Part shown: positions 1 to 53,446 of the stretch, piece after piece
Position numbering within the stretch: the stretch's first letter is position 1
Layout: every line of letters starts with the position of its first letter
NCBI GenBank assembly: GCA_903905455.1
Contig: CAIVGN010000043.1
Span: 1-53,446 of the forward strand
Source: an uncultured Archangium sp.
GTDB taxonomy: Bacteria; Myxococcota; Myxococcia; Myxococcales; Myxococcaceae
Length of the DNA: 53,446 nucleotides
Direction of reading: 5' to 3'
Translations under genes and position numbers: made by a program
The notes under the pieces: generated by a model
What the model saw: the letters and a program-made list of their open reading frames with translations, nothing else
Database searches by the model: none
Told to the model about the DNA's origin: nothing

Positions 1-103
1 ACCCCAACCGGTGGAGCCGCCAGACTCGGAACTGGTCACCGGCCCCCGCCGTCCACCTCGGTCCGGTGCGCCTGCGGACGCCCCAAAAACTCGAGGCGGC
101 GAT
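1..103. other. Non-Rhs sequence beyond the broken 3' end of the Rhs gene
   Basis: These bases lie past the stop codon that ends the Rhs reading frame at 104. None of the frames I translated continues the usual Rhs core ending, so this DNA probably came in by recombination or insertion. Phrases such as ccagttccgagtctggcgg (minus strand) faintly recall the repeated ends of IS21-type elements, but that is a guess. No gene can be called within the window; the feature continues off the left edge. Confidence 0.3.
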
Positions 104-3100
104 TCACTGAACAACACGACAACAACCTTGACGCTCACCGGTGTCGGCGTCGAGCACGCCACCCGCGTAGGCGAAGGGCTGAAATCCCGGCGCGGTGTCC
201 TGCGTCACGACGCCCCAGGCGTCGTAGTCGAGGCGCTGCGCGACGACTCCGCTCGCGGCATTCACCACGAGCCTCACGCTGCCCAGGTGGTCCTTCACAT
301 AGGCGTACGTCACGCCACCGCGGACGAGCGCATCAGGGCTATTCGACTGCGCCGCGTAGACGAAGCGACTGACGACCCTGCCGCCGGCGTCCAACTCCGC
401 CACGACCCGCACCTGGCTGTCGTACACGAAGCGACTGACGACGCCGCCACCGTGCCGCTTCGCCACGCGCCGCTGCAGCCCGTCGTACTCGTAGGCCACG
501 GTGGTTGAGTCGGGCAGCGTCACGCTCAGCAACGCGCCCATGCCGTCGTGGAGGTAGCCGGTGGTGGCGCCGCCCTCCGTCTTCCCCTTCCGTCCACCGA
601 GCGCGTCCCACGAATAGGTGACGCCGCCGCGCACCTGCAGTCTGTCCTGCGCGTCGTAGCTCGCGGCGATACCGCCCGCGGCCGTGCGGTTGCCGCGCGC
701 GTCGTAGCCCCACGTCGTGGCAGCCGCTCCGTTGCGCGTCGCCGACGTCAACTGCCCGAGGGTGTCGTACCCGTAGGTCCACTGTGTCGTCACGCCCTGC
801 ACCATGTCTTCGATGACGGCGATGCGCCCAGCGAGGTCATAGCCGAGCCCCTCGGAGTAGACGGGCGTGCCACTCACTGCCGTGGCCAGCGACGACAGCT
901 CTCCATGAGGGTTGTAGGCAACGGCAGTCGTGACGACGCCGGTGGTGATGGTGATGAGTCGGCCGGACGCGGCGTCGTAGCCCAGCACCGTGGGCCCGGC
1001 CTGCGTGAGGAGCGCATCACCGTCGTAGGCAAAGGTGATGCCCGCGTCGTTGATGGCATGTGCAGTGACGCGGAAGTCGGTGTCGTAGCTCCACTGACTC
1101 GTTGCCGGCGCGATGCCGCTGGCCTTCTCCTCGGTGACGAGAAAGCCGTCGTACTTCCACTCGAGACGTTGGGTCCCGCGCGTCAGCGACTGCACCTGGC
1201 CCGTCACCGGCAGGTAGGTCAGCTCGCTCGTCCACCAGGGCGTCGTCACGCGCAAGAGCCTGCCAGACGGCTCCCTCGTGAGTGAAGTCCCCGTGCCGTC
1301 GCTGTGGGTGCCAGCCAGCGCGAGGCCGTCCAGGTCATGGCTCACCGTCTCCTCGACGACGCCGGGCAGCGGAGGCTGGGCATACGACGCCACCTCATTC
1401 GCGGCGCTATAGGCGTAGCGATGCGCCTGGCCCTCGGGCGGCGTGACACTCATCAAGTTGCCGACGCCGTCTTCCTCCAGCACCACGTCCTTGAGATCCG
1501 CGCGCGTCACCTTCGTCACCCGTCCGGTGGCGTCGGTGGTGAAGGCCGTCACCTCGTCGAGGGCGTTGCGCGTGCTGGCGAGAAAGCCCTGCGGGCCATA
1601 GGCAAGGTGCTGCGCCCGCGCCCCCTGGACCACGGACTCGAGACGGCCGCGCGCGTCGTAGGTGAAGTTGACGGGCAGTACGCCCGGCGCAGTAGCAGTG
1701 AGCGGTCGCTGCTTGGCATCCACCGTCATCGAAGCAGTGCGCCCGGCGGGCGACGTCCAGTCGTACGTCCTGCTCGCCGCGTCGTAGCGACTGCGCCACA
1801 GCCGGCCATTCACGAGCGTCTCTTCGACTTCCCCCGTCACGAGGAGGGGCGCGCCAGGAGCCGTGGTGGTGACGCGGGTCGACGTCATCACCGACTCCAG
1901 CCCCGAGGGCGTGCGCACCGAAACGCGGGCGGGCACGTCCACCCCGCGCGAGAAGCGCGACGCGAGCCCCGGCTGCATCAGCGTCTCGATGATGGTGCCG
2001 TCGGGCGGCGAGGAGCGACGCCACCCCGCGCCGTACTCCCGGCTCCCCACGACGCCGTCCGGCCCCTGCGTGGTGAGGGCGACACGCTGGGCCCCCTGCT
2101 GCGTGAAGTAACTCGTCGCCCGGCCCTCAGGCGAGGTGTACGCGACGCCGTCGTCGACGGGCTTGAAGTCCTTCTTCGCCCCGCGCGCGTTGGTGTGCGT
2201 CAGCAGTCCGCCCGCGTCGTCCCAGGTAAACGCCGTGGGGTGTGCGTTGGCGTCCTTCCACTCCAGGAGAAGGCCCGTGGGGAAGTAGGCCGCCTCGATG
2301 AAGCGGTGCTCCGCGTCGGTGACGCGGGTGATGCGGCCCTCCGCATCCAGCGTCAATTCGGTGCGCTGGCCGTCTTGCGCCACCAGCGCGCGGGCGGAGC
2401 CGTCGGGGTTTCGCTCGACGGTGGTGACGTCACCATTCACGTCCGTCACGGCATTCAGCCCTGCCTCACCCCACGCGAATTCGTACAGCACGAGCCCCGT
2501 GCGCGCGGACACCGTGCGCAGGTGTCGGCCCCTCACATCAAAGGCATACACCTCATTGCCGTCACGACTGGGCACGAGCCGCGAGGCGTTGGCCGCGGGC
2601 AGCGACACTTCATGCAGCGTCGTCGTCGGCCCCCGGTGCACCACCAGCAGCGTGCCGCCCGGCCGCATCACCACGTCACCCACGCCGTTGAGCTGCGTCG
2701 CGCCCACAGCGCCATCCGGAGGTTGGTAGCCCGCCGTCGCCGCGCTCACGCCTCCGAAGAAGAGACTGAAGTCGCCCTCAGGCGAGATGCTGCGCACGCC
2801 CGGGCCACGCAGGCCGCAGCCGGTGGTGCCCGACTCGGCGACATACACCGTGCCGTCCGTCGCCACCGCGAGGCCGCTGATGCCCGAGAAGCACGTCTTG
2901 CGCGCTGACGGCTCATCCGGCGCCGTGCTGATGCCCGCACCGGCAATCAGCCGCACCCGGCCGTCGACTTCAATGCGCCGCACCACAAAGTCGCTCGCGC
3001 CGTCGCCAGAGTCGTAGCCCGCGACATACAGCCGCCCCTCGACGTCTTGCGCGAGCCAATGCGCGCCGCCCCGGAAGAAGACGCCGCGCGGGGTACTGGC

Positions 3101-5658
3101 CTCCCACGGCGGGCGACTCGCGGTGCTGCCGCCGGCCACCGTGGTGAGTACTCCACTCTCTTCGACTCGCCGCAGCGTGGCCCCGAAGGCGTCGTCCGAG
3201 GCCATGAAGTACAGGTGGCCGTCGTGCCCGACGAGGATGTCCGCGAGGCCGTCCAGCTTCGCGTCCTGTGCCTGGGTGCCGTCGGGCGAGTAGCCCTGCT
3301 GGCCGTTGCCCACCACCGTTGAGAGGCGCCCCGTCTGGGCATCCAGGCGGCGGATGCGATGGTTTTCGATGTCTCCGATGTACAGGTTTCCGGCGGTGTC
3401 GGCCTCGAGGAGTCGCGCGTAGTTGAAGCGGCCCTCTGTCCCGGGCAAGCCATCCCCCGCGAAGCCCATGTTGATGTCGCCGGCCACGGTGATGACGCCA
3501 CCGTCGGGCCGCATCAGTCGCACGCGCGCTTCCTTCTCGAGGAAGTACACGCCCTGCGGCCCCTCCGCCAACACCGGGGCCGGGCCGAGGTTGACGACGT
3601 CGAGGCCCGCATCCTCCGAGAAGTCACTGCCGCCGCCCGCGAAGTAATGCACCAGCGGCCCACCTTCGGCGCCCGAGACTTCCGAGCCATCACCCAGGTG
3701 CAGCGTGCCGTCTTCCGAGTAGCCGTGGAGGACATCGAGGGAGAAGTTGCCGAGGTTTTCGCGCGGCACCCAGTCACCCAGCGAGAGGCTGGTGTGCTTC
3801 AGGAAGAAGAGGGCCTCTCGCGTGGCCGAGTACTCGCGCGCCCCCGGAGGTGGCCACACGCCGAAGGTGCGCTGCTCGTAGATGATGACGCCGGAGGCGC
3901 CGCCTGCGCCGCCCGCGCTGCCGGAGACGGCCACCGCGCCGAAGCCGTAGCCCGTGGAGGCAGTGGCGGCGACGGGGCCCTTCACGGTGCGGCCGAAGGC
4001 GTCCTTCCCATCCCAGGTGAGGTTGGCGCTGTCGCCCACGCCGCCGTCGGCGCTCTCTCGCGGACCAGGGTGCGGCCTGCGACTTCGAGGCGGAAGTAGG
4101 TGCCCTTGACGCCCTCGGGCACGCCGCCGTCCTCCAGCAGCCCCAGCTTCATCGCCACCACCGGCTTGCGCAGGTGGCCGCGGTTGCTGTGCCAGCCCAG
4201 CGAGAAGCCCGTGCCGGCCACGCCCACGTACTCGGACATGGTGCGGTTTTGCACGCGGATGAGGCTGCCCTTCTGGCACGTGGGGCAGGAGACGTTGTTG
4301 GAGGTGCTGGCGGTGCCGTTGGCGACGCAGCTGCCCACGCACATCGAGCAGGTGTTGGTGTCGAAGGTGCAGAAGTGCGCCGTGGTGCTGCGCACAAGCT
4401 GGGTGCCCGCGGGGAAGTGCGCCGCGAGGCTCTCCTTCTCACCGGCAAGCAGCGGGAAGTCCGAGTCAGCGATGCCATCCCCCGTGTAGTCCACGCCGCC
4501 GCTGGCGGTGACTTGGACGACGGCGGCGTTGGTGCCCGACTCCCAGAGGGCTTTGCCTTCGTTGTAGATGCCCAGCGGGATGGGCGCCCCGACGGGGAAG
4601 CGCAGGAAGTTGTCTGCGTAGACGGCCACCGCGTCGCTGAAGGTGAGGCCCATGGCTCCGGCCGCGACGGCTTCATCGGCGGAGATGTCCGCGGCGAAGG
4701 TGTAGGCCGTGGCCGCGGGCAGGGTGGCCGGCATCGACGCCTGGCCCATGGGGCCCACTGTCGCCTCGGTAGCGCGGAGGGTCAGCGTGGGCGCCGGGGT
4801 GAGGCCGCCGTCCGCGAAGTGGAGGAAGGCGCTGACGTTGGGCGGCACGAAGAGAGAGGTCGTGCGCTTGCCGTCCTTGTCTTCTTGAGGTGTCGCGCTG
4901 TGGAAACCGCCCGCGCCCATGGTGAGGGTGGTGGCCTTCTCATCGCGTCGCAGCACGGCGGTGTCCGGGAGGTACGAGAAGCTGCGGGCGTTGGCGGTGA
5001 TGAGGCGCTGCAGCGGGATGAAGGCCGAGGCGCGGAGCTCGAGGGTGTGTCTCCCTGCGGCCACGGCCAATGCGTAGAGCCCGTCGGCTTGCGACGTCGT
5101 CGTGCCCCACTCGGGGTGGCCCAGCACGGAGACGCGCAGGCCCGGCACGCCCACGCCGTCGCGCGTGAAGACGTGGCCGATGAGGATGGAGAGGGAGGCG
5201 CAGGGAATGTGGGCGGTGCCCTGCTGGAGGAAGGCGTTGGCGCCGCAGAAGTCGGTGGAGATGTCGCCGTCGGGCACGTCGAGCTTCGTGGCCGGCGCGA
5301 CTTCGGCGCGCAGGGCGGGCGTCGTCGTGCCGTCGGCGGCCAGCGCGATGACTTCGATGGGGAGGTGTTGGCCCGGCGTCAGCGCGGAGAAGCTGAAGTG
5401 CGGCGTCGTGGTGTCCTGGGTGTGGCCGGGCCAGGTGACTCGGTAGTGCGTCACGGGGCCGAGTGCGGTCGGCCAGTCGACTTCGGCGGAGGTGGCCGTG
5501 GTGTTGGTGACGGCGAGGTGCGCGCCCTCGGGCCAGGCGAGTGGGAGCGTCTCGGGCGGCGGTGTGAGGCCTCCGTCTGGCTCAGTACCCGGTCCGCACG
5601 TGCAGCCCGAAACCAACACCATCGAGAGCAGTCCCCAACCCCACGCGGTCGACTTCAT
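104..5658 (-). pseudogene. Rhs/NHL-repeat lipoprotein gene, frameshifted and 3'-truncated
   Basis: The start is taken at the ATG giving MKSTAWGWGLLSMVLVSGCTC, a lipoprotein signal with lipobox VSGC; the longer reading from 5706 adds only non-signal residues. After it come a fibronectin-III-like segment, a carboxypeptidase-regulatory-like segment and a Cys-rich patch (CSMCVGSC, CPTCQKG). The frame then breaks near 4052-4060. There 'gagagag' (minus strand) carries two extra bases: ...GRTLVRE continues as SADGGVGDSANLTWDG only in the other frame. Downstream are NHL-type repeats (GDIENHRIRRLDAQTG) and about 15 Rhs/YD repeats up to the hyperconserved core (YVKDHLGSVRLV, YDAWG, YAGGVLDADTG). The core normally continues into a further conserved block and a variable toxin tip; here it stops after 'DADTGERQGCCRVVQ'. 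Rhs proteins are large surface or secreted polymorphic proteins. A sequencing indel could explain the internal break, but not the lost tip. Confidence 0.8.
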
Positions 5659-5761
5659 CACGCCCCCAGTGCTCAACGCCGAGTGAGGTGTGTAGCACGG
5701 GTACAATTGTCCTGCTTGAGGAGGGCGAGGCAGGAGATGGTGGTGTCTCGATCAACCAGTC

Positions 5762-5912
5762 TCACGCAGCGAAGGCGATGTCCCGCTCAGTGGCTGCGCT
5801 GTTCACCATCAGCTCCACCCGTCACGCCCGCTTCCCCAGGGGAGCGGCCGAACATCCTGATCAGGGCTCGAGGAAACTGAACTCGCCACCGGTCAACACC
5901 AGGTGGAGAAGT
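5762..5912 (-). pseudogene. Decayed greA-like gene remnant
   Basis: The last coding residues of the intact GreA-like gene at 6489-6941 (VEVMVKGELTEWDIVFAA-stop) have a clear degraded match here: VELMVNSAATERDIAFAA-stop, read on the minus strand ending at 5762. Further upstream the match continues as LGKRA followed by an in-frame stop, with small deletions relative to LLGKKVGD. A weaker nucleotide match to the 'ggtgaccacgtggag' part of greA follows near 5900. There is no open frame. I read it as a second GreA-family copy that has decayed, about 580 bp from its living relative. The upstream limit is approximate. Confidence 0.6.
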
Positions 5913-5938
5913 CTCTCGCGCCGATGACCCTGAGCCAG

Positions 5939-6466
5939 CTACCGCCGCGCGGCGAGGAACGCCCGCATCGCCTTGATGGTCTCCGGTCGCGGCTTCGCTT
6001 CGGCCAACGCCTTGTTGAGCGCCGCGTCCACCACCACGTGCCCGTCTGCGAACAGGTCGATCACGAAGCCCTGGTTCCAATAGTCCGACGAGCGCCCCGA
6101 CATTGGCTCCAGCGTCAGCACCGCGAGCACCCGCAGCGCGACGTCCTTGCGCGGCGGCGCCGTGGTGCCGACCGCGAGCACCTGCACCACGTTCCATCCC
6201 TCGATCAACCCCGGGAGCGGGGTGATGGCGAGCACATCCTTGCCCGACGCCACCACGAAGGACGGCGCGCGCCCCGCAGTCGGCGCCCCGTCACGATCCA
6301 CGCTCGCAAAGAAGAGGAGCCGCCCATCGAGCGGCCCGCCTTTCACGCGGAAGGCCTGATCCATCTCGGCGACGAGGCCGGGCAGCGCCTTCGCGGGCAC
6401 CGGCACCGTCGTCACCTGCTCGAGCGCCGGGGTGGCGACGAGCACCAGCAAGGTCAGCATCATCAT
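5939..6466 (-). CDS. Secreted or periplasmic protein of unknown function
   Basis: A 175-residue protein with a short hydrophobic start (MMMLTLLVLVATPALEQ) that looks like a signal peptide. I do not recognise the family. The mature part has alternating hydrophobic strands (LLFFASVDRDGAP, FVVASGKDVLAITPLPG, VLRVLAVLTLEP) and a charged C-terminal helix ending RAFLAARR. It is the last gene of a minus-strand run that begins at the Cys-repeat peptide at 10072, 22 bp after the GreA-like gene, so it may be cotranscribed. Nothing ties it functionally to those genes. Confidence 0.65.
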   Translation of the reverse strand: MMMLTLLVLVATPALEQVTTVPVPAKALPGLVAEMDQAFRVKGGPLDGRLLFFASVDRDGAPTAGRAPSFVVASGKDVLAITPLPGLIEGWNVVQVLAVGTTAPPRKDVALRVLAVLTLEPMSGRSSDYWNQGFVIDLFADGHVVVDAALNKALAEAKPRPETIKAMRAFLAARR

Positions 6467-6488
6467 GGGGATCCAGGTCTCCGAGGGC

Positions 6489-6941
6489 TCAGGCGGCGAA
6501 GACGATGTCCCACTCGGTGAGCTCGCCCTTCACCATCACCTCGACCACGTCGCCGACCTTCTTGCCCAGCAATCCCTTGCCGATGGGCGAGCCCGGGGTG
6601 ACCACGTGGAGAAAGCCGTCCCCATCAGGTCCCGTCAACTCCTCGCCAGCGCCCGCGGGTGCCATGAAGAGCGTCTTTCCGCCTTCACCGTCTTCGAGCT
6701 CGACCAACGCGCCCAGCCCGATGCGCTCGCCCTTCTTCATCGCGGACGGCTTGAAGTCGGCCACGGCTTCCCACGCCACCTGCGCGGTCTCGAGGCGGGT
6801 GCGCGTGGCGGCGGCCATGTTCACCGCCCGGGGAGCGCCGGTCTTCGCGTCGAGGCGCGCGTCTTCTGCCGCCCGCAGCGCCTGCTCGTAAATGGCCTTC
6901 AGCTTCGCTGCCAACTGCGCGGTGAGGTACGCCTTGTCCAT
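6489..6941 (-). CDS. GreA/GreB-family transcription factor
   Basis: A 150-residue protein with the two-part plan of GreA-type factors. The N-terminal half is helical (KLKAIYEQALRAAEDARLDAK), shorter than in true GreA. The C-terminal FKBP-like half carries the signature TPGSPIGKGLLGKKVGDVVEV near residues 113-133. GreA proteins bind the RNA polymerase secondary channel and trigger cleavage of backtracked RNA. This shorter form with a mid-protein 'GALVELEDGEGGKTLF' strand resembles the side-branch Gre-like factors common in this phylum, so a role in transcript cleavage is inferred, not shown. It lies 40 bp after the peptidase gene, same strand. A degraded copy of its 3' end sits at 5762-5912. 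Confidence 0.85.
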   Translation of the reverse strand: MDKAYLTAQLAAKLKAIYEQALRAAEDARLDAKTGAPRAVNMAAATRTRLETAQVAWEAVADFKPSAMKKGERIGLGALVELEDGEGGKTLFMAPAGAGEELTGPDGDGFLHVVTPGSPIGKGLLGKKVGDVVEVMVKGELTEWDIVFAA

Positions 6942-6981
6942 GGCCCGCAGGTTACGAGCGGAGCGCGGCCTTTAGAAGAAT

Positions 6982-8250
6982 TCAGCGCCCGGTCATCGCC
7001 TGGCGCAGCGCGGAGCCCGGCTCCAGCAGCGCGAACACCTCGTCCATGGGCACGTGCTTCGTCTCGGCGAGGTGGGTGGAGGCGAGCGGGCTCCCGGCGG
7101 CGTGGTCGAGGGCGGCGATGACCTCGGCCTCGCTGCGCGGCTCACCCTTGCGCAGTTCGCGCATCACGTCGTCGAGCGATCGGGCTCCATGGCTGCGCTG
7201 CCGAATCGTCACGTCGAGGCGCAGGGCGAGACAGGCGCCGCTCCAGTACACCCGCATCCACTCGTGGTTGACGCGCAGGTTCAGGCTTCGCTCGGTCAGC
7301 GAGGTGCCCTCGGGTTGGCAATACTCGCGCGCGCTCGAGGCCAGCGTCTCCCAGGCCTGCGCTTCCGGCTTCGCCCCGGAGCGGGCTCGCAACAGCTCCG
7401 TGTAATAGGTGGTGAAGCCCTCGACGAACCACGGGAAGCGGCCGGTGGTCGGTGGGTTGCCCAGGTGAAACAGCTCGTGCACCGCGACCCAGTCACCCTC
7501 GAAGCCCGCGGTCGCCTGGCTGCCGAAGAGCAGCATCACCGAGGGATCCCCGCGCCGCAGCACCGAACCAAACACCCCCGCGTCTTCACTGGGCATGCCG
7601 GCGAGCACCAGGTGCAGCGGCCGCGTGCCCCGTGACGGCGTGCCTCCGTAGAACGTGCCCAGCGTGGCGAGCGCACCGCGAACCCATTCCCGCAACTGAG
7701 CGTCGGTGGCGGCCTTCTTCCCCTCGACCAGCGTGAGCCGCGCCGAGAACCCGGGGAGCTTCACCTCGTCGAGCGTGCGCAGCGTACCCAGGGCCAGGTA
7801 CGCGCCGGCGTCGAACTGTGCGGGCGTGACGGTGAAGGTGCCGTCCTGCTCTTGCGGCCACGGGGTCGCGACGGAGGTGCCCTGGGGCAAGGTGAAGCGC
7901 ACGCGCAGCGCGGTGTCGACGCCGTCGGGATGCAGCAGCGTAGCCGCGTCGTGAAAGAGCCACGCCGCGCCGAGGTCAGCCGCGTAGTCGGGATCGTCGC
8001 GCAGCTTGCGCAGGGCCTCGAGGTTCACCGCGTAGCGAACCGGACCCTTCGTGGGCCGCAGGAAGCACTCTTTCCGCGCGGGGTGTGGCGGGAGGCCGGT
8101 GATGGCGACCTCCGCGCCGGCCATGTCGAGGCACAGGCAGTCGCCCTTCCACCCGCTCACCGTGAGCTCGACCTTCAACGTGGCGCCCAGAGGCTCGATG
8201 GAGAACTGCGCGACCGGAGTGGCCGCGAGCACCAGCGCCAGCCACGTCAC
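6982..8250 (-). CDS. Secreted HExxH (gluzincin-type) metallopeptidase
   Basis: A 422-residue protein with an N-terminal hydrophobic stretch (MTWLALVLAATPVAQF) that is probably a signal peptide. The zinc-peptidase core is near residues 250-285: HELFHLGNP supplies the two His ligands and catalytic Glu, and WFVEGFTTYYTELL supplies the downstream Glu ligand. That arrangement is typical of gluzincins such as the M1 and M61 families. The N-terminal ~200 residues are beta-rich (VELTVSGWKGDCLCLDMAG), as in M61 enzymes. Its start codon overlaps the stop of the DUF2063 gene by four bases (ATGA), so the two are translationally coupled. The substrate is unknown. The coupling raises the question of whether it processes the Cys-repeat peptide made by this cluster. 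Confidence 0.75.
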   Translation of the reverse strand: MTWLALVLAATPVAQFSIEPLGATLKVELTVSGWKGDCLCLDMAGAEVAITGLPPHPARKECFLRPTKGPVRYAVNLEALRKLRDDPDYAADLGAAWLFHDAATLLHPDGVDTALRVRFTLPQGTSVATPWPQEQDGTFTVTPAQFDAGAYLALGTLRTLDEVKLPGFSARLTLVEGKKAATDAQLREWVRGALATLGTFYGGTPSRGTRPLHLVLAGMPSEDAGVFGSVLRRGDPSVMLLFGSQATAGFEGDWVAVHELFHLGNPPTTGRFPWFVEGFTTYYTELLRARSGAKPEAQAWETLASSAREYCQPEGTSLTERSLNLRVNHEWMRVYWSGACLALRLDVTIRQRSHGARSLDDVMRELRKGEPRSEAEVIAALDHAAGSPLASTHLAETKHVPMDEVFALLEPGSALRQAMTGR

Positions 8251-8930
8251 TCGGCGCCCAACACGATGCCCGCGGCGTGCAGGTCATCGAACACGTCATC
8301 GCGGGTGACGGGCAACCCCTCGCTCACCTGCTTGAGCACCACGAGGTCGGCCTGGGTGGCCACGGCCCGGCGCGAGTCGAGGCGGCGGTTGCGCCAGAAG
8401 AGCACCAGCACGTCCTCCTCAGGCGGGAGCGGCGCGCGCTGTGGGGCATCGAGCCAGGAGACGAGGTTCCACGCATAGGGCCGCAGCTCCACCGTCGCCC
8501 CGAGGCGCAACGGGCCTTCGTCGGGCCGCGCGTCCAGCGGGTCATCGAGGGCGCTGAGCGTCTGCCATTCCCACCACTCGAAGTCGGCGAGCGCGCTCCA
8601 CAAGGCCTCTCCCCGTCCGGCGAGGAAGGCCGCGAGCTGCGCGCCGTTCTCGTTGATCTCCACGTGCTGCATGGGGTGAAGCGCGAAGTAGTCCTCCACC
8701 AGTTGCCGCCAGGCGGGCTCACCTTGCTGCGCGGTCACCAGCGCGCGGACCTCCTGGTGCACGCCACCGGTCGCGGTGTTGCGGTGCTCGCGGCAGAACC
8801 GCTCGTAGATGGCGAGGCGCTTCGACTCTTCCGGCGGCGGCGTGCCGTAGAGCGCGACGCGGGTCTCGGTGAGCCCCGACTTGCCCTCGAGGAAGGCGCC
8901 GATGCGCTCGTAGAACGGGGCGAGCTTCAC
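8247..8930 (-). CDS. DUF2063 family, MNIO partner protein (BufC/HvfC-like)
   Basis: The start is the GTG at 8930, which overlaps the TGA stop of the MNIO gene (GTGA); longer readings upstream are antisense to that gene and were rejected. The 227-residue protein begins VKLAPFYERIGAFLEG and has the helical DUF2063 N-terminal domain (YERFCREHRNTATGG, VEDYFALHP) followed by a beta-rich C-terminal half (VELRPYAWNLVSWLDAP, DVLVLFWRNRRLDSR). In bufferin and Hvf systems this partner binds the precursor leader and presents it to the DUF692 enzyme. The order precursor, MNIO, partner is exactly the one here. Recognition-domain function is from family knowledge. Confidence 0.82.
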   Translation of the reverse strand: MKLAPFYERIGAFLEGKSGLTETRVALYGTPPPEESKRLAIYERFCREHRNTATGGVHQEVRALVTAQQGEPAWRQLVEDYFALHPMQHVEINENGAQLAAFLAGRGEALWSALADFEWWEWQTLSALDDPLDARPDEGPLRLGATVELRPYAWNLVSWLDAPQRAPLPPEEDVLVLFWRNRRLDSRRAVATQADLVVLKQVSEGLPVTRDDVFDDLHAAGIVLGAE

Positions 8931-9769
8931 GGCAGGCCTCCGAGCACCGACTTGGCTTCGGCGCGCGCGCGGTCGACCTCGTCGAGCACCTGGTCGAGCG
9001 GGGGGATGTCCTGGTCCCACTCGATGAGCGTGGGCACCAGCCGACCGAAACGCGAGAGCGTGTAGCGGTAGAGCGCCCACACGTCGTCGATGATCGGCCC
9101 GATGTGCGTGTCGATGATCACCTCGTCCTGCTTCGTGTGCCCCGCGAGGTGGAGGTAGCTCACCTTCTCCAGCGGCAACGCGTCGATGAACGCGCGCGCG
9201 TCGAACCCGTGGTTCTTCGAGTTCACGTACACGTTGTTCACGTCGAGCAGCAGCGTGGCGTCCCCGCGCTCGAGGCACGCGCGCATGAAGCCCGCTTCGT
9301 CCATGCGGCCCTCGCCATCGGCCACCGGCATGTGCGCGTAGAACGTGGCGTTCTCCAGCACCAGCGGCCGGCCCACGTGCTGGGCAGCCTGCTTCGCGCG
9401 ACGACCCACGACGTCGGCAGCTTCTTCAGTGAAGGGCAGGGGGAGCAGCTCGTGCAGCGGTCGGCCCCCGGTGGAGGCGAAGCACACGTGGTCGCTGAAC
9501 AGCGGCGCGTCGAGCTCCTGGGTCAGCGCGGCGAGGCCGTCGAGGAAGCGGGCGTCGAGCGGATCCAGGCCGCCCACGTTGAGGCTCACGCTGTGGGGAA
9601 CGAGGGTGAAGCGCTCCGACAGCTCGCGCAGCAGGCGCCGCTTCTTGCCCCCGTAGAACATCCAGTTCTCGGGGATGATCTCGAGCCAGTCGACCTGGCG
9701 CGGGGTGGTGAGCAGCTCGCTCGCGAAGGGCGTGCGGAGGCCGATGCCGATGCCTTCGAGCTTCTTCAC
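8927..9769 (-). CDS. DUF692 multinuclear non-heme iron oxidase (MNIO; BufB/HvfB-like)
   Basis: A 280-residue TIM-barrel protein of the DUF692 family. The expected metal-binding and active-site residues are visible in order: HSVSLNVGG (His), FSDHVCF (Asp-His), ENATFY (Glu-Asn), LLLDVNNVYVN (Asp, Asn), LHLAGH (His pair), IIDTHIGPI (Asp, His) and LIEWDQDIP (Glu). MNIO enzymes oxidise Cys residues of ribosomal peptides using a di- or tri-iron centre, for example to thiooxazoles or related rings. It starts 33 bp after the Cys-repeat peptide gene and overlaps the DUF2063 partner gene by three bases. The cluster strongly suggests that the peptide at 9803-10072 is its substrate. Confidence 0.92.
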   Translation of the reverse strand: MKKLEGIGIGLRTPFASELLTTPRQVDWLEIIPENWMFYGGKKRRLLRELSERFTLVPHSVSLNVGGLDPLDARFLDGLAALTQELDAPLFSDHVCFASTGGRPLHELLPLPFTEEAADVVGRRAKQAAQHVGRPLVLENATFYAHMPVADGEGRMDEAGFMRACLERGDATLLLDVNNVYVNSKNHGFDARAFIDALPLEKVSYLHLAGHTKQDEVIIDTHIGPIIDDVWALYRYTLSRFGRLVPTLIEWDQDIPPLDQVLDEVDRARAEAKSVLGGLP

Positions 9770-9802
9770 GAGCGAGCGCCCACGGTGGTGCGAGGTGACG
9801 AC

Positions 9803-10072
9803 TTACTTCTTGCCCGAGCAGCCCTTCTCACCGGAGCACGACTTCTCGCCAGCCTTGGCCGAGTCGGCCTTCGCCGCGTCGCCCTTGGCGGCGTCCATCT
9901 TCGCGCCCGAACAGCCCTTCTCACCCGAGCACGACTTCTCGCCCATCTTCTTGTCGTCGCCGGCCTTCTTCTTCACGTCGGCCTTCTTGGGGGCGACGGG
10001 CTTGTCCTCGGCAAATGCGGGGGCAGCGATGACGAACGAACCGAGCACAGCGCCGAGCAGCTTCTTGTTCAT
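9803..10072 (-). CDS. Cys-repeat RiPP precursor, bufferin/HvfA-like
   Basis: An 89-residue protein with a clean Sec signal peptide (MNKKLLGAVLGSFVIAAPAFA, cleavage likely before EDK). A Lys/Ala/Asp-rich region follows with two copies of GEKSCSGEKGCSG, near residues 44-56 and 75-87, which hold all four cysteines. Sec-targeted precursors with repeated E-G-K-C-G-like motifs next to DUF692/DUF2063 genes are known copper-binding RiPPs (bufferins, Hvf). Here the repeat unit is EK-x-CSG rather than EGKCG. GGAGA lies about 5-10 bases before the ATG. It is the first gene of the minus-strand cluster, 111 bp below a LysR gene on the same strand. Metal binding is inferred. Confidence 0.85.
   Translation of the reverse strand: MNKKLLGAVLGSFVIAAPAFAEDKPVAPKKADVKKKAGDDKKMGEKSCSGEKGCSGAKMDAAKGDAAKADSAKAGEKSCSGEKGCSGKK
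9812..9850 (-). repeat. 39-bp direct repeat, copy 1, inside the Cys-repeat peptide gene
   Basis: This copy encodes the second GEKSCSGEKGCSG motif of the precursor peptide. It matches 9905-9943 at all but two positions by eye, so the two core motifs arose by recent internal duplication or are kept alike by selection or gene conversion. Confidence 0.85.
9905..9943 (-). repeat. 39-bp direct repeat, copy 2, inside the Cys-repeat peptide gene
   Basis: This copy encodes the first GEKSCSGEKGCSG motif. The repeats are separated by a 61-bp Ala/Lys/Asp-rich spacer that codes for KMDAAKGDAAKADSAKA. Confidence 0.85.
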
Positions 10073-10183
10073 GGGGATCTCCGAGGGAGGGTGCCGGGCC
10101 AGGTATTGGCCCAGAGCGTTGCAACGCTACCGGTACGCGCCACCCGGCCAAGGGGTTTCAGGGGAATTAAATGTCGCGTCGTG

Positions 10184-11062
10184 TCACGCGGGGCACAGGG
10201 GGTGGGCGCGCAGGTGCTCGAGCACCAGGTCGCGGAACGCCGTCACCTTGCGCGGCACGTGCGCCGAGCGGGGGTGCACGAACCACAACGCCCCGGCCAG
10301 CACGCTCCAGCGCGGCACCACGTTGACCAGCTTGCCGGCGGCGACGTCGGCGTGGGCCACGAAGGACGGCAGCGCGCCCACGCCCAGCCCCGCGCGCACG
10401 GCGTGCCAGGCGAACATCACGTCGTCGGCCTTCACCTTGACCCGGGGCTTGAAGGGCAGGGCGCGCGGCGTCGCCTGGAAGCTGACGAAGTCGAAGGCCG
10501 CGAGCTCCTCGAGATTGCGCGGCGTGCCGGACCGCGCGAGGTGGCCAGGCGCCGCGTAGAGCTTGAACTCCAGGGCGCTGAGCTTGCGCGCCACCAGGGT
10601 GGAGTCTTCCAGGCGCCCGCTGATGCGCAGCGCGAGATCGAAGCCCTGGCCCACGAGGTCTTCCGTCTGGTTCGAGAGGTGGACGTCGAGCACCACCGCC
10701 GGGTAGCGCGTGGTGAAGAGCGAGCACAGTTCGGGCAACAGCGTGAGCCCGAAGTCGATGGGCGCGGTCAGCCGCAGCGTGCCCGACGGCGCGTCGGCCT
10801 GCTCCGGGAGCTCCTGCGTGGCGTCGCGCACCATGGCCACCAGGGGCCGGGTCTTCTCGAGGAACGCGGCGCCCGCGGTGGTCAGCCGCACCTGGCGCGT
10901 GGTGCGGTGAAAGAGCTGCACCCCCAGCGACGCCTCGAGGGCCGAGATGCCCCGGCTGACCGACGACTTGGGCAGCGAGAGCCTCCGCGCGGCCTCCGAC
11001 ATGCTGCTGGCCTCGGCGACGGCGATGAACAACGGGAGCTGGTTGAGATCGACGGTCCGCAT
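10184..11062 (-). CDS. LysR-family transcriptional regulator
   Basis: A 292-residue protein starting at the ATG that gives MRTVDLNQLPLFIAVAEASS; the longer upstream reading is antisense to the dioxygenase gene. The N-terminal winged helix-turn-helix is typical (SMSEAARRLSLPKSSVSRGI, residues 20-39), followed by FHRTTRQVRLTTAG and a two-lobed effector-binding domain (DLALRISGRLEDSTLVARK, GVGALPSFVA). The CrgA-like layout resembles LysR regulators that control a divergent gene. It is divergent from the dioxygenase with only 76 bp between start codons, so it probably regulates that gene and itself. It also lies just upstream of the Cys-repeat peptide cluster on the same strand, but the 111-bp gap makes cotranscription uncertain. 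Confidence 0.9.
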   Translation of the reverse strand: MRTVDLNQLPLFIAVAEASSMSEAARRLSLPKSSVSRGISALEASLGVQLFHRTTRQVRLTTAGAAFLEKTRPLVAMVRDATQELPEQADAPSGTLRLTAPIDFGLTLLPELCSLFTTRYPAVVLDVHLSNQTEDLVGQGFDLALRISGRLEDSTLVARKLSALEFKLYAAPGHLARSGTPRNLEELAAFDFVSFQATPRALPFKPRVKVKADDVMFAWHAVRAGLGVGALPSFVAHADVAAGKLVNVVPRWSVLAGALWFVHPRSAHVPRKVTAFRDLVLEHLRAHPLCPA

Positions 11063-11138
11063 GGCGTTCCACCATTGGAACGCAGTTGTGCGAGCGGTGC
11101 CACTGGCGCAACGGTCCATCTGGACGCATGGTGGGGGC

Positions 11139-11984
11139 ATGTCGAAACACGACGCAGGCCTGAGCCGGCGCGAGGTGGTGGTGGGCGGGTTGGGGACACT
11201 CGGAGCAGGAAAGGCAAAGACCATGAAGCAGCCCACGTTGTTCGTCGCCCACGGAGCACCGCCGCTCCTGGACATCCCCAGTTGGGTCGCCGAGCTCAAG
11301 ACCTGGGGCCAGGCGCTGGGCAAGCCGAAGGCCATCCTCATGCTCTCCGCGCACTGGGAAGAGCGCCCGTTCTCCATCGGCGCCACCAGGCCGGTGCCGT
11401 TGATCTACGACTTCTCCGGGTTCCCCAAGCACTACTACCAGCAGCAGTACGCCTCGCCCGGCGCGCCCGAGCTCGCGGCCCGGCTGCGGTCGCTGGTGAA
11501 GGGCGCCGTCGACGAACCCACGCGCGGCCTCGATCACGGTGCCTACGTGCCATTGGTGGCCATGTACCCGGGGGCCGACGTGCCGGTGCTGCAGGCGTCG
11601 CTGCCCACGCTCGACCCCACGGAGTTGATCGCCCTGGGCAGGTCGCTGGCGCCCCTGCGTGACGAGGGCGTGTTGATCATCGGCAGCGGCTTCCTCACCC
11701 ACAACCTGCGCCTCGTCGACTGGTCCGAGAAGTTGCCCACGCCGCAGTGGGCCGCCGAGTTCGACCAGTGGGTCGCCGAGGCCGTGCTCAAGAAGGACGT
11801 CGACGCGCTGGTGCAGTACCGGTCGAAGGCGCCGGGGGTCCAGATCGCCCTGCCCAGCCACGAGCACTTCGTGCCGCTCCTCGTGGCCCTCGGCGCGGCC
11901 CTCGATGACAGCTCCGCTGCGAAGTTCCCCATCGAAGGATTTTGGATGGGCACGCTGACCCGGCGCTCGGTGCAGTTCGGCTGA
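11139..11984 (+). CDS. DODA-type extradiol aromatic ring-opening dioxygenase
   Basis: A LigB/DODA-family protein. Zinc or iron ligand motifs are visible: LFVAHGAPP (His), LSAHWEE (His-Glu), LDHGAYVPL (His) and PSHEHFVPL (His). Family members open catechol-type rings, as in DOPA 4,5-dioxygenase and E. coli YgiD. Two starts are possible. The ATG at 11139 adds SRREVVVGGLGTLG, which resembles a twin-arginine signal. The ATG at 11223 (MKQPTLFVAHG) gives the usual 253-residue cytosolic form and has aggaaagg some 13-20 bases upstream. I give the longer form because Tat-like leaders occur in some relatives, but this is unsettled. Expression is probably controlled by the divergent LysR gene. Confidence 0.85.
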   Translation: MSKHDAGLSRREVVVGGLGTLGAGKAKTMKQPTLFVAHGAPPLLDIPSWVAELKTWGQALGKPKAILMLSAHWEERPFSIGATRPVPLIYDFSGFPKHYYQQQYASPGAPELAARLRSLVKGAVDEPTRGLDHGAYVPLVAMYPGADVPVLQASLPTLDPTELIALGRSLAPLRDEGVLIIGSGFLTHNLRLVDWSEKLPTPQWAAEFDQWVAEAVLKKDVDALVQYRSKAPGVQIALPSHEHFVPLLVALGAALDDSSAAKFPIEGFWMGTLTRRSVQFG

Positions 11985-12133
11985 TTCCTGACGCAAGGGC
12001 TGCGGCGCATTTCCTTCGCCCGCAGCATCTGCGGTTTCGACTTACGTGGGTTCGCGAGCTTGGGCTTGGCGCTTCCCATGCAGAACAGGCCTCCACGCTG
12101 TCGCCGACCTTCGGCTCGGCGTCGGGGGTTCCC

Positions 12134-14931
<2,798 letters not shown>

Positions 14932-14935
<4 letters not shown>

Positions 14936-16923
14936 CCAACACCTTCGGCAACCTGCGCGACCGCGCCCTCAAGCTCCTCGCGACCAGCCCGCCCCAGGAG
15001 GTCGACGGGTTGTTGCAGGAGATGCACGTGCTGCACGCCGAGCTCGAGGTGCAGCAGGACGAGCTGCGCGAGAGCCAGCGCCGGGCCAGCGAGCTCGCCG
15101 CGTACTACCGGCAGCTCTTCTTCGAGTCACCGCTGGCCTTCGTGGTGCTCACCGACGCGGGCAAGGTGCACGAGGCCAACCAGCAGGCGACCTGGCTGCT
15201 GGGCTGGTCCACCGGCGAGACCGCGCTGCCCTTCGCCCAGCACGTGGCCGCCGAGGACCAGAGCGAGTGGACCCGCCTGGTGACCCGCGCGGCCGATTCA
15301 CCGGCGAGCAGCGAGCTGCGCATTCGCCGCGTCGGTGGCGAGCGCCGCCTGTGCCGCGTGACCCTGAGCGCGCGGCCCGGGGGCGGGTGGCTACTGGGCA
15401 TGCAGGACCTCACCGCGCTGCGCGACGCCGAGGCCCGGCAGCGCATCGCCAGCGAGCGCGCCGCCCGCATGCTGCGCGACACGCGCGACGGGGTGCTCTT
15501 CGTCAACGCCGACGTGCGCCTCATCGACGAGGCCAACCAGGCCATCGCCTCGCTCCTGGGCACCACCCCCGAGGCGCTGCGCGGGCGGCCGCTGTCCACC
15601 CTCTTCCCCGCGGACTGCGTGGTGCGCCAGGACCTGCAGCTCAAGCAGGCCGCGCAGATGCGCCCCCCGCCGGCGGTGATGCTCACCTTCTCCGCCGCCG
15701 ATGGCAGCCGGGTGGAGGTCGAGGCCACGCTCGGCCAGCTCGTCGAGGGCCCGGTGCGACTGCTCACGCTCTTGCTGCGCGACGTGTCGGCCCGCGCGCG
15801 CCTGGCCGCCGAGCGCGAGGCCCTCGCCGCGCGCCTCATGGAGTCGCAGAAGCTCGAGGCCGTCGGCCAGCTCGCCGCCGGCGTCGCCCACGACATGAAC
15901 AACATGCTCACGGTCATCCTCTCGTGCGCCAGCGAGCCGCTGCCCGAGACGCCGGCCGAGACCACCGAGGCGCTGGCCGAGGTGCGCACCGCCGCGCTGC
16001 GCGGGCGCGAGCTCACCGGGCGCCTGAGCGCCCTGTTCCGCCAGAAGCCCCTGCGCGAGGCCCGCTTCGACCTGGGCGCGTTGGTGCAGGAGCTGGCCTC
16101 GCTGCTGCGCCGCACGCTGCCTCCGTCGATCCGCATCGAGGTGAAGTCGCCTGCGCGCGCGTGGTGGCTGCTGGGCGACGAAGGCGCGTGGCACCAGGCG
16201 TTGCTCAACCTCGCCATCAACGCGCGTGACGCCATGCCCGAGGGCGGGGACCTGACCCTGGCCTGCCTCGAGCTCCCCTCGGGGCCCGAGCTGGTGGTGG
16301 CCGACACCGGTGCAGGCATGACGCCCGAGGTGATGGCCCGGGCCTTCGAGCCCTTCTTCACCACCAAGCCCACGGGCCAGGGCACGGGCCTGGGGCTGGC
16401 CCACGTGCACGCCGTGGCGCGCTCCCACCGCATGGAGCTGCGCTGCGAGTCGAAGCCCGGCGAGGGCACGCGGTTTCGCATTCAGCTGCGGCTCGCCGAC
16501 GACCCATCGGGGACGCTGCCGGCCGCCGGCGGCAGGCGCAGCGAGCTGCCACGGCTCAAGGGCCGGGTGTTGCTGGTGGACGACGACGCCCTCGCCCGGC
16601 GCGCCACCAGCCGGTTGCTCAAGCGCGGCGGGGCCGAGGTGGTCGAGGCGGCGCACGGCCGTGAGGCCCTCGAGGTGCTCCAGCGCGAGCCGGGCATCCG
16701 GGCGGTGCTCACCGATCTCTCGATGCCGGAGATGGACGGCGAGGTGCTCGCCGCTCAGCTGCGCGAGGTCTCGCCCGCGCTGCCGGTGGTGGTCTTCACC
16801 GGCGAAATCCGCGACGCGCGGCACCAGCGGCTGCTGGAGCTGGGCGTCAAGCAGGTGGTCTCCAAGCCCTTCACCACCGAGGAACTGCTCGGTGCCCTGG
16901 CGGCCCACCTGCCCGCGGCCTAG
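14932..16923 (+). CDS. PAS-PAS hybrid sensor histidine kinase with receiver domain
   Basis: A 663-residue soluble protein starting at the ATG in the ATGA overlap with the CheB-CheR gene ([16 protein letters not shown]). Layout: N-terminal helical segment; PAS 1 (about 60-165, [18 protein letters not shown]); PAS 2 (about 180-290, [17 protein letters not shown]); HisKA with phospho-accepting His near 321 ([16 protein letters not shown]); HATPase with N-box [16 protein letters not shown]1 VADTGAGM, F-box FEPFFTTK and G2 GTGLGLAHV; and a C-terminal receiver ([12 protein letters not shown]) with the phospho-Asp in [11 protein letters not shown] and Lys in VSKPF. No transmembrane segment, so it senses a cytosolic signal, probably together with the coupled upstream protein. 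Confidence 0.92.
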
Positions 16924-17870
16924 GCCTTTCGTTCGAAGCGGGCGCTGATGCCGGCGTGCGTGAAGAGGCGGTCGATGATCGCCTTCTTCGCGGCCCCGTC
17001 GCGCGGCACGCGCGGCGAGTGGCTCCACACCGGCCCGGGCCACGCGGGGTCTCCCAGGGTGCGCACCACGTGGTGCACGTGCAACTGGCGCACGATGTTC
17101 CCCAGGGCGCCCACGTTCATCTTGTCGGCCCGGAACACCGTGGCCATGGCCTCGCACAGCAGCGTCGACTCGAGGGCGAGCGCGCGTTGATCGTCGCCCG
17201 AGAGGTCGAACAACTCGCTGGCCGCGGCGCGCTTGGGCACGAGGAGGAACCAGGGGTAGCGCGCCTCGTTCATCAGCAGCAGCAACGACAGCGCGCTCTC
17301 GCCGGCCACCGAGGTGTCCAGGGCCAGCCGGCTGTCGAGGGTGAACGGCGCGCGCGCGCACAGCGAGCGGAGCAGCGCCCGGCCCTCGGGCCACGTGCCC
17401 AGGCCCGGCTCGGCGTTGAGGTGCCCTTCCTTGCCCACGTCCACCAGCCGGGCGCCCCAGGCCTCGGACAGCTCCTTCGCCCGCGGCATCGAGCAGTACT
17501 CGTCGTTGCGGCTGGCGATGACGATGGCCGGGAAGGGGAGCTTGCCGCGCGGGATGGGCGCGAAGGACTTGAAGGCCTTCGCCCGGCCCTTGCCCTCGAC
17601 GTCGGAGGGCGCCACGAGCAGCGCGCCCACCACGCTGGGCGAGCCGGCCGCCGCGTGCACCGCGAGGATCGACCCCAGGCCATGCCCGCACAGCACCGTC
17701 GGCTCGCCCGTGAGCTTCGCGCGCAGCCGCGTGAGCCAGGGCCCCAGCTCGGGGGTCTCCCAGTCGTCCTGCACCACGCGGGTGATGTTCGCGTCGAGGC
17801 GCTCCCACTGCGTCTGCCAGTGGTTGGGGCCGGAGTCCTGCCAGCCGGGGATGTTCAAGATGCGGGTCAT
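16920..17870 (-). CDS. RBBP9/YdeN-like hydrolase domain fused to a HIT domain
   Basis: A single 316-residue frame holds two families. Residues 1-175 follow the RBBP9/YdeN alpha/beta-hydrolase pattern: [20 protein letters not shown], then [14 protein letters not shown] at the nucleophile elbow, ASRNDEYCS (Asp) and [15 protein letters not shown] (His). The elbow normally reads GHSxG; here the Ser codon is GGC (Gly), so catalysis is doubtful. Residues from about 190 match HIT proteins: [29 protein letters not shown] and the HIT motif QLHVHHVVR followed by [13 protein letters not shown] proteins are nucleotide hydrolases or transferases. It lies 7 bp after the selO stop, same strand. Its stop shares the palindrome CTAG with the convergent kinase gene. 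Confidence 0.85.
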
Positions 17871-17877
17871 CGGTTCC

Positions 17878-19407
17878 TCAGGAGCTGCACGACAGCGCGG
17901 AGCAGCCCGGCTTGGAGCGTGCCCACTCAGGTCGTTTCTGCGCGAAGCGGTCGCGCCCGGGTTGTTCGTCGAAAGGGTGTCGCATCACGTCGAGCAGCTC
18001 GGTCACCGCGCCCGCGTCCCCGGCGTGGGCGGCGTCGATGGCCTCCTGCGCGAGGTAGTTGCGCAGCACGTACTTCGGGTTGACCGCGTTCATGGACGCC
18101 GCGAGCTGCCGGGGCGACGCGGCCTCCTCCCGCGCCTGGCGCCACCACGCCTGGAGCCACGCGAGCCCCGCCGCGAGGTGCGCCTCGCCCGGGGCGCCGT
18201 AGAACGCCTCGCGCAGGGCCTGCGGGAAGTCGGTGGGCTCGGCGGCCGTCACCACCTCGGAGAGCCGGCGGAAGAAGATCGTCATGTCGGTCTCCTCGGT
18301 GGCGAGCCACGAGAAGAGGCCGTGCACCAGCTCCACGGTGCCCTCGCGCGGGGAAAGCCCCAGCTTCGCGGTGAAGCGCCGCCCGGCCTCCGCCTCGAAG
18401 GTGCGCTGGTATTCGAGCAGCGCCGCCTCGATCTTCCCCTCGTCGTCGCCCAGCAGGGGCAGCAGCGCGATGCCCAGCCGCTCGACGTTCCACAGTCCGA
18501 TGCCCGGCTGGTTGCCGAAGCGGTAGCGGCGCTGCTCGGCGTCGGTGGTGTTCGGCGTCCACGACGGGTCGAAGTCGTCGACCCAGCCGTAGGGCCCGTA
18601 GTCGATGGTCAGCCCCAGGATGGACATGTTGTCCGTGTTCATCACCCCGTGCACGAAGCCCACCGCCTGCCAGTGCGCCATCAGCGTCGCCGTGCGCCGC
18701 GCGACTTCGAGCAGCAGCGCCTCGGCGGTGGTGAGGGTGGGGAAGTAGTGGGTGAGGGTGAAGCCGACCAGCTCGCGCAACAACGCGTGGTCTTCGCGCG
18801 AGGTGCACAGCTCGAAGTTGCCGAAGCGCAGGAAGCTCTGGGCCACGCGGCACACGATGGCCCCCGGCTCGGGCGCGGCGCGGCCGTCGTAGAACATGTC
18901 GCGCACCACGAGGTCGCCGGTCTGCACCAACGACAGCGCCCGCGTCGTCGGCACGCCGAGGTGGTGCATCGCCTCGCTGCACAGGAACTCGCGAATGGAG
19001 GAGCGCAGCACCGCGCGCCCGTCGCCCCGCCGGGAGTAGGGCGTGGGGCCCGCACCCTTGAGCTGCAGCTCGAGGTCGTTGAGCTCCCCCAGCCCCATGG
19101 CCCGCCCGTCCCCGAGCTGCCCCGCCCAGTGACCGAATTGGTGGCCTCCGTAGTTCGCGGCGAAGGGCGTCACCCCGGGCGGCGGCGCGTTGCCCGCCAG
19201 CACCGGGACCAGCTCGCGGACCTGCGCCTCGGTCAACCCCAGCTGCGTCGCCACCTCCGGGCTCCAGGCCAGCAGCGTGGGCGCGGACACCGGCGTGGGC
19301 TGCACCGTCGACCACAAGGCCCCCCGCACCTGCCGCGGCTCGTTGAGCGAACTCGGGTCACCTGGCAGCGCGCGGAGGAAACGGGAGGTGAAGGAGGGCA
19401 CCGGCAT
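17878..19407 (-). CDS. selO: SelO/YdiU protein adenylyltransferase
   Basis: A 509-residue pseudokinase-fold enzyme. Hallmarks: FAANYGGHQFGHWAGQLGDGRA near the N-terminal third, ELQLKGAGPTPYSRRGDGRAV (Lys and the inverted-ATP-binding Args), SSIREFLCSEAMHHLGVPTTRAL, FVHGVMNTDNMSILGLTIDYGPYGW (the catalytic Asn/Asp set) and FGNQPGIGLWNVERL. SelO transfers AMP to protein Ser, Thr or Tyr and responds to redox state through a C-terminal Cys pair. The tail here ends KPGCSALSCSS, with Cys in the place where some relatives carry selenocysteine, so the regulatory pair is kept without selenium. First gene of a two-gene operon with the HIT fusion. Confidence 0.96.
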   Translation of the reverse strand: MPVPSFTSRFLRALPGDPSSLNEPRQVRGALWSTVQPTPVSAPTLLAWSPEVATQLGLTEAQVRELVPVLAGNAPPPGVTPFAANYGGHQFGHWAGQLGDGRAMGLGELNDLELQLKGAGPTPYSRRGDGRAVLRSSIREFLCSEAMHHLGVPTTRALSLVQTGDLVVRDMFYDGRAAPEPGAIVCRVAQSFLRFGNFELCTSREDHALLRELVGFTLTHYFPTLTTAEALLLEVARRTATLMAHWQAVGFVHGVMNTDNMSILGLTIDYGPYGWVDDFDPSWTPNTTDAEQRRYRFGNQPGIGLWNVERLGIALLPLLGDDEGKIEAALLEYQRTFEAEAGRRFTAKLGLSPREGTVELVHGLFSWLATEETDMTIFFRRLSEVVTAAEPTDFPQALREAFYGAPGEAHLAAGLAWLQAWWRQAREEAASPRQLAASMNAVNPKYVLRNYLAQEAIDAAHAGDAGAVTELLDVMRHPFDEQPGRDRFAQKRPEWARSKPGCSALSCSS

Positions 19408-19631
19408 GGGTGCTCTCTGTCGCCCTCGCAGGTGGAGCGCAAGCGGCCGTGTGGGGGCGCGGGAAAAAACTGCCCGCAGGGAGGCGGTCTTTGTTGGGCG
19501 TGGTGCGTCAGCCCAGCTCCCTCAGCCGCGCGGCCCGGACCCCGCGTGAACCGGGTGCTCAGTCTTCGGCACCGCGACGGACCTCTGGTGTCGTTCCCAT
19601 GCGCCAGAAGTCCGTCAGTGCGACGGCGGCC

Positions 19632-20327
19632 TCAGTTCCTTCGGCGGAGGAGGACCAGCGGCAGGAGCAGCAGCAGGGACAGCGGCCCGCTCGTGCAGCC
19701 ACAGCCCGCGGCCGGAGTCAGGTCGCCGATCGGCTCCAGGGTGCCTGCGTCGGTGCTCGGCGTTCCCGCGTCCGTGTTCGGCGTGCCTGCGTCGGTGTTC
19801 GGCGTGCCTGCGTCGGGCAGGACGATCTTGAGCGCCGCGCACTGGTAGTAGAAACACGGCGCGCCGTGGGCCGACATGAACTGCATCAACTGCAGCACGC
19901 AGTGATCGCAGCTCATCATCGGCACGGTGATGGTCTGGCTCCAGCCCCCCGCGGGCGTGCTGGTGTGCGACGCGAACAGGCCGTCGGCGAGGGTCGGGTA
20001 CGTGGGGGTGGTCTCCACCGGCGCGCTGATGCAGGCGCCCCCGGTGACTACCGCCGCCGGGGTGTGGAAGTCGGCGTCGCTGGCCGCGATGCCGATGCGG
20101 AAGTGCCCCGGGTGCAAGATCGGCTCGCCCCACGTCACCGTCAACTGCGAGCCCGCCTCGACGGTGGTGATCACGTTCGAGGCGGTGCCCGGCCCGCCAC
20201 ACGGCTCGGCCTTGTTGGGGCTGCCGAAGGTGTCGGTGACCTGGAACGACTCCGGGGCTGTCAGCTTGATGTGCCCGAACGCCGAGGAACCAACGACGAG
20301 GACGAGGACCGCGAGGCGTGAGCGCAT
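19632..20327 (-). CDS. Secreted LPMO-like protein with MYXO-CTERM tail
   Basis: A 231-residue protein; the ATG is chosen because it gives a signal peptide (MRSRLAVLVLVVGSSAFG) whose predicted cleavage leaves His as the first residue (HIKLTAPESF). An N-terminal His is the copper-brace ligand of lytic polysaccharide monooxygenases, and a second His occurs in ILHPGHFRIGI. Several Cys (CGGPG, CDHCVLQ, CFYYQC) suggest disulfides. It matches the myxobacterial 'polysaccharide monooxygenase-like' family as I know it. The C-terminus has DAGTPNT spacer repeats, then AAGCGCTSG, a Leu-rich helix and RRR, the MYXO-CTERM sorting pattern. Oxidative polysaccharide cleavage is inferred from the fold only. Confidence 0.8.
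   Translation of the reverse strand: MRSRLAVLVLVVGSSAFGHIKLTAPESFQVTDTFGSPNKAEPCGGPGTASNVITTVEAGSQLTVTWGEPILHPGHFRIGIAASDADFHTPAAVVTGGACISAPVETTPTYPTLADGLFASHTSTPAGGWSQTITVPMMSCDHCVLQLMQFMSAHGAPCFYYQCAALKIVLPDAGTPNTDAGTPNTDAGTPSTDAGTLEPIGDLTPAAGCGCTSGPLSLLLLLPLVLLRRRN
19738..19811 (-). repeat. 21-bp tandem repeat encoding DAGTPNT units
   Basis: About three and a half copies of a 21-bp unit (gtgcctgcgtcggtgttcggc on the plus strand, last copy diverged) encode DAGTPNT-DAGTPNT-DAGTPST-DAGT. Such units form a flexible spacer between the folded domain and the sorting tail. Copy number of repeats like this often varies between strains. Confidence 0.85.
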
Positions 20328-20347
20328 GAACGTTTGAGTGTGAACGG

Positions 20348-21937
20348 TCAGCCCGCCGGCTTCAACCTCGCTGCGCCGGTCATGCCCTCGGAGGTGGGCA
20401 GGCTGCCGGCCGGGGGCACCCAGGGCCAGTCGGTGAGCGGGCCCTTGTCGAGGCGCTGGCTGATGTAGTTCGCCGCGATGTTCGCGCTCTCCATGATGGT
20501 GAGCAGGCCCGAACCCGGGTGCGTGCCGCCGCCGACCCAGTAGAGGTCCTCCACGTGCGGCGACTGCACCCGCGGGCGCAGCGGCCCCAGCTGCAGCCAG
20601 GTGTGCGAGAGGTTGAACACCGCGCCCCGGTGCACATTGAAGTCGTCCCGCCAGGTCTCGGCGGTGAACGCGCGCTGCGCCACGATGTGGCTGGCGACGT
20701 CCTTCATGCCCACCTTCTCGAGCCAGCCCGGCACCTTCTTCGTGAGCTCCGCCTCGATGTGCTTCCAGTCGTGCTCGCCGTGGGTGTTCGGCGTGGGCAC
20801 CAGCACGTAGATCGCCGAGTGACCCTTCGGCGCACCCGCGGGGTCGGTGACGTTGGCGTTGACCACGTAGAACGGCGGGTCTTCGAGGTCGGCGTTGCGG
20901 TCTTCGAGCGCCTCGCGCGTGGTGCTGCGCGCTGCTTCCGACAGGTAGATGAGGTGGTGCGGGAGCTCGTCGTAGACCTTGTCGAGGCCCAGGTAGAGCA
21001 TGAAGGTGCTGCACGAGTACTTGGCCTTGGCGAGCGCGGCGTCCGACAGCCGCGTGCCCTTGCGCCACGACTCGTCGACCAGGTTCTGCGCCGCGTAGGG
21101 GAGATCGGCGTTGACCACCACCACGTCGGCGAAGAGCTTGGCGCCCGACTTGAGCTCCACGCCCACCGCCTTGCCGTTCTCCACGAGCACGCGCTCCACC
21201 GGCGACGACATGCGGAACTTCGCGCCGAGGTCCTCCGCGGCCTTCTTCATTCCCTCGGCCAGCGCGCGGAACCCGCCCATCACGTGCCACACCCCGAACT
21301 CGAGCTCGAGGAAGGGGATGACCGAGAAGACGCTCGAGCAGGTGGTGGGGTGCAGCCCGAGGTACTTCGACGGGTAGCTGAACGCGTAGCTCAGGCGGTC
21401 GTCGTGGAAGTTCGAGTCGAGGTGCTTGTAGAGCGTCTGCCACGGCTTGAACTTCGCGGCCGGCAGCAGGCGCAGCGGGTTGTAGTAGCCCAGCGAGTCC
21501 GCCGGGTGCGCCATGAAGGTGCCGTAGGCGATGCCGTACTTCTCGCGCGACTCGAGGAACCAGCGCTCGTAGGCCGGCCCCAGGCCCGGCTTGAGGCGCT
21601 CCACCTCCGCCCGCATCTTCTGCTGGTCCCAGTGGGTGTCGAGGTGCGTGCCGTCCCAGAAGTGCACCCGGGTGTTCTCCGGCAACCGCACCAGCTTCAC
21701 GTAGTCTTCGATGCGCAGCCCCGAGCGGCGGAAGATGCGCTCGAGCACCTGCGGCAGCTGCATGATGCTCGGGCCGGTGTCGACCTGGTACTCGTCGTGG
21801 TCGCCGAAAGTGAGCCCGCGCATGCGCCCGCCGGGCACCGCCTCCTTCTCGACCACGGTTACGTCCGCGCCCAGCCCGGCGAGGTTGATGGCCGCCGAGA
21901 GTCCGCCCGGTCCCGCACCGACGATGAGCGTCTTCAT
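20348..21937 (-). CDS. CrtI-family phytoene desaturase / carotenoid oxidoreductase
   Basis: A 529-residue FAD enzyme. The start ATG gives MKTLIVGAGPGGLSAAINLAGLGADVTVVEK, the Rossmann dinucleotide-binding motif with its terminal acidic residue; the upstream reading is antisense to the lipoprotein gene. It also shows the flavin-family motif GGRMRGLTFGDHDEYQVDTGP and the C-terminal CrtI signature LYWVGGGTHPGSGLLTIMESANIAANYI. CrtI enzymes dehydrogenate phytoene step by step towards lycopene; some relatives act on other carotenoids. No other carotenoid gene is near, so its exact substrate is open. It is divergent from the esterase gene at 22035, with 97 bp between. Confidence 0.9.
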   Translation of the reverse strand: MKTLIVGAGPGGLSAAINLAGLGADVTVVEKEAVPGGRMRGLTFGDHDEYQVDTGPSIMQLPQVLERIFRRSGLRIEDYVKLVRLPENTRVHFWDGTHLDTHWDQQKMRAEVERLKPGLGPAYERWFLESREKYGIAYGTFMAHPADSLGYYNPLRLLPAAKFKPWQTLYKHLDSNFHDDRLSYAFSYPSKYLGLHPTTCSSVFSVIPFLELEFGVWHVMGGFRALAEGMKKAAEDLGAKFRMSSPVERVLVENGKAVGVELKSGAKLFADVVVVNADLPYAAQNLVDESWRKGTRLSDAALAKAKYSCSTFMLYLGLDKVYDELPHHLIYLSEAARSTTREALEDRNADLEDPPFYVVNANVTDPAGAPKGHSAIYVLVPTPNTHGEHDWKHIEAELTKKVPGWLEKVGMKDVASHIVAQRAFTAETWRDDFNVHRGAVFNLSHTWLQLGPLRPRVQSPHVEDLYWVGGGTHPGSGLLTIMESANIAANYISQRLDKGPLTDWPWVPPAGSLPTSEGMTGAARLKPAG

Positions 21938-22034
21938 GCACAGGCAAGTAGCGCGCGACCCACGCCGATGCACTCGTTTGTGCAGTGTTTGTCCATGGTT
22001 GTCGAAAACGACCCGCCAGCGTATCTGCCCGCCC

Positions 22035-23261
22035 GTGCGCTTCGTCTTCCTCGCCGTCGTGTCCTCCTGGTTGTTCTTCGCCTGTGGTCCCACCTCCTCG
22101 ACCTGCAGCGAGTCGAACTGCGCCGGGTGTTGCTCCGCGGCCGGGGAGTGCGTCGGCGGCACTCTCGAGACGGCGTGCGGTTCGGCGGGCCTGCTGTGCA
22201 ACAGCTGCAGCGGCGGCCAGGTGTGCGTCGCGCAGCGCTGCGAGTTCCCCGCGGTCGACGCGGGCGTGGTGTCCTTCGACGCGGGCACGCCGATCCTCCC
22301 CCCGGCGGAGACGTGGACCTGGGCCGGCTTCCCCACCTCGGCCTGCGGCAACGGCGCGCCTACGGGCCTGGGCGTGAACCTCACGACGCGCTCGAAGGAC
22401 CTGCTCATCTACCTGCAGGGCGGCGGCGCGTGCTGGAACGCGCTGAGCTGCGAGTACACCGCGACCAACCTCAAGGAAGGCTACGACGGCGCGGCGTTCG
22501 CCGCCGAGGGCCAGCTCCAGGCGCCCCCGTTCAGCCGCGTGGCCATGAACAACCCGTTCAAGGACATGAGCTTCGTCTTCGTGCCGTACTGCACCGGCGA
22601 CGTGCACGCCGGGGACGCCGTGAAGGACTACCCGGCCTTCGTGCAGGGGCCGATCAACATCCCAGCGCGCACCGTCTCCCACAAGGGCGGCAAGAACATG
22701 GAGGCCTTCCTCCTGCGCCTCAAGGACACCTTCCCGGACGCGCAGCGGGTCTTCATCTCGGGCTCGAGCGCCGGCGCCTACGGGGCCCAGCTCAACTTCG
22801 AGCGCGTGCGCGCCACGTGGCCCGACGCCCAGGTGCACCTGCTCGCCGACTGCGGACAGACGGTGACCCCGGCCGGCACGCTCTTCGGCGAGTGGCTCGC
22901 CGCGTGGAACCTCGCCGTGCCCGCCGACTGCACCGACTGCGGCACCAACTTCGCGAACTACCCCCAGTACCTCCACGCGAAGTACCCGGCCTCGCGCTTC
23001 GGGCTGCTGGCGTACACGCAGGACAGCACCCTGCGGCAGTTCTCGGGCCTCGACGCGACCACCTTCCAGCAGCGCACGCTCGAGCTGACGGCCTCGGCCT
23101 ACGACCCCACCAGCAACGCGAAGTACTTCGTGCTCGCGGGCGCCACGCACGTGATGCTGGGGGACTTCTTCACCCTGCAGAGCCCCGGCGGGGTGAAGCT
23201 CGTCGACTGGACGGCGGGCCTGGTGAGCGGCGCGCCGGCCTGGCAGAGCGTGAAGCCCTGA
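22035..23261 (+). CDS. Pectin-acetylesterase/Notum-like lipoprotein hydrolase
   Basis: The start is the GTG at 22035, giving VRFVFLAVVSSWLFFACGPTS with lipobox FFAC; the longer reading is antisense to crtI. Residues 20-75 form a Cys-rich module (CSESNCAGCCSAAGECVGG, CNSCSGGQVC) and a 'DAG' spacer. The hydrolase domain follows with family motifs: LLIYLQGGGACWNALSCEY (oxyanion hole), VFVPYCTGDVHAGD, FISGSSAGAYGAQLN (nucleophile Ser in GSSAG) and a late His in AGATHVMLGDFF. Family members remove acetyl or palmitoleate esters from polysaccharides or proteins. About 408 residues. It ends 1 bp from the convergent small lipoprotein gene. Confidence 0.83.
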   Translation: MRFVFLAVVSSWLFFACGPTSSTCSESNCAGCCSAAGECVGGTLETACGSAGLLCNSCSGGQVCVAQRCEFPAVDAGVVSFDAGTPILPPAETWTWAGFPTSACGNGAPTGLGVNLTTRSKDLLIYLQGGGACWNALSCEYTATNLKEGYDGAAFAAEGQLQAPPFSRVAMNNPFKDMSFVFVPYCTGDVHAGDAVKDYPAFVQGPINIPARTVSHKGGKNMEAFLLRLKDTFPDAQRVFISGSSAGAYGAQLNFERVRATWPDAQVHLLADCGQTVTPAGTLFGEWLAAWNLAVPADCTDCGTNFANYPQYLHAKYPASRFGLLAYTQDSTLRQFSGLDATTFQQRTLELTASAYDPTSNAKYFVLAGATHVMLGDFFTLQSPGGVKLVDWTAGLVSGAPAWQSVKP

Positions 23262-23262
23262 C

Positions 23263-23550
23263 TCACGGGGTGGGCACGGGCTTGAGGCTCACGCACTGGT
23301 CGCCCACGTAGGTCGACTCGCACTGCTGGTCGAAGTTGCAGCGGCCTCCGCACGGCAACGGGTCGCACATGCCGGTGGCGTGGTTGCACGCCGTGCCCGG
23401 GTTGCAGGGCGTGATGCACTCGCCGTTGGCGCGCCGCACGCCGGAGACCGTGGCCCCGAGGGCGGTGTTCACCAACGCGCCCGTCACCGCGCCGGCCGAC
23501 GCCGCGCACCCCTGCAGGACCAGCAGCACCAGCAACGCGAGCGCTCTCAT
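23263..23550 (-). CDS. Small Cys-rich lipoprotein, unknown function
   Basis: A 95-residue protein with a lipoprotein signal (MRALALLVLLVLQGC, lipobox LQGC). The mature part opens with an Ala/Gly/Val-rich stretch (AASAGAVTGALVNTALGATV) that could pack against the membrane, followed by a compact Cys-rich tail: CITPCNPGTACNHATGMCDPLPCGGRCNFDQQCES. The pattern recalls small disulfide-knotted modules seen in many lipoproteins of this phylum. It lies 10 bp below the Thg1 gene on the same strand and may share its transcript. I do not recognise a family. Confidence 0.7.
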   Translation of the reverse strand: MRALALLVLLVLQGCAASAGAVTGALVNTALGATVSGVRRANGECITPCNPGTACNHATGMCDPLPCGGRCNFDQQCESTYVGDQCVSLKPVPTP

Positions 23551-23560
23551 ACCCGCAGGC

Positions 23561-24388
23561 CTACTCCTTGTCGGGCCGGAGGTGCGAGGCGGTCTGCGGG
23601 GCCTGCGCGTCGAAGATGACGCCCGCGCGGTTGAGCACCTTGCCGAAGGCGGGCATCTCCAGCTCCACCACCGCGCTGCGGGTGACGACGAGGTGCGGGT
23701 TGCGCCGCGCGGCGTGGTGCGGGGGCAGGGTCTCGAGCTCGGCGGTGGTGAAGGCGCGCTCCACGGCCCGCCGCTGCAGGAAGGTGCCGCGCTTGAAGAA
23801 GGGCGGGTAGTCGTTCCAGTTCACTCCCTTCTGGAAGAGCAGCTCGTGCATCTGCGCGTTGTCGCGGCCGTCGACGTCGGCGTGCGAGTAGTGGGCGCGG
23901 GTGGCCATGCTCACCGAGTTCTTGGTGGCGTCGAGTTCGCGCCAGAGCAGCACGTTGGCCGCTTCGTCGCGCGAGGGCACGGCCCACACCCGGCAGTCGA
24001 AGAGCGCCGACACGCCGGCCCGCTCGGGGATGGCGGCCGCGAGGTGGGCGTTGAAGTACGCGGTGGTCATCGACGCGAGGATGGAGGTCAGCTTCTGCAC
24101 GCGGCGATCGAGGAAGGACTGGGTCTTCGGGTCTTCGTCGAGCCACACGAGGCTGATCTCGTCGGACTGGGTGTAGCCGATGCGCGCCGCGGTCTCCTCG
24201 ACGAGGTGCCGCGTGGTGTCGACCATCAGCCGCGAGAGGCGCAGGTCGAAGGGCCGCGCGAAGCCCTCGGTGAACCGCGAGAAGCGCTTGCCGTCGATGC
24301 GCGCGCAGATGGGGAGCCCGGGCATGAGGCGGTGCCCGGCCTCTGCCATTTCGTACTCCTTCATGCGGTTGCCGAGGTCGTCCTTCAT
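23561..24388 (-). CDS. tRNA(His) guanylyltransferase / Thg1-like 3'-5' polymerase
   Basis: A 275-residue member of the Thg1 superfamily, which adds nucleotides to RNA 5' ends in the reverse (3'-5') direction. Motifs: MKDDLGNRMKEYE at the start, ICARIDGKRFSRFT (first metal-binding Asp and fingers Lys), ARPFDLRLSRLMVDTTRHLV, and GYTQSDEISLVW (the second metal Asp pair in SDE). The His/Asn-rich stretch near 'RAHYSHADVDGRDNAQMHELL' is also in the expected place. True eukaryotic Thg1 adds G-1 to tRNA-His; bacterial relatives (TLPs) repair 5'-truncated tRNAs with templated addition. A TLP is known from Myxococcus xanthus, so TLP activity is the more likely role. No tRNA gene lies in this window. 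Confidence 0.9.
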   Translation of the reverse strand: MKDDLGNRMKEYEMAEAGHRLMPGLPICARIDGKRFSRFTEGFARPFDLRLSRLMVDTTRHLVEETAARIGYTQSDEISLVWLDEDPKTQSFLDRRVQKLTSILASMTTAYFNAHLAAAIPERAGVSALFDCRVWAVPSRDEAANVLLWRELDATKNSVSMATRAHYSHADVDGRDNAQMHELLFQKGVNWNDYPPFFKRGTFLQRRAVERAFTTAELETLPPHHAARRNPHLVVTRSAVVELEMPAFGKVLNRAGVIFDAQAPQTASHLRPDKE

Positions 24389-24449
24389 GCTGCGTGCTCC
24401 GCGAAAGAGAGCGTTCGCGTAGCATCAGGGGGTGCAGGGGTCTAGCGAG

Positions 24450-24890
24450 GTGCCGGAGCGCGTCTTCCTCGACGCCAACGTGATGTTCTCGGCCGCGCTC
24501 GGGGGCGAGAGCTTCGGCCAGCTGTGGGTGGCGCTGCGGGGCGGGCTGATCAGCGTGTGCACCAGCCCCCAGTGCCTCGACGAGGCGCGGCGCAACGTGG
24601 CGCGAAAACGCCCCGGGGCGGTCGAGCGCCTCGAGCTCACCTTGCGCGAGGTGGTGACGGTGGCGGCTCCGCTGGCGCTCGTGCCCTGGGCCGAGGGGAA
24701 GCTGCCCGAGGACGACGGGTGGGTGTTGGCCGGTGCAGTCGAGGCGGGGGCGCAGGTCTTGCTGACGGGGAACACGAAGCACTTCGGCTGGGCAATGACC
24801 CGAGGCGATCTTCCACTGCGGGTGCGCACGGTTCGCGCGTACCTCGACGAGCTGCTTGCGGCGGGCCAACCGCGCGCTTCGCCACCTTGA
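24450..24890 (+). CDS. PIN-domain protein, possible ribonuclease
   Basis: A 146-residue protein if started at the GTG at 24450 (VPERVFLDANVMFSAALGG); an in-frame GTG at 24432 adds six residues. PIN features: FLDANVMFSAAL (first acidic residue), CLDEARRNVARK (second), EDDGWVLAGAVEAGAQVLLTGNTKHFG (third acidic cluster and the conserved 'TGNxxHF' strand). PIN proteins are Mg-dependent RNases, often toxins. No antitoxin-sized gene precedes it: it begins 61 bp from the divergent Thg1 start and the following gene is unrelated. So it is a solitary PIN protein, and toxicity is not supported. The shared promoter region with Thg1 is suggestive only. Confidence 0.78.
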   Translation: MPERVFLDANVMFSAALGGESFGQLWVALRGGLISVCTSPQCLDEARRNVARKRPGAVERLELTLREVVTVAAPLALVPWAEGKLPEDDGWVLAGAVEAGAQVLLTGNTKHFGWAMTRGDLPLRVRTVRAYLDELLAAGQPRASPP

Positions 24891-25027
24891 TGGAGTGATT
24901 CGGCGATCGTGATGGGGCCTGCGGAGCCGGGCTGAGCAGTATCAGCGCCCTGCGGGTGGTCCCGGGAGTGCATCCACGACGGGCACGACCTGCTTCCCTG
25001 GTCGCCCGCCGTCCCAAGGAGCACCCC

Positions 25028-25312
25028 ATGAAGAACCCTGCTGCCGCCGAGCTGATCACCCGAGAGAGCATCTTGAAGCTGCTGAGCGACGCGGAGGTCG
25101 CGCACGTGTGCACGGCCGAGACCCAGGCCCAGCTGGCCCCCGGTGAAGAGTTCATCGACCTCAAGCGCTTGAGCCGCGGCGTGCGCAAGGCGCGTCCGCC
25201 CGAAGCTGCCCTGAGCACCGTCGCCATGGCGCGCGTGTTGCCCCGCAGCGCGCTCGAGCCGGCGACGTGGACGAAGATCGTCGCGCAACTCCCGCACCAC
25301 GCAGTGCACTGA
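25028..25312 (+). CDS. Small protein of unknown function
   Basis: 94 residues from the ATG at 25028 (MKNPAAAELITRESILKLL), with 'caaggagcacccc' giving a good ribosome site. No signal peptide or membrane segment. The first part is helical (ESILKLLSDAEVAHVCTAETQAQL), the middle reads EEFIDLKRLSRGVRKARP and the last third EPATWTKIVAQLPHHAVH. It is followed after 20 bp by another small gene with its own 'ggag' site, so the two probably form an operon. I do not recognise a family. Confidence 0.65.
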   Translation: MKNPAAAELITRESILKLLSDAEVAHVCTAETQAQLAPGEEFIDLKRLSRGVRKARPPEAALSTVAMARVLPRSALEPATWTKIVAQLPHHAVH

Positions 25313-25332
25313 CCTCGCACGGAGACTTCCCC

Positions 25333-25701
25333 ATGACCGCCACGAAGAAACACGTGAAGCCCAGCCACGCCCCGGTGGCCCCGGCCAAGGCGCGCAAGGA
25401 GGTTCGTCACGTCGTGGAGATCGACGAGCCGGCGCCGCGGGTCGGCGAGGGCGCCGAGGTATCGATCCTGAAGACCGCCGAGGGGGTCGACCCGCTCGGA
25501 GAGGAGCTGGGCGAAGCCTTCGTCGAGAACCTCACCGGGGCCGACGACGCCGCCACCGAGCACCGGGCGGTCGAGACCATCGCCGAGCAGGGCGGGCCCT
25601 TCGTCATCACCACCGGCGCGACCGAGTTCGCCCCGGGTCCCGACGCGTCGAACCCGCCGGATGCAACGCGTGAACCCTTCCCCACGGTGAGCTCGCCATG
25701 A
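25333..25701 (+). CDS. Small acidic protein of unknown function
   Basis: 122 residues. The start is basic (MTATKKHVKPSHAPVAPAKARKEVRH) and the rest acidic, with EGVDPLGEELGEAFVENLTGADDAATEHRAVETIAEQGGPF. No signal peptide or membrane segment is evident, and the ends are Pro-rich, suggesting disordered tails around a short central domain. Cytosolic, unknown role. Its stop overlaps the ATG of the next small frame (ATGA), so expression may be coupled. Confidence 0.65.
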   Translation: MTATKKHVKPSHAPVAPAKARKEVRHVVEIDEPAPRVGEGAEVSILKTAEGVDPLGEELGEAFVENLTGADDAATEHRAVETIAEQGGPFVITTGATEFAPGPDASNPPDATREPFPTVSSP

Positions 25702-26060
25702 GCGAACAAGAAGAGGTGAAGGAGTCGATGGATGACACCCGCGATCAGGTCCTGGAGTTGGCACACGGGGGCGGGGTGCTCTTCCGCGACCCAAGGGCGA
25801 CGCCCGTGCTGCCCGACCGCAGCGAGCGTGCGCACCGGCGGCTGACGCGCCTGCTCATGCCGACCACAGCGTTGCCGCAGCAAAGAGCACGATCATCCCG
25901 GCGATCATCAGCCCCAGCGTCTTCGAGTAGCCGCGCGGCGTCAGGCCGCCGGCCGCGTCGATGCGGCGCGCGAGCGGAAAGAGCCGCCAGAAGAAGGTGG
26001 CGATGCTCGCGGCGAGCACCACGCCCGCGAGCGTGCGCGTGGTGGCCGGCGCGGTGGTGA
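25698..26060 (+). CDS. Short coupled frame, possibly only its first ~50 codons real
   Basis: The frame starts at an ATG overlapping the upstream stop (ATGA) and begins with a plausible charged sequence, MSEQEEVKESMDDTRDQVLE, then GGGVLFRDPRATPVLPDRSERAHRRLTRLLMPT. After about residue 54 it runs antisense through the membrane protein gene at 25855-26280 and turns into Arg/Ala-rich text typical of shadow frames. Either the true gene ended near 25845, where a TGA exists in the next frame, and an indel has extended it, or it is a long-overlap gene. Treat the 3' limit as doubtful. Confidence 0.35.
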   Translation: MSEQEEVKESMDDTRDQVLELAHGGGVLFRDPRATPVLPDRSERAHRRLTRLLMPTTALPQQRARSSRRSSAPASSSSRAASGRRPRRCGARAERAARRRWRCSRRAPRPRACAWWPARW

Positions 26061-26280
26061 GGATGACCACCAGCAGCGCGAGGAAGATGAGCTTGGTCCC
26101 CGCGACCCAGGACACCAGGTAGCGCACCAGGTCGTGCACCTCGGGGTCGGCCTTCGACTTCTCCCACGCGGTGAAGACACCCATGGCGTTGGCGCGACGG
26201 GATCCCGGTGCGAAGTACAGCGCCGCGACGTTGCTGCACTCGAGGAGCACGAACAGGCCGATGGCCCAGGTGAGCATCAT
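25855..26280 (-). CDS. Small multi-pass membrane protein, unknown function
   Basis: 141 residues with about four hydrophobic helices: LTWAIGLFVLLECSNVAALYF (1-24), LVSWVAGTKLIFLALLVVIL (about 55-78), LAGVVLAASIATFFWRLFPL (about 84-103) and TLGLMIAGMIVLFAAATLW (about 121-139). Between the first two lies a charged loop (AWEKSKADPEVHDLVRYL). The composition and four-helix plan are those of an inner-membrane protein. No catalytic motif is visible. It is divergent from nothing obvious: the lipoprotein gene upstream on the same strand ends 31 bp before its start. Confidence 0.75.
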   Translation of the reverse strand: MMLTWAIGLFVLLECSNVAALYFAPGSRRANAMGVFTAWEKSKADPEVHDLVRYLVSWVAGTKLIFLALLVVILTTAPATTRTLAGVVLAASIATFFWRLFPLARRIDAAGGLTPRGYSKTLGLMIAGMIVLFAAATLWSA

Positions 26281-26311
26281 GCCGTCGAGGCTAGAGCGGC
26301 CGTCGAGAGAA

Positions 26312-27145
26312 TCAACACCCGCCGCCGTCGGCCTCCGGCTCGCATTCCCCGCCGCCGGGGCACTTCACCGAGTTGAGGATCTGCAGCGTGGTGCAGGTGT
26401 CCGTCTCGATGCTCGCCTGGGGTTCCCAGAAGCCGAGCGCCACCACGTCGCAGGCGATCACCGTGGGCACCGTCATCACCCAGACGTAGCCCACCAGTGG
26501 CGTCGGCTGCTTCGTCATCGAGAACACCGCGTGACCGGTCGCCCAGGCGCTGCCGGCGAAGAGCTCGGTGCCTTCCCAATGCCAGAGCACCTGCGGGCTC
26601 GTGTAGCCACCCCGCCCGAAGCCATCGAGCAGGCCCGCGCGCGCGACGGCCGGGCTGCAGGACGAGAGCTCCTGCGTGGCGCCCGCGACCCCGATGAAGC
26701 CCTCGACGCCCGTGGTGTCGGAGAAGGCTGTGGGCATCGCGCTGAACGAGCCCTGGACGATCCACCCGCCGGGCACCCAGACCGTGCAACCCCGGTCACC
26801 TACCGCCACCATTTGCCACCCGCCAGGCACCGTGAAGACGCTCTGTCGGCCGCAGGCCGCGGCCGCTGTTCCCAGTCGATCGACGAGCGGAACGCCAGTC
26901 GACACGGGAGGCACCACCGCGCTGCCTGCGTCGCTCTGGCCTCCACCTGAGCCGCCACCGCCACCGCCACCACTGGCACCGCCACCGCCACCGCCACCGG
27001 CGCCGACACCGCCACCGCCGCTGCCCCAGCCGCCGCCCAATCCGGACAGCCAATCTCCGGCATCGACCACGGCGGGTTCGCCGGCGCTGCACGCGACGAA
27101 CGCGGCTACGACCCCGGCGCTGACGATGGAACGAGAGCGGCTCAT
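26312..27145 (-). CDS. Lipoprotein with Gly-rich linker, unknown function
   Basis: 277 residues from the ATG giving MSRSRSIVSAGVVAAFVACSAG (lipobox FVAC). Residues about 35-70 are a low-complexity linker almost entirely Gly and Ser, encoded by a ccaccgcc-type microsatellite around 26940-27040. The folded part follows: CGRQSVFTVPGGWQMVAVGDRGC, VWVPGGWIVQGSFSAMPTAF, GFGRGGYTSPQVLWHWEGTELF and a late Cys-rich end (CPGGGECEPEADGGGC). The two 'VPGGW' motifs hint at an internal repeat. Many lipoproteins of this phylum have such linkers to carry a domain away from the membrane. No family recognised. Confidence 0.72.
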   Translation of the reverse strand: MSRSRSIVSAGVVAAFVACSAGEPAVVDAGDWLSGLGGGWGSGGGGVGAGGGGGGGASGGGGGGGSGGGQSDAGSAVVPPVSTGVPLVDRLGTAAAACGRQSVFTVPGGWQMVAVGDRGCTVWVPGGWIVQGSFSAMPTAFSDTTGVEGFIGVAGATQELSSCSPAVARAGLLDGFGRGGYTSPQVLWHWEGTELFAGSAWATGHAVFSMTKQPTPLVGYVWVMTVPTVIACDVVALGFWEPQASIETDTCTTLQILNSVKCPGGGECEPEADGGGC

Positions 27146-27339
27146 GCGCGCGGGTTGTGCATCTCGCGCACCACGGGCTGCGCGCAGCGAAGTGCACCGC
27201 TTCCAGCGGAGCGCGGGTCGACGTGGCTGCAAGCAGGGGCTCCGTGGTCTGCAGCAGTTGCACACGTAGGGTCGCCTCCGCCGAGGGGTCCGGTGGCACG
27301 CAGCCTGCTTCGTGAAGCTCGATTCCCGGGGAGGCCCTC

Positions 27340-28398
27340 ATGAAGCGATGCGCCGTGGTGGTGAGCTTGCTCGTCGCGTCGCTCGCGGCGGCCGAGGCGC
27401 AGACCTTCGTGCCCTTCGTCTACGTCGACCCGATGACCGGCCTCGAGGCGTTTCGGTGCCTGGTGCCCCGCGGGTGGAAGGTGGAGGGGGGCGTCACGTG
27501 GTCGCAGAACCCGGCGCTCCCGGCCCAGTCGCGTTTTCGTTTCTACGACCCGGCCGGCGTCGACGAGCTCAACCTCTTCCCGACCCGCGCCTTCTTCTGG
27601 ACGGACAACCGGCTCTTCCTGGCCACGAACCCGCCCGGCACGCTGCGCTTCAACACGATGGTGGCCAAGCCGATGAGCCTCGACGCCGCGCTCTCGCGGA
27701 TCGTCGCCGGCGTGCGCACCGGCACCTCGCGGCTCGCGGTGATCAACCAGCAGCGGGTGCCCGAGCTCGCCACCCTCGCGCGAGGGGAACCCGTGCAGGG
27801 CCTGCGCGCCACCGCCGAGGCGGGGAAGGCGCGGGTGACGTACCTCGACGCCGACAAGGCCATCGAGGAGGAGTTCTACGCCGCGGTGGCGAACTTCATC
27901 GTGCCGCTGCCCGGCTACTTCATCGACTACTGGTACATCGACTACGTGTTCTCGTTCCGGGCCGCGAAGGGAAAGCTCGGCTCCCGCGCCCGGATCTTCC
28001 AGACGATGATCCACTCGATGAAGGTGAACCCCAGCTGGTTCGCCAAGGTGGTGCATACCAAGGAGGCGCTCATTGCCCAGTCCACCGAGGGGATCCAGGC
28101 GGCCGGTCGCCTGGGCACCACCGTCGCCAACGCCAGCGCGTCCCTGCGTGAGGCCGACCAGCGCGACTGGGAACGACGCCAGCGCATCCAGGACTCCATC
28201 GTGCAGAACCAGAGCGACAACATTCGCGGCGTGCAGCGCTTCACCGACCCGCACTCCGGCAACGAGGTCGAGCTCCCGTCGGGCTACGGAACGGCCTGGG
28301 CCAACAACCTGGGCGAGTACATCGTCACCGACAGCCCGGGCTTGAACCCCAACGTCGGCTCGAACCAGCACTGGGAGGAGATGCCCACGGCGCGGTGA
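27340..28398 (+). CDS. Secreted protein of unknown function
   Basis: 352 residues with a Sec signal (MKRCAVVVSLLVASLAAAEA, cleavage before QTFVPF). A ribosome site 'gggaggccctc' precedes the ATG. The mature protein begins FVYVDPMTGLEAFRCLVPRGWKVEGGVTW. Opening with 'the protein sees a wild-type input then a squared sum' is not implied: no catalytic motif is evident. The second half is helical and polar (SASLREADQRDWERRQRIQD) and the last part reads FTDPHSGNEVELPSGYGTAWANNLGEY, which resembles the end region of several secreted proteins that start with a 'PRGWK' strand. Its final 115 bp overlap the convergent Uma2-type gene. Confidence 0.75.
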   Translation: MKRCAVVVSLLVASLAAAEAQTFVPFVYVDPMTGLEAFRCLVPRGWKVEGGVTWSQNPALPAQSRFRFYDPAGVDELNLFPTRAFFWTDNRLFLATNPPGTLRFNTMVAKPMSLDAALSRIVAGVRTGTSRLAVINQQRVPELATLARGEPVQGLRATAEAGKARVTYLDADKAIEEEFYAAVANFIVPLPGYFIDYWYIDYVFSFRAAKGKLGSRARIFQTMIHSMKVNPSWFAKVVHTKEALIAQSTEGIQAAGRLGTTVANASASLREADQRDWERRQRIQDSIVQNQSDNIRGVQRFTDPHSGNEVELPSGYGTAWANNLGEYIVTDSPGLNPNVGSNQHWEEMPTAR

Positions 28399-29009
28399 GC
28401 AGTGCAGTGACTGGCGATGGCGACCAGGAAGTCCTTCAACGGAAACGCGACCTCCGGGAAGGACACGGGCCGAATCGAGTCTGACGCGCTGAGCGTGAAG
28501 TGCTCTGTCCACGTGCCGTTCTTCGGCGCGCGGAAGACCTCGAGCTGTGCCGCCGCGACGTCGACGATCCAGTACTCCGGTGAACCACCCTCCGCGTAGA
28601 GGGGCGCCTTCACCTTGCGGTCGAGTCCAAGCGAAGAACTCGAGACCTCGATCAACAGCAGCGCCTGCTGCGGGTGGGGCCCCGGCGCCTTCGTCCTGGG
28701 GACCAACGCGAAGTCCGGCTCGGGCATCGAGTCCTCGGAGGCCTGCAGCGGGAGCGAGGGCCGGACGGCCGCCCATCGTCCGAAGTGCTCCACCAGCAGC
28801 TTGGTCATCGCCTGCACGACCCATGCGTGCTCTTCCCCCTGCGGTGCCATCCTCACTACCCTTCCCCTGATCAACTCCACGCGCTCGTTCTCGAAGGCGC
28901 CAAGCCCCGCGAGCGCCACGTACTCGGACACCTTCAACGGTCGGAGCCGCTCGTTGAGCGTCATCGCCACTTCGTCCATGGATGGCGTTGTCCCAAGGGG
29001 GTCTGACAT
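28284..29009 (-). CDS. Uma2/DUF820-family endonuclease-like protein
   Basis: 241 residues. The Uma2 (DUF820, PD-(D/E)XK fold) core is clear: ELIRGRVVRMAPQGEEHAWVVQAM, then the acidic pair region MPEPDFALVPR (Asp), LLLIEVSSSSLGLDRKVKAPLYAEGGSPEYWIVD with the catalytic E-V-S-x-S and K, and the closing strand. Family proteins are usually 180-200 residues and end near 'FPLKDFL'. Here about 40 more residues (SHCTAHRAVGISSQC...) run antisense into the gene at 27340-28398, suggesting the original stop was lost. The start could also be the ATG of MDEVAMTLNERL. Function of the family is not settled; nuclease activity is inferred from the fold. Confidence 0.85.
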   Translation of the reverse strand: MSDPLGTTPSMDEVAMTLNERLRPLKVSEYVALAGLGAFENERVELIRGRVVRMAPQGEEHAWVVQAMTKLLVEHFGRWAAVRPSLPLQASEDSMPEPDFALVPRTKAPGPHPQQALLLIEVSSSSLGLDRKVKAPLYAEGGSPEYWIVDVAAAQLEVFRAPKNGTWTEHFTLSASDSIRPVSFPEVAFPLKDFLVAIASHCTAHRAVGISSQCWFEPTLGFKPGLSVTMYSPRLLAQAVP

Positions 29010-29046
29010 GTGGCCCAGCCTACACCGGCCGCCCGGGGGTGTTTGA

Positions 29047-29068
29047 CTGTCATAGTGTCCTATGACAG
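29047..29068. promoter_or_regulatory. Palindromic operator before the GntR-ABC operon
   Basis: A perfect 8-bp inverted repeat, CTGTCATA-gtgtcc-TATGACAG, centred 24 bases before the ATG of the GntR gene. GntR/YtrA-type repressors bind such dyads, and autoregulation from a site this close to the start is common. The position would also overlap the transcription start or ribosome site, which suits repression. Confidence 0.75.
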
Positions 29069-29080
29069 TGTCCAGGTGTC

Positions 29081-29494
29081 ATGCGCTGGCTCGTCGACTA
29101 CCACTCAGGCGTCCCCGTCTACCTCCAGCTCGTGCAGCAGGCGAAGTCGGCCATGGCCACGGGCACCTTGCGCGACGGAGACCAGCTCCCCTCGGTGCGG
29201 GTGCTGGCCGAGGAGCTCAAGGTCAACCGCAACACGGTGGCCAAGGCCTGGGCCGAGCTCGAGAGCGAAGGGGTCATCGAGAACCGCCAGGGCTCGGGGT
29301 GCTTCGTCACCGGCAGCAAGACGCCGCTGCGGCGCGCGGTGCGCAACGAGCGGCTGGCCCAGGGCGTCGACGCGCTGATCATCCAGGCGCACCACCTCCA
29401 GGTCACCGACGACGACTTGCGCGCGCTGCTCGACGAAGGCCTGCGCCGCTTTCACCAGACCCGCCGTGCTTCAGGAAGAGGAGAGCTGACGTGA
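29081..29494 (+). CDS. GntR-family (YtrA-like) transcriptional regulator
   Basis: 137 residues with the short YtrA-type plan: a winged helix-turn-helix (VPVYLQLVQQAKSAMATGTL, GDQLPSVRVLAEELKVNRNT, VAKAWAELESEGVIENRQGS) and only a ~50-residue helical C-terminal part (LIIQAHHLQVTDDDLRALLDEGL) rather than a ligand-binding domain. YtrA-type regulators typically sit in front of ABC transporter genes and repress them. The stop overlaps the GTG of the ATP-binding gene (GTGA), and the palindrome at 29047-29068 is the likely operator. Confidence 0.93.
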   Translation: MRWLVDYHSGVPVYLQLVQQAKSAMATGTLRDGDQLPSVRVLAEELKVNRNTVAKAWAELESEGVIENRQGSGCFVTGSKTPLRRAVRNERLAQGVDALIIQAHHLQVTDDDLRALLDEGLRRFHQTRRASGRGELT

Positions 29495-30372
29495 GCCCGA
29501 CCATCGACGTGCAGGACCTCGTGGTGCGTTACCCGCGCGGGGAAGCGGTGAAGGGGCTCTCGTTGACCGTCGAGCCGGGGCGCTGCCACGCGCTGTTCGG
29601 TCGCAACGGCGCGGGCAAGACCTCGACGCTGCGCGCGCTGCTGGGGCTGGTGCGGCCCACCTCGGGCCAGGTGAAGCTCTTCGGGCTCGACGTCACGCAG
29701 CACGAGGCCGAGGTGAAGGCCCGCGTGGCGTGGGTGCCCGACGCGCCCGGCTTCCACCCCTGGATGACCGTCGCCGAGGTGCTGGGCTACGCGGCCGCGC
29801 TGCGCACCAGGTGGAACCTCGCGCTGCAGGAGCACCTGCTCACGCGCTTCGAACTCGATCTCTCGGCGCCCACCAGCGCGCTCTCCAAGGGGCAGAAGAC
29901 GCAGCTCGCCCTGGTGTGCGCCATCGCCGCGGACCCCGAGTTGCTGGTGCTCGACGAGCCGACCTCCGGCCTCGACCCGCTGGTCCGTCGCCAGTTCCTC
30001 GAGGCGGTCATCGGCGTGTTCCAGGAGGGCGACCCGGCGAAGAAGACCATCCTCGTCTCCACGCACCTCATCTCGGAGTTCGAGGGCGTGGTCGACGGGT
30101 TCACGGTGCTGAGCGGCGGGCGCGCGGTGCTCTCGACCGAGGCCGACGTGGCGCGTGCGCGGTACTGCCGGCTGCGGGCCTGGTTCGACGTCGACGCGCC
30201 GCTGGGTGTGCCCATGAAGACCGTCAAGCCGGTGAGCCGCGAGGGTCGCATGCTCGAGTTCATCGTCGACGCCGAGACCGACGCCGCGCGCGGCTGGCTC
30301 ACGGCCCAGGGCGCGGTGCGCATCGACGCCAGCGCCCTGTCCCTCGAAGAGATCTTCCTCCTCGCAGCCTGA
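29491..30372 (+). CDS. ABC transporter ATP-binding protein
   Basis: 293 residues from the GTG that overlaps the GntR stop. Motifs: Walker A GRNGAGKTSTLRALLGL, a Q-loop region replaced by VAWVPDAPGFHPWMTV, a signature region SALSKGQKTQLALVCAIA (SKGQ in place of the usual SGGQ), Walker B LLVLDEPTSGLDPL and the switch His in LVSTHLISEF. The class matches drug/antibiotic-type exporters (CcmA-like) governed by YtrA regulators. It pairs with the multi-pass protein that follows 10 bp later. Confidence 0.94.
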   Translation: MSPTIDVQDLVVRYPRGEAVKGLSLTVEPGRCHALFGRNGAGKTSTLRALLGLVRPTSGQVKLFGLDVTQHEAEVKARVAWVPDAPGFHPWMTVAEVLGYAAALRTRWNLALQEHLLTRFELDLSAPTSALSKGQKTQLALVCAIAADPELLVLDEPTSGLDPLVRRQFLEAVIGVFQEGDPAKKTILVSTHLISEFEGVVDGFTVLSGGRAVLSTEADVARARYCRLRAWFDVDAPLGVPMKTVKPVSREGRMLEFIVDAETDAARGWLTAQGAVRIDASALSLEEIFLLAA

Positions 30373-30382
30373 GGTGACTCCC

Positions 30383-31852
30383 ATGACGGCTTCCCGTGTC
30401 TCGTGGTGGTGGTTGCTCAGCCTGCTCCCCGTGCTCGCCGCGGGCCCGACGCGCGCGCTGCCGGCGGTGCTGGTGCTCGGGGCGGTGGTGTTCGCCGCGC
30501 GGGCGTCGTCGCCGCTGGCCTTGCGGCTGCGCAAGGAGCTGCGCCTCGCGGTCTTGCCGGGCACGTTGCTGCTGGTGTGCAGCGGCGCGGGCGCCTGGGC
30601 CGAGGTGCTGCCTGCGTCGGGCGCGGTGGCGGGGCTGGTGGAGACGTTGCCCTGGGTGTTGTCGCTGGTGCTGCCGACGGCCGCGCTGCTGCTGCCGATG
30701 GTCGCCGAGTACGAGCGCGGCACGCTCACCTCGTTCTTCTTGAGCCCGCTGGGGGCGCGCGCCTTCGCCGAGAAGTTCGCGCTGGGGGCCTCGTTGGTGG
30801 TGCTCTCCTGGCTGCAGGTGTCGGCGAGCGATGCCCCGGCCCCGGAGTTGTGGTGGCTCGCGCTCGGAGGTCACGTGCTCGCGCTGGCCACGGCGCCCAC
30901 GTGGTTCTTCTTCGCCCGCAAGGAAGGCACCAGCCTGGGCCTCGTGACGTTGACGCCCTTCTTCGTGGCCACGCCCATCGGGTTCCTCGCGGGCCGCGGG
31001 CCGGTGCTCGCCGCGTTGGCGCTCTACGGGGTGGTGATGCTCGCCGTGTTGCCGAAGGCCGTGCGTCGCGGGGCGTTGGGGCTCCCGCTCGATGAAGCGC
31101 TCTCGTTGCCGGGCGCGAGGTGGGCGGCTCGCCTGGCCCCTCCGGTGATCTCGGCCGAGCTGACGGTGCAGCGTGACGTGCTGGTGCTCGCGCTGCTCGG
31201 GTGCGTCGCCTTCGCGGGCCTGTTCTTCAACGGCGCGGCGCAGGCGGCCCCGATGGCGCTCTTCCTCCTCTGTGCGCTCGCGGCCTCGCTGAGCCCTGCG
31301 CTCGCCTTCTCCGAGTCGGCGCGCCTGGGCACGCTCGAGCCGCTGCTGGTGGTGCTCCCGCGCGGCGCGGTGTTCCGGCTCAAGGCACTCACGTCGCTGG
31401 GCGTGACCCTGCTGGGCTGTGGCGTGGTGCCCCTGGCGCTCATGGGCGCCTCGGAGCTCGAGGGCGCGAGTGTCATCGCCGCCTTCTCGTGGCTGGTGGC
31501 GATGGCCTTCTTCTGGGCCGTGGGGCTGGCGACCTCGGTGCATGGCGCCGGAGTGGCCTTCGCCATGGTCTCGGCCTGGGCCGCGGCCTTCCTCGGCGCC
31601 TTCGTGCAGGTGCTGGTGTTCGCGCTGGTGTCGCTCGCGGTGGGCAGCGCGCTGGGCAGTGGCCATTCGCGCGACGGCGCCATGGCGGTGGTGTTCTTCG
31701 TCAGCATCGGCCTCGCGGTGCTGGTTGCCTGGCGACGCTTCGTGCATCAACCCGCGGCCCCCGCACGGCTGGCGGTGCTGGCCGCCGGCCTGAGCGTGGT
31801 GGTGGCCGCGGCGGTGGGCGCGCTCTCGGCGCTGACTTCCCCGGCCAGCTGA
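30383..31852 (+). CDS. ABC transporter permease, multi-pass membrane protein
   Basis: 489 residues from the ATG at 30383 (MTASRVSWWWLLSLLPVLAAG), preceded by a well-placed gaggtga; a GTG nine bases earlier is less likely. About 12 hydrophobic helices in two halves. A conserved-looking loop, YERGTLTSFFLSPLGARAFAEKF in the first half and ARLGTLEPLLVVLPRGAVFRLK in the second, is repeated: 'RGTL...LSPL' and 'LGTLEPLLV' are the coupling-helix motif of ABC-2 permeases, so the protein seems to be a fused pair of ABC-2 halves. Substrate unknown; export is likely from the class. Confidence 0.85.
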   Translation: MTASRVSWWWLLSLLPVLAAGPTRALPAVLVLGAVVFAARASSPLALRLRKELRLAVLPGTLLLVCSGAGAWAEVLPASGAVAGLVETLPWVLSLVLPTAALLLPMVAEYERGTLTSFFLSPLGARAFAEKFALGASLVVLSWLQVSASDAPAPELWWLALGGHVLALATAPTWFFFARKEGTSLGLVTLTPFFVATPIGFLAGRGPVLAALALYGVVMLAVLPKAVRRGALGLPLDEALSLPGARWAARLAPPVISAELTVQRDVLVLALLGCVAFAGLFFNGAAQAAPMALFLLCALAASLSPALAFSESARLGTLEPLLVVLPRGAVFRLKALTSLGVTLLGCGVVPLALMGASELEGASVIAAFSWLVAMAFFWAVGLATSVHGAGVAFAMVSAWAAAFLGAFVQVLVFALVSLAVGSALGSGHSRDGAMAVVFFVSIGLAVLVAWRRFVHQPAAPARLAVLAAGLSVVVAAAVGALSALTSPAS

Positions 31853-31918
31853 ACGAGGGAGAACCGGCGGGGCCCTCTGGTCGATGACGGGCCGGAGCAG
31901 GCAGGCTACGGGTGAACC

Positions 31919-34744
31919 ATGGCGTGCCTCGACGAAAACCTGCTGCTCGACCTCTCCGAGGGCACGCTCGGCGGCGACGCGCTGGCGGGCGTCGAGCTGC
32001 ACCTCGACGGGTGCGAGCGCTGCCGGCAGTTGGTGGCGGAGCTCATTCGGGTCGACCAGCCCGCGGCGCCGTCGTCGTTCCGACAGGTCGACCCGGCGCA
32101 CTACGTCGGCTCGCGGGAGCTGGCCCGCGGCGGCATGGGGCGCATCCGGCTCGCGCGCGACCTGCACCTCGACCGCGACGTGGCGATCAAGGAGATGCTC
32201 CCCGGGGCCAGCGACCAACGCCGCTTCGAGCGCGAAGCCCGGCTGACCGCGCGCTTGCAGCACCCGTCCATCGTCAAGGTCCTCGAGGCCGGGCGGTGGC
32301 CCTCGGGCGAGCCGTTCTACGCCATGCCCCACATCAAGGGCCGCTCGCTGGAGAAGGTCATCGCCGAGGCGACCACGCTCGAGCTGCGGCTCGCGCTCCT
32401 GCCCCACGTGCTCGCCGTCGCCGACGCGCTCGCGTCAGCCCACGCCGAGGGCATCATCCACCGCGACCTCAAGCCGTCGAACGTGCTGGTGGGCAGCTTC
32501 GGCGAGACGGTGATCATCGACTGGGGCCTGGCGAAGGATCTCGGCGCGCCGGCCGACCCCGAAGGCCCCTCGGAATCGGGGCTGCGCAGCGCCGACGAGA
32601 CCGCCGCGGGCACGGTGGTGGGCACGCCGGCCTACATGCCTCCGGAGCAGGCGCTCGGGCAGCCGCTCGACGCGCGCGCCGACGTGTACGCGCTGGGGGC
32701 CATGCTCGATCACCTGCTCGCGGGCCGCCGCGCCTACGGGGGCGACGGGCTCGACACCCTCGAGCAGGTCAAGCGTGGGCCGCCGCCGCCGCTGAGCCAA
32801 CGCGCCCCCGGGGCCCCCCTCGAGCTGGTGGCCATCGTCGAGCGGGCGATGTCGCGGGCGCCGGCCGCGCGCTACGCCAGCGCGCTGGAGTTCGCGGCCG
32901 ATCTCCGCCGCTACCTCACCGGCCAGCTCGTCGGGGCGCACCGCTACTCGTCGGGCCAGTTGGTGCGTCGCTGGGTCCTGCGTCACCGGGCCGCGGTGGG
33001 CGTTACGGCCGTCGCTGCGGTGGTGCTCCTGGTGCTTGGAGGCGTGGCCGTGACCCGCGTGCTCCGCGCCCAGCGCGTCGCCGAGAACAGCCGCGCCGAC
33101 GCCGAGAACCTCCTCGACTTCATCCTGGGCGACCTGCACACCAAGCTGCTCGAGCTGGGCCGCCTCGACCTGATGGAGGACACGGCCCGCAGCGCCGCCC
33201 GGCACTACGAGGCGCGGGACGAGGGGCTGGCCCCGGCCGAGCTGGCCCGCGCCGCCCTCGCGCGCCAGCACCTGGGCGAGGTCCTCGATGCCCAGGGACA
33301 GCTCGAGCTCGCGCTCGTCGAACATCGCGCTGCCGTGCGCCTCGCAGAGACCGCGGCCGCGCGCGATCCCGGGGGCCCGGCCTGGCAGCTCCAGCAGGCC
33401 TCGTCGCGCAACGCGCTGGGGAAGGTGCTCGAGGCCCGCGGCGACCGGGCCGGGGCCGAGGCTGAATACCGGCGCGCGCTCGCGCTGCGTGAAGCGGTGG
33501 CCGCGCGCGGGACCGCAGCGCCGCGCTTGCAGGCCGCGCTCGCCGACAGCCACGAGCGGCTCGGGGGACTGTTCTTCACCTCGGACCAGGCCGAGAAGGC
33601 GCTGGCCGAGCACCGCCTCGCGCTCGCGCTGCGGGAAGCCGCCGCCGCGACGGAGCCCACCGACGCCGAGCTCCGGAACGCGGTGGCCACGGCCCGCGGA
33701 CTGGTGGCCGACGCGCTGTGCGATCTCGGCCGCGTCGACGAGGGCCTCGCGCTCTACCGCTCGGCGCAGGAGATGACCTCGGCGCTCGTGGCCGCCGCCC
33801 CCCAGAACGTGAAGCTCCGGCGCACGCACGCCGTGCAGCACGAGCGCCTGGGCGACCTGCTGCTCGCGCAGGGCCAGTTCACCGCCGCCGCCGCCGAATA
33901 CGAGGAGAGCCGCGCGCTGCACCGGGCCCTGGTGGAAACAGATGGCTCGAACCTGCTGTGGCTGCACGACCTGGCCTACGCGCACGACGGGCTGGGCGAC
34001 GTGCAGCGGGCCACGGGCACCGCGAACGCGGCCCTCGAGCACTACCGCCAGGCCGCCCAACTCCGCGCCCGCGCCGCCGCCCTCGACCCGTCGAACGCCT
34101 GGCGCCGCCGCGACGTCTCCATCAGCCACGACAAGGTGGGCGAGGTGCTCGCGCTGCAAGGCGACGCGGCCGGCGCGCTCGCAGAGTTCGAGCAGTCCTT
34201 CGCGCTGCGCGAGGCCCTGGTAGCGACCGACCCGGCGAACGAGCTGTGGGCGCACGACCTCATGGCCAGCCGTGACGCCGTGGGCACCACGCTCCTCTCG
34301 CTGCACCAGCTCGACCGCGCTGGGGCGCAGTTCTCGGCCGAGCGGGCCTTCTGCGAAGCGGCCTGGGCGAAGACGCCGGACGACCCCGGTGCCCGGGCCG
34401 ACCTCTCGGCGAGCCGGGGAAACCTGGGCGACCTCGCGTTGGCCCGGGGCGACGGGGCGGGTGCGTTGGCGCACTACACCGCGGCCCTGGGCCTGCTGGC
34501 TCCGGCGCCCGGGGAGGTGGCCACGCCGGCCAACACTGAGCTCCGGCAGCAGCGCTCGCAGGCCCACGAGAAGCAGGGACAGGCGCTGCTGGCGACGGGC
34601 GATTCCCGGGGGGCGCTGGCGGCCTTTCGCGAGGCGTTGACCCTGGCCCGGGGCGTGGCGGAGGACCGGCCGGGGGGCGCCGCTGCCCAACGCCGCCTGG
34701 GGGAGCTGACCCACACGGTCGAACGCTGTTGCCGGGGGCGCTGA
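31919..34744 (+). CDS. Zinc-finger / Ser-Thr kinase / TPR membrane protein
   Basis: 941 residues. The first 45 resemble an anti-sigma zinc finger (zf-HC2): CLDENLLLDLSEGTL, then HLDGCERCRQLV with His-x3-Cys-x2-Cys. The kinase domain (about 65-345) has the Gly loop ARGGMGRIRL, Lys at about 91 (VAIKEM), HRDLKPSNVLV and DWG in place of DFG (IIDWGLAK), then GTPAYMPPEQA. One membrane helix (about 359-380, AAVGVTAVAAVVLLVLGGVAV) leads to an outside or periplasmic region of about ten TPR-like repeats (HLGEVLDAQGQLELALVEHRAA). The sigma factor gene follows after 39 bp. The zinc-finger part suggests that this kinase may itself hold or release that sigma factor. Confidence 0.9.
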   Translation: MACLDENLLLDLSEGTLGGDALAGVELHLDGCERCRQLVAELIRVDQPAAPSSFRQVDPAHYVGSRELARGGMGRIRLARDLHLDRDVAIKEMLPGASDQRRFEREARLTARLQHPSIVKVLEAGRWPSGEPFYAMPHIKGRSLEKVIAEATTLELRLALLPHVLAVADALASAHAEGIIHRDLKPSNVLVGSFGETVIIDWGLAKDLGAPADPEGPSESGLRSADETAAGTVVGTPAYMPPEQALGQPLDARADVYALGAMLDHLLAGRRAYGGDGLDTLEQVKRGPPPPLSQRAPGAPLELVAIVERAMSRAPAARYASALEFAADLRRYLTGQLVGAHRYSSGQLVRRWVLRHRAAVGVTAVAAVVLLVLGGVAVTRVLRAQRVAENSRADAENLLDFILGDLHTKLLELGRLDLMEDTARSAARHYEARDEGLAPAELARAALARQHLGEVLDAQGQLELALVEHRAAVRLAETAAARDPGGPAWQLQQASSRNALGKVLEARGDRAGAEAEYRRALALREAVAARGTAAPRLQAALADSHERLGGLFFTSDQAEKALAEHRLALALREAAAATEPTDAELRNAVATARGLVADALCDLGRVDEGLALYRSAQEMTSALVAAAPQNVKLRRTHAVQHERLGDLLLAQGQFTAAAAEYEESRALHRALVETDGSNLLWLHDLAYAHDGLGDVQRATGTANAALEHYRQAAQLRARAAALDPSNAWRRRDVSISHDKVGEVLALQGDAAGALAEFEQSFALREALVATDPANELWAHDLMASRDAVGTTLLSLHQLDRAGAQFSAERAFCEAAWAKTPDDPGARADLSASRGNLGDLALARGDGAGALAHYTAALGLLAPAPGEVATPANTELRQQRSQAHEKQGQALLATGDSRGALAAFREALTLARGVAEDRPGGAAAQRRLGELTHTVERCCRGR

Positions 34745-34783
34745 TCTCCCCTGCGCCCGGCGGGCTATGCTCCAGCCTCGCCC

Positions 34784-35638
34784 ATGCGCGCTCCCCAGTC
34801 GGTCGTCACGGCGCTCCGCGCACTGCTCCCCTCGCTCGACGACGTGGCGGGCGAGGTGCTGGCGCAGCGACTGGAGCCGCTGGCGACGCGCTTCGAAGGC
34901 GTCGACGCCGTCTCGCTGGCCGAGTCGATCGCCCGGCGCGTGAAGCACGAAGGTGAGCTGGCCACGATCCGCCTCGACGACCTGCTGCTGGCCGAGGCGT
35001 GCCTCGACGGTGACCCGGCCGCGCTGCGCGAACTCGACGCGTGCCTCGCCGTGGCGACGCGCTCGGTGGGGCGGCGGGCGTCGGCCCACGAACGTGACGA
35101 GCTGCAGCAGCAGCTGCGCATCCGGCTCCTCGTGGCCCAGGAAGACAGCGGCCCGAAGCTCGCGCACTACGCGGCGCGCGGGCCGCTCGGGGGCTACGTG
35201 CGCGTGGTGGCGGTGAACCTCCTGTTGCGGGTGCAGGCGCCGCGGCCGCCCTCTTCCGACAGCGGGTTGGTGGCGCTGCCCGACGCCCTCGACTGGGAAT
35301 CCGGCGTGCTCCGCGTCGACCAGCAGGTGCAGTTCCGCGAGGCGTTCCGCAAGGCCGTGGCGTTGCTCACCGTGCGCCAGCGCGCGCTGCTGCGCCTCAA
35401 CCTGCTCGACGGCCTGACCATCGACGAGCTGGCGCCGCTCTACGGGGCCCACCGCTCGTCGGTCGCCCGTTGGCTGGCCGACGCCAAGAGCGCCCTCGAG
35501 GCCGAGACCCGGCGGCTGACGGCGCAGCTGCTCCGCCTGGACCCCGCCGAGGTCGATCGGCTCCTGTCGCGGGCGCAGCAGGGCTTCGAGCTGAGCCTGT
35601 CCCGGGCCCTGCGCGAGAGCCTCGTCACCCCCGCCTGA
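34784..35638 (+). CDS. Sigma-70-family RNA polymerase sigma factor (ECF-like)
   Basis: 284 residues from the ATG giving MRAPQSVVTALRALLPSLDD. A helical N-terminal region precedes a divergent region 2 (ACLDGDPAALRELDACLAV, HERDELQQQLRIRLLV, LAHYAARGPLGGYVRVVAVNLLL). Region 4 carries a helix-turn-helix: VALLTVRQRALLRLNLLDGLTIDELAPLYGAHRSSVARWLADAKSAL. This architecture is that of the atypical ECF-like sigma factors that sit beside Ser/Thr kinases in this phylum. Cotranscribed with the upstream kinase, which carries an anti-sigma-like zinc finger. Targets are unknown. Confidence 0.82.
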   Translation: MRAPQSVVTALRALLPSLDDVAGEVLAQRLEPLATRFEGVDAVSLAESIARRVKHEGELATIRLDDLLLAEACLDGDPAALRELDACLAVATRSVGRRASAHERDELQQQLRIRLLVAQEDSGPKLAHYAARGPLGGYVRVVAVNLLLRVQAPRPPSSDSGLVALPDALDWESGVLRVDQQVQFREAFRKAVALLTVRQRALLRLNLLDGLTIDELAPLYGAHRSSVARWLADAKSALEAETRRLTAQLLRLDPAEVDRLLSRAQQGFELSLSRALRESLVTPA

Positions 35639-35740
35639 GCCCCCTCCCGCAGATGGCGTGAGACTGGATGAGCCCTGGGTGTGTCTGCCCTGGGCGGGCC
35701 CCGCACGGGTCCGTCCAGTTCTTCACGCGTGGGAGTTCAC

Positions 35741-37225
35741 ATGTCTTTCCGGTCGGTTGTGATGGTGGGTGGCGCGCTCGCGCTCAGCTCGTGCTCGTTC
35801 GTGCTCGATCATTCGAACCGCCAATGCACCGAGGACGCGGACTGCGCGCACTTCGACGCGCTGTCGACCTGCCAGGACTCCCTGTGCGCCGAGCCGCCGA
35901 TCCTGCTGGGCCAGTCGGCGCCGGCGACGGGCTCGAGCCAGGCCCTGGGCCTCGAGATGAACCGCGGCCTGCAACTGGCCTTCGACGCGGTCAACGCGCA
36001 GGGCGGGGTGAAGGGGCGGCAGATCAAGCTGCAGTTCCTCGACGACCAGTACGACCCCGCGCTGGCCGAGAGCAACGCGCGCACGCTGACCGACGCGCAG
36101 CCCAGCACCGAGGCGCCGCACTGCCCGACCACCGCCACGCCGCCGGCCGGGGGCACGGCCTTCTCGCAGACCGCGCTCAACGCCGGCGCGTCGGCGGTGC
36201 TGGCCATGGTGGGCTCGGTGGGCACGCCGACCATGGTGCGCGCCGCGCCGGTGACGGTCGAGACGGGCCGGCTCTTCTTTGGCGCCTTCACCGGCGCCAC
36301 CAGCATGCTGCGCAACACCGCCGCGGGGTCGTGCGCGAAGTACATCTTCAACATGCGCGCCAGCTACGCGCAGGAAGCGATGGCCACGCTGCAGTACTTC
36401 CTGGTGCTCAAGGTGCCCGACGACGCGCACCTGATCAGCTTCGACCAGAACGACACCTTCGGAGACGCCGGGTACAACGGCCTCGTCGCCGCGTACCAGG
36501 CGCTCAAGAACGTCGCGCCGAACATTCACCGCTTCCGCTACACGCGCAACGACGTCAACAGCGTGCCCAGCCAGGTCACGGCCACCGCCGACTACCTGAC
36601 GACGTTGCTCATGGCCGACACCGCGCCGCACGTGGTGGGCATCATGATGACCGACACCTACGGGCCCGGCGCGACGTACATCAAGGGCCTCAAGGACTGG
36701 CTCAACGCCAACGACGCGCAGCAGGCCTCGCTGCACAAGGCATCGCGGCTGACGCTGTACTTCAGCAACGTCTCGTTCGTCGGGCCCGACGCGCTGGCGG
36801 CCCAGTTGCACGCGCAGGGCACGTTCACCACGCCCGCGGGCACCACCGAGGCGTACCTCGACCGGGTCTTCGTCTCGCAGGTGGTGCCCAACTACGCCAC
36901 CGACGCCAACGAGGTGGTCGTCGAGTACCGGCGCCTGCTCGCGGCCGCCGGGGCCCGGCCGAGCTTCACCTCGCTCGAGGGCTACCTCGCGGGGCGGCTC
37001 TTCATCGAGGGGCTCAAGAACAACAAGGACGCGGTGACCCCCGACAGCATGGTGCAGGCCTTCGAGACGTTGCCGGCGGTCAACCTCGCGCTCGGCGCCG
37101 CGGCGGGCTTCAGCCCCACCAACCACCAGTACTCGCAGTCGGTGTGGGGCACGGGCTTCAACCCCGACGGCACCTTCGCCAACACCTACTTCTACAGCAA
37201 CGGCTCGTTGCAGCTCTTCCAGTGA
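35741..37225 (+). CDS. Amino-acid-type ABC substrate-binding lipoprotein
   Basis: 494 residues; the ATG at 35741 gives MSFRSVVMVGGALALSSCSF (lipobox LSSC). A short Cys module follows (CTEDADCAHFDALSTCQDSLC), then a Leu/Ile/Val-type (Peripla_BP_6) binding fold: LGLEMNRGLQLAFDAVNAQGGVKGRQIKLQFLDD, AVLAMVGSVGTPTMVRAAPV, FNMRASYAQEAMATLQYFL, and GYLAGRLFIEGLKN. No permease or ATP-binding gene is close. Instead a kinase gene starts 15 bp after it, so it more likely serves as a sensor partner for that kinase than as part of a transporter. That role is inferred. Confidence 0.87.
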   Translation: MSFRSVVMVGGALALSSCSFVLDHSNRQCTEDADCAHFDALSTCQDSLCAEPPILLGQSAPATGSSQALGLEMNRGLQLAFDAVNAQGGVKGRQIKLQFLDDQYDPALAESNARTLTDAQPSTEAPHCPTTATPPAGGTAFSQTALNAGASAVLAMVGSVGTPTMVRAAPVTVETGRLFFGAFTGATSMLRNTAAGSCAKYIFNMRASYAQEAMATLQYFLVLKVPDDAHLISFDQNDTFGDAGYNGLVAAYQALKNVAPNIHRFRYTRNDVNSVPSQVTATADYLTTLLMADTAPHVVGIMMTDTYGPGATYIKGLKDWLNANDAQQASLHKASRLTLYFSNVSFVGPDALAAQLHAQGTFTTPAGTTEAYLDRVFVSQVVPNYATDANEVVVEYRRLLAAAGARPSFTSLEGYLAGRLFIEGLKNNKDAVTPDSMVQAFETLPAVNLALGAAAGFSPTNHQYSQSVWGTGFNPDGTFANTYFYSNGSLQLFQ

Positions 37226-37240
37226 GCCCGGGGCTTCGAC

Positions 37241-39136
37241 ATGAGTGAGACGCTCTTTGGGAAGTACCGGTTGCTGGCGGAGTTGGGCCGCGGCGGCATG
37301 GCCGACGTCTACCTGGCGGCCTCCACCGGGCTGGGCGGGTTCCAGAAACTGGTGGTGATCAAGGTCTCGCGCGTGAGCGACGACCCGGCCTTCTCCCAGA
37401 TGTTCCTCGACGAGGCGCGGCTGTCGGCGCGGCTCTCGCACGTCAACGTGGTGCAGACCTACGAGGTCGGCGAAGAGAACGGCCGCCAGTACATCGTCAT
37501 GGAGTACCTCGAGGGCCCCTCGTTGTTCCGGCTCAACCGGTTGGCGGCGCCTTCGGGCGGCGTGCCCTTGCGGTTGATGGTGCAGATCCTCGCCAACGTG
37601 CTCGGCGGGCTCCAGTACGCGCACACGCTCAAGGACTTCGACGGCACCCTGCTCAACGTGGTGCACCGCGACCTCTCGCCGCAGAACCTGATGGTCACCA
37701 CCCAGGGCGCGTGCAAGCTGCTCGACTTCGGCATCGCCAAGACCGCCGACAGCCGCACCCAGACGCACGCGGGCTTCTACCGGGGGAAGATCAACTACAT
37801 GGCGCCGGAGCAGGCGCTGGGCAACGCGGTCGACGCGCGCGCCGACGTGTTCTCGGTGGGCGTGCTCCTCGCCGAGGCCATCACCCGCAAGTCGTTCTGG
37901 GGCGACGCCACCACGGCCGTCATCTCGTCGCGCCTGGTCACCGGCGACATCCCCGACATCGAGCAGGCGCACGTCGAGCCGATCCTCGAGGAGATCTGCA
38001 AGGCCGCGCTCGCGCCGGATCGCGCCCACCGCACGGCCTCCGCGCAGGACTTCAAGAACGCCCTCGACTGGTACCTCGGCACGCGGGGCGGCCCGGTCGG
38101 CGCCGAGGAGCTGGCGGCCTTCGTGGCGCCGCTGGTGGCCGACGACCGCACGCGCGTCAACGCGCTCATCGATCAGCAGCTCAAGCAGGGCGCAGCGCCG
38201 GTGCCCTTCAACCTCCCCCTGCCGCAGGCGAAGACCCCGGCAGCCAGCGCCTTCGCCTCGGTGACCGGCCCGTCGAACATTCCTTCGGCGACGCGGGGCA
38301 GTGGCTACACGCCCATCGCGGCGACCCTCGCGGCCGCAGACGTGGCGCCGGCCCGCGCACAGGCACCCGTGCCTGTTCCCGCGCGTTCGGCGACGGCCGA
38401 TTCGTACGACGGCTTGTCGATTGACGTGGCGGGCACGAGCTCCCCGTCGCTGCCGAAGATCGACCGCGGCGTGCGCAGCGCCCAGCGCAAGCCCGACGGG
38501 AAGGACTCCACCACGCGCCTGGTCATCGGCCTGGTCGCGGCGGGCTTCGTGGTGCTGGTGGGCCTCGTGGTCTGGCTCGCGGGGCGCGCCACCGTTCCCA
38601 CGCGGCCGGTGGTGGAGACGGTGCCGGTCATCGAGCCGGTGCTCACCCCGGTGATCGCGCCTGCGCCGCGGCCGGTGCTGGTGGAGCTGAGCGTGGCGCC
38701 CCCCGAGGCGACGCTGGAGCTCGACGGCGTGAAGGTCACCAACCCCTATTCCACGGCCGCCGCCGACGGGAAGGTGCACCGCCTCACCGCCCATGCCGAG
38801 GGCTTCGAGCCGCTCTCGCGCGAGGTCAGCTTCCTGCGCGACGTGACCATGGCTCTGCAGCTGCGGCCCCTTGCGGCGCTCACGGTGGTCGAGCCGCCCC
38901 GACCGGTGATCGAGGCCCCGCGCGTGGCGGTCGTCGCCCACCGCGCGCCTCCGAAGCCCACGCCGCCGCCCGCACGCCCCGGCGCCGCGAAGTCCGAGCC
39001 GGTGGGCGCGGACAACACGGCGATCCAGGAAATGACGCCGAAGGCGAAGCCCGCCGCCGGCAAGCGCTCCATCGACACCGAAGTCTTCGACGAAACCCGC
39101 AAAGAGCTCGATCGGAACAACCCATGGGAAAACTGA
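37241..39136 (+). CDS. Membrane Ser/Thr kinase with PEGA domain
   Basis: 631 residues. Kinase domain (about 8-285): Gly loop ELGRGGMADVYLA, Lys41 (VVIKVSRV), HRDLSPQNLMV near 141-151, canonical DFG (LLDFGIAKT) and GKINYMAPEQA. A Pro/Ala-rich linker leads to one membrane helix (about 426-447, LVIGLVAAGFVVLVGLVVWLA). Outside is a PEGA-like domain (VELSVAPPEATLELDGVKV, LTAHAEGFEPLSREVSFL), then a Pro-rich tail. 'HRDLSPQN' is the usual form in this phylum's kinases. It starts 15 bp after the substrate-binding lipoprotein and overlaps the next gene by 13 bp, so three genes form one transcript. Confidence 0.95.
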   Translation: MSETLFGKYRLLAELGRGGMADVYLAASTGLGGFQKLVVIKVSRVSDDPAFSQMFLDEARLSARLSHVNVVQTYEVGEENGRQYIVMEYLEGPSLFRLNRLAAPSGGVPLRLMVQILANVLGGLQYAHTLKDFDGTLLNVVHRDLSPQNLMVTTQGACKLLDFGIAKTADSRTQTHAGFYRGKINYMAPEQALGNAVDARADVFSVGVLLAEAITRKSFWGDATTAVISSRLVTGDIPDIEQAHVEPILEEICKAALAPDRAHRTASAQDFKNALDWYLGTRGGPVGAEELAAFVAPLVADDRTRVNALIDQQLKQGAAPVPFNLPLPQAKTPAASAFASVTGPSNIPSATRGSGYTPIAATLAAADVAPARAQAPVPVPARSATADSYDGLSIDVAGTSSPSLPKIDRGVRSAQRKPDGKDSTTRLVIGLVAAGFVVLVGLVVWLAGRATVPTRPVVETVPVIEPVLTPVIAPAPRPVLVELSVAPPEATLELDGVKVTNPYSTAAADGKVHRLTAHAEGFEPLSREVSFLRDVTMALQLRPLAALTVVEPPRPVIEAPRVAVVAHRAPPKPTPPPARPGAAKSEPVGADNTAIQEMTPKAKPAAGKRSIDTEVFDETRKELDRNNPWEN

Positions 39137-40071
39137 GCCGCTTCACCTTCGTCACGTCGCTGCTGGTCGCGACCCTCTGCCTCGCCGACAAGTCCGTCGA
39201 CGACGCCCGCGTCCGCTTCAAGCGAGGCACCGAGCTCTACGACGAGGGCAACTTCCGCGGGGCGCTGGTCGAGTTCGAGCGCGCCCACCAGGCGCTGCCC
39301 AACTACAAGATGCTCTACAACATCGGCCAGGTGCAGCTGCAGTTGCTCGACTACGCGCGCGCCCAGGACGCCTTCAGCCGCTACTTGAAGGAGGGCGGGT
39401 CGGACGTCGGCTCGAGCCGCCGCGACGAGGTGAACCGCGAGCTCGAGCGCCTCAAGACGCGCGTGGGCCGCATCGCGGTCGCGACCGCCGAGGGCGCCGA
39501 GGTGTTGATCGACGACGAGGTGGTCGGCGTCGCGCCGCTGCCCGCGCCCATCGCGGCGAACACCGGGCGGCACAAGGTGACGGTGAACCCGCCCGGCCGC
39601 GCGGCGGTCTCGCGCGTGGTCGACGTCGCGGGCCTCGAGACCACCACCGTGACCCTGGGCCGCGAGGAGCCGCTCGCCGCGCCCAGTGTCTCCCCCGGCG
39701 CCCCCTCGGTGAGCGCGACGCCGCTGACCGGGGTGGCGGGGCTCGCGCCCCAGGCCCGGAGCAAGACGCCGATGATCGTCGGGTGGATCGCCACCGGGAC
39801 CCTCGCCGCCGTGGCCGGCGTGATGGCGGGCCTCGCCTTCGGGAGCGAAGGTGGCCTGTCCAAGGCCCGGGCGACCCTGGGCGTGACCCAGGACACCCTC
39901 AACCTCGCCGCGGCCCGGGTGGGGAGCTTCAGCGTCGCCGCCGACGTGCTCGGGCTGGCCGCCATCGTCGCCGGCAGCGTCTCGCTGGTGCTGACGGTGA
40001 ACGCGCTGTCGACCGACGAGGTGCGCGTGGCCATCGGTCCGGCCGGCGTGTCGGTGTTCGCGCGCTTCTGA
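39124..40071 (+). CDS. TPR/PEGA membrane protein
   Basis: 315 residues with a signal-like start (MGKLSRFTFVTSLLVATLCLADK). Residues 25-105 form about two TPRs (ARVRFKRGTELYDEGNFRGA, LYNIGQVQLQLLDYARAQDAF, SRYLKEGG). A PEGA-like domain follows (RIAVATAEGAEVLIDDEVVG, GRHKVTVNPPGRAAVSRVVD), then two membrane helices (IVGWIATGTLAAVAGVMAGLAF; VLGLAAIVAGSVSLVLTVNAL). The same pattern of TPR, PEGA and C-terminal helices is common beside PEGA kinases in this phylum. It overlaps the kinase gene by 13 bp, so the two proteins are probably made together and may interact. Confidence 0.88.
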   Translation: MGKLSRFTFVTSLLVATLCLADKSVDDARVRFKRGTELYDEGNFRGALVEFERAHQALPNYKMLYNIGQVQLQLLDYARAQDAFSRYLKEGGSDVGSSRRDEVNRELERLKTRVGRIAVATAEGAEVLIDDEVVGVAPLPAPIAANTGRHKVTVNPPGRAAVSRVVDVAGLETTTVTLGREEPLAAPSVSPGAPSVSATPLTGVAGLAPQARSKTPMIVGWIATGTLAAVAGVMAGLAFGSEGGLSKARATLGVTQDTLNLAAARVGSFSVAADVLGLAAIVAGSVSLVLTVNALSTDEVRVAIGPAGVSVFARF

Positions 40072-40147
40072 GGGGCGCCCTCGGGTCAGGAGGGACATCG
40101 TCGACCCGCGGCGCGCGGACCCTTCGCGCGTGACACACTCCCCGCCG

Positions 40148-42100
40148 ATGTCTGCCTCGACGACGACGCTCGACGAACTGTGGGTGACCCTGGGCCTCGA
40201 CTCGCTTCCCGGAGACGCCGGTTCACCCACGGACCTGCGGGCCACCCACGGCGTGGCGTGGTCCGCCGCCACGTTGCGCATCACCCGCGACACGCCCACC
40301 GAGCGCGTCGACCTCCCGCGCATCTCGAACCAGCCCCCCGTCGAGGCGGGCATGAGCACGCAGGACCTCATCGTGGTGGGCGTGCTGGGCGAGGGCGGCA
40401 TGGGCAAGGTGCTGCTCTCCCGCCAGCAGTCGCTGGGCCGCGACGTGGCGGTCAAGGTGGCGCGGCCTGATGCTTCGTTGGGCACCCTGCAGGCGCTGGT
40501 GCACGAGGCGCGCACCACCGGGGCCCTCGAGCACCCGGGCGTCATCCCCGTCTACGCGCTGGCCTCCGACGTCGACGGCCGCCCGGCCCTGGTGATGAAG
40601 CGCGTCGACGGCGTGTCCTGGGCGCGGCTGCTCTACGACGTCACCGACCCGGCCTGGGCGGCGATCTCCAAGCGCGGGCTCGAGCCCCTCGAGCGCCACG
40701 TCGACATCCTGGTGCACGTCTGCAACGCCATCGCCTACGCGCACAGCCGCGGGTACCTCCACCGCGACTTGAAGCCCTCCAACGTGCTCATCGGCGAGTT
40801 CGGCGAGGTCTTCGTGGCCGACTGGGGCGTGGCCACGCGCAAGGTGAAGCGCGGCGAAGCGGGCAAGCCGGCCCTGGTGGGCACCCCGGTCTACCTCGCG
40901 CCCGAGATGGCCACCGGCGACGACGCGCAGATGGACGAGCGCACCGACGTGTTCCTGCTGGGGGCGACGCTCTTCGAGGTGCTCTCGGGGCGGCCTCCGT
41001 ACGGCGGCGCCGACCTGCGCGAGGTGCTCGAGCGCGCGTGGGAAGGCCGCCGCGAACCGATGTCCGCCGACGCCCCGCGCGACCTGGTGGAGATCTGCGA
41101 CCGCGCCATGGCCATGGCCCCCGACGCCCGCTACCAATCGGTGACGGCGCTGCGCGACGCGCTGACCGACTGGGTGCGGCACCGCGGGTCGGTGTCCCTG
41201 GCGTTGGCGTCGCAGGGCCGGCTCGAGCGGCTCCAGCGCGCGGTGGGGCAGGGTGAACGAGATCGCGCGGTGGTGGCGCCGCTGCTCTCGGAGTGTCGCT
41301 TCGGCTTCAGCCAGGCGCTCGCCGGGTGGCCGGGCAACGGGCCGGCGCGCGAGGGGCTGCGGGCGTCGATCGCCGCGGCGGCGCACTTCGAGATCGCCCA
41401 GGGCCAGCTCGAGGCCGCGCGGGCGCTGTGTCGGGAACTCGACCCGCTGCCCGACGATCTCGCCCGCGCCCTCGCCGCGCTGGAGATCAGCGCCCGGGCC
41501 GCCTCGGCGCGCGAGGCCCGCCTGCGCCACCTCGAGAAGGAGATGGACCCCAAGGTCTCGCGCCGCCAGCGGGTGGCCTTCTTCCTGGTGATGGCCCTGA
41601 GCACCGTGGTCATCGTCAGCGCGACGCGCTCGTCACCGGTGGTGATGGGCTGGCTCGCGAGCCTCGGGGCCTTTGGTCCCGCGGCGGTGATGGTGGTGTT
41701 CCTCGTGGCCTACGTCGTGGCCCTCTGGGTCGGCCGTGAGAGCCTGCTGGCGACGCGGCTCAACCGGCGCGTGGCCGGCGTGGTGGGCCTGGCGATTCTC
41801 GGCCCCATGGCCAACCGCTTCGCGGCCGCCTTCACCGGGGCCAGCCACGGGCAGATGCTGGTCAGCGACATGCTCATCACCGCCACCATGACCACCGCTG
41901 CGGGGCTGATGCTGCACTGGGGCTTCTTCGTGTGCGCCGGGGTCTACGTGCTGGGGGCCATCGCGGCCATCGCGCGGCCCGACCTCGCCAGCGTGCTGCA
42001 CGGCACCGCGGCGGTCATCTCCATCGCCGGGGCGTTGTGGTCGTGGGGCCAGTGGCGCAGCGAGCTGGGGCACTCCTCGGGTGAGCGGCGCCCGGAGTGA
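40148..42100 (+). CDS. Ser/Thr kinase with C-terminal membrane domain
   Basis: 650 residues from the ATG at 40148 (an in-frame GTG at 40130 is less likely). An N-terminal 70-residue extension of unknown fold precedes the kinase domain: VLGEGGMGKVLLSR, Lys103 (VAVKVARPD), HRDLKPSNVLIGEFGEV and DWG in place of DFG (FVADWGVATRK), then GTPVYLAPEMA. A helical region (about 350-480) leads to five or six membrane helices (VAFFLVMALSTVVIVSA, FGPAAVMVVFLVAYVVALWVG, VAGVVGLAILGPMANRF, LITATMTTAAGLMLHWGFFVCAGVYVL). A copy of 50 bases of its 3' part is repeated at 45912-45960. Confidence 0.93.
   Translation: MSASTTTLDELWVTLGLDSLPGDAGSPTDLRATHGVAWSAATLRITRDTPTERVDLPRISNQPPVEAGMSTQDLIVVGVLGEGGMGKVLLSRQQSLGRDVAVKVARPDASLGTLQALVHEARTTGALEHPGVIPVYALASDVDGRPALVMKRVDGVSWARLLYDVTDPAWAAISKRGLEPLERHVDILVHVCNAIAYAHSRGYLHRDLKPSNVLIGEFGEVFVADWGVATRKVKRGEAGKPALVGTPVYLAPEMATGDDAQMDERTDVFLLGATLFEVLSGRPPYGGADLREVLERAWEGRREPMSADAPRDLVEICDRAMAMAPDARYQSVTALRDALTDWVRHRGSVSLALASQGRLERLQRAVGQGERDRAVVAPLLSECRFGFSQALAGWPGNGPAREGLRASIAAAAHFEIAQGQLEAARALCRELDPLPDDLARALAALEISARAASAREARLRHLEKEMDPKVSRRQRVAFFLVMALSTVVIVSATRSSPVVMGWLASLGAFGPAAVMVVFLVAYVVALWVGRESLLATRLNRRVAGVVGLAILGPMANRFAAAFTGASHGQMLVSDMLITATMTTAAGLMLHWGFFVCAGVYVLGAIAAIARPDLASVLHGTAAVISIAGALWSWGQWRSELGHSSGERRPE
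41970..42018 (+). repeat. Segmental duplication copy 1, left part (kinase gene 3' end)
   Basis: This stretch matches 45912-45960 at all but about one position. In copy 2 it is joined directly to the sequence that here begins at 42126; the 107 bases between are missing there. Both break points carry the same six bases, GGTCAT (42013-42018 and 42126-42131). Confidence 0.85.
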
Positions 42101-42125
42101 CGAGGTGATGCGCGGGGCGGCTGGA

Positions 42126-42860
42126 GGTCATTCGCCTTCCGCGAACCACAGTTCTCCGACCGGCTGCTTGCCCACGCGAACGACGGCCTTGCGGTAGGGC
42201 TCGCGTGCGTCTCCGCGCAGGGCCGCGGCCCACTGCGTGCGGGGCACCCGGAACCAGCGCCACTCCCCCGCCGTGGTGCCGGCGAGCTTCACGCCGCCCA
42301 GCGACACCACGCCGGTGGACGCGTGCACGAAGACGAAGAGCGGGGCGTCACCGTTCCACGCCGCGCCGCCGGGCCCTCCGTCCTGGTGCAACAACAGGTC
42401 AGGGCCGGTCGTGGGGTTCAGCAGGGTGGCCTGGCGCCAGGTGGCCTCGTCACAGGTCGCCGGGGTCGCGTACTTGTCGTCGCACGCAAAGCGCACGACC
42501 ACGCGCCGTGGGTCTGCGGGCGCGGGTCGCTCCTGCGCCGCGGCGGGGGCGATGGACACGGTGATGAACAGCGCGAGCAGGCGGCCCTGGTGCATACCCG
42601 CACTCTCCCATGACTTCCCGGCGCCGCGCTGCGCCACCCACCAGCGGCCGCTGAGACGCCCGACCGCCGGGGCCCACCGGGCCATCCTCCGACCATGAGC
42701 GACCCCAACGACCTGCCGACGACCATGGCGTGCCCGCAGTGCAGCACGAAGATGGAGTCGTTCTGGGTACAGTCGCGCAACCCGGGCATCGACGTGGAAC
42801 TCGACCGGTGCCACAGCTGCGGCGGCGTGTGGTTCGACTCCGGTGAGCTCGAGGTGGCCA
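42126..42860. repeat. Segmental duplication copy 1, main part
   Basis: This block holds the 155-residue secreted protein gene, the divergent promoter and the first 55 codons of the zinc-ribbon gene. It is repeated in the same orientation at 45955-46690, roughly 85-90% identical by eye. Homology ends at 42860, in the middle of the zinc-ribbon gene, six bases before the direct repeat R1 starts. Confidence 0.88.
42128..42595 (-). CDS. Secreted protein, unknown function (paralogue 1)
   Basis: 155 residues with a short signal (MHQGRLLALFITVSIAPAAAQ). The mature part holds CDDKYATPATCDEATWRQATLL, then DLLLHQDGGPGGAAWNGDAPLFVFVHASTGVVSLGG and WRWFRVPRTQWAAAL. A Cys pair (C-x10-C) may form a disulfide. 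Its product is about 80% identical to that of the gene at 45957-46424. Divergent from a zinc-ribbon gene across a 99-bp shared promoter region, the same arrangement as in copy 2. No known family recognised. Confidence 0.78.
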   Translation of the reverse strand: MHQGRLLALFITVSIAPAAAQERPAPADPRRVVVRFACDDKYATPATCDEATWRQATLLNPTTGPDLLLHQDGGPGGAAWNGDAPLFVFVHASTGVVSLGGVKLAGTTAGEWRWFRVPRTQWAAALRGDAREPYRKAVVRVGKQPVGELWFAEGE

Positions 42861-42892
42861 GCGGTGGTGCCGGGGGCCTTGAGGGGCCGTGA
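42695..42892 (+). pseudogene. Truncated zinc-ribbon (zf-TFIIB) gene, copy 1
   Basis: The first 55 codons match the intact gene at 46525 (MSDPNDLP, then MACPQCSTKMESFWVQSRNP, IDVELDRCHSCGGVWFDSGE), giving one zinc ribbon with CPQC and CHSC. After 'GELEVA' the frame enters the direct repeat R1 and ends in unrelated GGAGGLEGP. The second ribbon of the full protein is lost. It may still make a 65-residue one-ribbon protein, so it could be expressed; I call it a pseudogene because the break sits at the edge of a repeat. Confidence 0.75.
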
Positions 42893-43043
42893 TGCTGGTG
42901 TCGGTCGGCCGTGCTCATCGCCCGCTGGCCCCTCGACCTCGCGCAGCGTGACCACAGGGCACGGGTTGGTTGCGTTCGGGGAGGGGCCGTCACTCCGGTT
43001 GCTTTTTGAACGCTGGAGCAGCCATGAAACAACCCGAGTGAAG
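42866..43043. repeat. Direct repeat R1 (178 bp)
   Basis: Begins ggtgccgggggc and ends caacccgagtgaag. Matches R2 at 44547-44726 in the same orientation, roughly 85-90% identical by eye with one or two small length differences. It begins six bases after the zinc-ribbon gene's homology stops. R1 and R2 flank the DUF1761/AraC pair. No gene is recognised within; the last part holds matching short frames on the minus strand (LTRVVSWLLQ in R1, FTRVASWLLQ in R2). Confidence 0.85.
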
Positions 43044-43102
43044 GACCTGTAGGCGTGACCGGGCGGTGAAGCGCCGCTGCCGGCGCTCGCCGCGTCGTCG
43101 CT

Positions 43103-43558
43103 TCAGGCGGCTGATGTCGTGCCGCGGAAGCGCGTCACCACCAGCGCGACCAGCACCAGCCCGAAGACGTGGTAGCCGCCGACGACCAACGTCCACGTGA
43201 GCGGTGCGGGGTGGTTCGGCGCCGCCGCGTCGATCGCCACCGTCGGCACCACCAGGGCGAGCGCGAGCCCGAGGCCGAGCAGCGCACCTTGCCGCGGCGT
43301 CGTGAGCCCCAGGGCGCGCACCAACGCCGCGGTCGCCGTCATGCCCACGAGCGAGCCGACGAAGGGCACGATGAACATCGGCGCCGATGGCTGCTGATGG
43401 AGCACCGAGGGGCCGGTCAGGTCCTGCCACAGCGGGCCGAACAACAGCGGTGAGTACCAGAGGCCGCCAAGGGCGAACCACGCAAACGACGCACCGAGCA
43501 CGGCGGCCCAGTTCAGCAGCCTGAGCTCGCGGAGGGACGTGGGGGATTTCTTCGTCAT
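43103..43558 (-). CDS. DUF1761-family membrane protein
   Basis: 151 residues from the ATG giving MTKKSPTSLRELRLLNWAAV. Four membrane helices are visible. The DUF1761 hallmark is near the start: NWAAVLGASFAWFALGGLWYSPLLFGPLWQ. Later helices read FIVPFVGSLVGMTATAALVRAL, LLGLGLALALVVPTVAID and LVVGGYHVFGLVLVALVVTRF. Function of the family is unknown. Members are often next to a divergent AraC-type regulator, as here, with start codons about 50-95 bp apart. Confidence 0.85.
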   Translation of the reverse strand: MTKKSPTSLRELRLLNWAAVLGASFAWFALGGLWYSPLLFGPLWQDLTGPSVLHQQPSAPMFIVPFVGSLVGMTATAALVRALGLTTPRQGALLGLGLALALVVPTVAIDAAAPNHPAPLTWTLVVGGYHVFGLVLVALVVTRFRGTTSAA

Positions 43559-43652
43559 GGGCCTCGAATACGACGCCGCCCGCGGGCCATGCTTGGAAGA
43601 ACCCGACACCATGCGCGCTGACCCGAGGTCCCGAGGCGTTCTCGACGAGGAA

Positions 43653-44412
43653 ATGGCTCGCGGCGTGTACCGCGCCCGGCGCGTGCTCCCCGGCGAGGCG
43701 CTGCGCCGCCACGTCGCGTACTTCTGGCTGGTGCAGTGGGCGCTCGACGCTCCGTATGAGCAGCACGTGCTCACCCACCCCGCATCCCACTTCATATTCG
43801 AGCAGGACGCTTTCTCAGGCGCGCGCACCTCGCGCGTCGTGGGGCCGAAGCGTCGCCGCTTCACGCGCGCGCTCGCGGGCGCAGGGCACGTCGTCGGCGT
43901 CGCGCTCCACGCCGGTACTGCGCGCGCATGGCTCGGCTACGACGTCGCGCGGCTGGCCGACCAGTCCGCGCCCCTCTCGCAGGTCTTCTCGTCGAGCGTC
44001 GAACTCGAGGGCGCGGTGCTCGGGGCGCGCACCGACGAGGCCGCCCTCGCCGCCGTCGAGGCCTTCCTCGCGCCGCGGCTCCCCCTGTTCGACGCCGACG
44101 CCCGCCTCGCGGCTTCCCTCGTCGAGCGCCTCCTCGACGACCGCGCGTTGATCAGCGTCGACCAGGTGGTGGCGCTCGCCCAGCGCCCCGAGCGAGCCCT
44201 GCAGCGCCTCTTTCATCGCCACGTCGGCATGAGCCCCAAGGCCGTGCTGCGCCGCTTTCGGCTCGGGGAAGCCGCCGACGAGCTCGCCCGCCCCGCCCAG
44301 CCTCACCGAGCTCGCCCACGCGCTCGGCTACTTCGACCAGGCCCACTTCAGCAGGGACTTCCAGGCCGTCATTGGCCGAGCGCCGTCGGCCTACGCCGCG
44401 GGTCAGGCTTGA
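43653..44412 (+). pseudogene. AraC-family regulator, frameshifted in its DNA-binding domain
   Basis: The N-terminal domain is of the DUF6597 type (VLPGEALRRHVAYFWLVQWA, HVLTHPASHFIFEQ, VGPKRRRFTRALAGAGHVVG). The first helix-turn-helix is present (ISVDQVVALAQRPERALQRL, FHRHVGMSPKAVLRRFRLGE). Then the frame shifts by one base near 44288-44298, in cgccccgccc: the second helix-turn-helix, SLTELAHALGYFDQAHFSRD and FQAVIGRAPSAYAAGQA-stop, is in the other frame and ends at 44412. Without correction the product runs to 44633 with a meaningless tail. One extra C would explain it, so either a recent mutation or a sequencing error. Start uncertain: 43653 (MARGVYRARRVL) or 43611. Confidence 0.8.
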
Positions 44413-44546
44413 GCCCAGCGCGCTGGCGTCGCGCTTCCACGGCCCGCGCATGGAGCCGAGCGCCGACACGCGAGAGCTCCCTGGCGCGGGCCCCGCTGCG
44501 CCGAAGCCTCTGCTCGCAGCGGGGCCATGCGCGCTGCCTTACCGTG

Positions 44547-44726
44547 GGTGCCGGGGGCTCTGAGGAGGCCGTGATGCTGATGTCGGTCGGCCGTGCTCAT
44601 CGCCCGCAGGCCCCTCGACCCCGCGCAGAGTGACCTCAGGTCACGGCTTGGTTGCGTTCGGGGATGGGGCCGTCACTCCGGTTGCTCTTGGAATGCTGGA
44701 GCAGCCAGGAAGCAACCCGAGTGAAG
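44547..44726. repeat. Direct repeat R2 (180 bp)
   Basis: Second copy of R1 (42866-43043), same orientation. Together they bracket 1.5 kb holding the DUF1761 and AraC genes. No target-site duplication or terminal inverted repeat was recognised by eye. Confidence 0.85.
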
Positions 44727-44835
44727 TCAGCCCGAGCAGAAGGACGCCGAAGGTGGAGCAGAGACGGTGGCCATCGTCGCGCTCTCGCTCCTCGTGAGAG
44801 GTCGTCGCTTGCGCGCTCAGCTGTGATGACTGACC

Positions 44836-45164
44836 TCAGCGGTCGAGCCACATCCGAGTGAGGCGCGCGTCCGTGCGGAACCACACGGAGAGCGAAGCGT
44901 CCCAACTGGTCGCGACAAAGGCAGAGAACTCTGGCGACCCAAAGCGCTGCGCGGAGAAGCCGCCCCCGCCAGTGAGACCGAAGTGTTCTGAGAAGGACCA
45001 GGACTCGAGAACTGACCGGGCAACGGGCCCCCTGTTCCCGATGACTCGAGCTGCGTGAAGTCGACTGAAGAACGTGCGTCGACCCAGACCATGGGCCCGT
45101 CGACAGAGCCAAGGGACCCGAGCTCTGGCGCTGCCGCCAACACCATCACGACGACGCCAATCAC
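44836..45164 (-). pseudogene. Frameshifted gene for a small secreted-type protein
   Basis: A GTG at 45164 opens VIGVVVMVLAAAPELGSLGS, which looks like a signal peptide, then DGPMVWVDARSSVDFTQLES and up to GQFSS. The sensible continuation, SWSFSEHFGLTGGGGFSAQR then FGSPEFSAFVATSWDASLSV and WFRTDARLTRMWLDR-stop, is in another frame, ending at 44836. The shift lies near 44990-45010. A run of eight C on the plus strand near 45198 may hide a further break upstream. No family recognised. Confidence 0.5.
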
Positions 45165-45465
45165 GGCGAAACCCCAGCCATCGCTCCTCGACTCATGCCC
45201 CCCCCTCCAACCCCGTGAACCGTCGAGTCATCGACGGGTGATGCCGGCGCCGATCATGCGGTCGATCATGCTCTTGAATCGAAGTGAAGGAAGAACAACC
45301 CTACGAAGACGGGAGGGAGGAGGCCGGCAGGGGCGGAGCGAGGAGGCCCAGACCTGGGCGGTCGCCACGGAGTGCGGGCGGCGGAGCACCGGAGGGGGCC
45401 GCATTCCTGACTTCGGACGAGCTGGTGCCCCGCGAGACCGCCTCGCCCATCAGCACAGGTCATCG
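45165..45465. other. Gene-free stretch next to the transposase remnant
   Basis: About 300 bp with a C8 run and purine-rich sequence (gaagacgggagggagg). No gene, hairpin or recognisable insertion-sequence end was seen. The long frames here are shadows. The expected IS91 origin end would lie somewhere on this side of the transposase remnant but could not be identified. Confidence 0.35.
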
Positions 45466-45905
45466 TCACAGTTGCAGAGTGAGCTGGTGCGGTGAGTGGG
45501 AGGCGGCCCTCGGAGTCGGCGCACCGGCCAGCCCCATGCTCCGCAGCATCGCTTCGGCGGTGGCCCGGTTGGTGACGATGGCGCGCACGGTGCGCTGGCC
45601 GCCGCAGTGGCAGGTCCACACATCGATGCCAAAGGTGCGTTGCAGCGCCGTCGTCCAGTCCAGCCGCGGTCGCCTCGGCTTCTGTGCGGGCGTCGCCGGG
45701 GCCAGGCTCGCCGGCGGTGACGGCCGAAGCACCGCGGCGCGCAGGCTGGCGTTGGGCGCGAAGACTGAAGTGGAAGCAGGTGAGGTGCAGCCCGCGTGGA
45801 GACACCAGCCTCTTCACCAGGGCCTGCGCTGTCAGCGCCGGCCCCCCGCTTCGGCTGCCAGCGGTACCTCTCGTCGGGCAGTCGAGTCAGCCGCTCCTTC
45901 GCTAC
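45466..45905 (-). mobile_element. Degraded IS91-family transposase, 3' part only
   Basis: Three pieces in different frames line up in order with the end of IS91-type (Y2 rolling-circle) transposases: RLTRLPDERYRWQPKR, then LTAQALVKRLVSPRGLHLTCFH, then VFAPNASLRAAVLRPSPP... RPRLDWTTALQRTFGIDVWT, CHCGGQRTVRAIVTNRATAE, AMLRSMGL, ending at 45466. The 'RTFGIDVxxCxxCGG' block is the conserved C-terminal zinc-binding region. At least two frameshifts separate the pieces, and the N-terminal two thirds with the catalytic Tyr pair are missing. The 5' side ends abruptly where duplication copy 2 starts (45912). Confidence 0.75.
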
Positions 45906-45911
45906 CGGCCC

Positions 45912-46690
45912 TCGCGCGGCCCGACCTGGCCAGCGTGCTGCACGGCACCGCGGCGGTCATTCGCCTTCCGCGAACCACAGCTCTCCCAACGCCTGCTGGC
46001 CCACGCGAACGATGGCCTTGCGGTAGGGCTCGCGTGAGTCTCCGCGCAGGGCCCTGGCCCACTGCGCGCGGGGCACCCGGAACCAACGCCAGGCGCCTGC
46101 CGTGGTGCCGGCGAGCTTCACGCCGCCCAGCGACACCACGCCGGTGGACGCGTGCACGAAGAGAAAGAGCGGGGCGTCGCCGTTCCACACCGCGCCGCTG
46201 GGCCCGCCGTCCTGGTGCAGCAGCAGGTCAGGGCCACTCGTGGGGTCCAGCAGGGTCGCCTGGCGCCAGGTGGCCTCGTCGCAGGTCGCCGCGGTCGCGT
46301 ACTTGTCGTCACAGGCGAAGCGGGCGATCACGCGGCTGGGGTCCGTGGGCACGGGTGGCTCCTTCGCTGCTGCGGGGGCGATGGACCCTGCGACGATGAG
46401 CGAGAGCAGGCGGCGCAGGGTCATGCCCACCATTCTCCCATGACTTCCCGGTGCTGCGCCGGGCCACCCACCAGTGGCCGCCACGACACTCGACCGGCGG
46501 TGCCCGCCGGGCCATCCTCCGGCCATGAGCGACCCCAACGACCTGCCGACGAGCATGGAGTGCCCGCAGTGCAACACGAAGATGAAGTCGTTCTGGGTTC
46601 AGTCGCGCAACCCGGGCATCGACGTGGAGCTCGACCGCTGCCACAGCTGCGGCGGCGTGTGGTTCGACTCCGGTGAGCTCGAGGTGGCCA
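45912..46690. repeat. Segmental duplication copy 2
   Basis: Corresponds to 41970-42018 joined to 42126-42860, same orientation: 49 bases of the third kinase gene, then the secreted-protein gene and the front of the zinc-ribbon gene. The join at 45955-45960 is GGTCAT, present at both edges of the missing 107 bases in copy 1. At the right edge the match stops but the zinc-ribbon gene continues intact. Confidence 0.88.
45957..46424 (-). CDS. Secreted protein, unknown function (paralogue 2)
   Basis: 155 residues (MTLRRLLSLIVAGSIAPAAAK signal; an ATG nine bases earlier is also possible). The mature part is CDDKYATAATCDEATWRQATLL and so on, the same as the product at 42128 with scattered changes, mostly conservative. 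Both copies keep an intact frame, both Cys and the final GELWFAEGE, so both seem to be under selection or the duplication is recent. Its stop codon is created inside the GGTCAT join. Confidence 0.78.
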   Translation of the reverse strand: MTLRRLLSLIVAGSIAPAAAKEPPVPTDPSRVIARFACDDKYATAATCDEATWRQATLLDPTSGPDLLLHQDGGPSGAVWNGDAPLFLFVHASTGVVSLGGVKLAGTTAGAWRWFRVPRAQWARALRGDSREPYRKAIVRVGQQALGELWFAEGE

Positions 46691-47061
46691 CGGGCCGCAC
46701 GGTGCTCAAGTCGAAGAGCACCTCGGATCGCTACTGCCCGCGTTGCCTCATCCCGCTGCTCAACTCCGAGCTGACCGCGGGGGTCGCCGTCGAGTCATGT
46801 CGCAGCTGCAAGGGCACGTACCTCGACTCGCGCGACATGGACACCGTCACCCGGCAGAAGCCGGTGAAGCCGCCCGAAGACGTGAGCTTCGTCTGCGAGG
46901 CGTGCGGCCAGCGCAAGCCCTTCGCGTCGGCGCAGACCACCGCCGTGGGCACCGAATGCAGCGACTGCTTCTCGCGCAACGGCCGGCCCCAGCTCTCGCA
47001 GGCCGAGAAGGAACGCACCTCGACCTTCGGCTCCTTCATCGGCTGGCTGCGCGGGGACTGA
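46525..47061 (+). CDS. Double zinc-ribbon (zf-TFIIB) protein
   Basis: 178 residues. Ribbon 1: MECPQCNTKMKSFWVQSRNP with CHSCGGVWFDSGELE. Ribbon 2: RYCPRCLIPLLNSELTAGVA with CRSCKGTYLDSRDMD. Both follow the zf-TFIIB pattern C-x2-C ... C-x2-C-G/K-G-x-W/Y-L/F-D. A third Cys set lies near the end (VCEACGQRKPF, ECSDCFSRNG). Proteins of this kind are cytosolic and bind metal or nucleic acid; their roles are mostly unknown. This is the full-length form of the gene truncated at 42695, and it has the same divergent neighbour. Confidence 0.88.
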   Translation: MSDPNDLPTSMECPQCNTKMKSFWVQSRNPGIDVELDRCHSCGGVWFDSGELEVATGRTVLKSKSTSDRYCPRCLIPLLNSELTAGVAVESCRSCKGTYLDSRDMDTVTRQKPVKPPEDVSFVCEACGQRKPFASAQTTAVGTECSDCFSRNGRPQLSQAEKERTSTFGSFIGWLRGD

Positions 47062-47072
47062 GGCCGGCGCCG

Positions 47073-48335
47073 TCAGCGGGGCGTCAGAGAGCGGTACAGC
47101 TGCACCGCGCGCAGCAGGTGCCATTCGAGCAGGGCACACGCCGCGGCGAAGAGCAGCCCGCCCGGCACCGCGAGCGGGGCCCACGCCGCCGCGCCCGCCA
47201 GCAGCACCAGCGACGCCACGAAGAGCCGCCACTGCCACCGCGCCCGCGCGTCGGGGATGACCTTCTGCATGGTCGGCGGCAGCGTCATCACGCGCTGCAG
47301 GTGCATCCACTCGATGAAGGGGACGATCTTGTAGAGCATGCCCGCGATGACCGCGGGGAAGGCGCCGGCGAGCACCGTCACCCCCAGCAGGTACTCGACG
47401 CGCGGCAGGAGCGAGGCCGGCCATCCCAGCCGCGCCAGCACGCTCACCGGCACCGCGAGCAGCAGGCAGGCCATGCCCACGCGCCACGCGCGCAGGGTGG
47501 TGTCGGTGACCTTGCGCTTGCGCCGGGCCTGGAGCCGCAAGGTGTAGGCCGCGAAGCCCACCGTGCCCGCCGCGCCGAGGACCGTCGCCCACCACGCGAG
47601 CCACGCCACGTCAGCCAGGGCGCCCAGCGTCCAGCACGAGAGCGACGCGAGCAAGGCCGCGGGCAGCGCGCGCGAGGGGCGCAGCGCGTACGGGGGCGTG
47701 AGCTGGAACATCGGCACCACCAGGTAGGCCACGCCCACCACCAGCATCAACGCCCAGCCCAGCAGGCCCCACGCGAGGTGGAGCTGCTGCAGCAACACGA
47801 AGGGCACCGCGAGGCGCCACCCGAAGCCGCTGGCCAGCGTCACGCCGAGGCCCGTCGCCACCAGCAGCCCGGCGACGGCGAGCTGCAGCACCCGCAGGGT
47901 CGGCCCGATGGCCGGCGAGCGCCACAGCCCCACCGAGGCCGCCGCGCCGAAGAGGAGCACGCCCGCGCCCAGCAGCACCGCCGCGACCTGCATCGTCCAC
48001 GCGCCCGCACCGAGAAAGCCGGCCACCAGCGCCACCGCCCCCAGGGTCAGCGCGGGGTGCACCAGGTTGGCGAGCAGCCGCGGCCTCCACACGTTGGCTC
48101 CGGCGGCCACGGGGAGGAACTGCAGCAGCGCCCCCACCATCACCTGCAGCATGAAGCCCACGGTGAGGAGGTGCACCACGGCGAAGGCCTGCAGCGACCA
48201 GCGCGACTCGAGCACCGCGTCACCCTCCAGGGCGAAGAGCACGCCGGCGGCGATGCCGAAGAGCGGCGCGGTGAGGAAGAAACGAAAGGGGACCGAGAGC
48301 GGCGGCGCCTGCTCGAACGAGAGGGCCGCGCTCAT
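47073..48335 (-). CDS. Multi-pass membrane protein, heme-copper oxidase/NnrS-like
   Basis: 420 residues from the ATG that overlaps the DUF2249 stop (ATGA). About 12 membrane helices. His residues sit in helices at intervals (AFAVVHLLTVGFMLQVMVGA, LLANLVHPALTLGAVALVAG, LLQQLHLAWGLLGWALMLVV, MLYKIVPFIEWMHLQ), as in heme-copper oxidase subunit I and NnrS relatives, which bind heme or copper. Not enough is conserved to call an oxidase. Proteins of this type next to DUF2249 and hemerythrin genes are linked to nitric-oxide or low-oxygen metabolism in proteobacteria. Confidence 0.72.
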   Translation of the reverse strand: MSAALSFEQAPPLSVPFRFFLTAPLFGIAAGVLFALEGDAVLESRWSLQAFAVVHLLTVGFMLQVMVGALLQFLPVAAGANVWRPRLLANLVHPALTLGAVALVAGFLGAGAWTMQVAAVLLGAGVLLFGAAASVGLWRSPAIGPTLRVLQLAVAGLLVATGLGVTLASGFGWRLAVPFVLLQQLHLAWGLLGWALMLVVGVAYLVVPMFQLTPPYALRPSRALPAALLASLSCWTLGALADVAWLAWWATVLGAAGTVGFAAYTLRLQARRKRKVTDTTLRAWRVGMACLLLAVPVSVLARLGWPASLLPRVEYLLGVTVLAGAFPAVIAGMLYKIVPFIEWMHLQRVMTLPPTMQKVIPDARARWQWRLFVASLVLLAGAAAWAPLAVPGGLLFAAACALLEWHLLRAVQLYRSLTPR

Positions 48336-48553
48336 GGCCGGTGGCTGATGACGATGCGGTAGGTGCCGTCTTCGCCCAGCGTGGTGACCCAGGCGAACTC
48401 GCGCGCGGTGAGCAGGGTGTAGAGCGGGAAGGGCTCGCGGTGCAGCAGCAGGGTGAGCGATTGGCCGCGCTCGAGGTGGGGGAGCGCCTCGAGCACGCGC
48501 TCCATCGGCTCGGGGGGCGCCAGGTAGCGCGCGTCGATGACCGCGCTGCTCAC
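48332..48553 (-). CDS. DUF2249 protein
   Basis: 73 residues from the GTG that overlaps the hemerythrin stop (GTGA): VSSAVIDARYLAPPEPMERV, LEALPHLERGQSLTLLLHRE, PFPLYTLLTAREFAWVTTL, ending RIVISHRP. This is the compact TusA-like DUF2249 domain, here without the N-terminal Cys of TusA. Family function is unknown but it co-occurs with hemerythrin and NO-related genes. It is the middle gene of a tightly overlapped trio, so the three are made together. Confidence 0.85.
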   Translation of the reverse strand: MSSAVIDARYLAPPEPMERVLEALPHLERGQSLTLLLHREPFPLYTLLTAREFAWVTTLGEDGTYRIVISHRP

Positions 48554-48990
48554 GACGCGAGCTGGGCGGTGACGGCAGCGACGACACCGGCGTCGCCCCC
48601 GACGGCGCGATCGCACATCGGGTAGAGCATTCGCTCTTCCTTGAGGTTGTGCTGCTGCATCAGCACCAGGAGCGTCTCGGCGGCGCCGGCGAACTCGTCG
48701 GGGTCCTGGGTGGTGACGGCGGTGCCCAGGCGCCCGAGGAGCGCGCGCATCTGCTCGTGCTCCAGGCGCATCATCTGGGTCGGGCCCTGCGTCATGCCCG
48801 TGGCCTTCTCGAAGGCGGGAAAGAGGGTCTCCTCTTCCGAGGCGAAGTGCGTCTTCATCAGCGCATCGAAGCGGCCCAGCGTGGTGGTCGCCTCCGTCCA
48901 GCGGGCCTCGACGCCCGCCACCTCGGCGTCCGCGAAGGCCAGGTCACAGGTGGCGTGGTGCGCGGCGAAGAGCTCGGAGAGGGCGGTCAT
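48550..48990 (-). CDS. Hemerythrin-domain protein
   Basis: 146 residues: MTALSELFAAHHATCDLAFA with the first His pair, MKTHFASEEETLFPAFEKATG (His and the H-F-x-x-E-E-x motif), LEHEQMRALLGRLG and LMQQHNLKEERMLYPMCDRA with His and Glu. This set gives the His/Glu/Asp ligands of a di-iron four-helix bundle. Hemerythrins of this kind bind O2 or NO or repair iron-sulfur clusters (YtfE/RIC). It is first in the trio with DUF2249 and the membrane protein, overlapping by GTGA. Confidence 0.9.
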   Translation of the reverse strand: MTALSELFAAHHATCDLAFADAEVAGVEARWTEATTTLGRFDALMKTHFASEEETLFPAFEKATGMTQGPTQMMRLEHEQMRALLGRLGTAVTTQDPDEFAGAAETLLVLMQQHNLKEERMLYPMCDRAVGGDAGVVAAVTAQLAS

Positions 48991-49048
48991 GGGCGCTCGT
49001 ATAGCGCGCGCCCGCCAAGGGAGCACCAGCGCCCCCGCTGTCCGCGAC

Positions 49049-49831
49049 TCACCCGCAGGCCGCGAGCGTGCCCTGGACCGTGGCCGTCTGGTGCAGCGCG
49101 TCTTCGAGTTCGGGAAAGGCCCACGTCCCCTGGGCTTCCCAGGCGAGCGTCGAGTGGGAGTCGCAGGAGACGAAGAAGAGGTCTTCGCCCGTCGGGCCTC
49201 CGCTGCGCCCCCATTCGGGGTGCTGGCACAGCGACGCGCGGTACGGGCGCCACGACTCCGGTGCCGCGGTGCGCGTGAAGTAGAGCCCCGATTCCCGGTA
49301 GGGCTCGAGCGCGGGCGGCAGCGAGAAGCGGAGCTCCTGCACGTTGGCCTCGACCTTCCCCGAGCAGGATCCACCACGCGCCACGGAGAGCGGGCGCACC
49401 GCGGACGGTTTCGCCGCGAGGGTCACCTGCGCGGCATCGGGGGCGCCGACCCGCTGCGCGTCCACCTCGATGGAGGCGGTGGAGGGCTCGGCCTTCCGGG
49501 TTGCGAAAACGTAGGCATGCTTCGGCACCAGTCCGCCTACCGGCTCGAGGCGCACGAGCTGCCAGCCCGAGCCGTCGTCGATCGAGAGCACTCGCACGGC
49601 AAACTTCACTTCGGTCTTCGCGGTGACGTCTTCCACGCGAAAGTCGGTGACCACCGGTTTCTCGGTCCTGAGGGCGATGAACACCACGCCTTTCGCGTCG
49701 GCCGGGAGATGGCGGGGCTGCGCGCCGCCGAGGAAGAAGCCTTCTCGCGAGGCCGGTGAGCAGCTGCAGGCCCACGCGCTCTTCGCCCCCAGCACCAGCA
49801 CCACGGCCACCACCCACGCGGTCTTCGTCAT
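49049..49831 (-). CDS. Secreted protein of unknown function
   Basis: 260 residues from the ATG giving MTKTAWVVAVVLVLGAKSAWA, a Sec signal, with mature start CSCSPASREGFF. The motif 'ACSC' at the cleavage site might also be read as a lipobox. Beta-rich: GVVFIALRTEKPVVTDFRVED, VLSIDDGSGWQLVRLEPVGG, YVFATRKAEPSTASIEVDAQ. Cys in GSCSGKVEA, SLCQHPEW and VSCDSHSTL. No known catalytic motif. Gene stands alone between the hemerythrin trio and an SPFH-like gene on the same strand. Confidence 0.72.
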   Translation of the reverse strand: MTKTAWVVAVVLVLGAKSAWACSCSPASREGFFLGGAQPRHLPADAKGVVFIALRTEKPVVTDFRVEDVTAKTEVKFAVRVLSIDDGSGWQLVRLEPVGGLVPKHAYVFATRKAEPSTASIEVDAQRVGAPDAAQVTLAAKPSAVRPLSVARGGSCSGKVEANVQELRFSLPPALEPYRESGLYFTRTAAPESWRPYRASLCQHPEWGRSGGPTGEDLFFVSCDSHSTLAWEAQGTWAFPELEDALHQTATVQGTLAACG

Positions 49832-49856
49832 GACCACGACTGTAGCGGGGTCGGCT

Positions 49857-50501
49857 TCAGAGCCCGGCCTTCTTCAACAGCTCGGCCTTGATGCGCTTCT
49901 CGGTGTCGGGGTCGAGGTGGTGCGTGAGGTCGCCCAGCGCCTCGACGCGCACGCCGTAGGCTCCGAGCACGTCATTGGCCTTGGCCAGCGCGGCCTCGAC
50001 CAGGTCGGCATCGTGGGCCTGGCTGGTGACGTGGAGGATGTCGGGCACGTCGAGCTCCCCGATGGCGTCGGCGAGCTGGGTGGCGATCTCGTCGCCCAGC
50101 CAGTCCTCGAGCGACTCCTCGTCGTCGAGGTGCTCCAGCAGGCCGATGGCCTTCGAGCCGTCCTGCACGGTGATGGTGGCCGTGGTGGCCACGAAGGCCT
50201 CGACTTGCTCGCCCCACGTGTAGCCGATGCCCACGTCGACCTCGGTGCGCAGGCCGATGGTGAGGAAGGCGATGCCCAGGTCGTGGTCCTTGCCCGAAAG
50301 CCAGCCGGCGAGCACCGGGTGTGACTGCGCGGTGAGTCGGTGGCGGCCCGGCGGCAGCTCGAGCAACACCTCGCCCTCGCGCACGAAGACCGCCACCTCG
50401 GCGGGGCGGAGCGTCACGTCGACGTCGCCCTTGAGCGGCGCGTCGTTCCACCAGTCGATCAAGTCGCCCTGCGTCTCGGTGCTGCGCGCGATGGAGGTCA
50501 C
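49857..50501 (-). CDS. SPFH/Band-7-like domain protein
   Basis: 214 residues, no signal peptide. The start WWNDAPLKGDVDVTLRPAEV followed by AVFVREGEVLLELPPGRHRL is the pattern of the SPFH-type 'virion core'/YdjI group: a strand with a variable exposed 'REG' turn and a G-P/P-G-R-H motif. The middle part (AFVATTATITVQDGSKAIGL, LGDEIATQLADAIGELDVPD) and a helical end (VEALGDLTHHLDPDTEKRIK) complete the domain. Such proteins form oligomers, often with zinc-ribbon tails, which this one lacks. Role unknown. Confidence 0.68.
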   Translation of the reverse strand: MTSIARSTETQGDLIDWWNDAPLKGDVDVTLRPAEVAVFVREGEVLLELPPGRHRLTAQSHPVLAGWLSGKDHDLGIAFLTIGLRTEVDVGIGYTWGEQVEAFVATTATITVQDGSKAIGLLEHLDDEESLEDWLGDEIATQLADAIGELDVPDILHVTSQAHDADLVEAALAKANDVLGAYGVRVEALGDLTHHLDPDTEKRIKAELLKKAGL

Positions 50502-50618
50502 GGGCGCATCTACCCCGAGCGGCGCGACCGGCGGAAGTGCCGCGACGGCTCAGCCCATCGCGCGCCGCTCGCGAGGCCGACGTTGCGGTGGTGGGCCGTC
50601 GCACCCAAGATGGGTTCC

Positions 50619-51767
50619 ATGACTTCTCCTGAACGCGTGCAGGTGGTGTTGGAGCTGCTCGAGGGCCGGGCCAGCGTGACGGAGTTGGCCCAGCGGCACG
50701 GCGTCGCAGCGGAGGAGGTGCTCGCCTGGCGTGACACGTGGCTGGCGGGTGCCCGGGCCTCGGCCCGGCCGGCCGTCGCCTCGCTGCGCTGGTACGCCAT
50801 CGCCGGGGTCCTGGGCGCGGTCGCGCTGGGCTTCATCTCGCAGCGGGCGCTGGCCGCCAGCTGCGCCACGCCGGGGAACTTCAGCAGCCTGGGCTTGCGC
50901 TACTTCTGCGCCAACGACCCGGCCGTCGCCGCCGACGTCAACGCCAACACCGCGCAGCTGGTGGCCCTCATGCAGCAGAAGCTGGGCTCATCATGGGGGG
51001 CCGCCGACGCGGGCGCGGGCTCCTCGGGCATCACCACCAGCACCACCACCGTCACCGGCACCTCGACGCTGACGGGCGGAGCGACCGTGGGCCCGACGGC
51101 CAACGTCAGCTTCGGCAACCAGACGCGGCAGATGCTCAACCTCTGGGGCACCAGCTACGGCGTGGGCGTGCAGAACAACACCCTGTACTTTCGCAGCGCC
51201 TCCGACTTCGCCTGGTTCGTCGGCGGCACGCACTCCGACACGGCGCTCGACCCGGGCCCCGGGGGCACCATGGCGATGAAGCTGTCGCCCAACGGTGCGC
51301 TGTCGGTGCGCGGGCTCAAGCAGGTCGACGGGGCCACGCCCGCCGTGGCGCCCTACGAGCTGCAGCGGCTCATCGTCGAGGCGACGCCGGCCACGGTGGG
51401 CATCGCCCAGCGCATCGACCAGGCAGCGCTGGAGGCCCTGTGCCGTGATGACGACGGCTGTCCCTTCACCATCTCGATGGTGAACTGGAACGGTGACGGC
51501 ATGGCCGCGACCCGCTCGGGCACGCTCTTCCTCTCGCAGACCGGCAGCGCCTGGCGGCTGGAGATCGCGGGGAGCGACTTCCAGGGCATCGACGGCGACA
51601 ACTCGCTCGCCGAATTCAGCGCCTTTGACTGCTACTTCGGTGACGCGAACTCCTCCAGCGCTGGCAACGCACGCACCGACACCGGCACGGGCTTCAGCCT
51701 GCTCAACTGCGCGGGCTGCACCTACTCCGACACGTTGACGACCTGCCGCATGGTCTTCCGCGACTGA
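50619..51767 (+). CDS. Transposase-type HTH joined to membrane segment and secreted domain
   Basis: 382 residues (ATG at 50619; an in-frame ATG at 50610 is possible). Residues 1-42 read as an IS3/IS66 OrfA-type helix-turn-helix: VQVVLELLEGRASVTELAQR, HGVAAEEVLAWRDTWLAGAR. A membrane helix follows at about 58-76 (YAIAGVLGAVALGFISQRALA). The rest is Thr/Ser/Gly-rich then globular, with TTSTTTVTGTSTLTGGATVG and C-terminal Cys (CRDDDGCPF, CAGCTYSDTLTTC). Topology would place the HTH in the cytosol and the large domain outside, as in ToxR-like one-piece regulators. Whether it binds DNA is unknown. Convergent with amtB, 13 bp apart. Confidence 0.72.
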   Translation: MTSPERVQVVLELLEGRASVTELAQRHGVAAEEVLAWRDTWLAGARASARPAVASLRWYAIAGVLGAVALGFISQRALAASCATPGNFSSLGLRYFCANDPAVAADVNANTAQLVALMQQKLGSSWGAADAGAGSSGITTSTTTVTGTSTLTGGATVGPTANVSFGNQTRQMLNLWGTSYGVGVQNNTLYFRSASDFAWFVGGTHSDTALDPGPGGTMAMKLSPNGALSVRGLKQVDGATPAVAPYELQRLIVEATPATVGIAQRIDQAALEALCRDDDGCPFTISMVNWNGDGMAATRSGTLFLSQTGSAWRLEIAGSDFQGIDGDNSLAEFSAFDCYFGDANSSSAGNARTDTGTGFSLLNCAGCTYSDTLTTCRMVFRD

Positions 51768-51780
51768 CGCGCGCCCAAGG

Positions 51781-53034
<1,254 letters not shown>

Positions 53035-53106
53035 GCGGAGCCTTAAATCACCGCCGCTTGGCTTTCAGGAGACTGAATTGAAGCCTAAGTGGTGGTCCTC
53101 CCGCCT

Positions 53107-53144
53107 ATTCCCCGCGGTCTGGGGATCACCTCCCCAGGCTGGGG
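53107..53144. promoter_or_regulatory. Two GC dyads in the amtB divergent promoter region
   Basis: CCCCAG-G-CTGGGG (53132-53144) is a perfect 6-bp inverted repeat, preceded by a looser CCCC-gcggtct-GGGG (53110-53124). They lie 76-110 bases upstream of the amtB start and 108-145 bases upstream of the divergent gene. They could be regulator sites or hairpins; nothing ties them to a known regulator such as NtrC, and no good sigma-54 promoter was seen. Confidence 0.4.
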
Positions 53145-53251
53145 GGAGCTGTCAACACCTTCAGGGCCCCCTGGCGACCTAACTCCTTGATCCGCCATTT
53201 CTGATCCGCTGGCCCGAGGCTCGCAAAGGGGAACGCGCAAGGAGACGCACC

Positions 53252-53446
53252 ATGACGAAACGAAACCTGGGATTCCTCGTCGCAGCCCTCACCCTCATCG
53301 CCGCACCGGCGTTCGCGCAGAGCAACGACAACCCGGAGTGCCTGGGCTCGTCGTGCGGCAAGCCGAAGGAAGAGGGCGGCGGCTGCGGGTGCGGCTGTGG
53401 CTGCTCGGTGTGGGTGGCGTACACGGACGACGGCAAGACGCTGGCG
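53252..53446 (+). CDS. Cys-rich secreted protein, N-terminal part only
   Basis: The frame runs off the right edge after 65 codons. The ATG is preceded by aaggag at 53239-53244. A Sec signal (MTKRNLGFLVAALTLIAAPA, cleavage after AFA) is followed by a Cys-rich block: NDNPECLGSSCGKPKEEGG, then GCGCGCGCSVWVAYTDDGK. The GC-alternating run could bind a metal or form several disulfides. The remainder of the protein, and so its family, cannot be judged here. Confidence 0.75.
   Translation, partial: MTKRNLGFLVAALTLIAAPAFAQSNDNPECLGSSCGKPKEEGGGCGCGCGCSVWVAYTDDGKTLA

Follow-up and report, generated by a model that had tools for sequence, protein, structure and literature searches.

MNIO clusters are known in the tens of thousands, and those characterised together with a PME1 partner, which produce fontiphorin, oxazolin, gonophorin and bufferin 1, yield 5-thiooxazoles in peptides that support copper detoxification. 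Fontiphorin (FonABC), oxazolin (HvfABC) and gonophorin (NgoABC) are Lys-Cys captophorins, in which an MNIO and a PME1 protein accompany a Sec-targeted precursor with short Cys repeats of EGKCG type, and the bufferins comprise Buf1, with DUF2282, and Buf2, with Cys-Lys arrays. In myxobacteria, the class II lanthipeptide cluster of Myxococcus fulvus includes MfuP, an M61 protease for which a review (PMC10885120) describes both crystallisation and cleavage of the modified core. The MNIO landscape papers (PMC12452194, PMC13097082) do not mention M61 in their main texts, where the class is described without a protease.

Here we describe a locus in a 53,446-nucleotide stretch of DNA (the window, contig 43 of the 8.6-Mb genome of a soil-type myxobacterium) that is likely to be a captophorin- or bufferin-like RiPP metallophore operon of four genes, with an M61 peptidase that may act on the exported peptide. 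The gene content and order, the conserved catalytic residues, the fold of the partner, the enzyme phylogeny and the M61 linkage on which this reading is built are directly established.

Results

Four genes in one orientation form the unit

The window holds, on its minus strand, four co-directional open reading frames in the order precursor, MNIO, DUF2063 partner and M61 peptidase (Table 1). The precursor and MNIO genes are separated by 33 bases, the GTG start of the partner gene shares 4 bases with the stop of the MNIO gene (GTGA), and the GTG start of the M61 gene overlaps the partner stop in the same manner (4 bases, GTGA again). A first-pass annotation of this DNA had recognised a cluster of a Sec-targeted precursor, an MNIO and a DUF2063 protein at positions 8247-10072. 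The ORFs and the Pfam matches to PF05114 and PF09836 bear this out and the three genes are correct, but the unit continues to 6982 with the fourth, translationally coupled M61 gene.

Table 1. Features of the MNIO locus in the window
Feature	Position	Strand	Description
Precursor peptide	9803-10072	-	89 aa; Sec-type signal by eye; two GEKSCSGEKGCSG units, 4 Cys
Core unit 1, GEKSCSGEKGCSG	9906-9944	-	Sequence; doubled EKxC..G pattern matches 9906-9940
Core unit 2, GEKSCSGEKGCSG	9813-9851	-	Sequence; doubled EKxC..G pattern matches 9813-9847
MNIO (DUF692) maturase	8927-9769	-	280 aa; PF05114, 306.5 bits
PME1-type partner, DUF2063 + RRE-like fold	8247-8930	-	227 aa; PF09836, 34.7 bits
Secreted M61-type gluzincin peptidase (HELFH...WFVEGFTTYY)	6982-8250	-	422 aa; PF05299, 28.8 bits

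The partner gene is the only DUF2063 gene of the genome, which holds one second MNIO-like gene, far more distant than the enzyme of the cluster. Plasmid and viral copies of the cluster were searched for and none was found. The LysR gene located upstream (10184-11077) was considered as a cluster regulator and set aside, since it forms a divergent pair with a dioxygenase-like ORF at 11140. The GreA-like ORF and the 175-aa ORF found downstream were likewise discarded as cluster members, as neither had an equivalent in any of the 15 relative loci examined.

The precursor carries a doubled EKxCSG core

The precursor reads MNKKLLGAVLGSFVIAAPAFAED...MGEKSCSGEKGCSGAK...AGEKSCSGEKGCSGKK, with a signal (...AFA|ED, by eye) followed by a Lys/Ala/Asp-rich linker and the two 13-residue units, which are present, with all four Cys, as noted at first pass. 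No family of Pfam or NCBIfam scored above cut-off. The Pfam scan gave no DUF2282 match, which sets the precursor apart from Buf1; it has no CK dipeptide and thus no Cys-Lys array of Buf2 type, and its core is EKxCSG in place of the repeated EGKCG of the Buf_EGKCG/oxazolin type. A Cys-rich precursor with a Sec signal (by eye) adjoining an MNIO is the arrangement of captophorins and MNIO-PME1 clusters.

A search of 195 Myxococcota genomes recovered the doubled EKxCSG core from two, both of one genus, and a reversed control pattern gave 0 matches. The second occurrence lies beside the orthologous enzyme of another species of the genus, which is the closest relative of the window MNIO (78% identity). 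In the precursor found there, the two units recur unchanged while the linker differs. Because the control was empty and the core recurs beside this ortholog, the doubled core is not a chance pattern.

It is very unlikely that the small ORF encodes an unmodified metallothionein-like or structural peptide while the MNIO acts elsewhere. Such a reading has in its favour the orphan GEKSCGG peptides that lack an adjacent MNIO, but almost all MNIOs of the branch described below have an E/D-x-x-C or related Cys-core precursor directly 5' of them, and the signal-peptide start MNKKLLGAVLG... is conserved in the clade of the window enzyme.

The MNIO belongs to a myxobacterial branch

The nearest NCBIfam equivalogs of the MNIO are BufB (NF050167, 279.9 bits) and HvfB (NF003818, 268.6 bits), both scores falling below the respective cut-offs of 310 and 360 bits, so that the enzyme is assigned to neither. 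Among PDB entries it matched 3BWW (E=8e-48). The DUF692 enzyme had been credited at first pass with all expected metal ligands, and ten iron-ligand/base positions are indeed kept (H59, H94, E139, D176, N179, H207, D220, H222, E250 and D252), in agreement with the VcMbnB ligand list (reference VcMbnB/HvfB). With these ten positions and the PF05114 match (Table 1), the protein has the metal-binding residues of a captophorin MNIO.

In a tree of 62 enzymes (supports are bootstrap/SH-aLRT), the window enzyme falls in a 7-row clade (100/98) whose sister is a 21-row Myxococcaceae clade (100/99), the union of both being supported at 86/78. The HvfB-type enzymes, including 3BWW, and the Buf2-type enzymes form separate clades (100/99 each), and the window enzyme lies outside both of them. 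The suggestion of a distinct branch is therefore supported for the enzyme, as the tree separates this myxobacterial branch from the HvfB and Buf2 branches, and filing the locus under Hvf/EGKCG or Buf2 is ruled out by the motif, the tree and the equivalog cut-offs.

Two substrate-contact positions also differ, FonB Arg16 being replaced by Thr13 and FonB Phe250 by Gln253. At the latter position, most HvfB-type enzymes have Phe and Buf2-type enzymes usually have Asp (or Glu), whereas Gln predominates in the window branch. In FonB, Phe250 contacts the residues flanking the Cys and, among the +1 variants tried with FonBC, Ala alone was accepted; for this reason a Ser at +1 requires a differently tuned enzyme. 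The change from Phe250 to Gln253 may be a simple reason for a wider choice at +1, which it fits without proving.

The DUF2063 protein is a PME1-type partner

The PF09836 score of the partner exceeds the 27.2-bit cut-off, and its score with the HvfC-like model (43 bits) lies below the 142-bit equivalog cut-off. The best PDB fold match of its structural model (pLDDT 90) is 3DEE (E=2e-5), which is NgoC, the PME1 partner of gonophorin, and the second is TglI of TglHI. On its modelled fold, the partner is thus a DUF2063 + RRE protein as in captophorins, which settles its type as PME1.

Taken together, the locus resembles the Lys-Cys captophorins in combining an MNIO with all metal ligands, a PME1 protein and a Sec precursor with short Cys repeats and a Glu at -3 from Cys. 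It differs from them in its core (EKxCSG instead of EGKCG), in the spacing (6 instead of 5), in its separate enzyme branch with Gln for Phe250 and Thr for Arg16, and in having an M61 peptidase; DoxX was not seen there. The bufferins share with it a Sec precursor, a DUF2063 partner and, through BufB, the nearest enzyme model, whereas the window precursor has neither a DUF2282 match nor a CKG array and the enzyme falls outside the Buf2 clade.

The residue following the Cys drifts among relatives

Precursors were sought 5' of 159 non-redundant MNIOs and were extracted for all but 20. The cores found beside close relatives of the window enzyme are GGEKSCGGEKGCGG, GGEKSCGADGKSCGG, GSEKSCKGD and GAEKDCAG, and those of the Myxococcaceae sister clade are EGSCGAGSCG, GEAQCSGQ and GEASCSGK, with EGKCGEGKCG in one subclade. 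The variants across the myxobacterial branch are EKSCSG, EKSCGG, EKSCKG, EKDCAG, EGSCGAG and EGKCG. GEKSCGG peptides without a nearby MNIO exist in another family. All precursors of the 7-row window clade have E/D-x-x-C cores, in which the fixed element is a Glu at -3, found for 29 of their 32 Cys and likewise for 66 of 70 Cys of HvfB-type precursors. At +1, close relatives have G, S, K, A or N, often with several states within a single peptide, and the -1 residue drifts too. Since CSG is already present in 11 of the 31 sister-clade precursors, the sequences indicate that Ser at +1 is a lineage variant, one state of a drifting position on an E-x-x-C theme. The EGKCG cores of L013, L023 and L029 occur on a branch far from HvfB, as the HvfB-type enzymes lie elsewhere in the tree, and look like convergence or a repeated return to the motif.

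The residue that follows the Cys lies outside the 5-thiooxazole ring, and a Ser at this position does not, for that reason, imply a changed product. The first-pass annotation had proposed that Ser after every Cys could alter the chemistry. This proposal finds no support, given that +1 varies among relatives, that the enzyme has lost neither a ligand nor the proposed base and that +1 is outside the ring; with five residues (G/S/K/A/N) found there within one enzyme clade and even within single peptides, a Ser at +1 was rejected as a default sign of new chemistry. The accompanying statement that bufferins use EGKCG cores is inaccurate, EGKCG being of Hvf/oxazolin/fontiphorin type and Buf1 and Buf2 having other patterns. 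A well-described enzyme clade with CSG-core precursors had been named at the outset as evidence against a distinct kind of peptide; this is largely the case for the myxobacterial clade, although a search of main texts, among them those of the MNIO landscape papers, found neither a published description of the clade nor an earlier listing of its precursors.

We regard it as improbable that the same cluster installs another Cys modification (e.g. an oxazolone-thioamide or C-beta oxidation), with EKxCSG as the mark of new chemistry. The position of the enzyme outside the HvfB and Buf2 clades and below both equivalog cut-offs and the two altered substrate contacts would be in keeping with it, but the complete set of ligands and the proposed base are retained, every MNIO-PME1 product compared was assigned or revised to 5-thiooxazole, and both +1 and -1 are freely variable across the branch. 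We retain a 5-thiooxazole as the predicted product.

The M61 peptidase follows the MNIO cluster

The product of the fourth gene matches PF05299 above cut-off (Table 1). H258, E259 and H262 of its HExxH motif and the downstream E277 are invariant across 10 relatives, and the best PDB fold match of its model (pLDDT 87) is 7XYO, ahead of other M61 and M1 aminopeptidases; 4FGM and 8J9C are among the best folds. The HExxH zinc site, the downstream Glu and the M61 fold place it in peptidase family M61. Querying the PDB by sequence with a sister-clade M61 gave no match, and a fold search was needed. 7XYO comes from Myxococcus fulvus and is itself an M61 peptidase; from its species and family we infer that it is MfuP. 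MfuP and the window peptidase have in common the M61/gluzincin fold, a RiPP cluster and a myxobacterial host, whereas MfuP belongs to a lanthipeptide cluster and the window peptidase to an MNIO cluster, and identity to 7XYO is about 16%.

Among 99 relatives, 30 of the 36 members of this M61 subfamily lie at most 1.3 kb from an MNIO. All 30 have the orientation of the MNIO, with 24 located upstream of it and 6 downstream. The gene is present in 29 of 34 genomes with a clade MNIO versus 6 of 65 others (Fisher p=3e-14, relatedness not corrected), and in the loci compared window-type and sister clusters have no other gene in common outside the core three. It lies downstream in the window clade, and upstream in the sister clade and on L040. 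L040 is a Planctomycetota-labelled contig with M61 adjoining the MNIO, and may be misbinned. It should be noted that one genus (G016, G033, G047 and G053) has clade MNIOs without M61, so that M61 is not essential.

An unrelated neighbour kept through chance synteny seems an unlikely explanation for this linkage. Much synteny is common within the family, and both the genus that has the MNIO without M61 and the six genomes that have M61 without a clade MNIO are compatible with such an origin; yet M61 switches from the downstream to the upstream side while other neighbours are not shared, its gene overlaps the partner gene at GTGA, and it is missing from most genomes without a clade MNIO. We therefore favour a functional link between M61 and the cluster.

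Other myxobacterial MNIO clusters (with GGEKSCGGEKGCGG, GSEKSCKG, GAEKDCAG, EGSCGAGSCG or EGKCG cores) share with the window cluster the enzyme clade, the MNIO-partner order, the E-x-x-C pattern and, in most of them, M61. They differ in the -1 and +1 residues and, for the sister clade, in the upstream position of M61 and in lipoprotein-type signals. In that clade, a Cys lies just past the hydrophobic core, lipoprotein-like, in all precursors and M61 proteins examined, whereas in the window clade both are mostly signal-peptidase-I-like, L116 being less clear (all by eye). This split between the clades amounts to one or two evolutionary events.

A published pairing of an MNIO with M61 was not found in our literature search. 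Judging solely from linkage and precedent, we propose that M61 is a dedicated processing or turnover protease for the MNIO peptide. A broader idea, to which we give somewhat less than an even chance, is that the myxobacterial MNIO branch has a co-exported M61 of its own, dedicated to cutting or recycling the peptide with its modified Cys, and that the change of the HvfB-type Phe250 to Gln allows the enzymes of the branch to take Ser, Lys or Ala at +1.

Discussion

By analogy with the characterised relatives, from which both the thiooxazole chemistry and the copper role are taken, the precursor would be synthesised in the cytosol and presented by the partner to the MNIO, whose iron centre would oxidise all four Cys of the cores, with 5-thiooxazoles as the most likely outcome. 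The predicted signature is a mass decrease of about 4 Da for each Cys (-16 Da in total) and an absorbance near 305 nm. The modified peptide would then be exported by its Sec signal and bind copper in the periplasm, where the co-transcribed secreted M61 might trim, cut or recycle it.

No copper regulator or transporter was identified within the cluster, and a literature search on copper induction in Myxococcus xanthus gave no usable report. The former, together with the occurrence of some bufferin fusions in mercury clusters (MerC), which makes other metals possible in the wider family, leaves some room for a modified peptide that handles another metal or oxidative stress instead of copper. We consider this rather unlikely, because the characterised members of the family are tied to copper, and copper remains the metal that we favour.

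The peptide belongs to a known kind, of which it is a local variant, and M61 as a fourth gene was not found described for such peptides; taken by itself, the core motif has low to moderate interest, to which the M61 linkage adds. The natural series of cores with SG, GG, KG or AG after the Cys, carried beside closely related enzymes in which the substrate-contacting Phe is changed to Gln, constitutes a ready set for the question of substrate choice. M61 accompanies the cluster in almost all of the bacterial family and does so in two gene orders, which points to a missing post-export step such as trimming, activation or metal release; if this is true, this class of RiPPs would have its first processing protease in M61.

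Genes neighbouring the precursor cluster and related peptides

The LysR regulator gene and the dioxygenase-like ORF lying upstream of the window precursor (see table) probably form a unit separate from the precursor cluster. In three loci (L038, L039 and L162), a small secreted protein that by eye resembles YceI is encoded between the M61 peptidase gene and the precursor. The genome of the window also encodes a second MNIO-like protein, and matches of similar divergence were obtained in many relatives. Signal-bearing peptides with GEKSCGGEKSCGG-type repeats were found at L214 and L215, and no MNIO of the window type is encoded close to either peptide gene. ECF sigma factor-like and anti-sigma factor-like ORFs precede one of these two genes.

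Coordinates of the features discussed
Feature	Location	Strand	Remark
MNIO-like protein, 477 aa, second and very divergent	L172:6321-7754	+	window genome, contig 108
Signal-bearing peptide, C-terminal GEKSCGGEKSCGG-type repeats	L214:6969-7181	-	another Myxococcota family
Signal-bearing peptide, C-terminal GEKSCGGEKSCGG-type repeats	L215:7194-7505	+	another Myxococcota family
Putative YceI-like small secreted protein	L038, L039: about -1.1 to -0.46 kb from MNIO		likeness by eye
LysR regulator gene divergent from dioxygenase-like ORF	window:10184-11984		directly upstream of precursor

Core motifs in other MNIO clusters

The myxobacterial enzymes of L013, L023 and L029 are distant from the HvfB clade, yet their precursors carry EGKCG cores, an apparent convergence of the motif. 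In Obscuribacterales/Melainabacteria, the precursors of five MNIO clusters (L044, L046, L054, L057 and L059) contain repeated KEGSCKGK, with Lys at position +1 of each Cys and a nearly strict Glu at position -3.

A distinct core, repeated AGCP[GA] in which Cys is followed by Pro, was observed upstream of the MNIO at L041, L042, L119 and L125, the L041 precursor containing ten TSAGCPGT-type repeats. The MNIOs encoded immediately after these precursors keep all ligands. A secreted companion protein with CxxCH is present in all four loci, and in L119 and L125 the core is fused to a CxxCH-motif domain. Since Pro is not accepted by FonBC, the characterised MNIO and partner of the fontiphorin cluster, this branch may be more unusual than the branch of the window enzyme.
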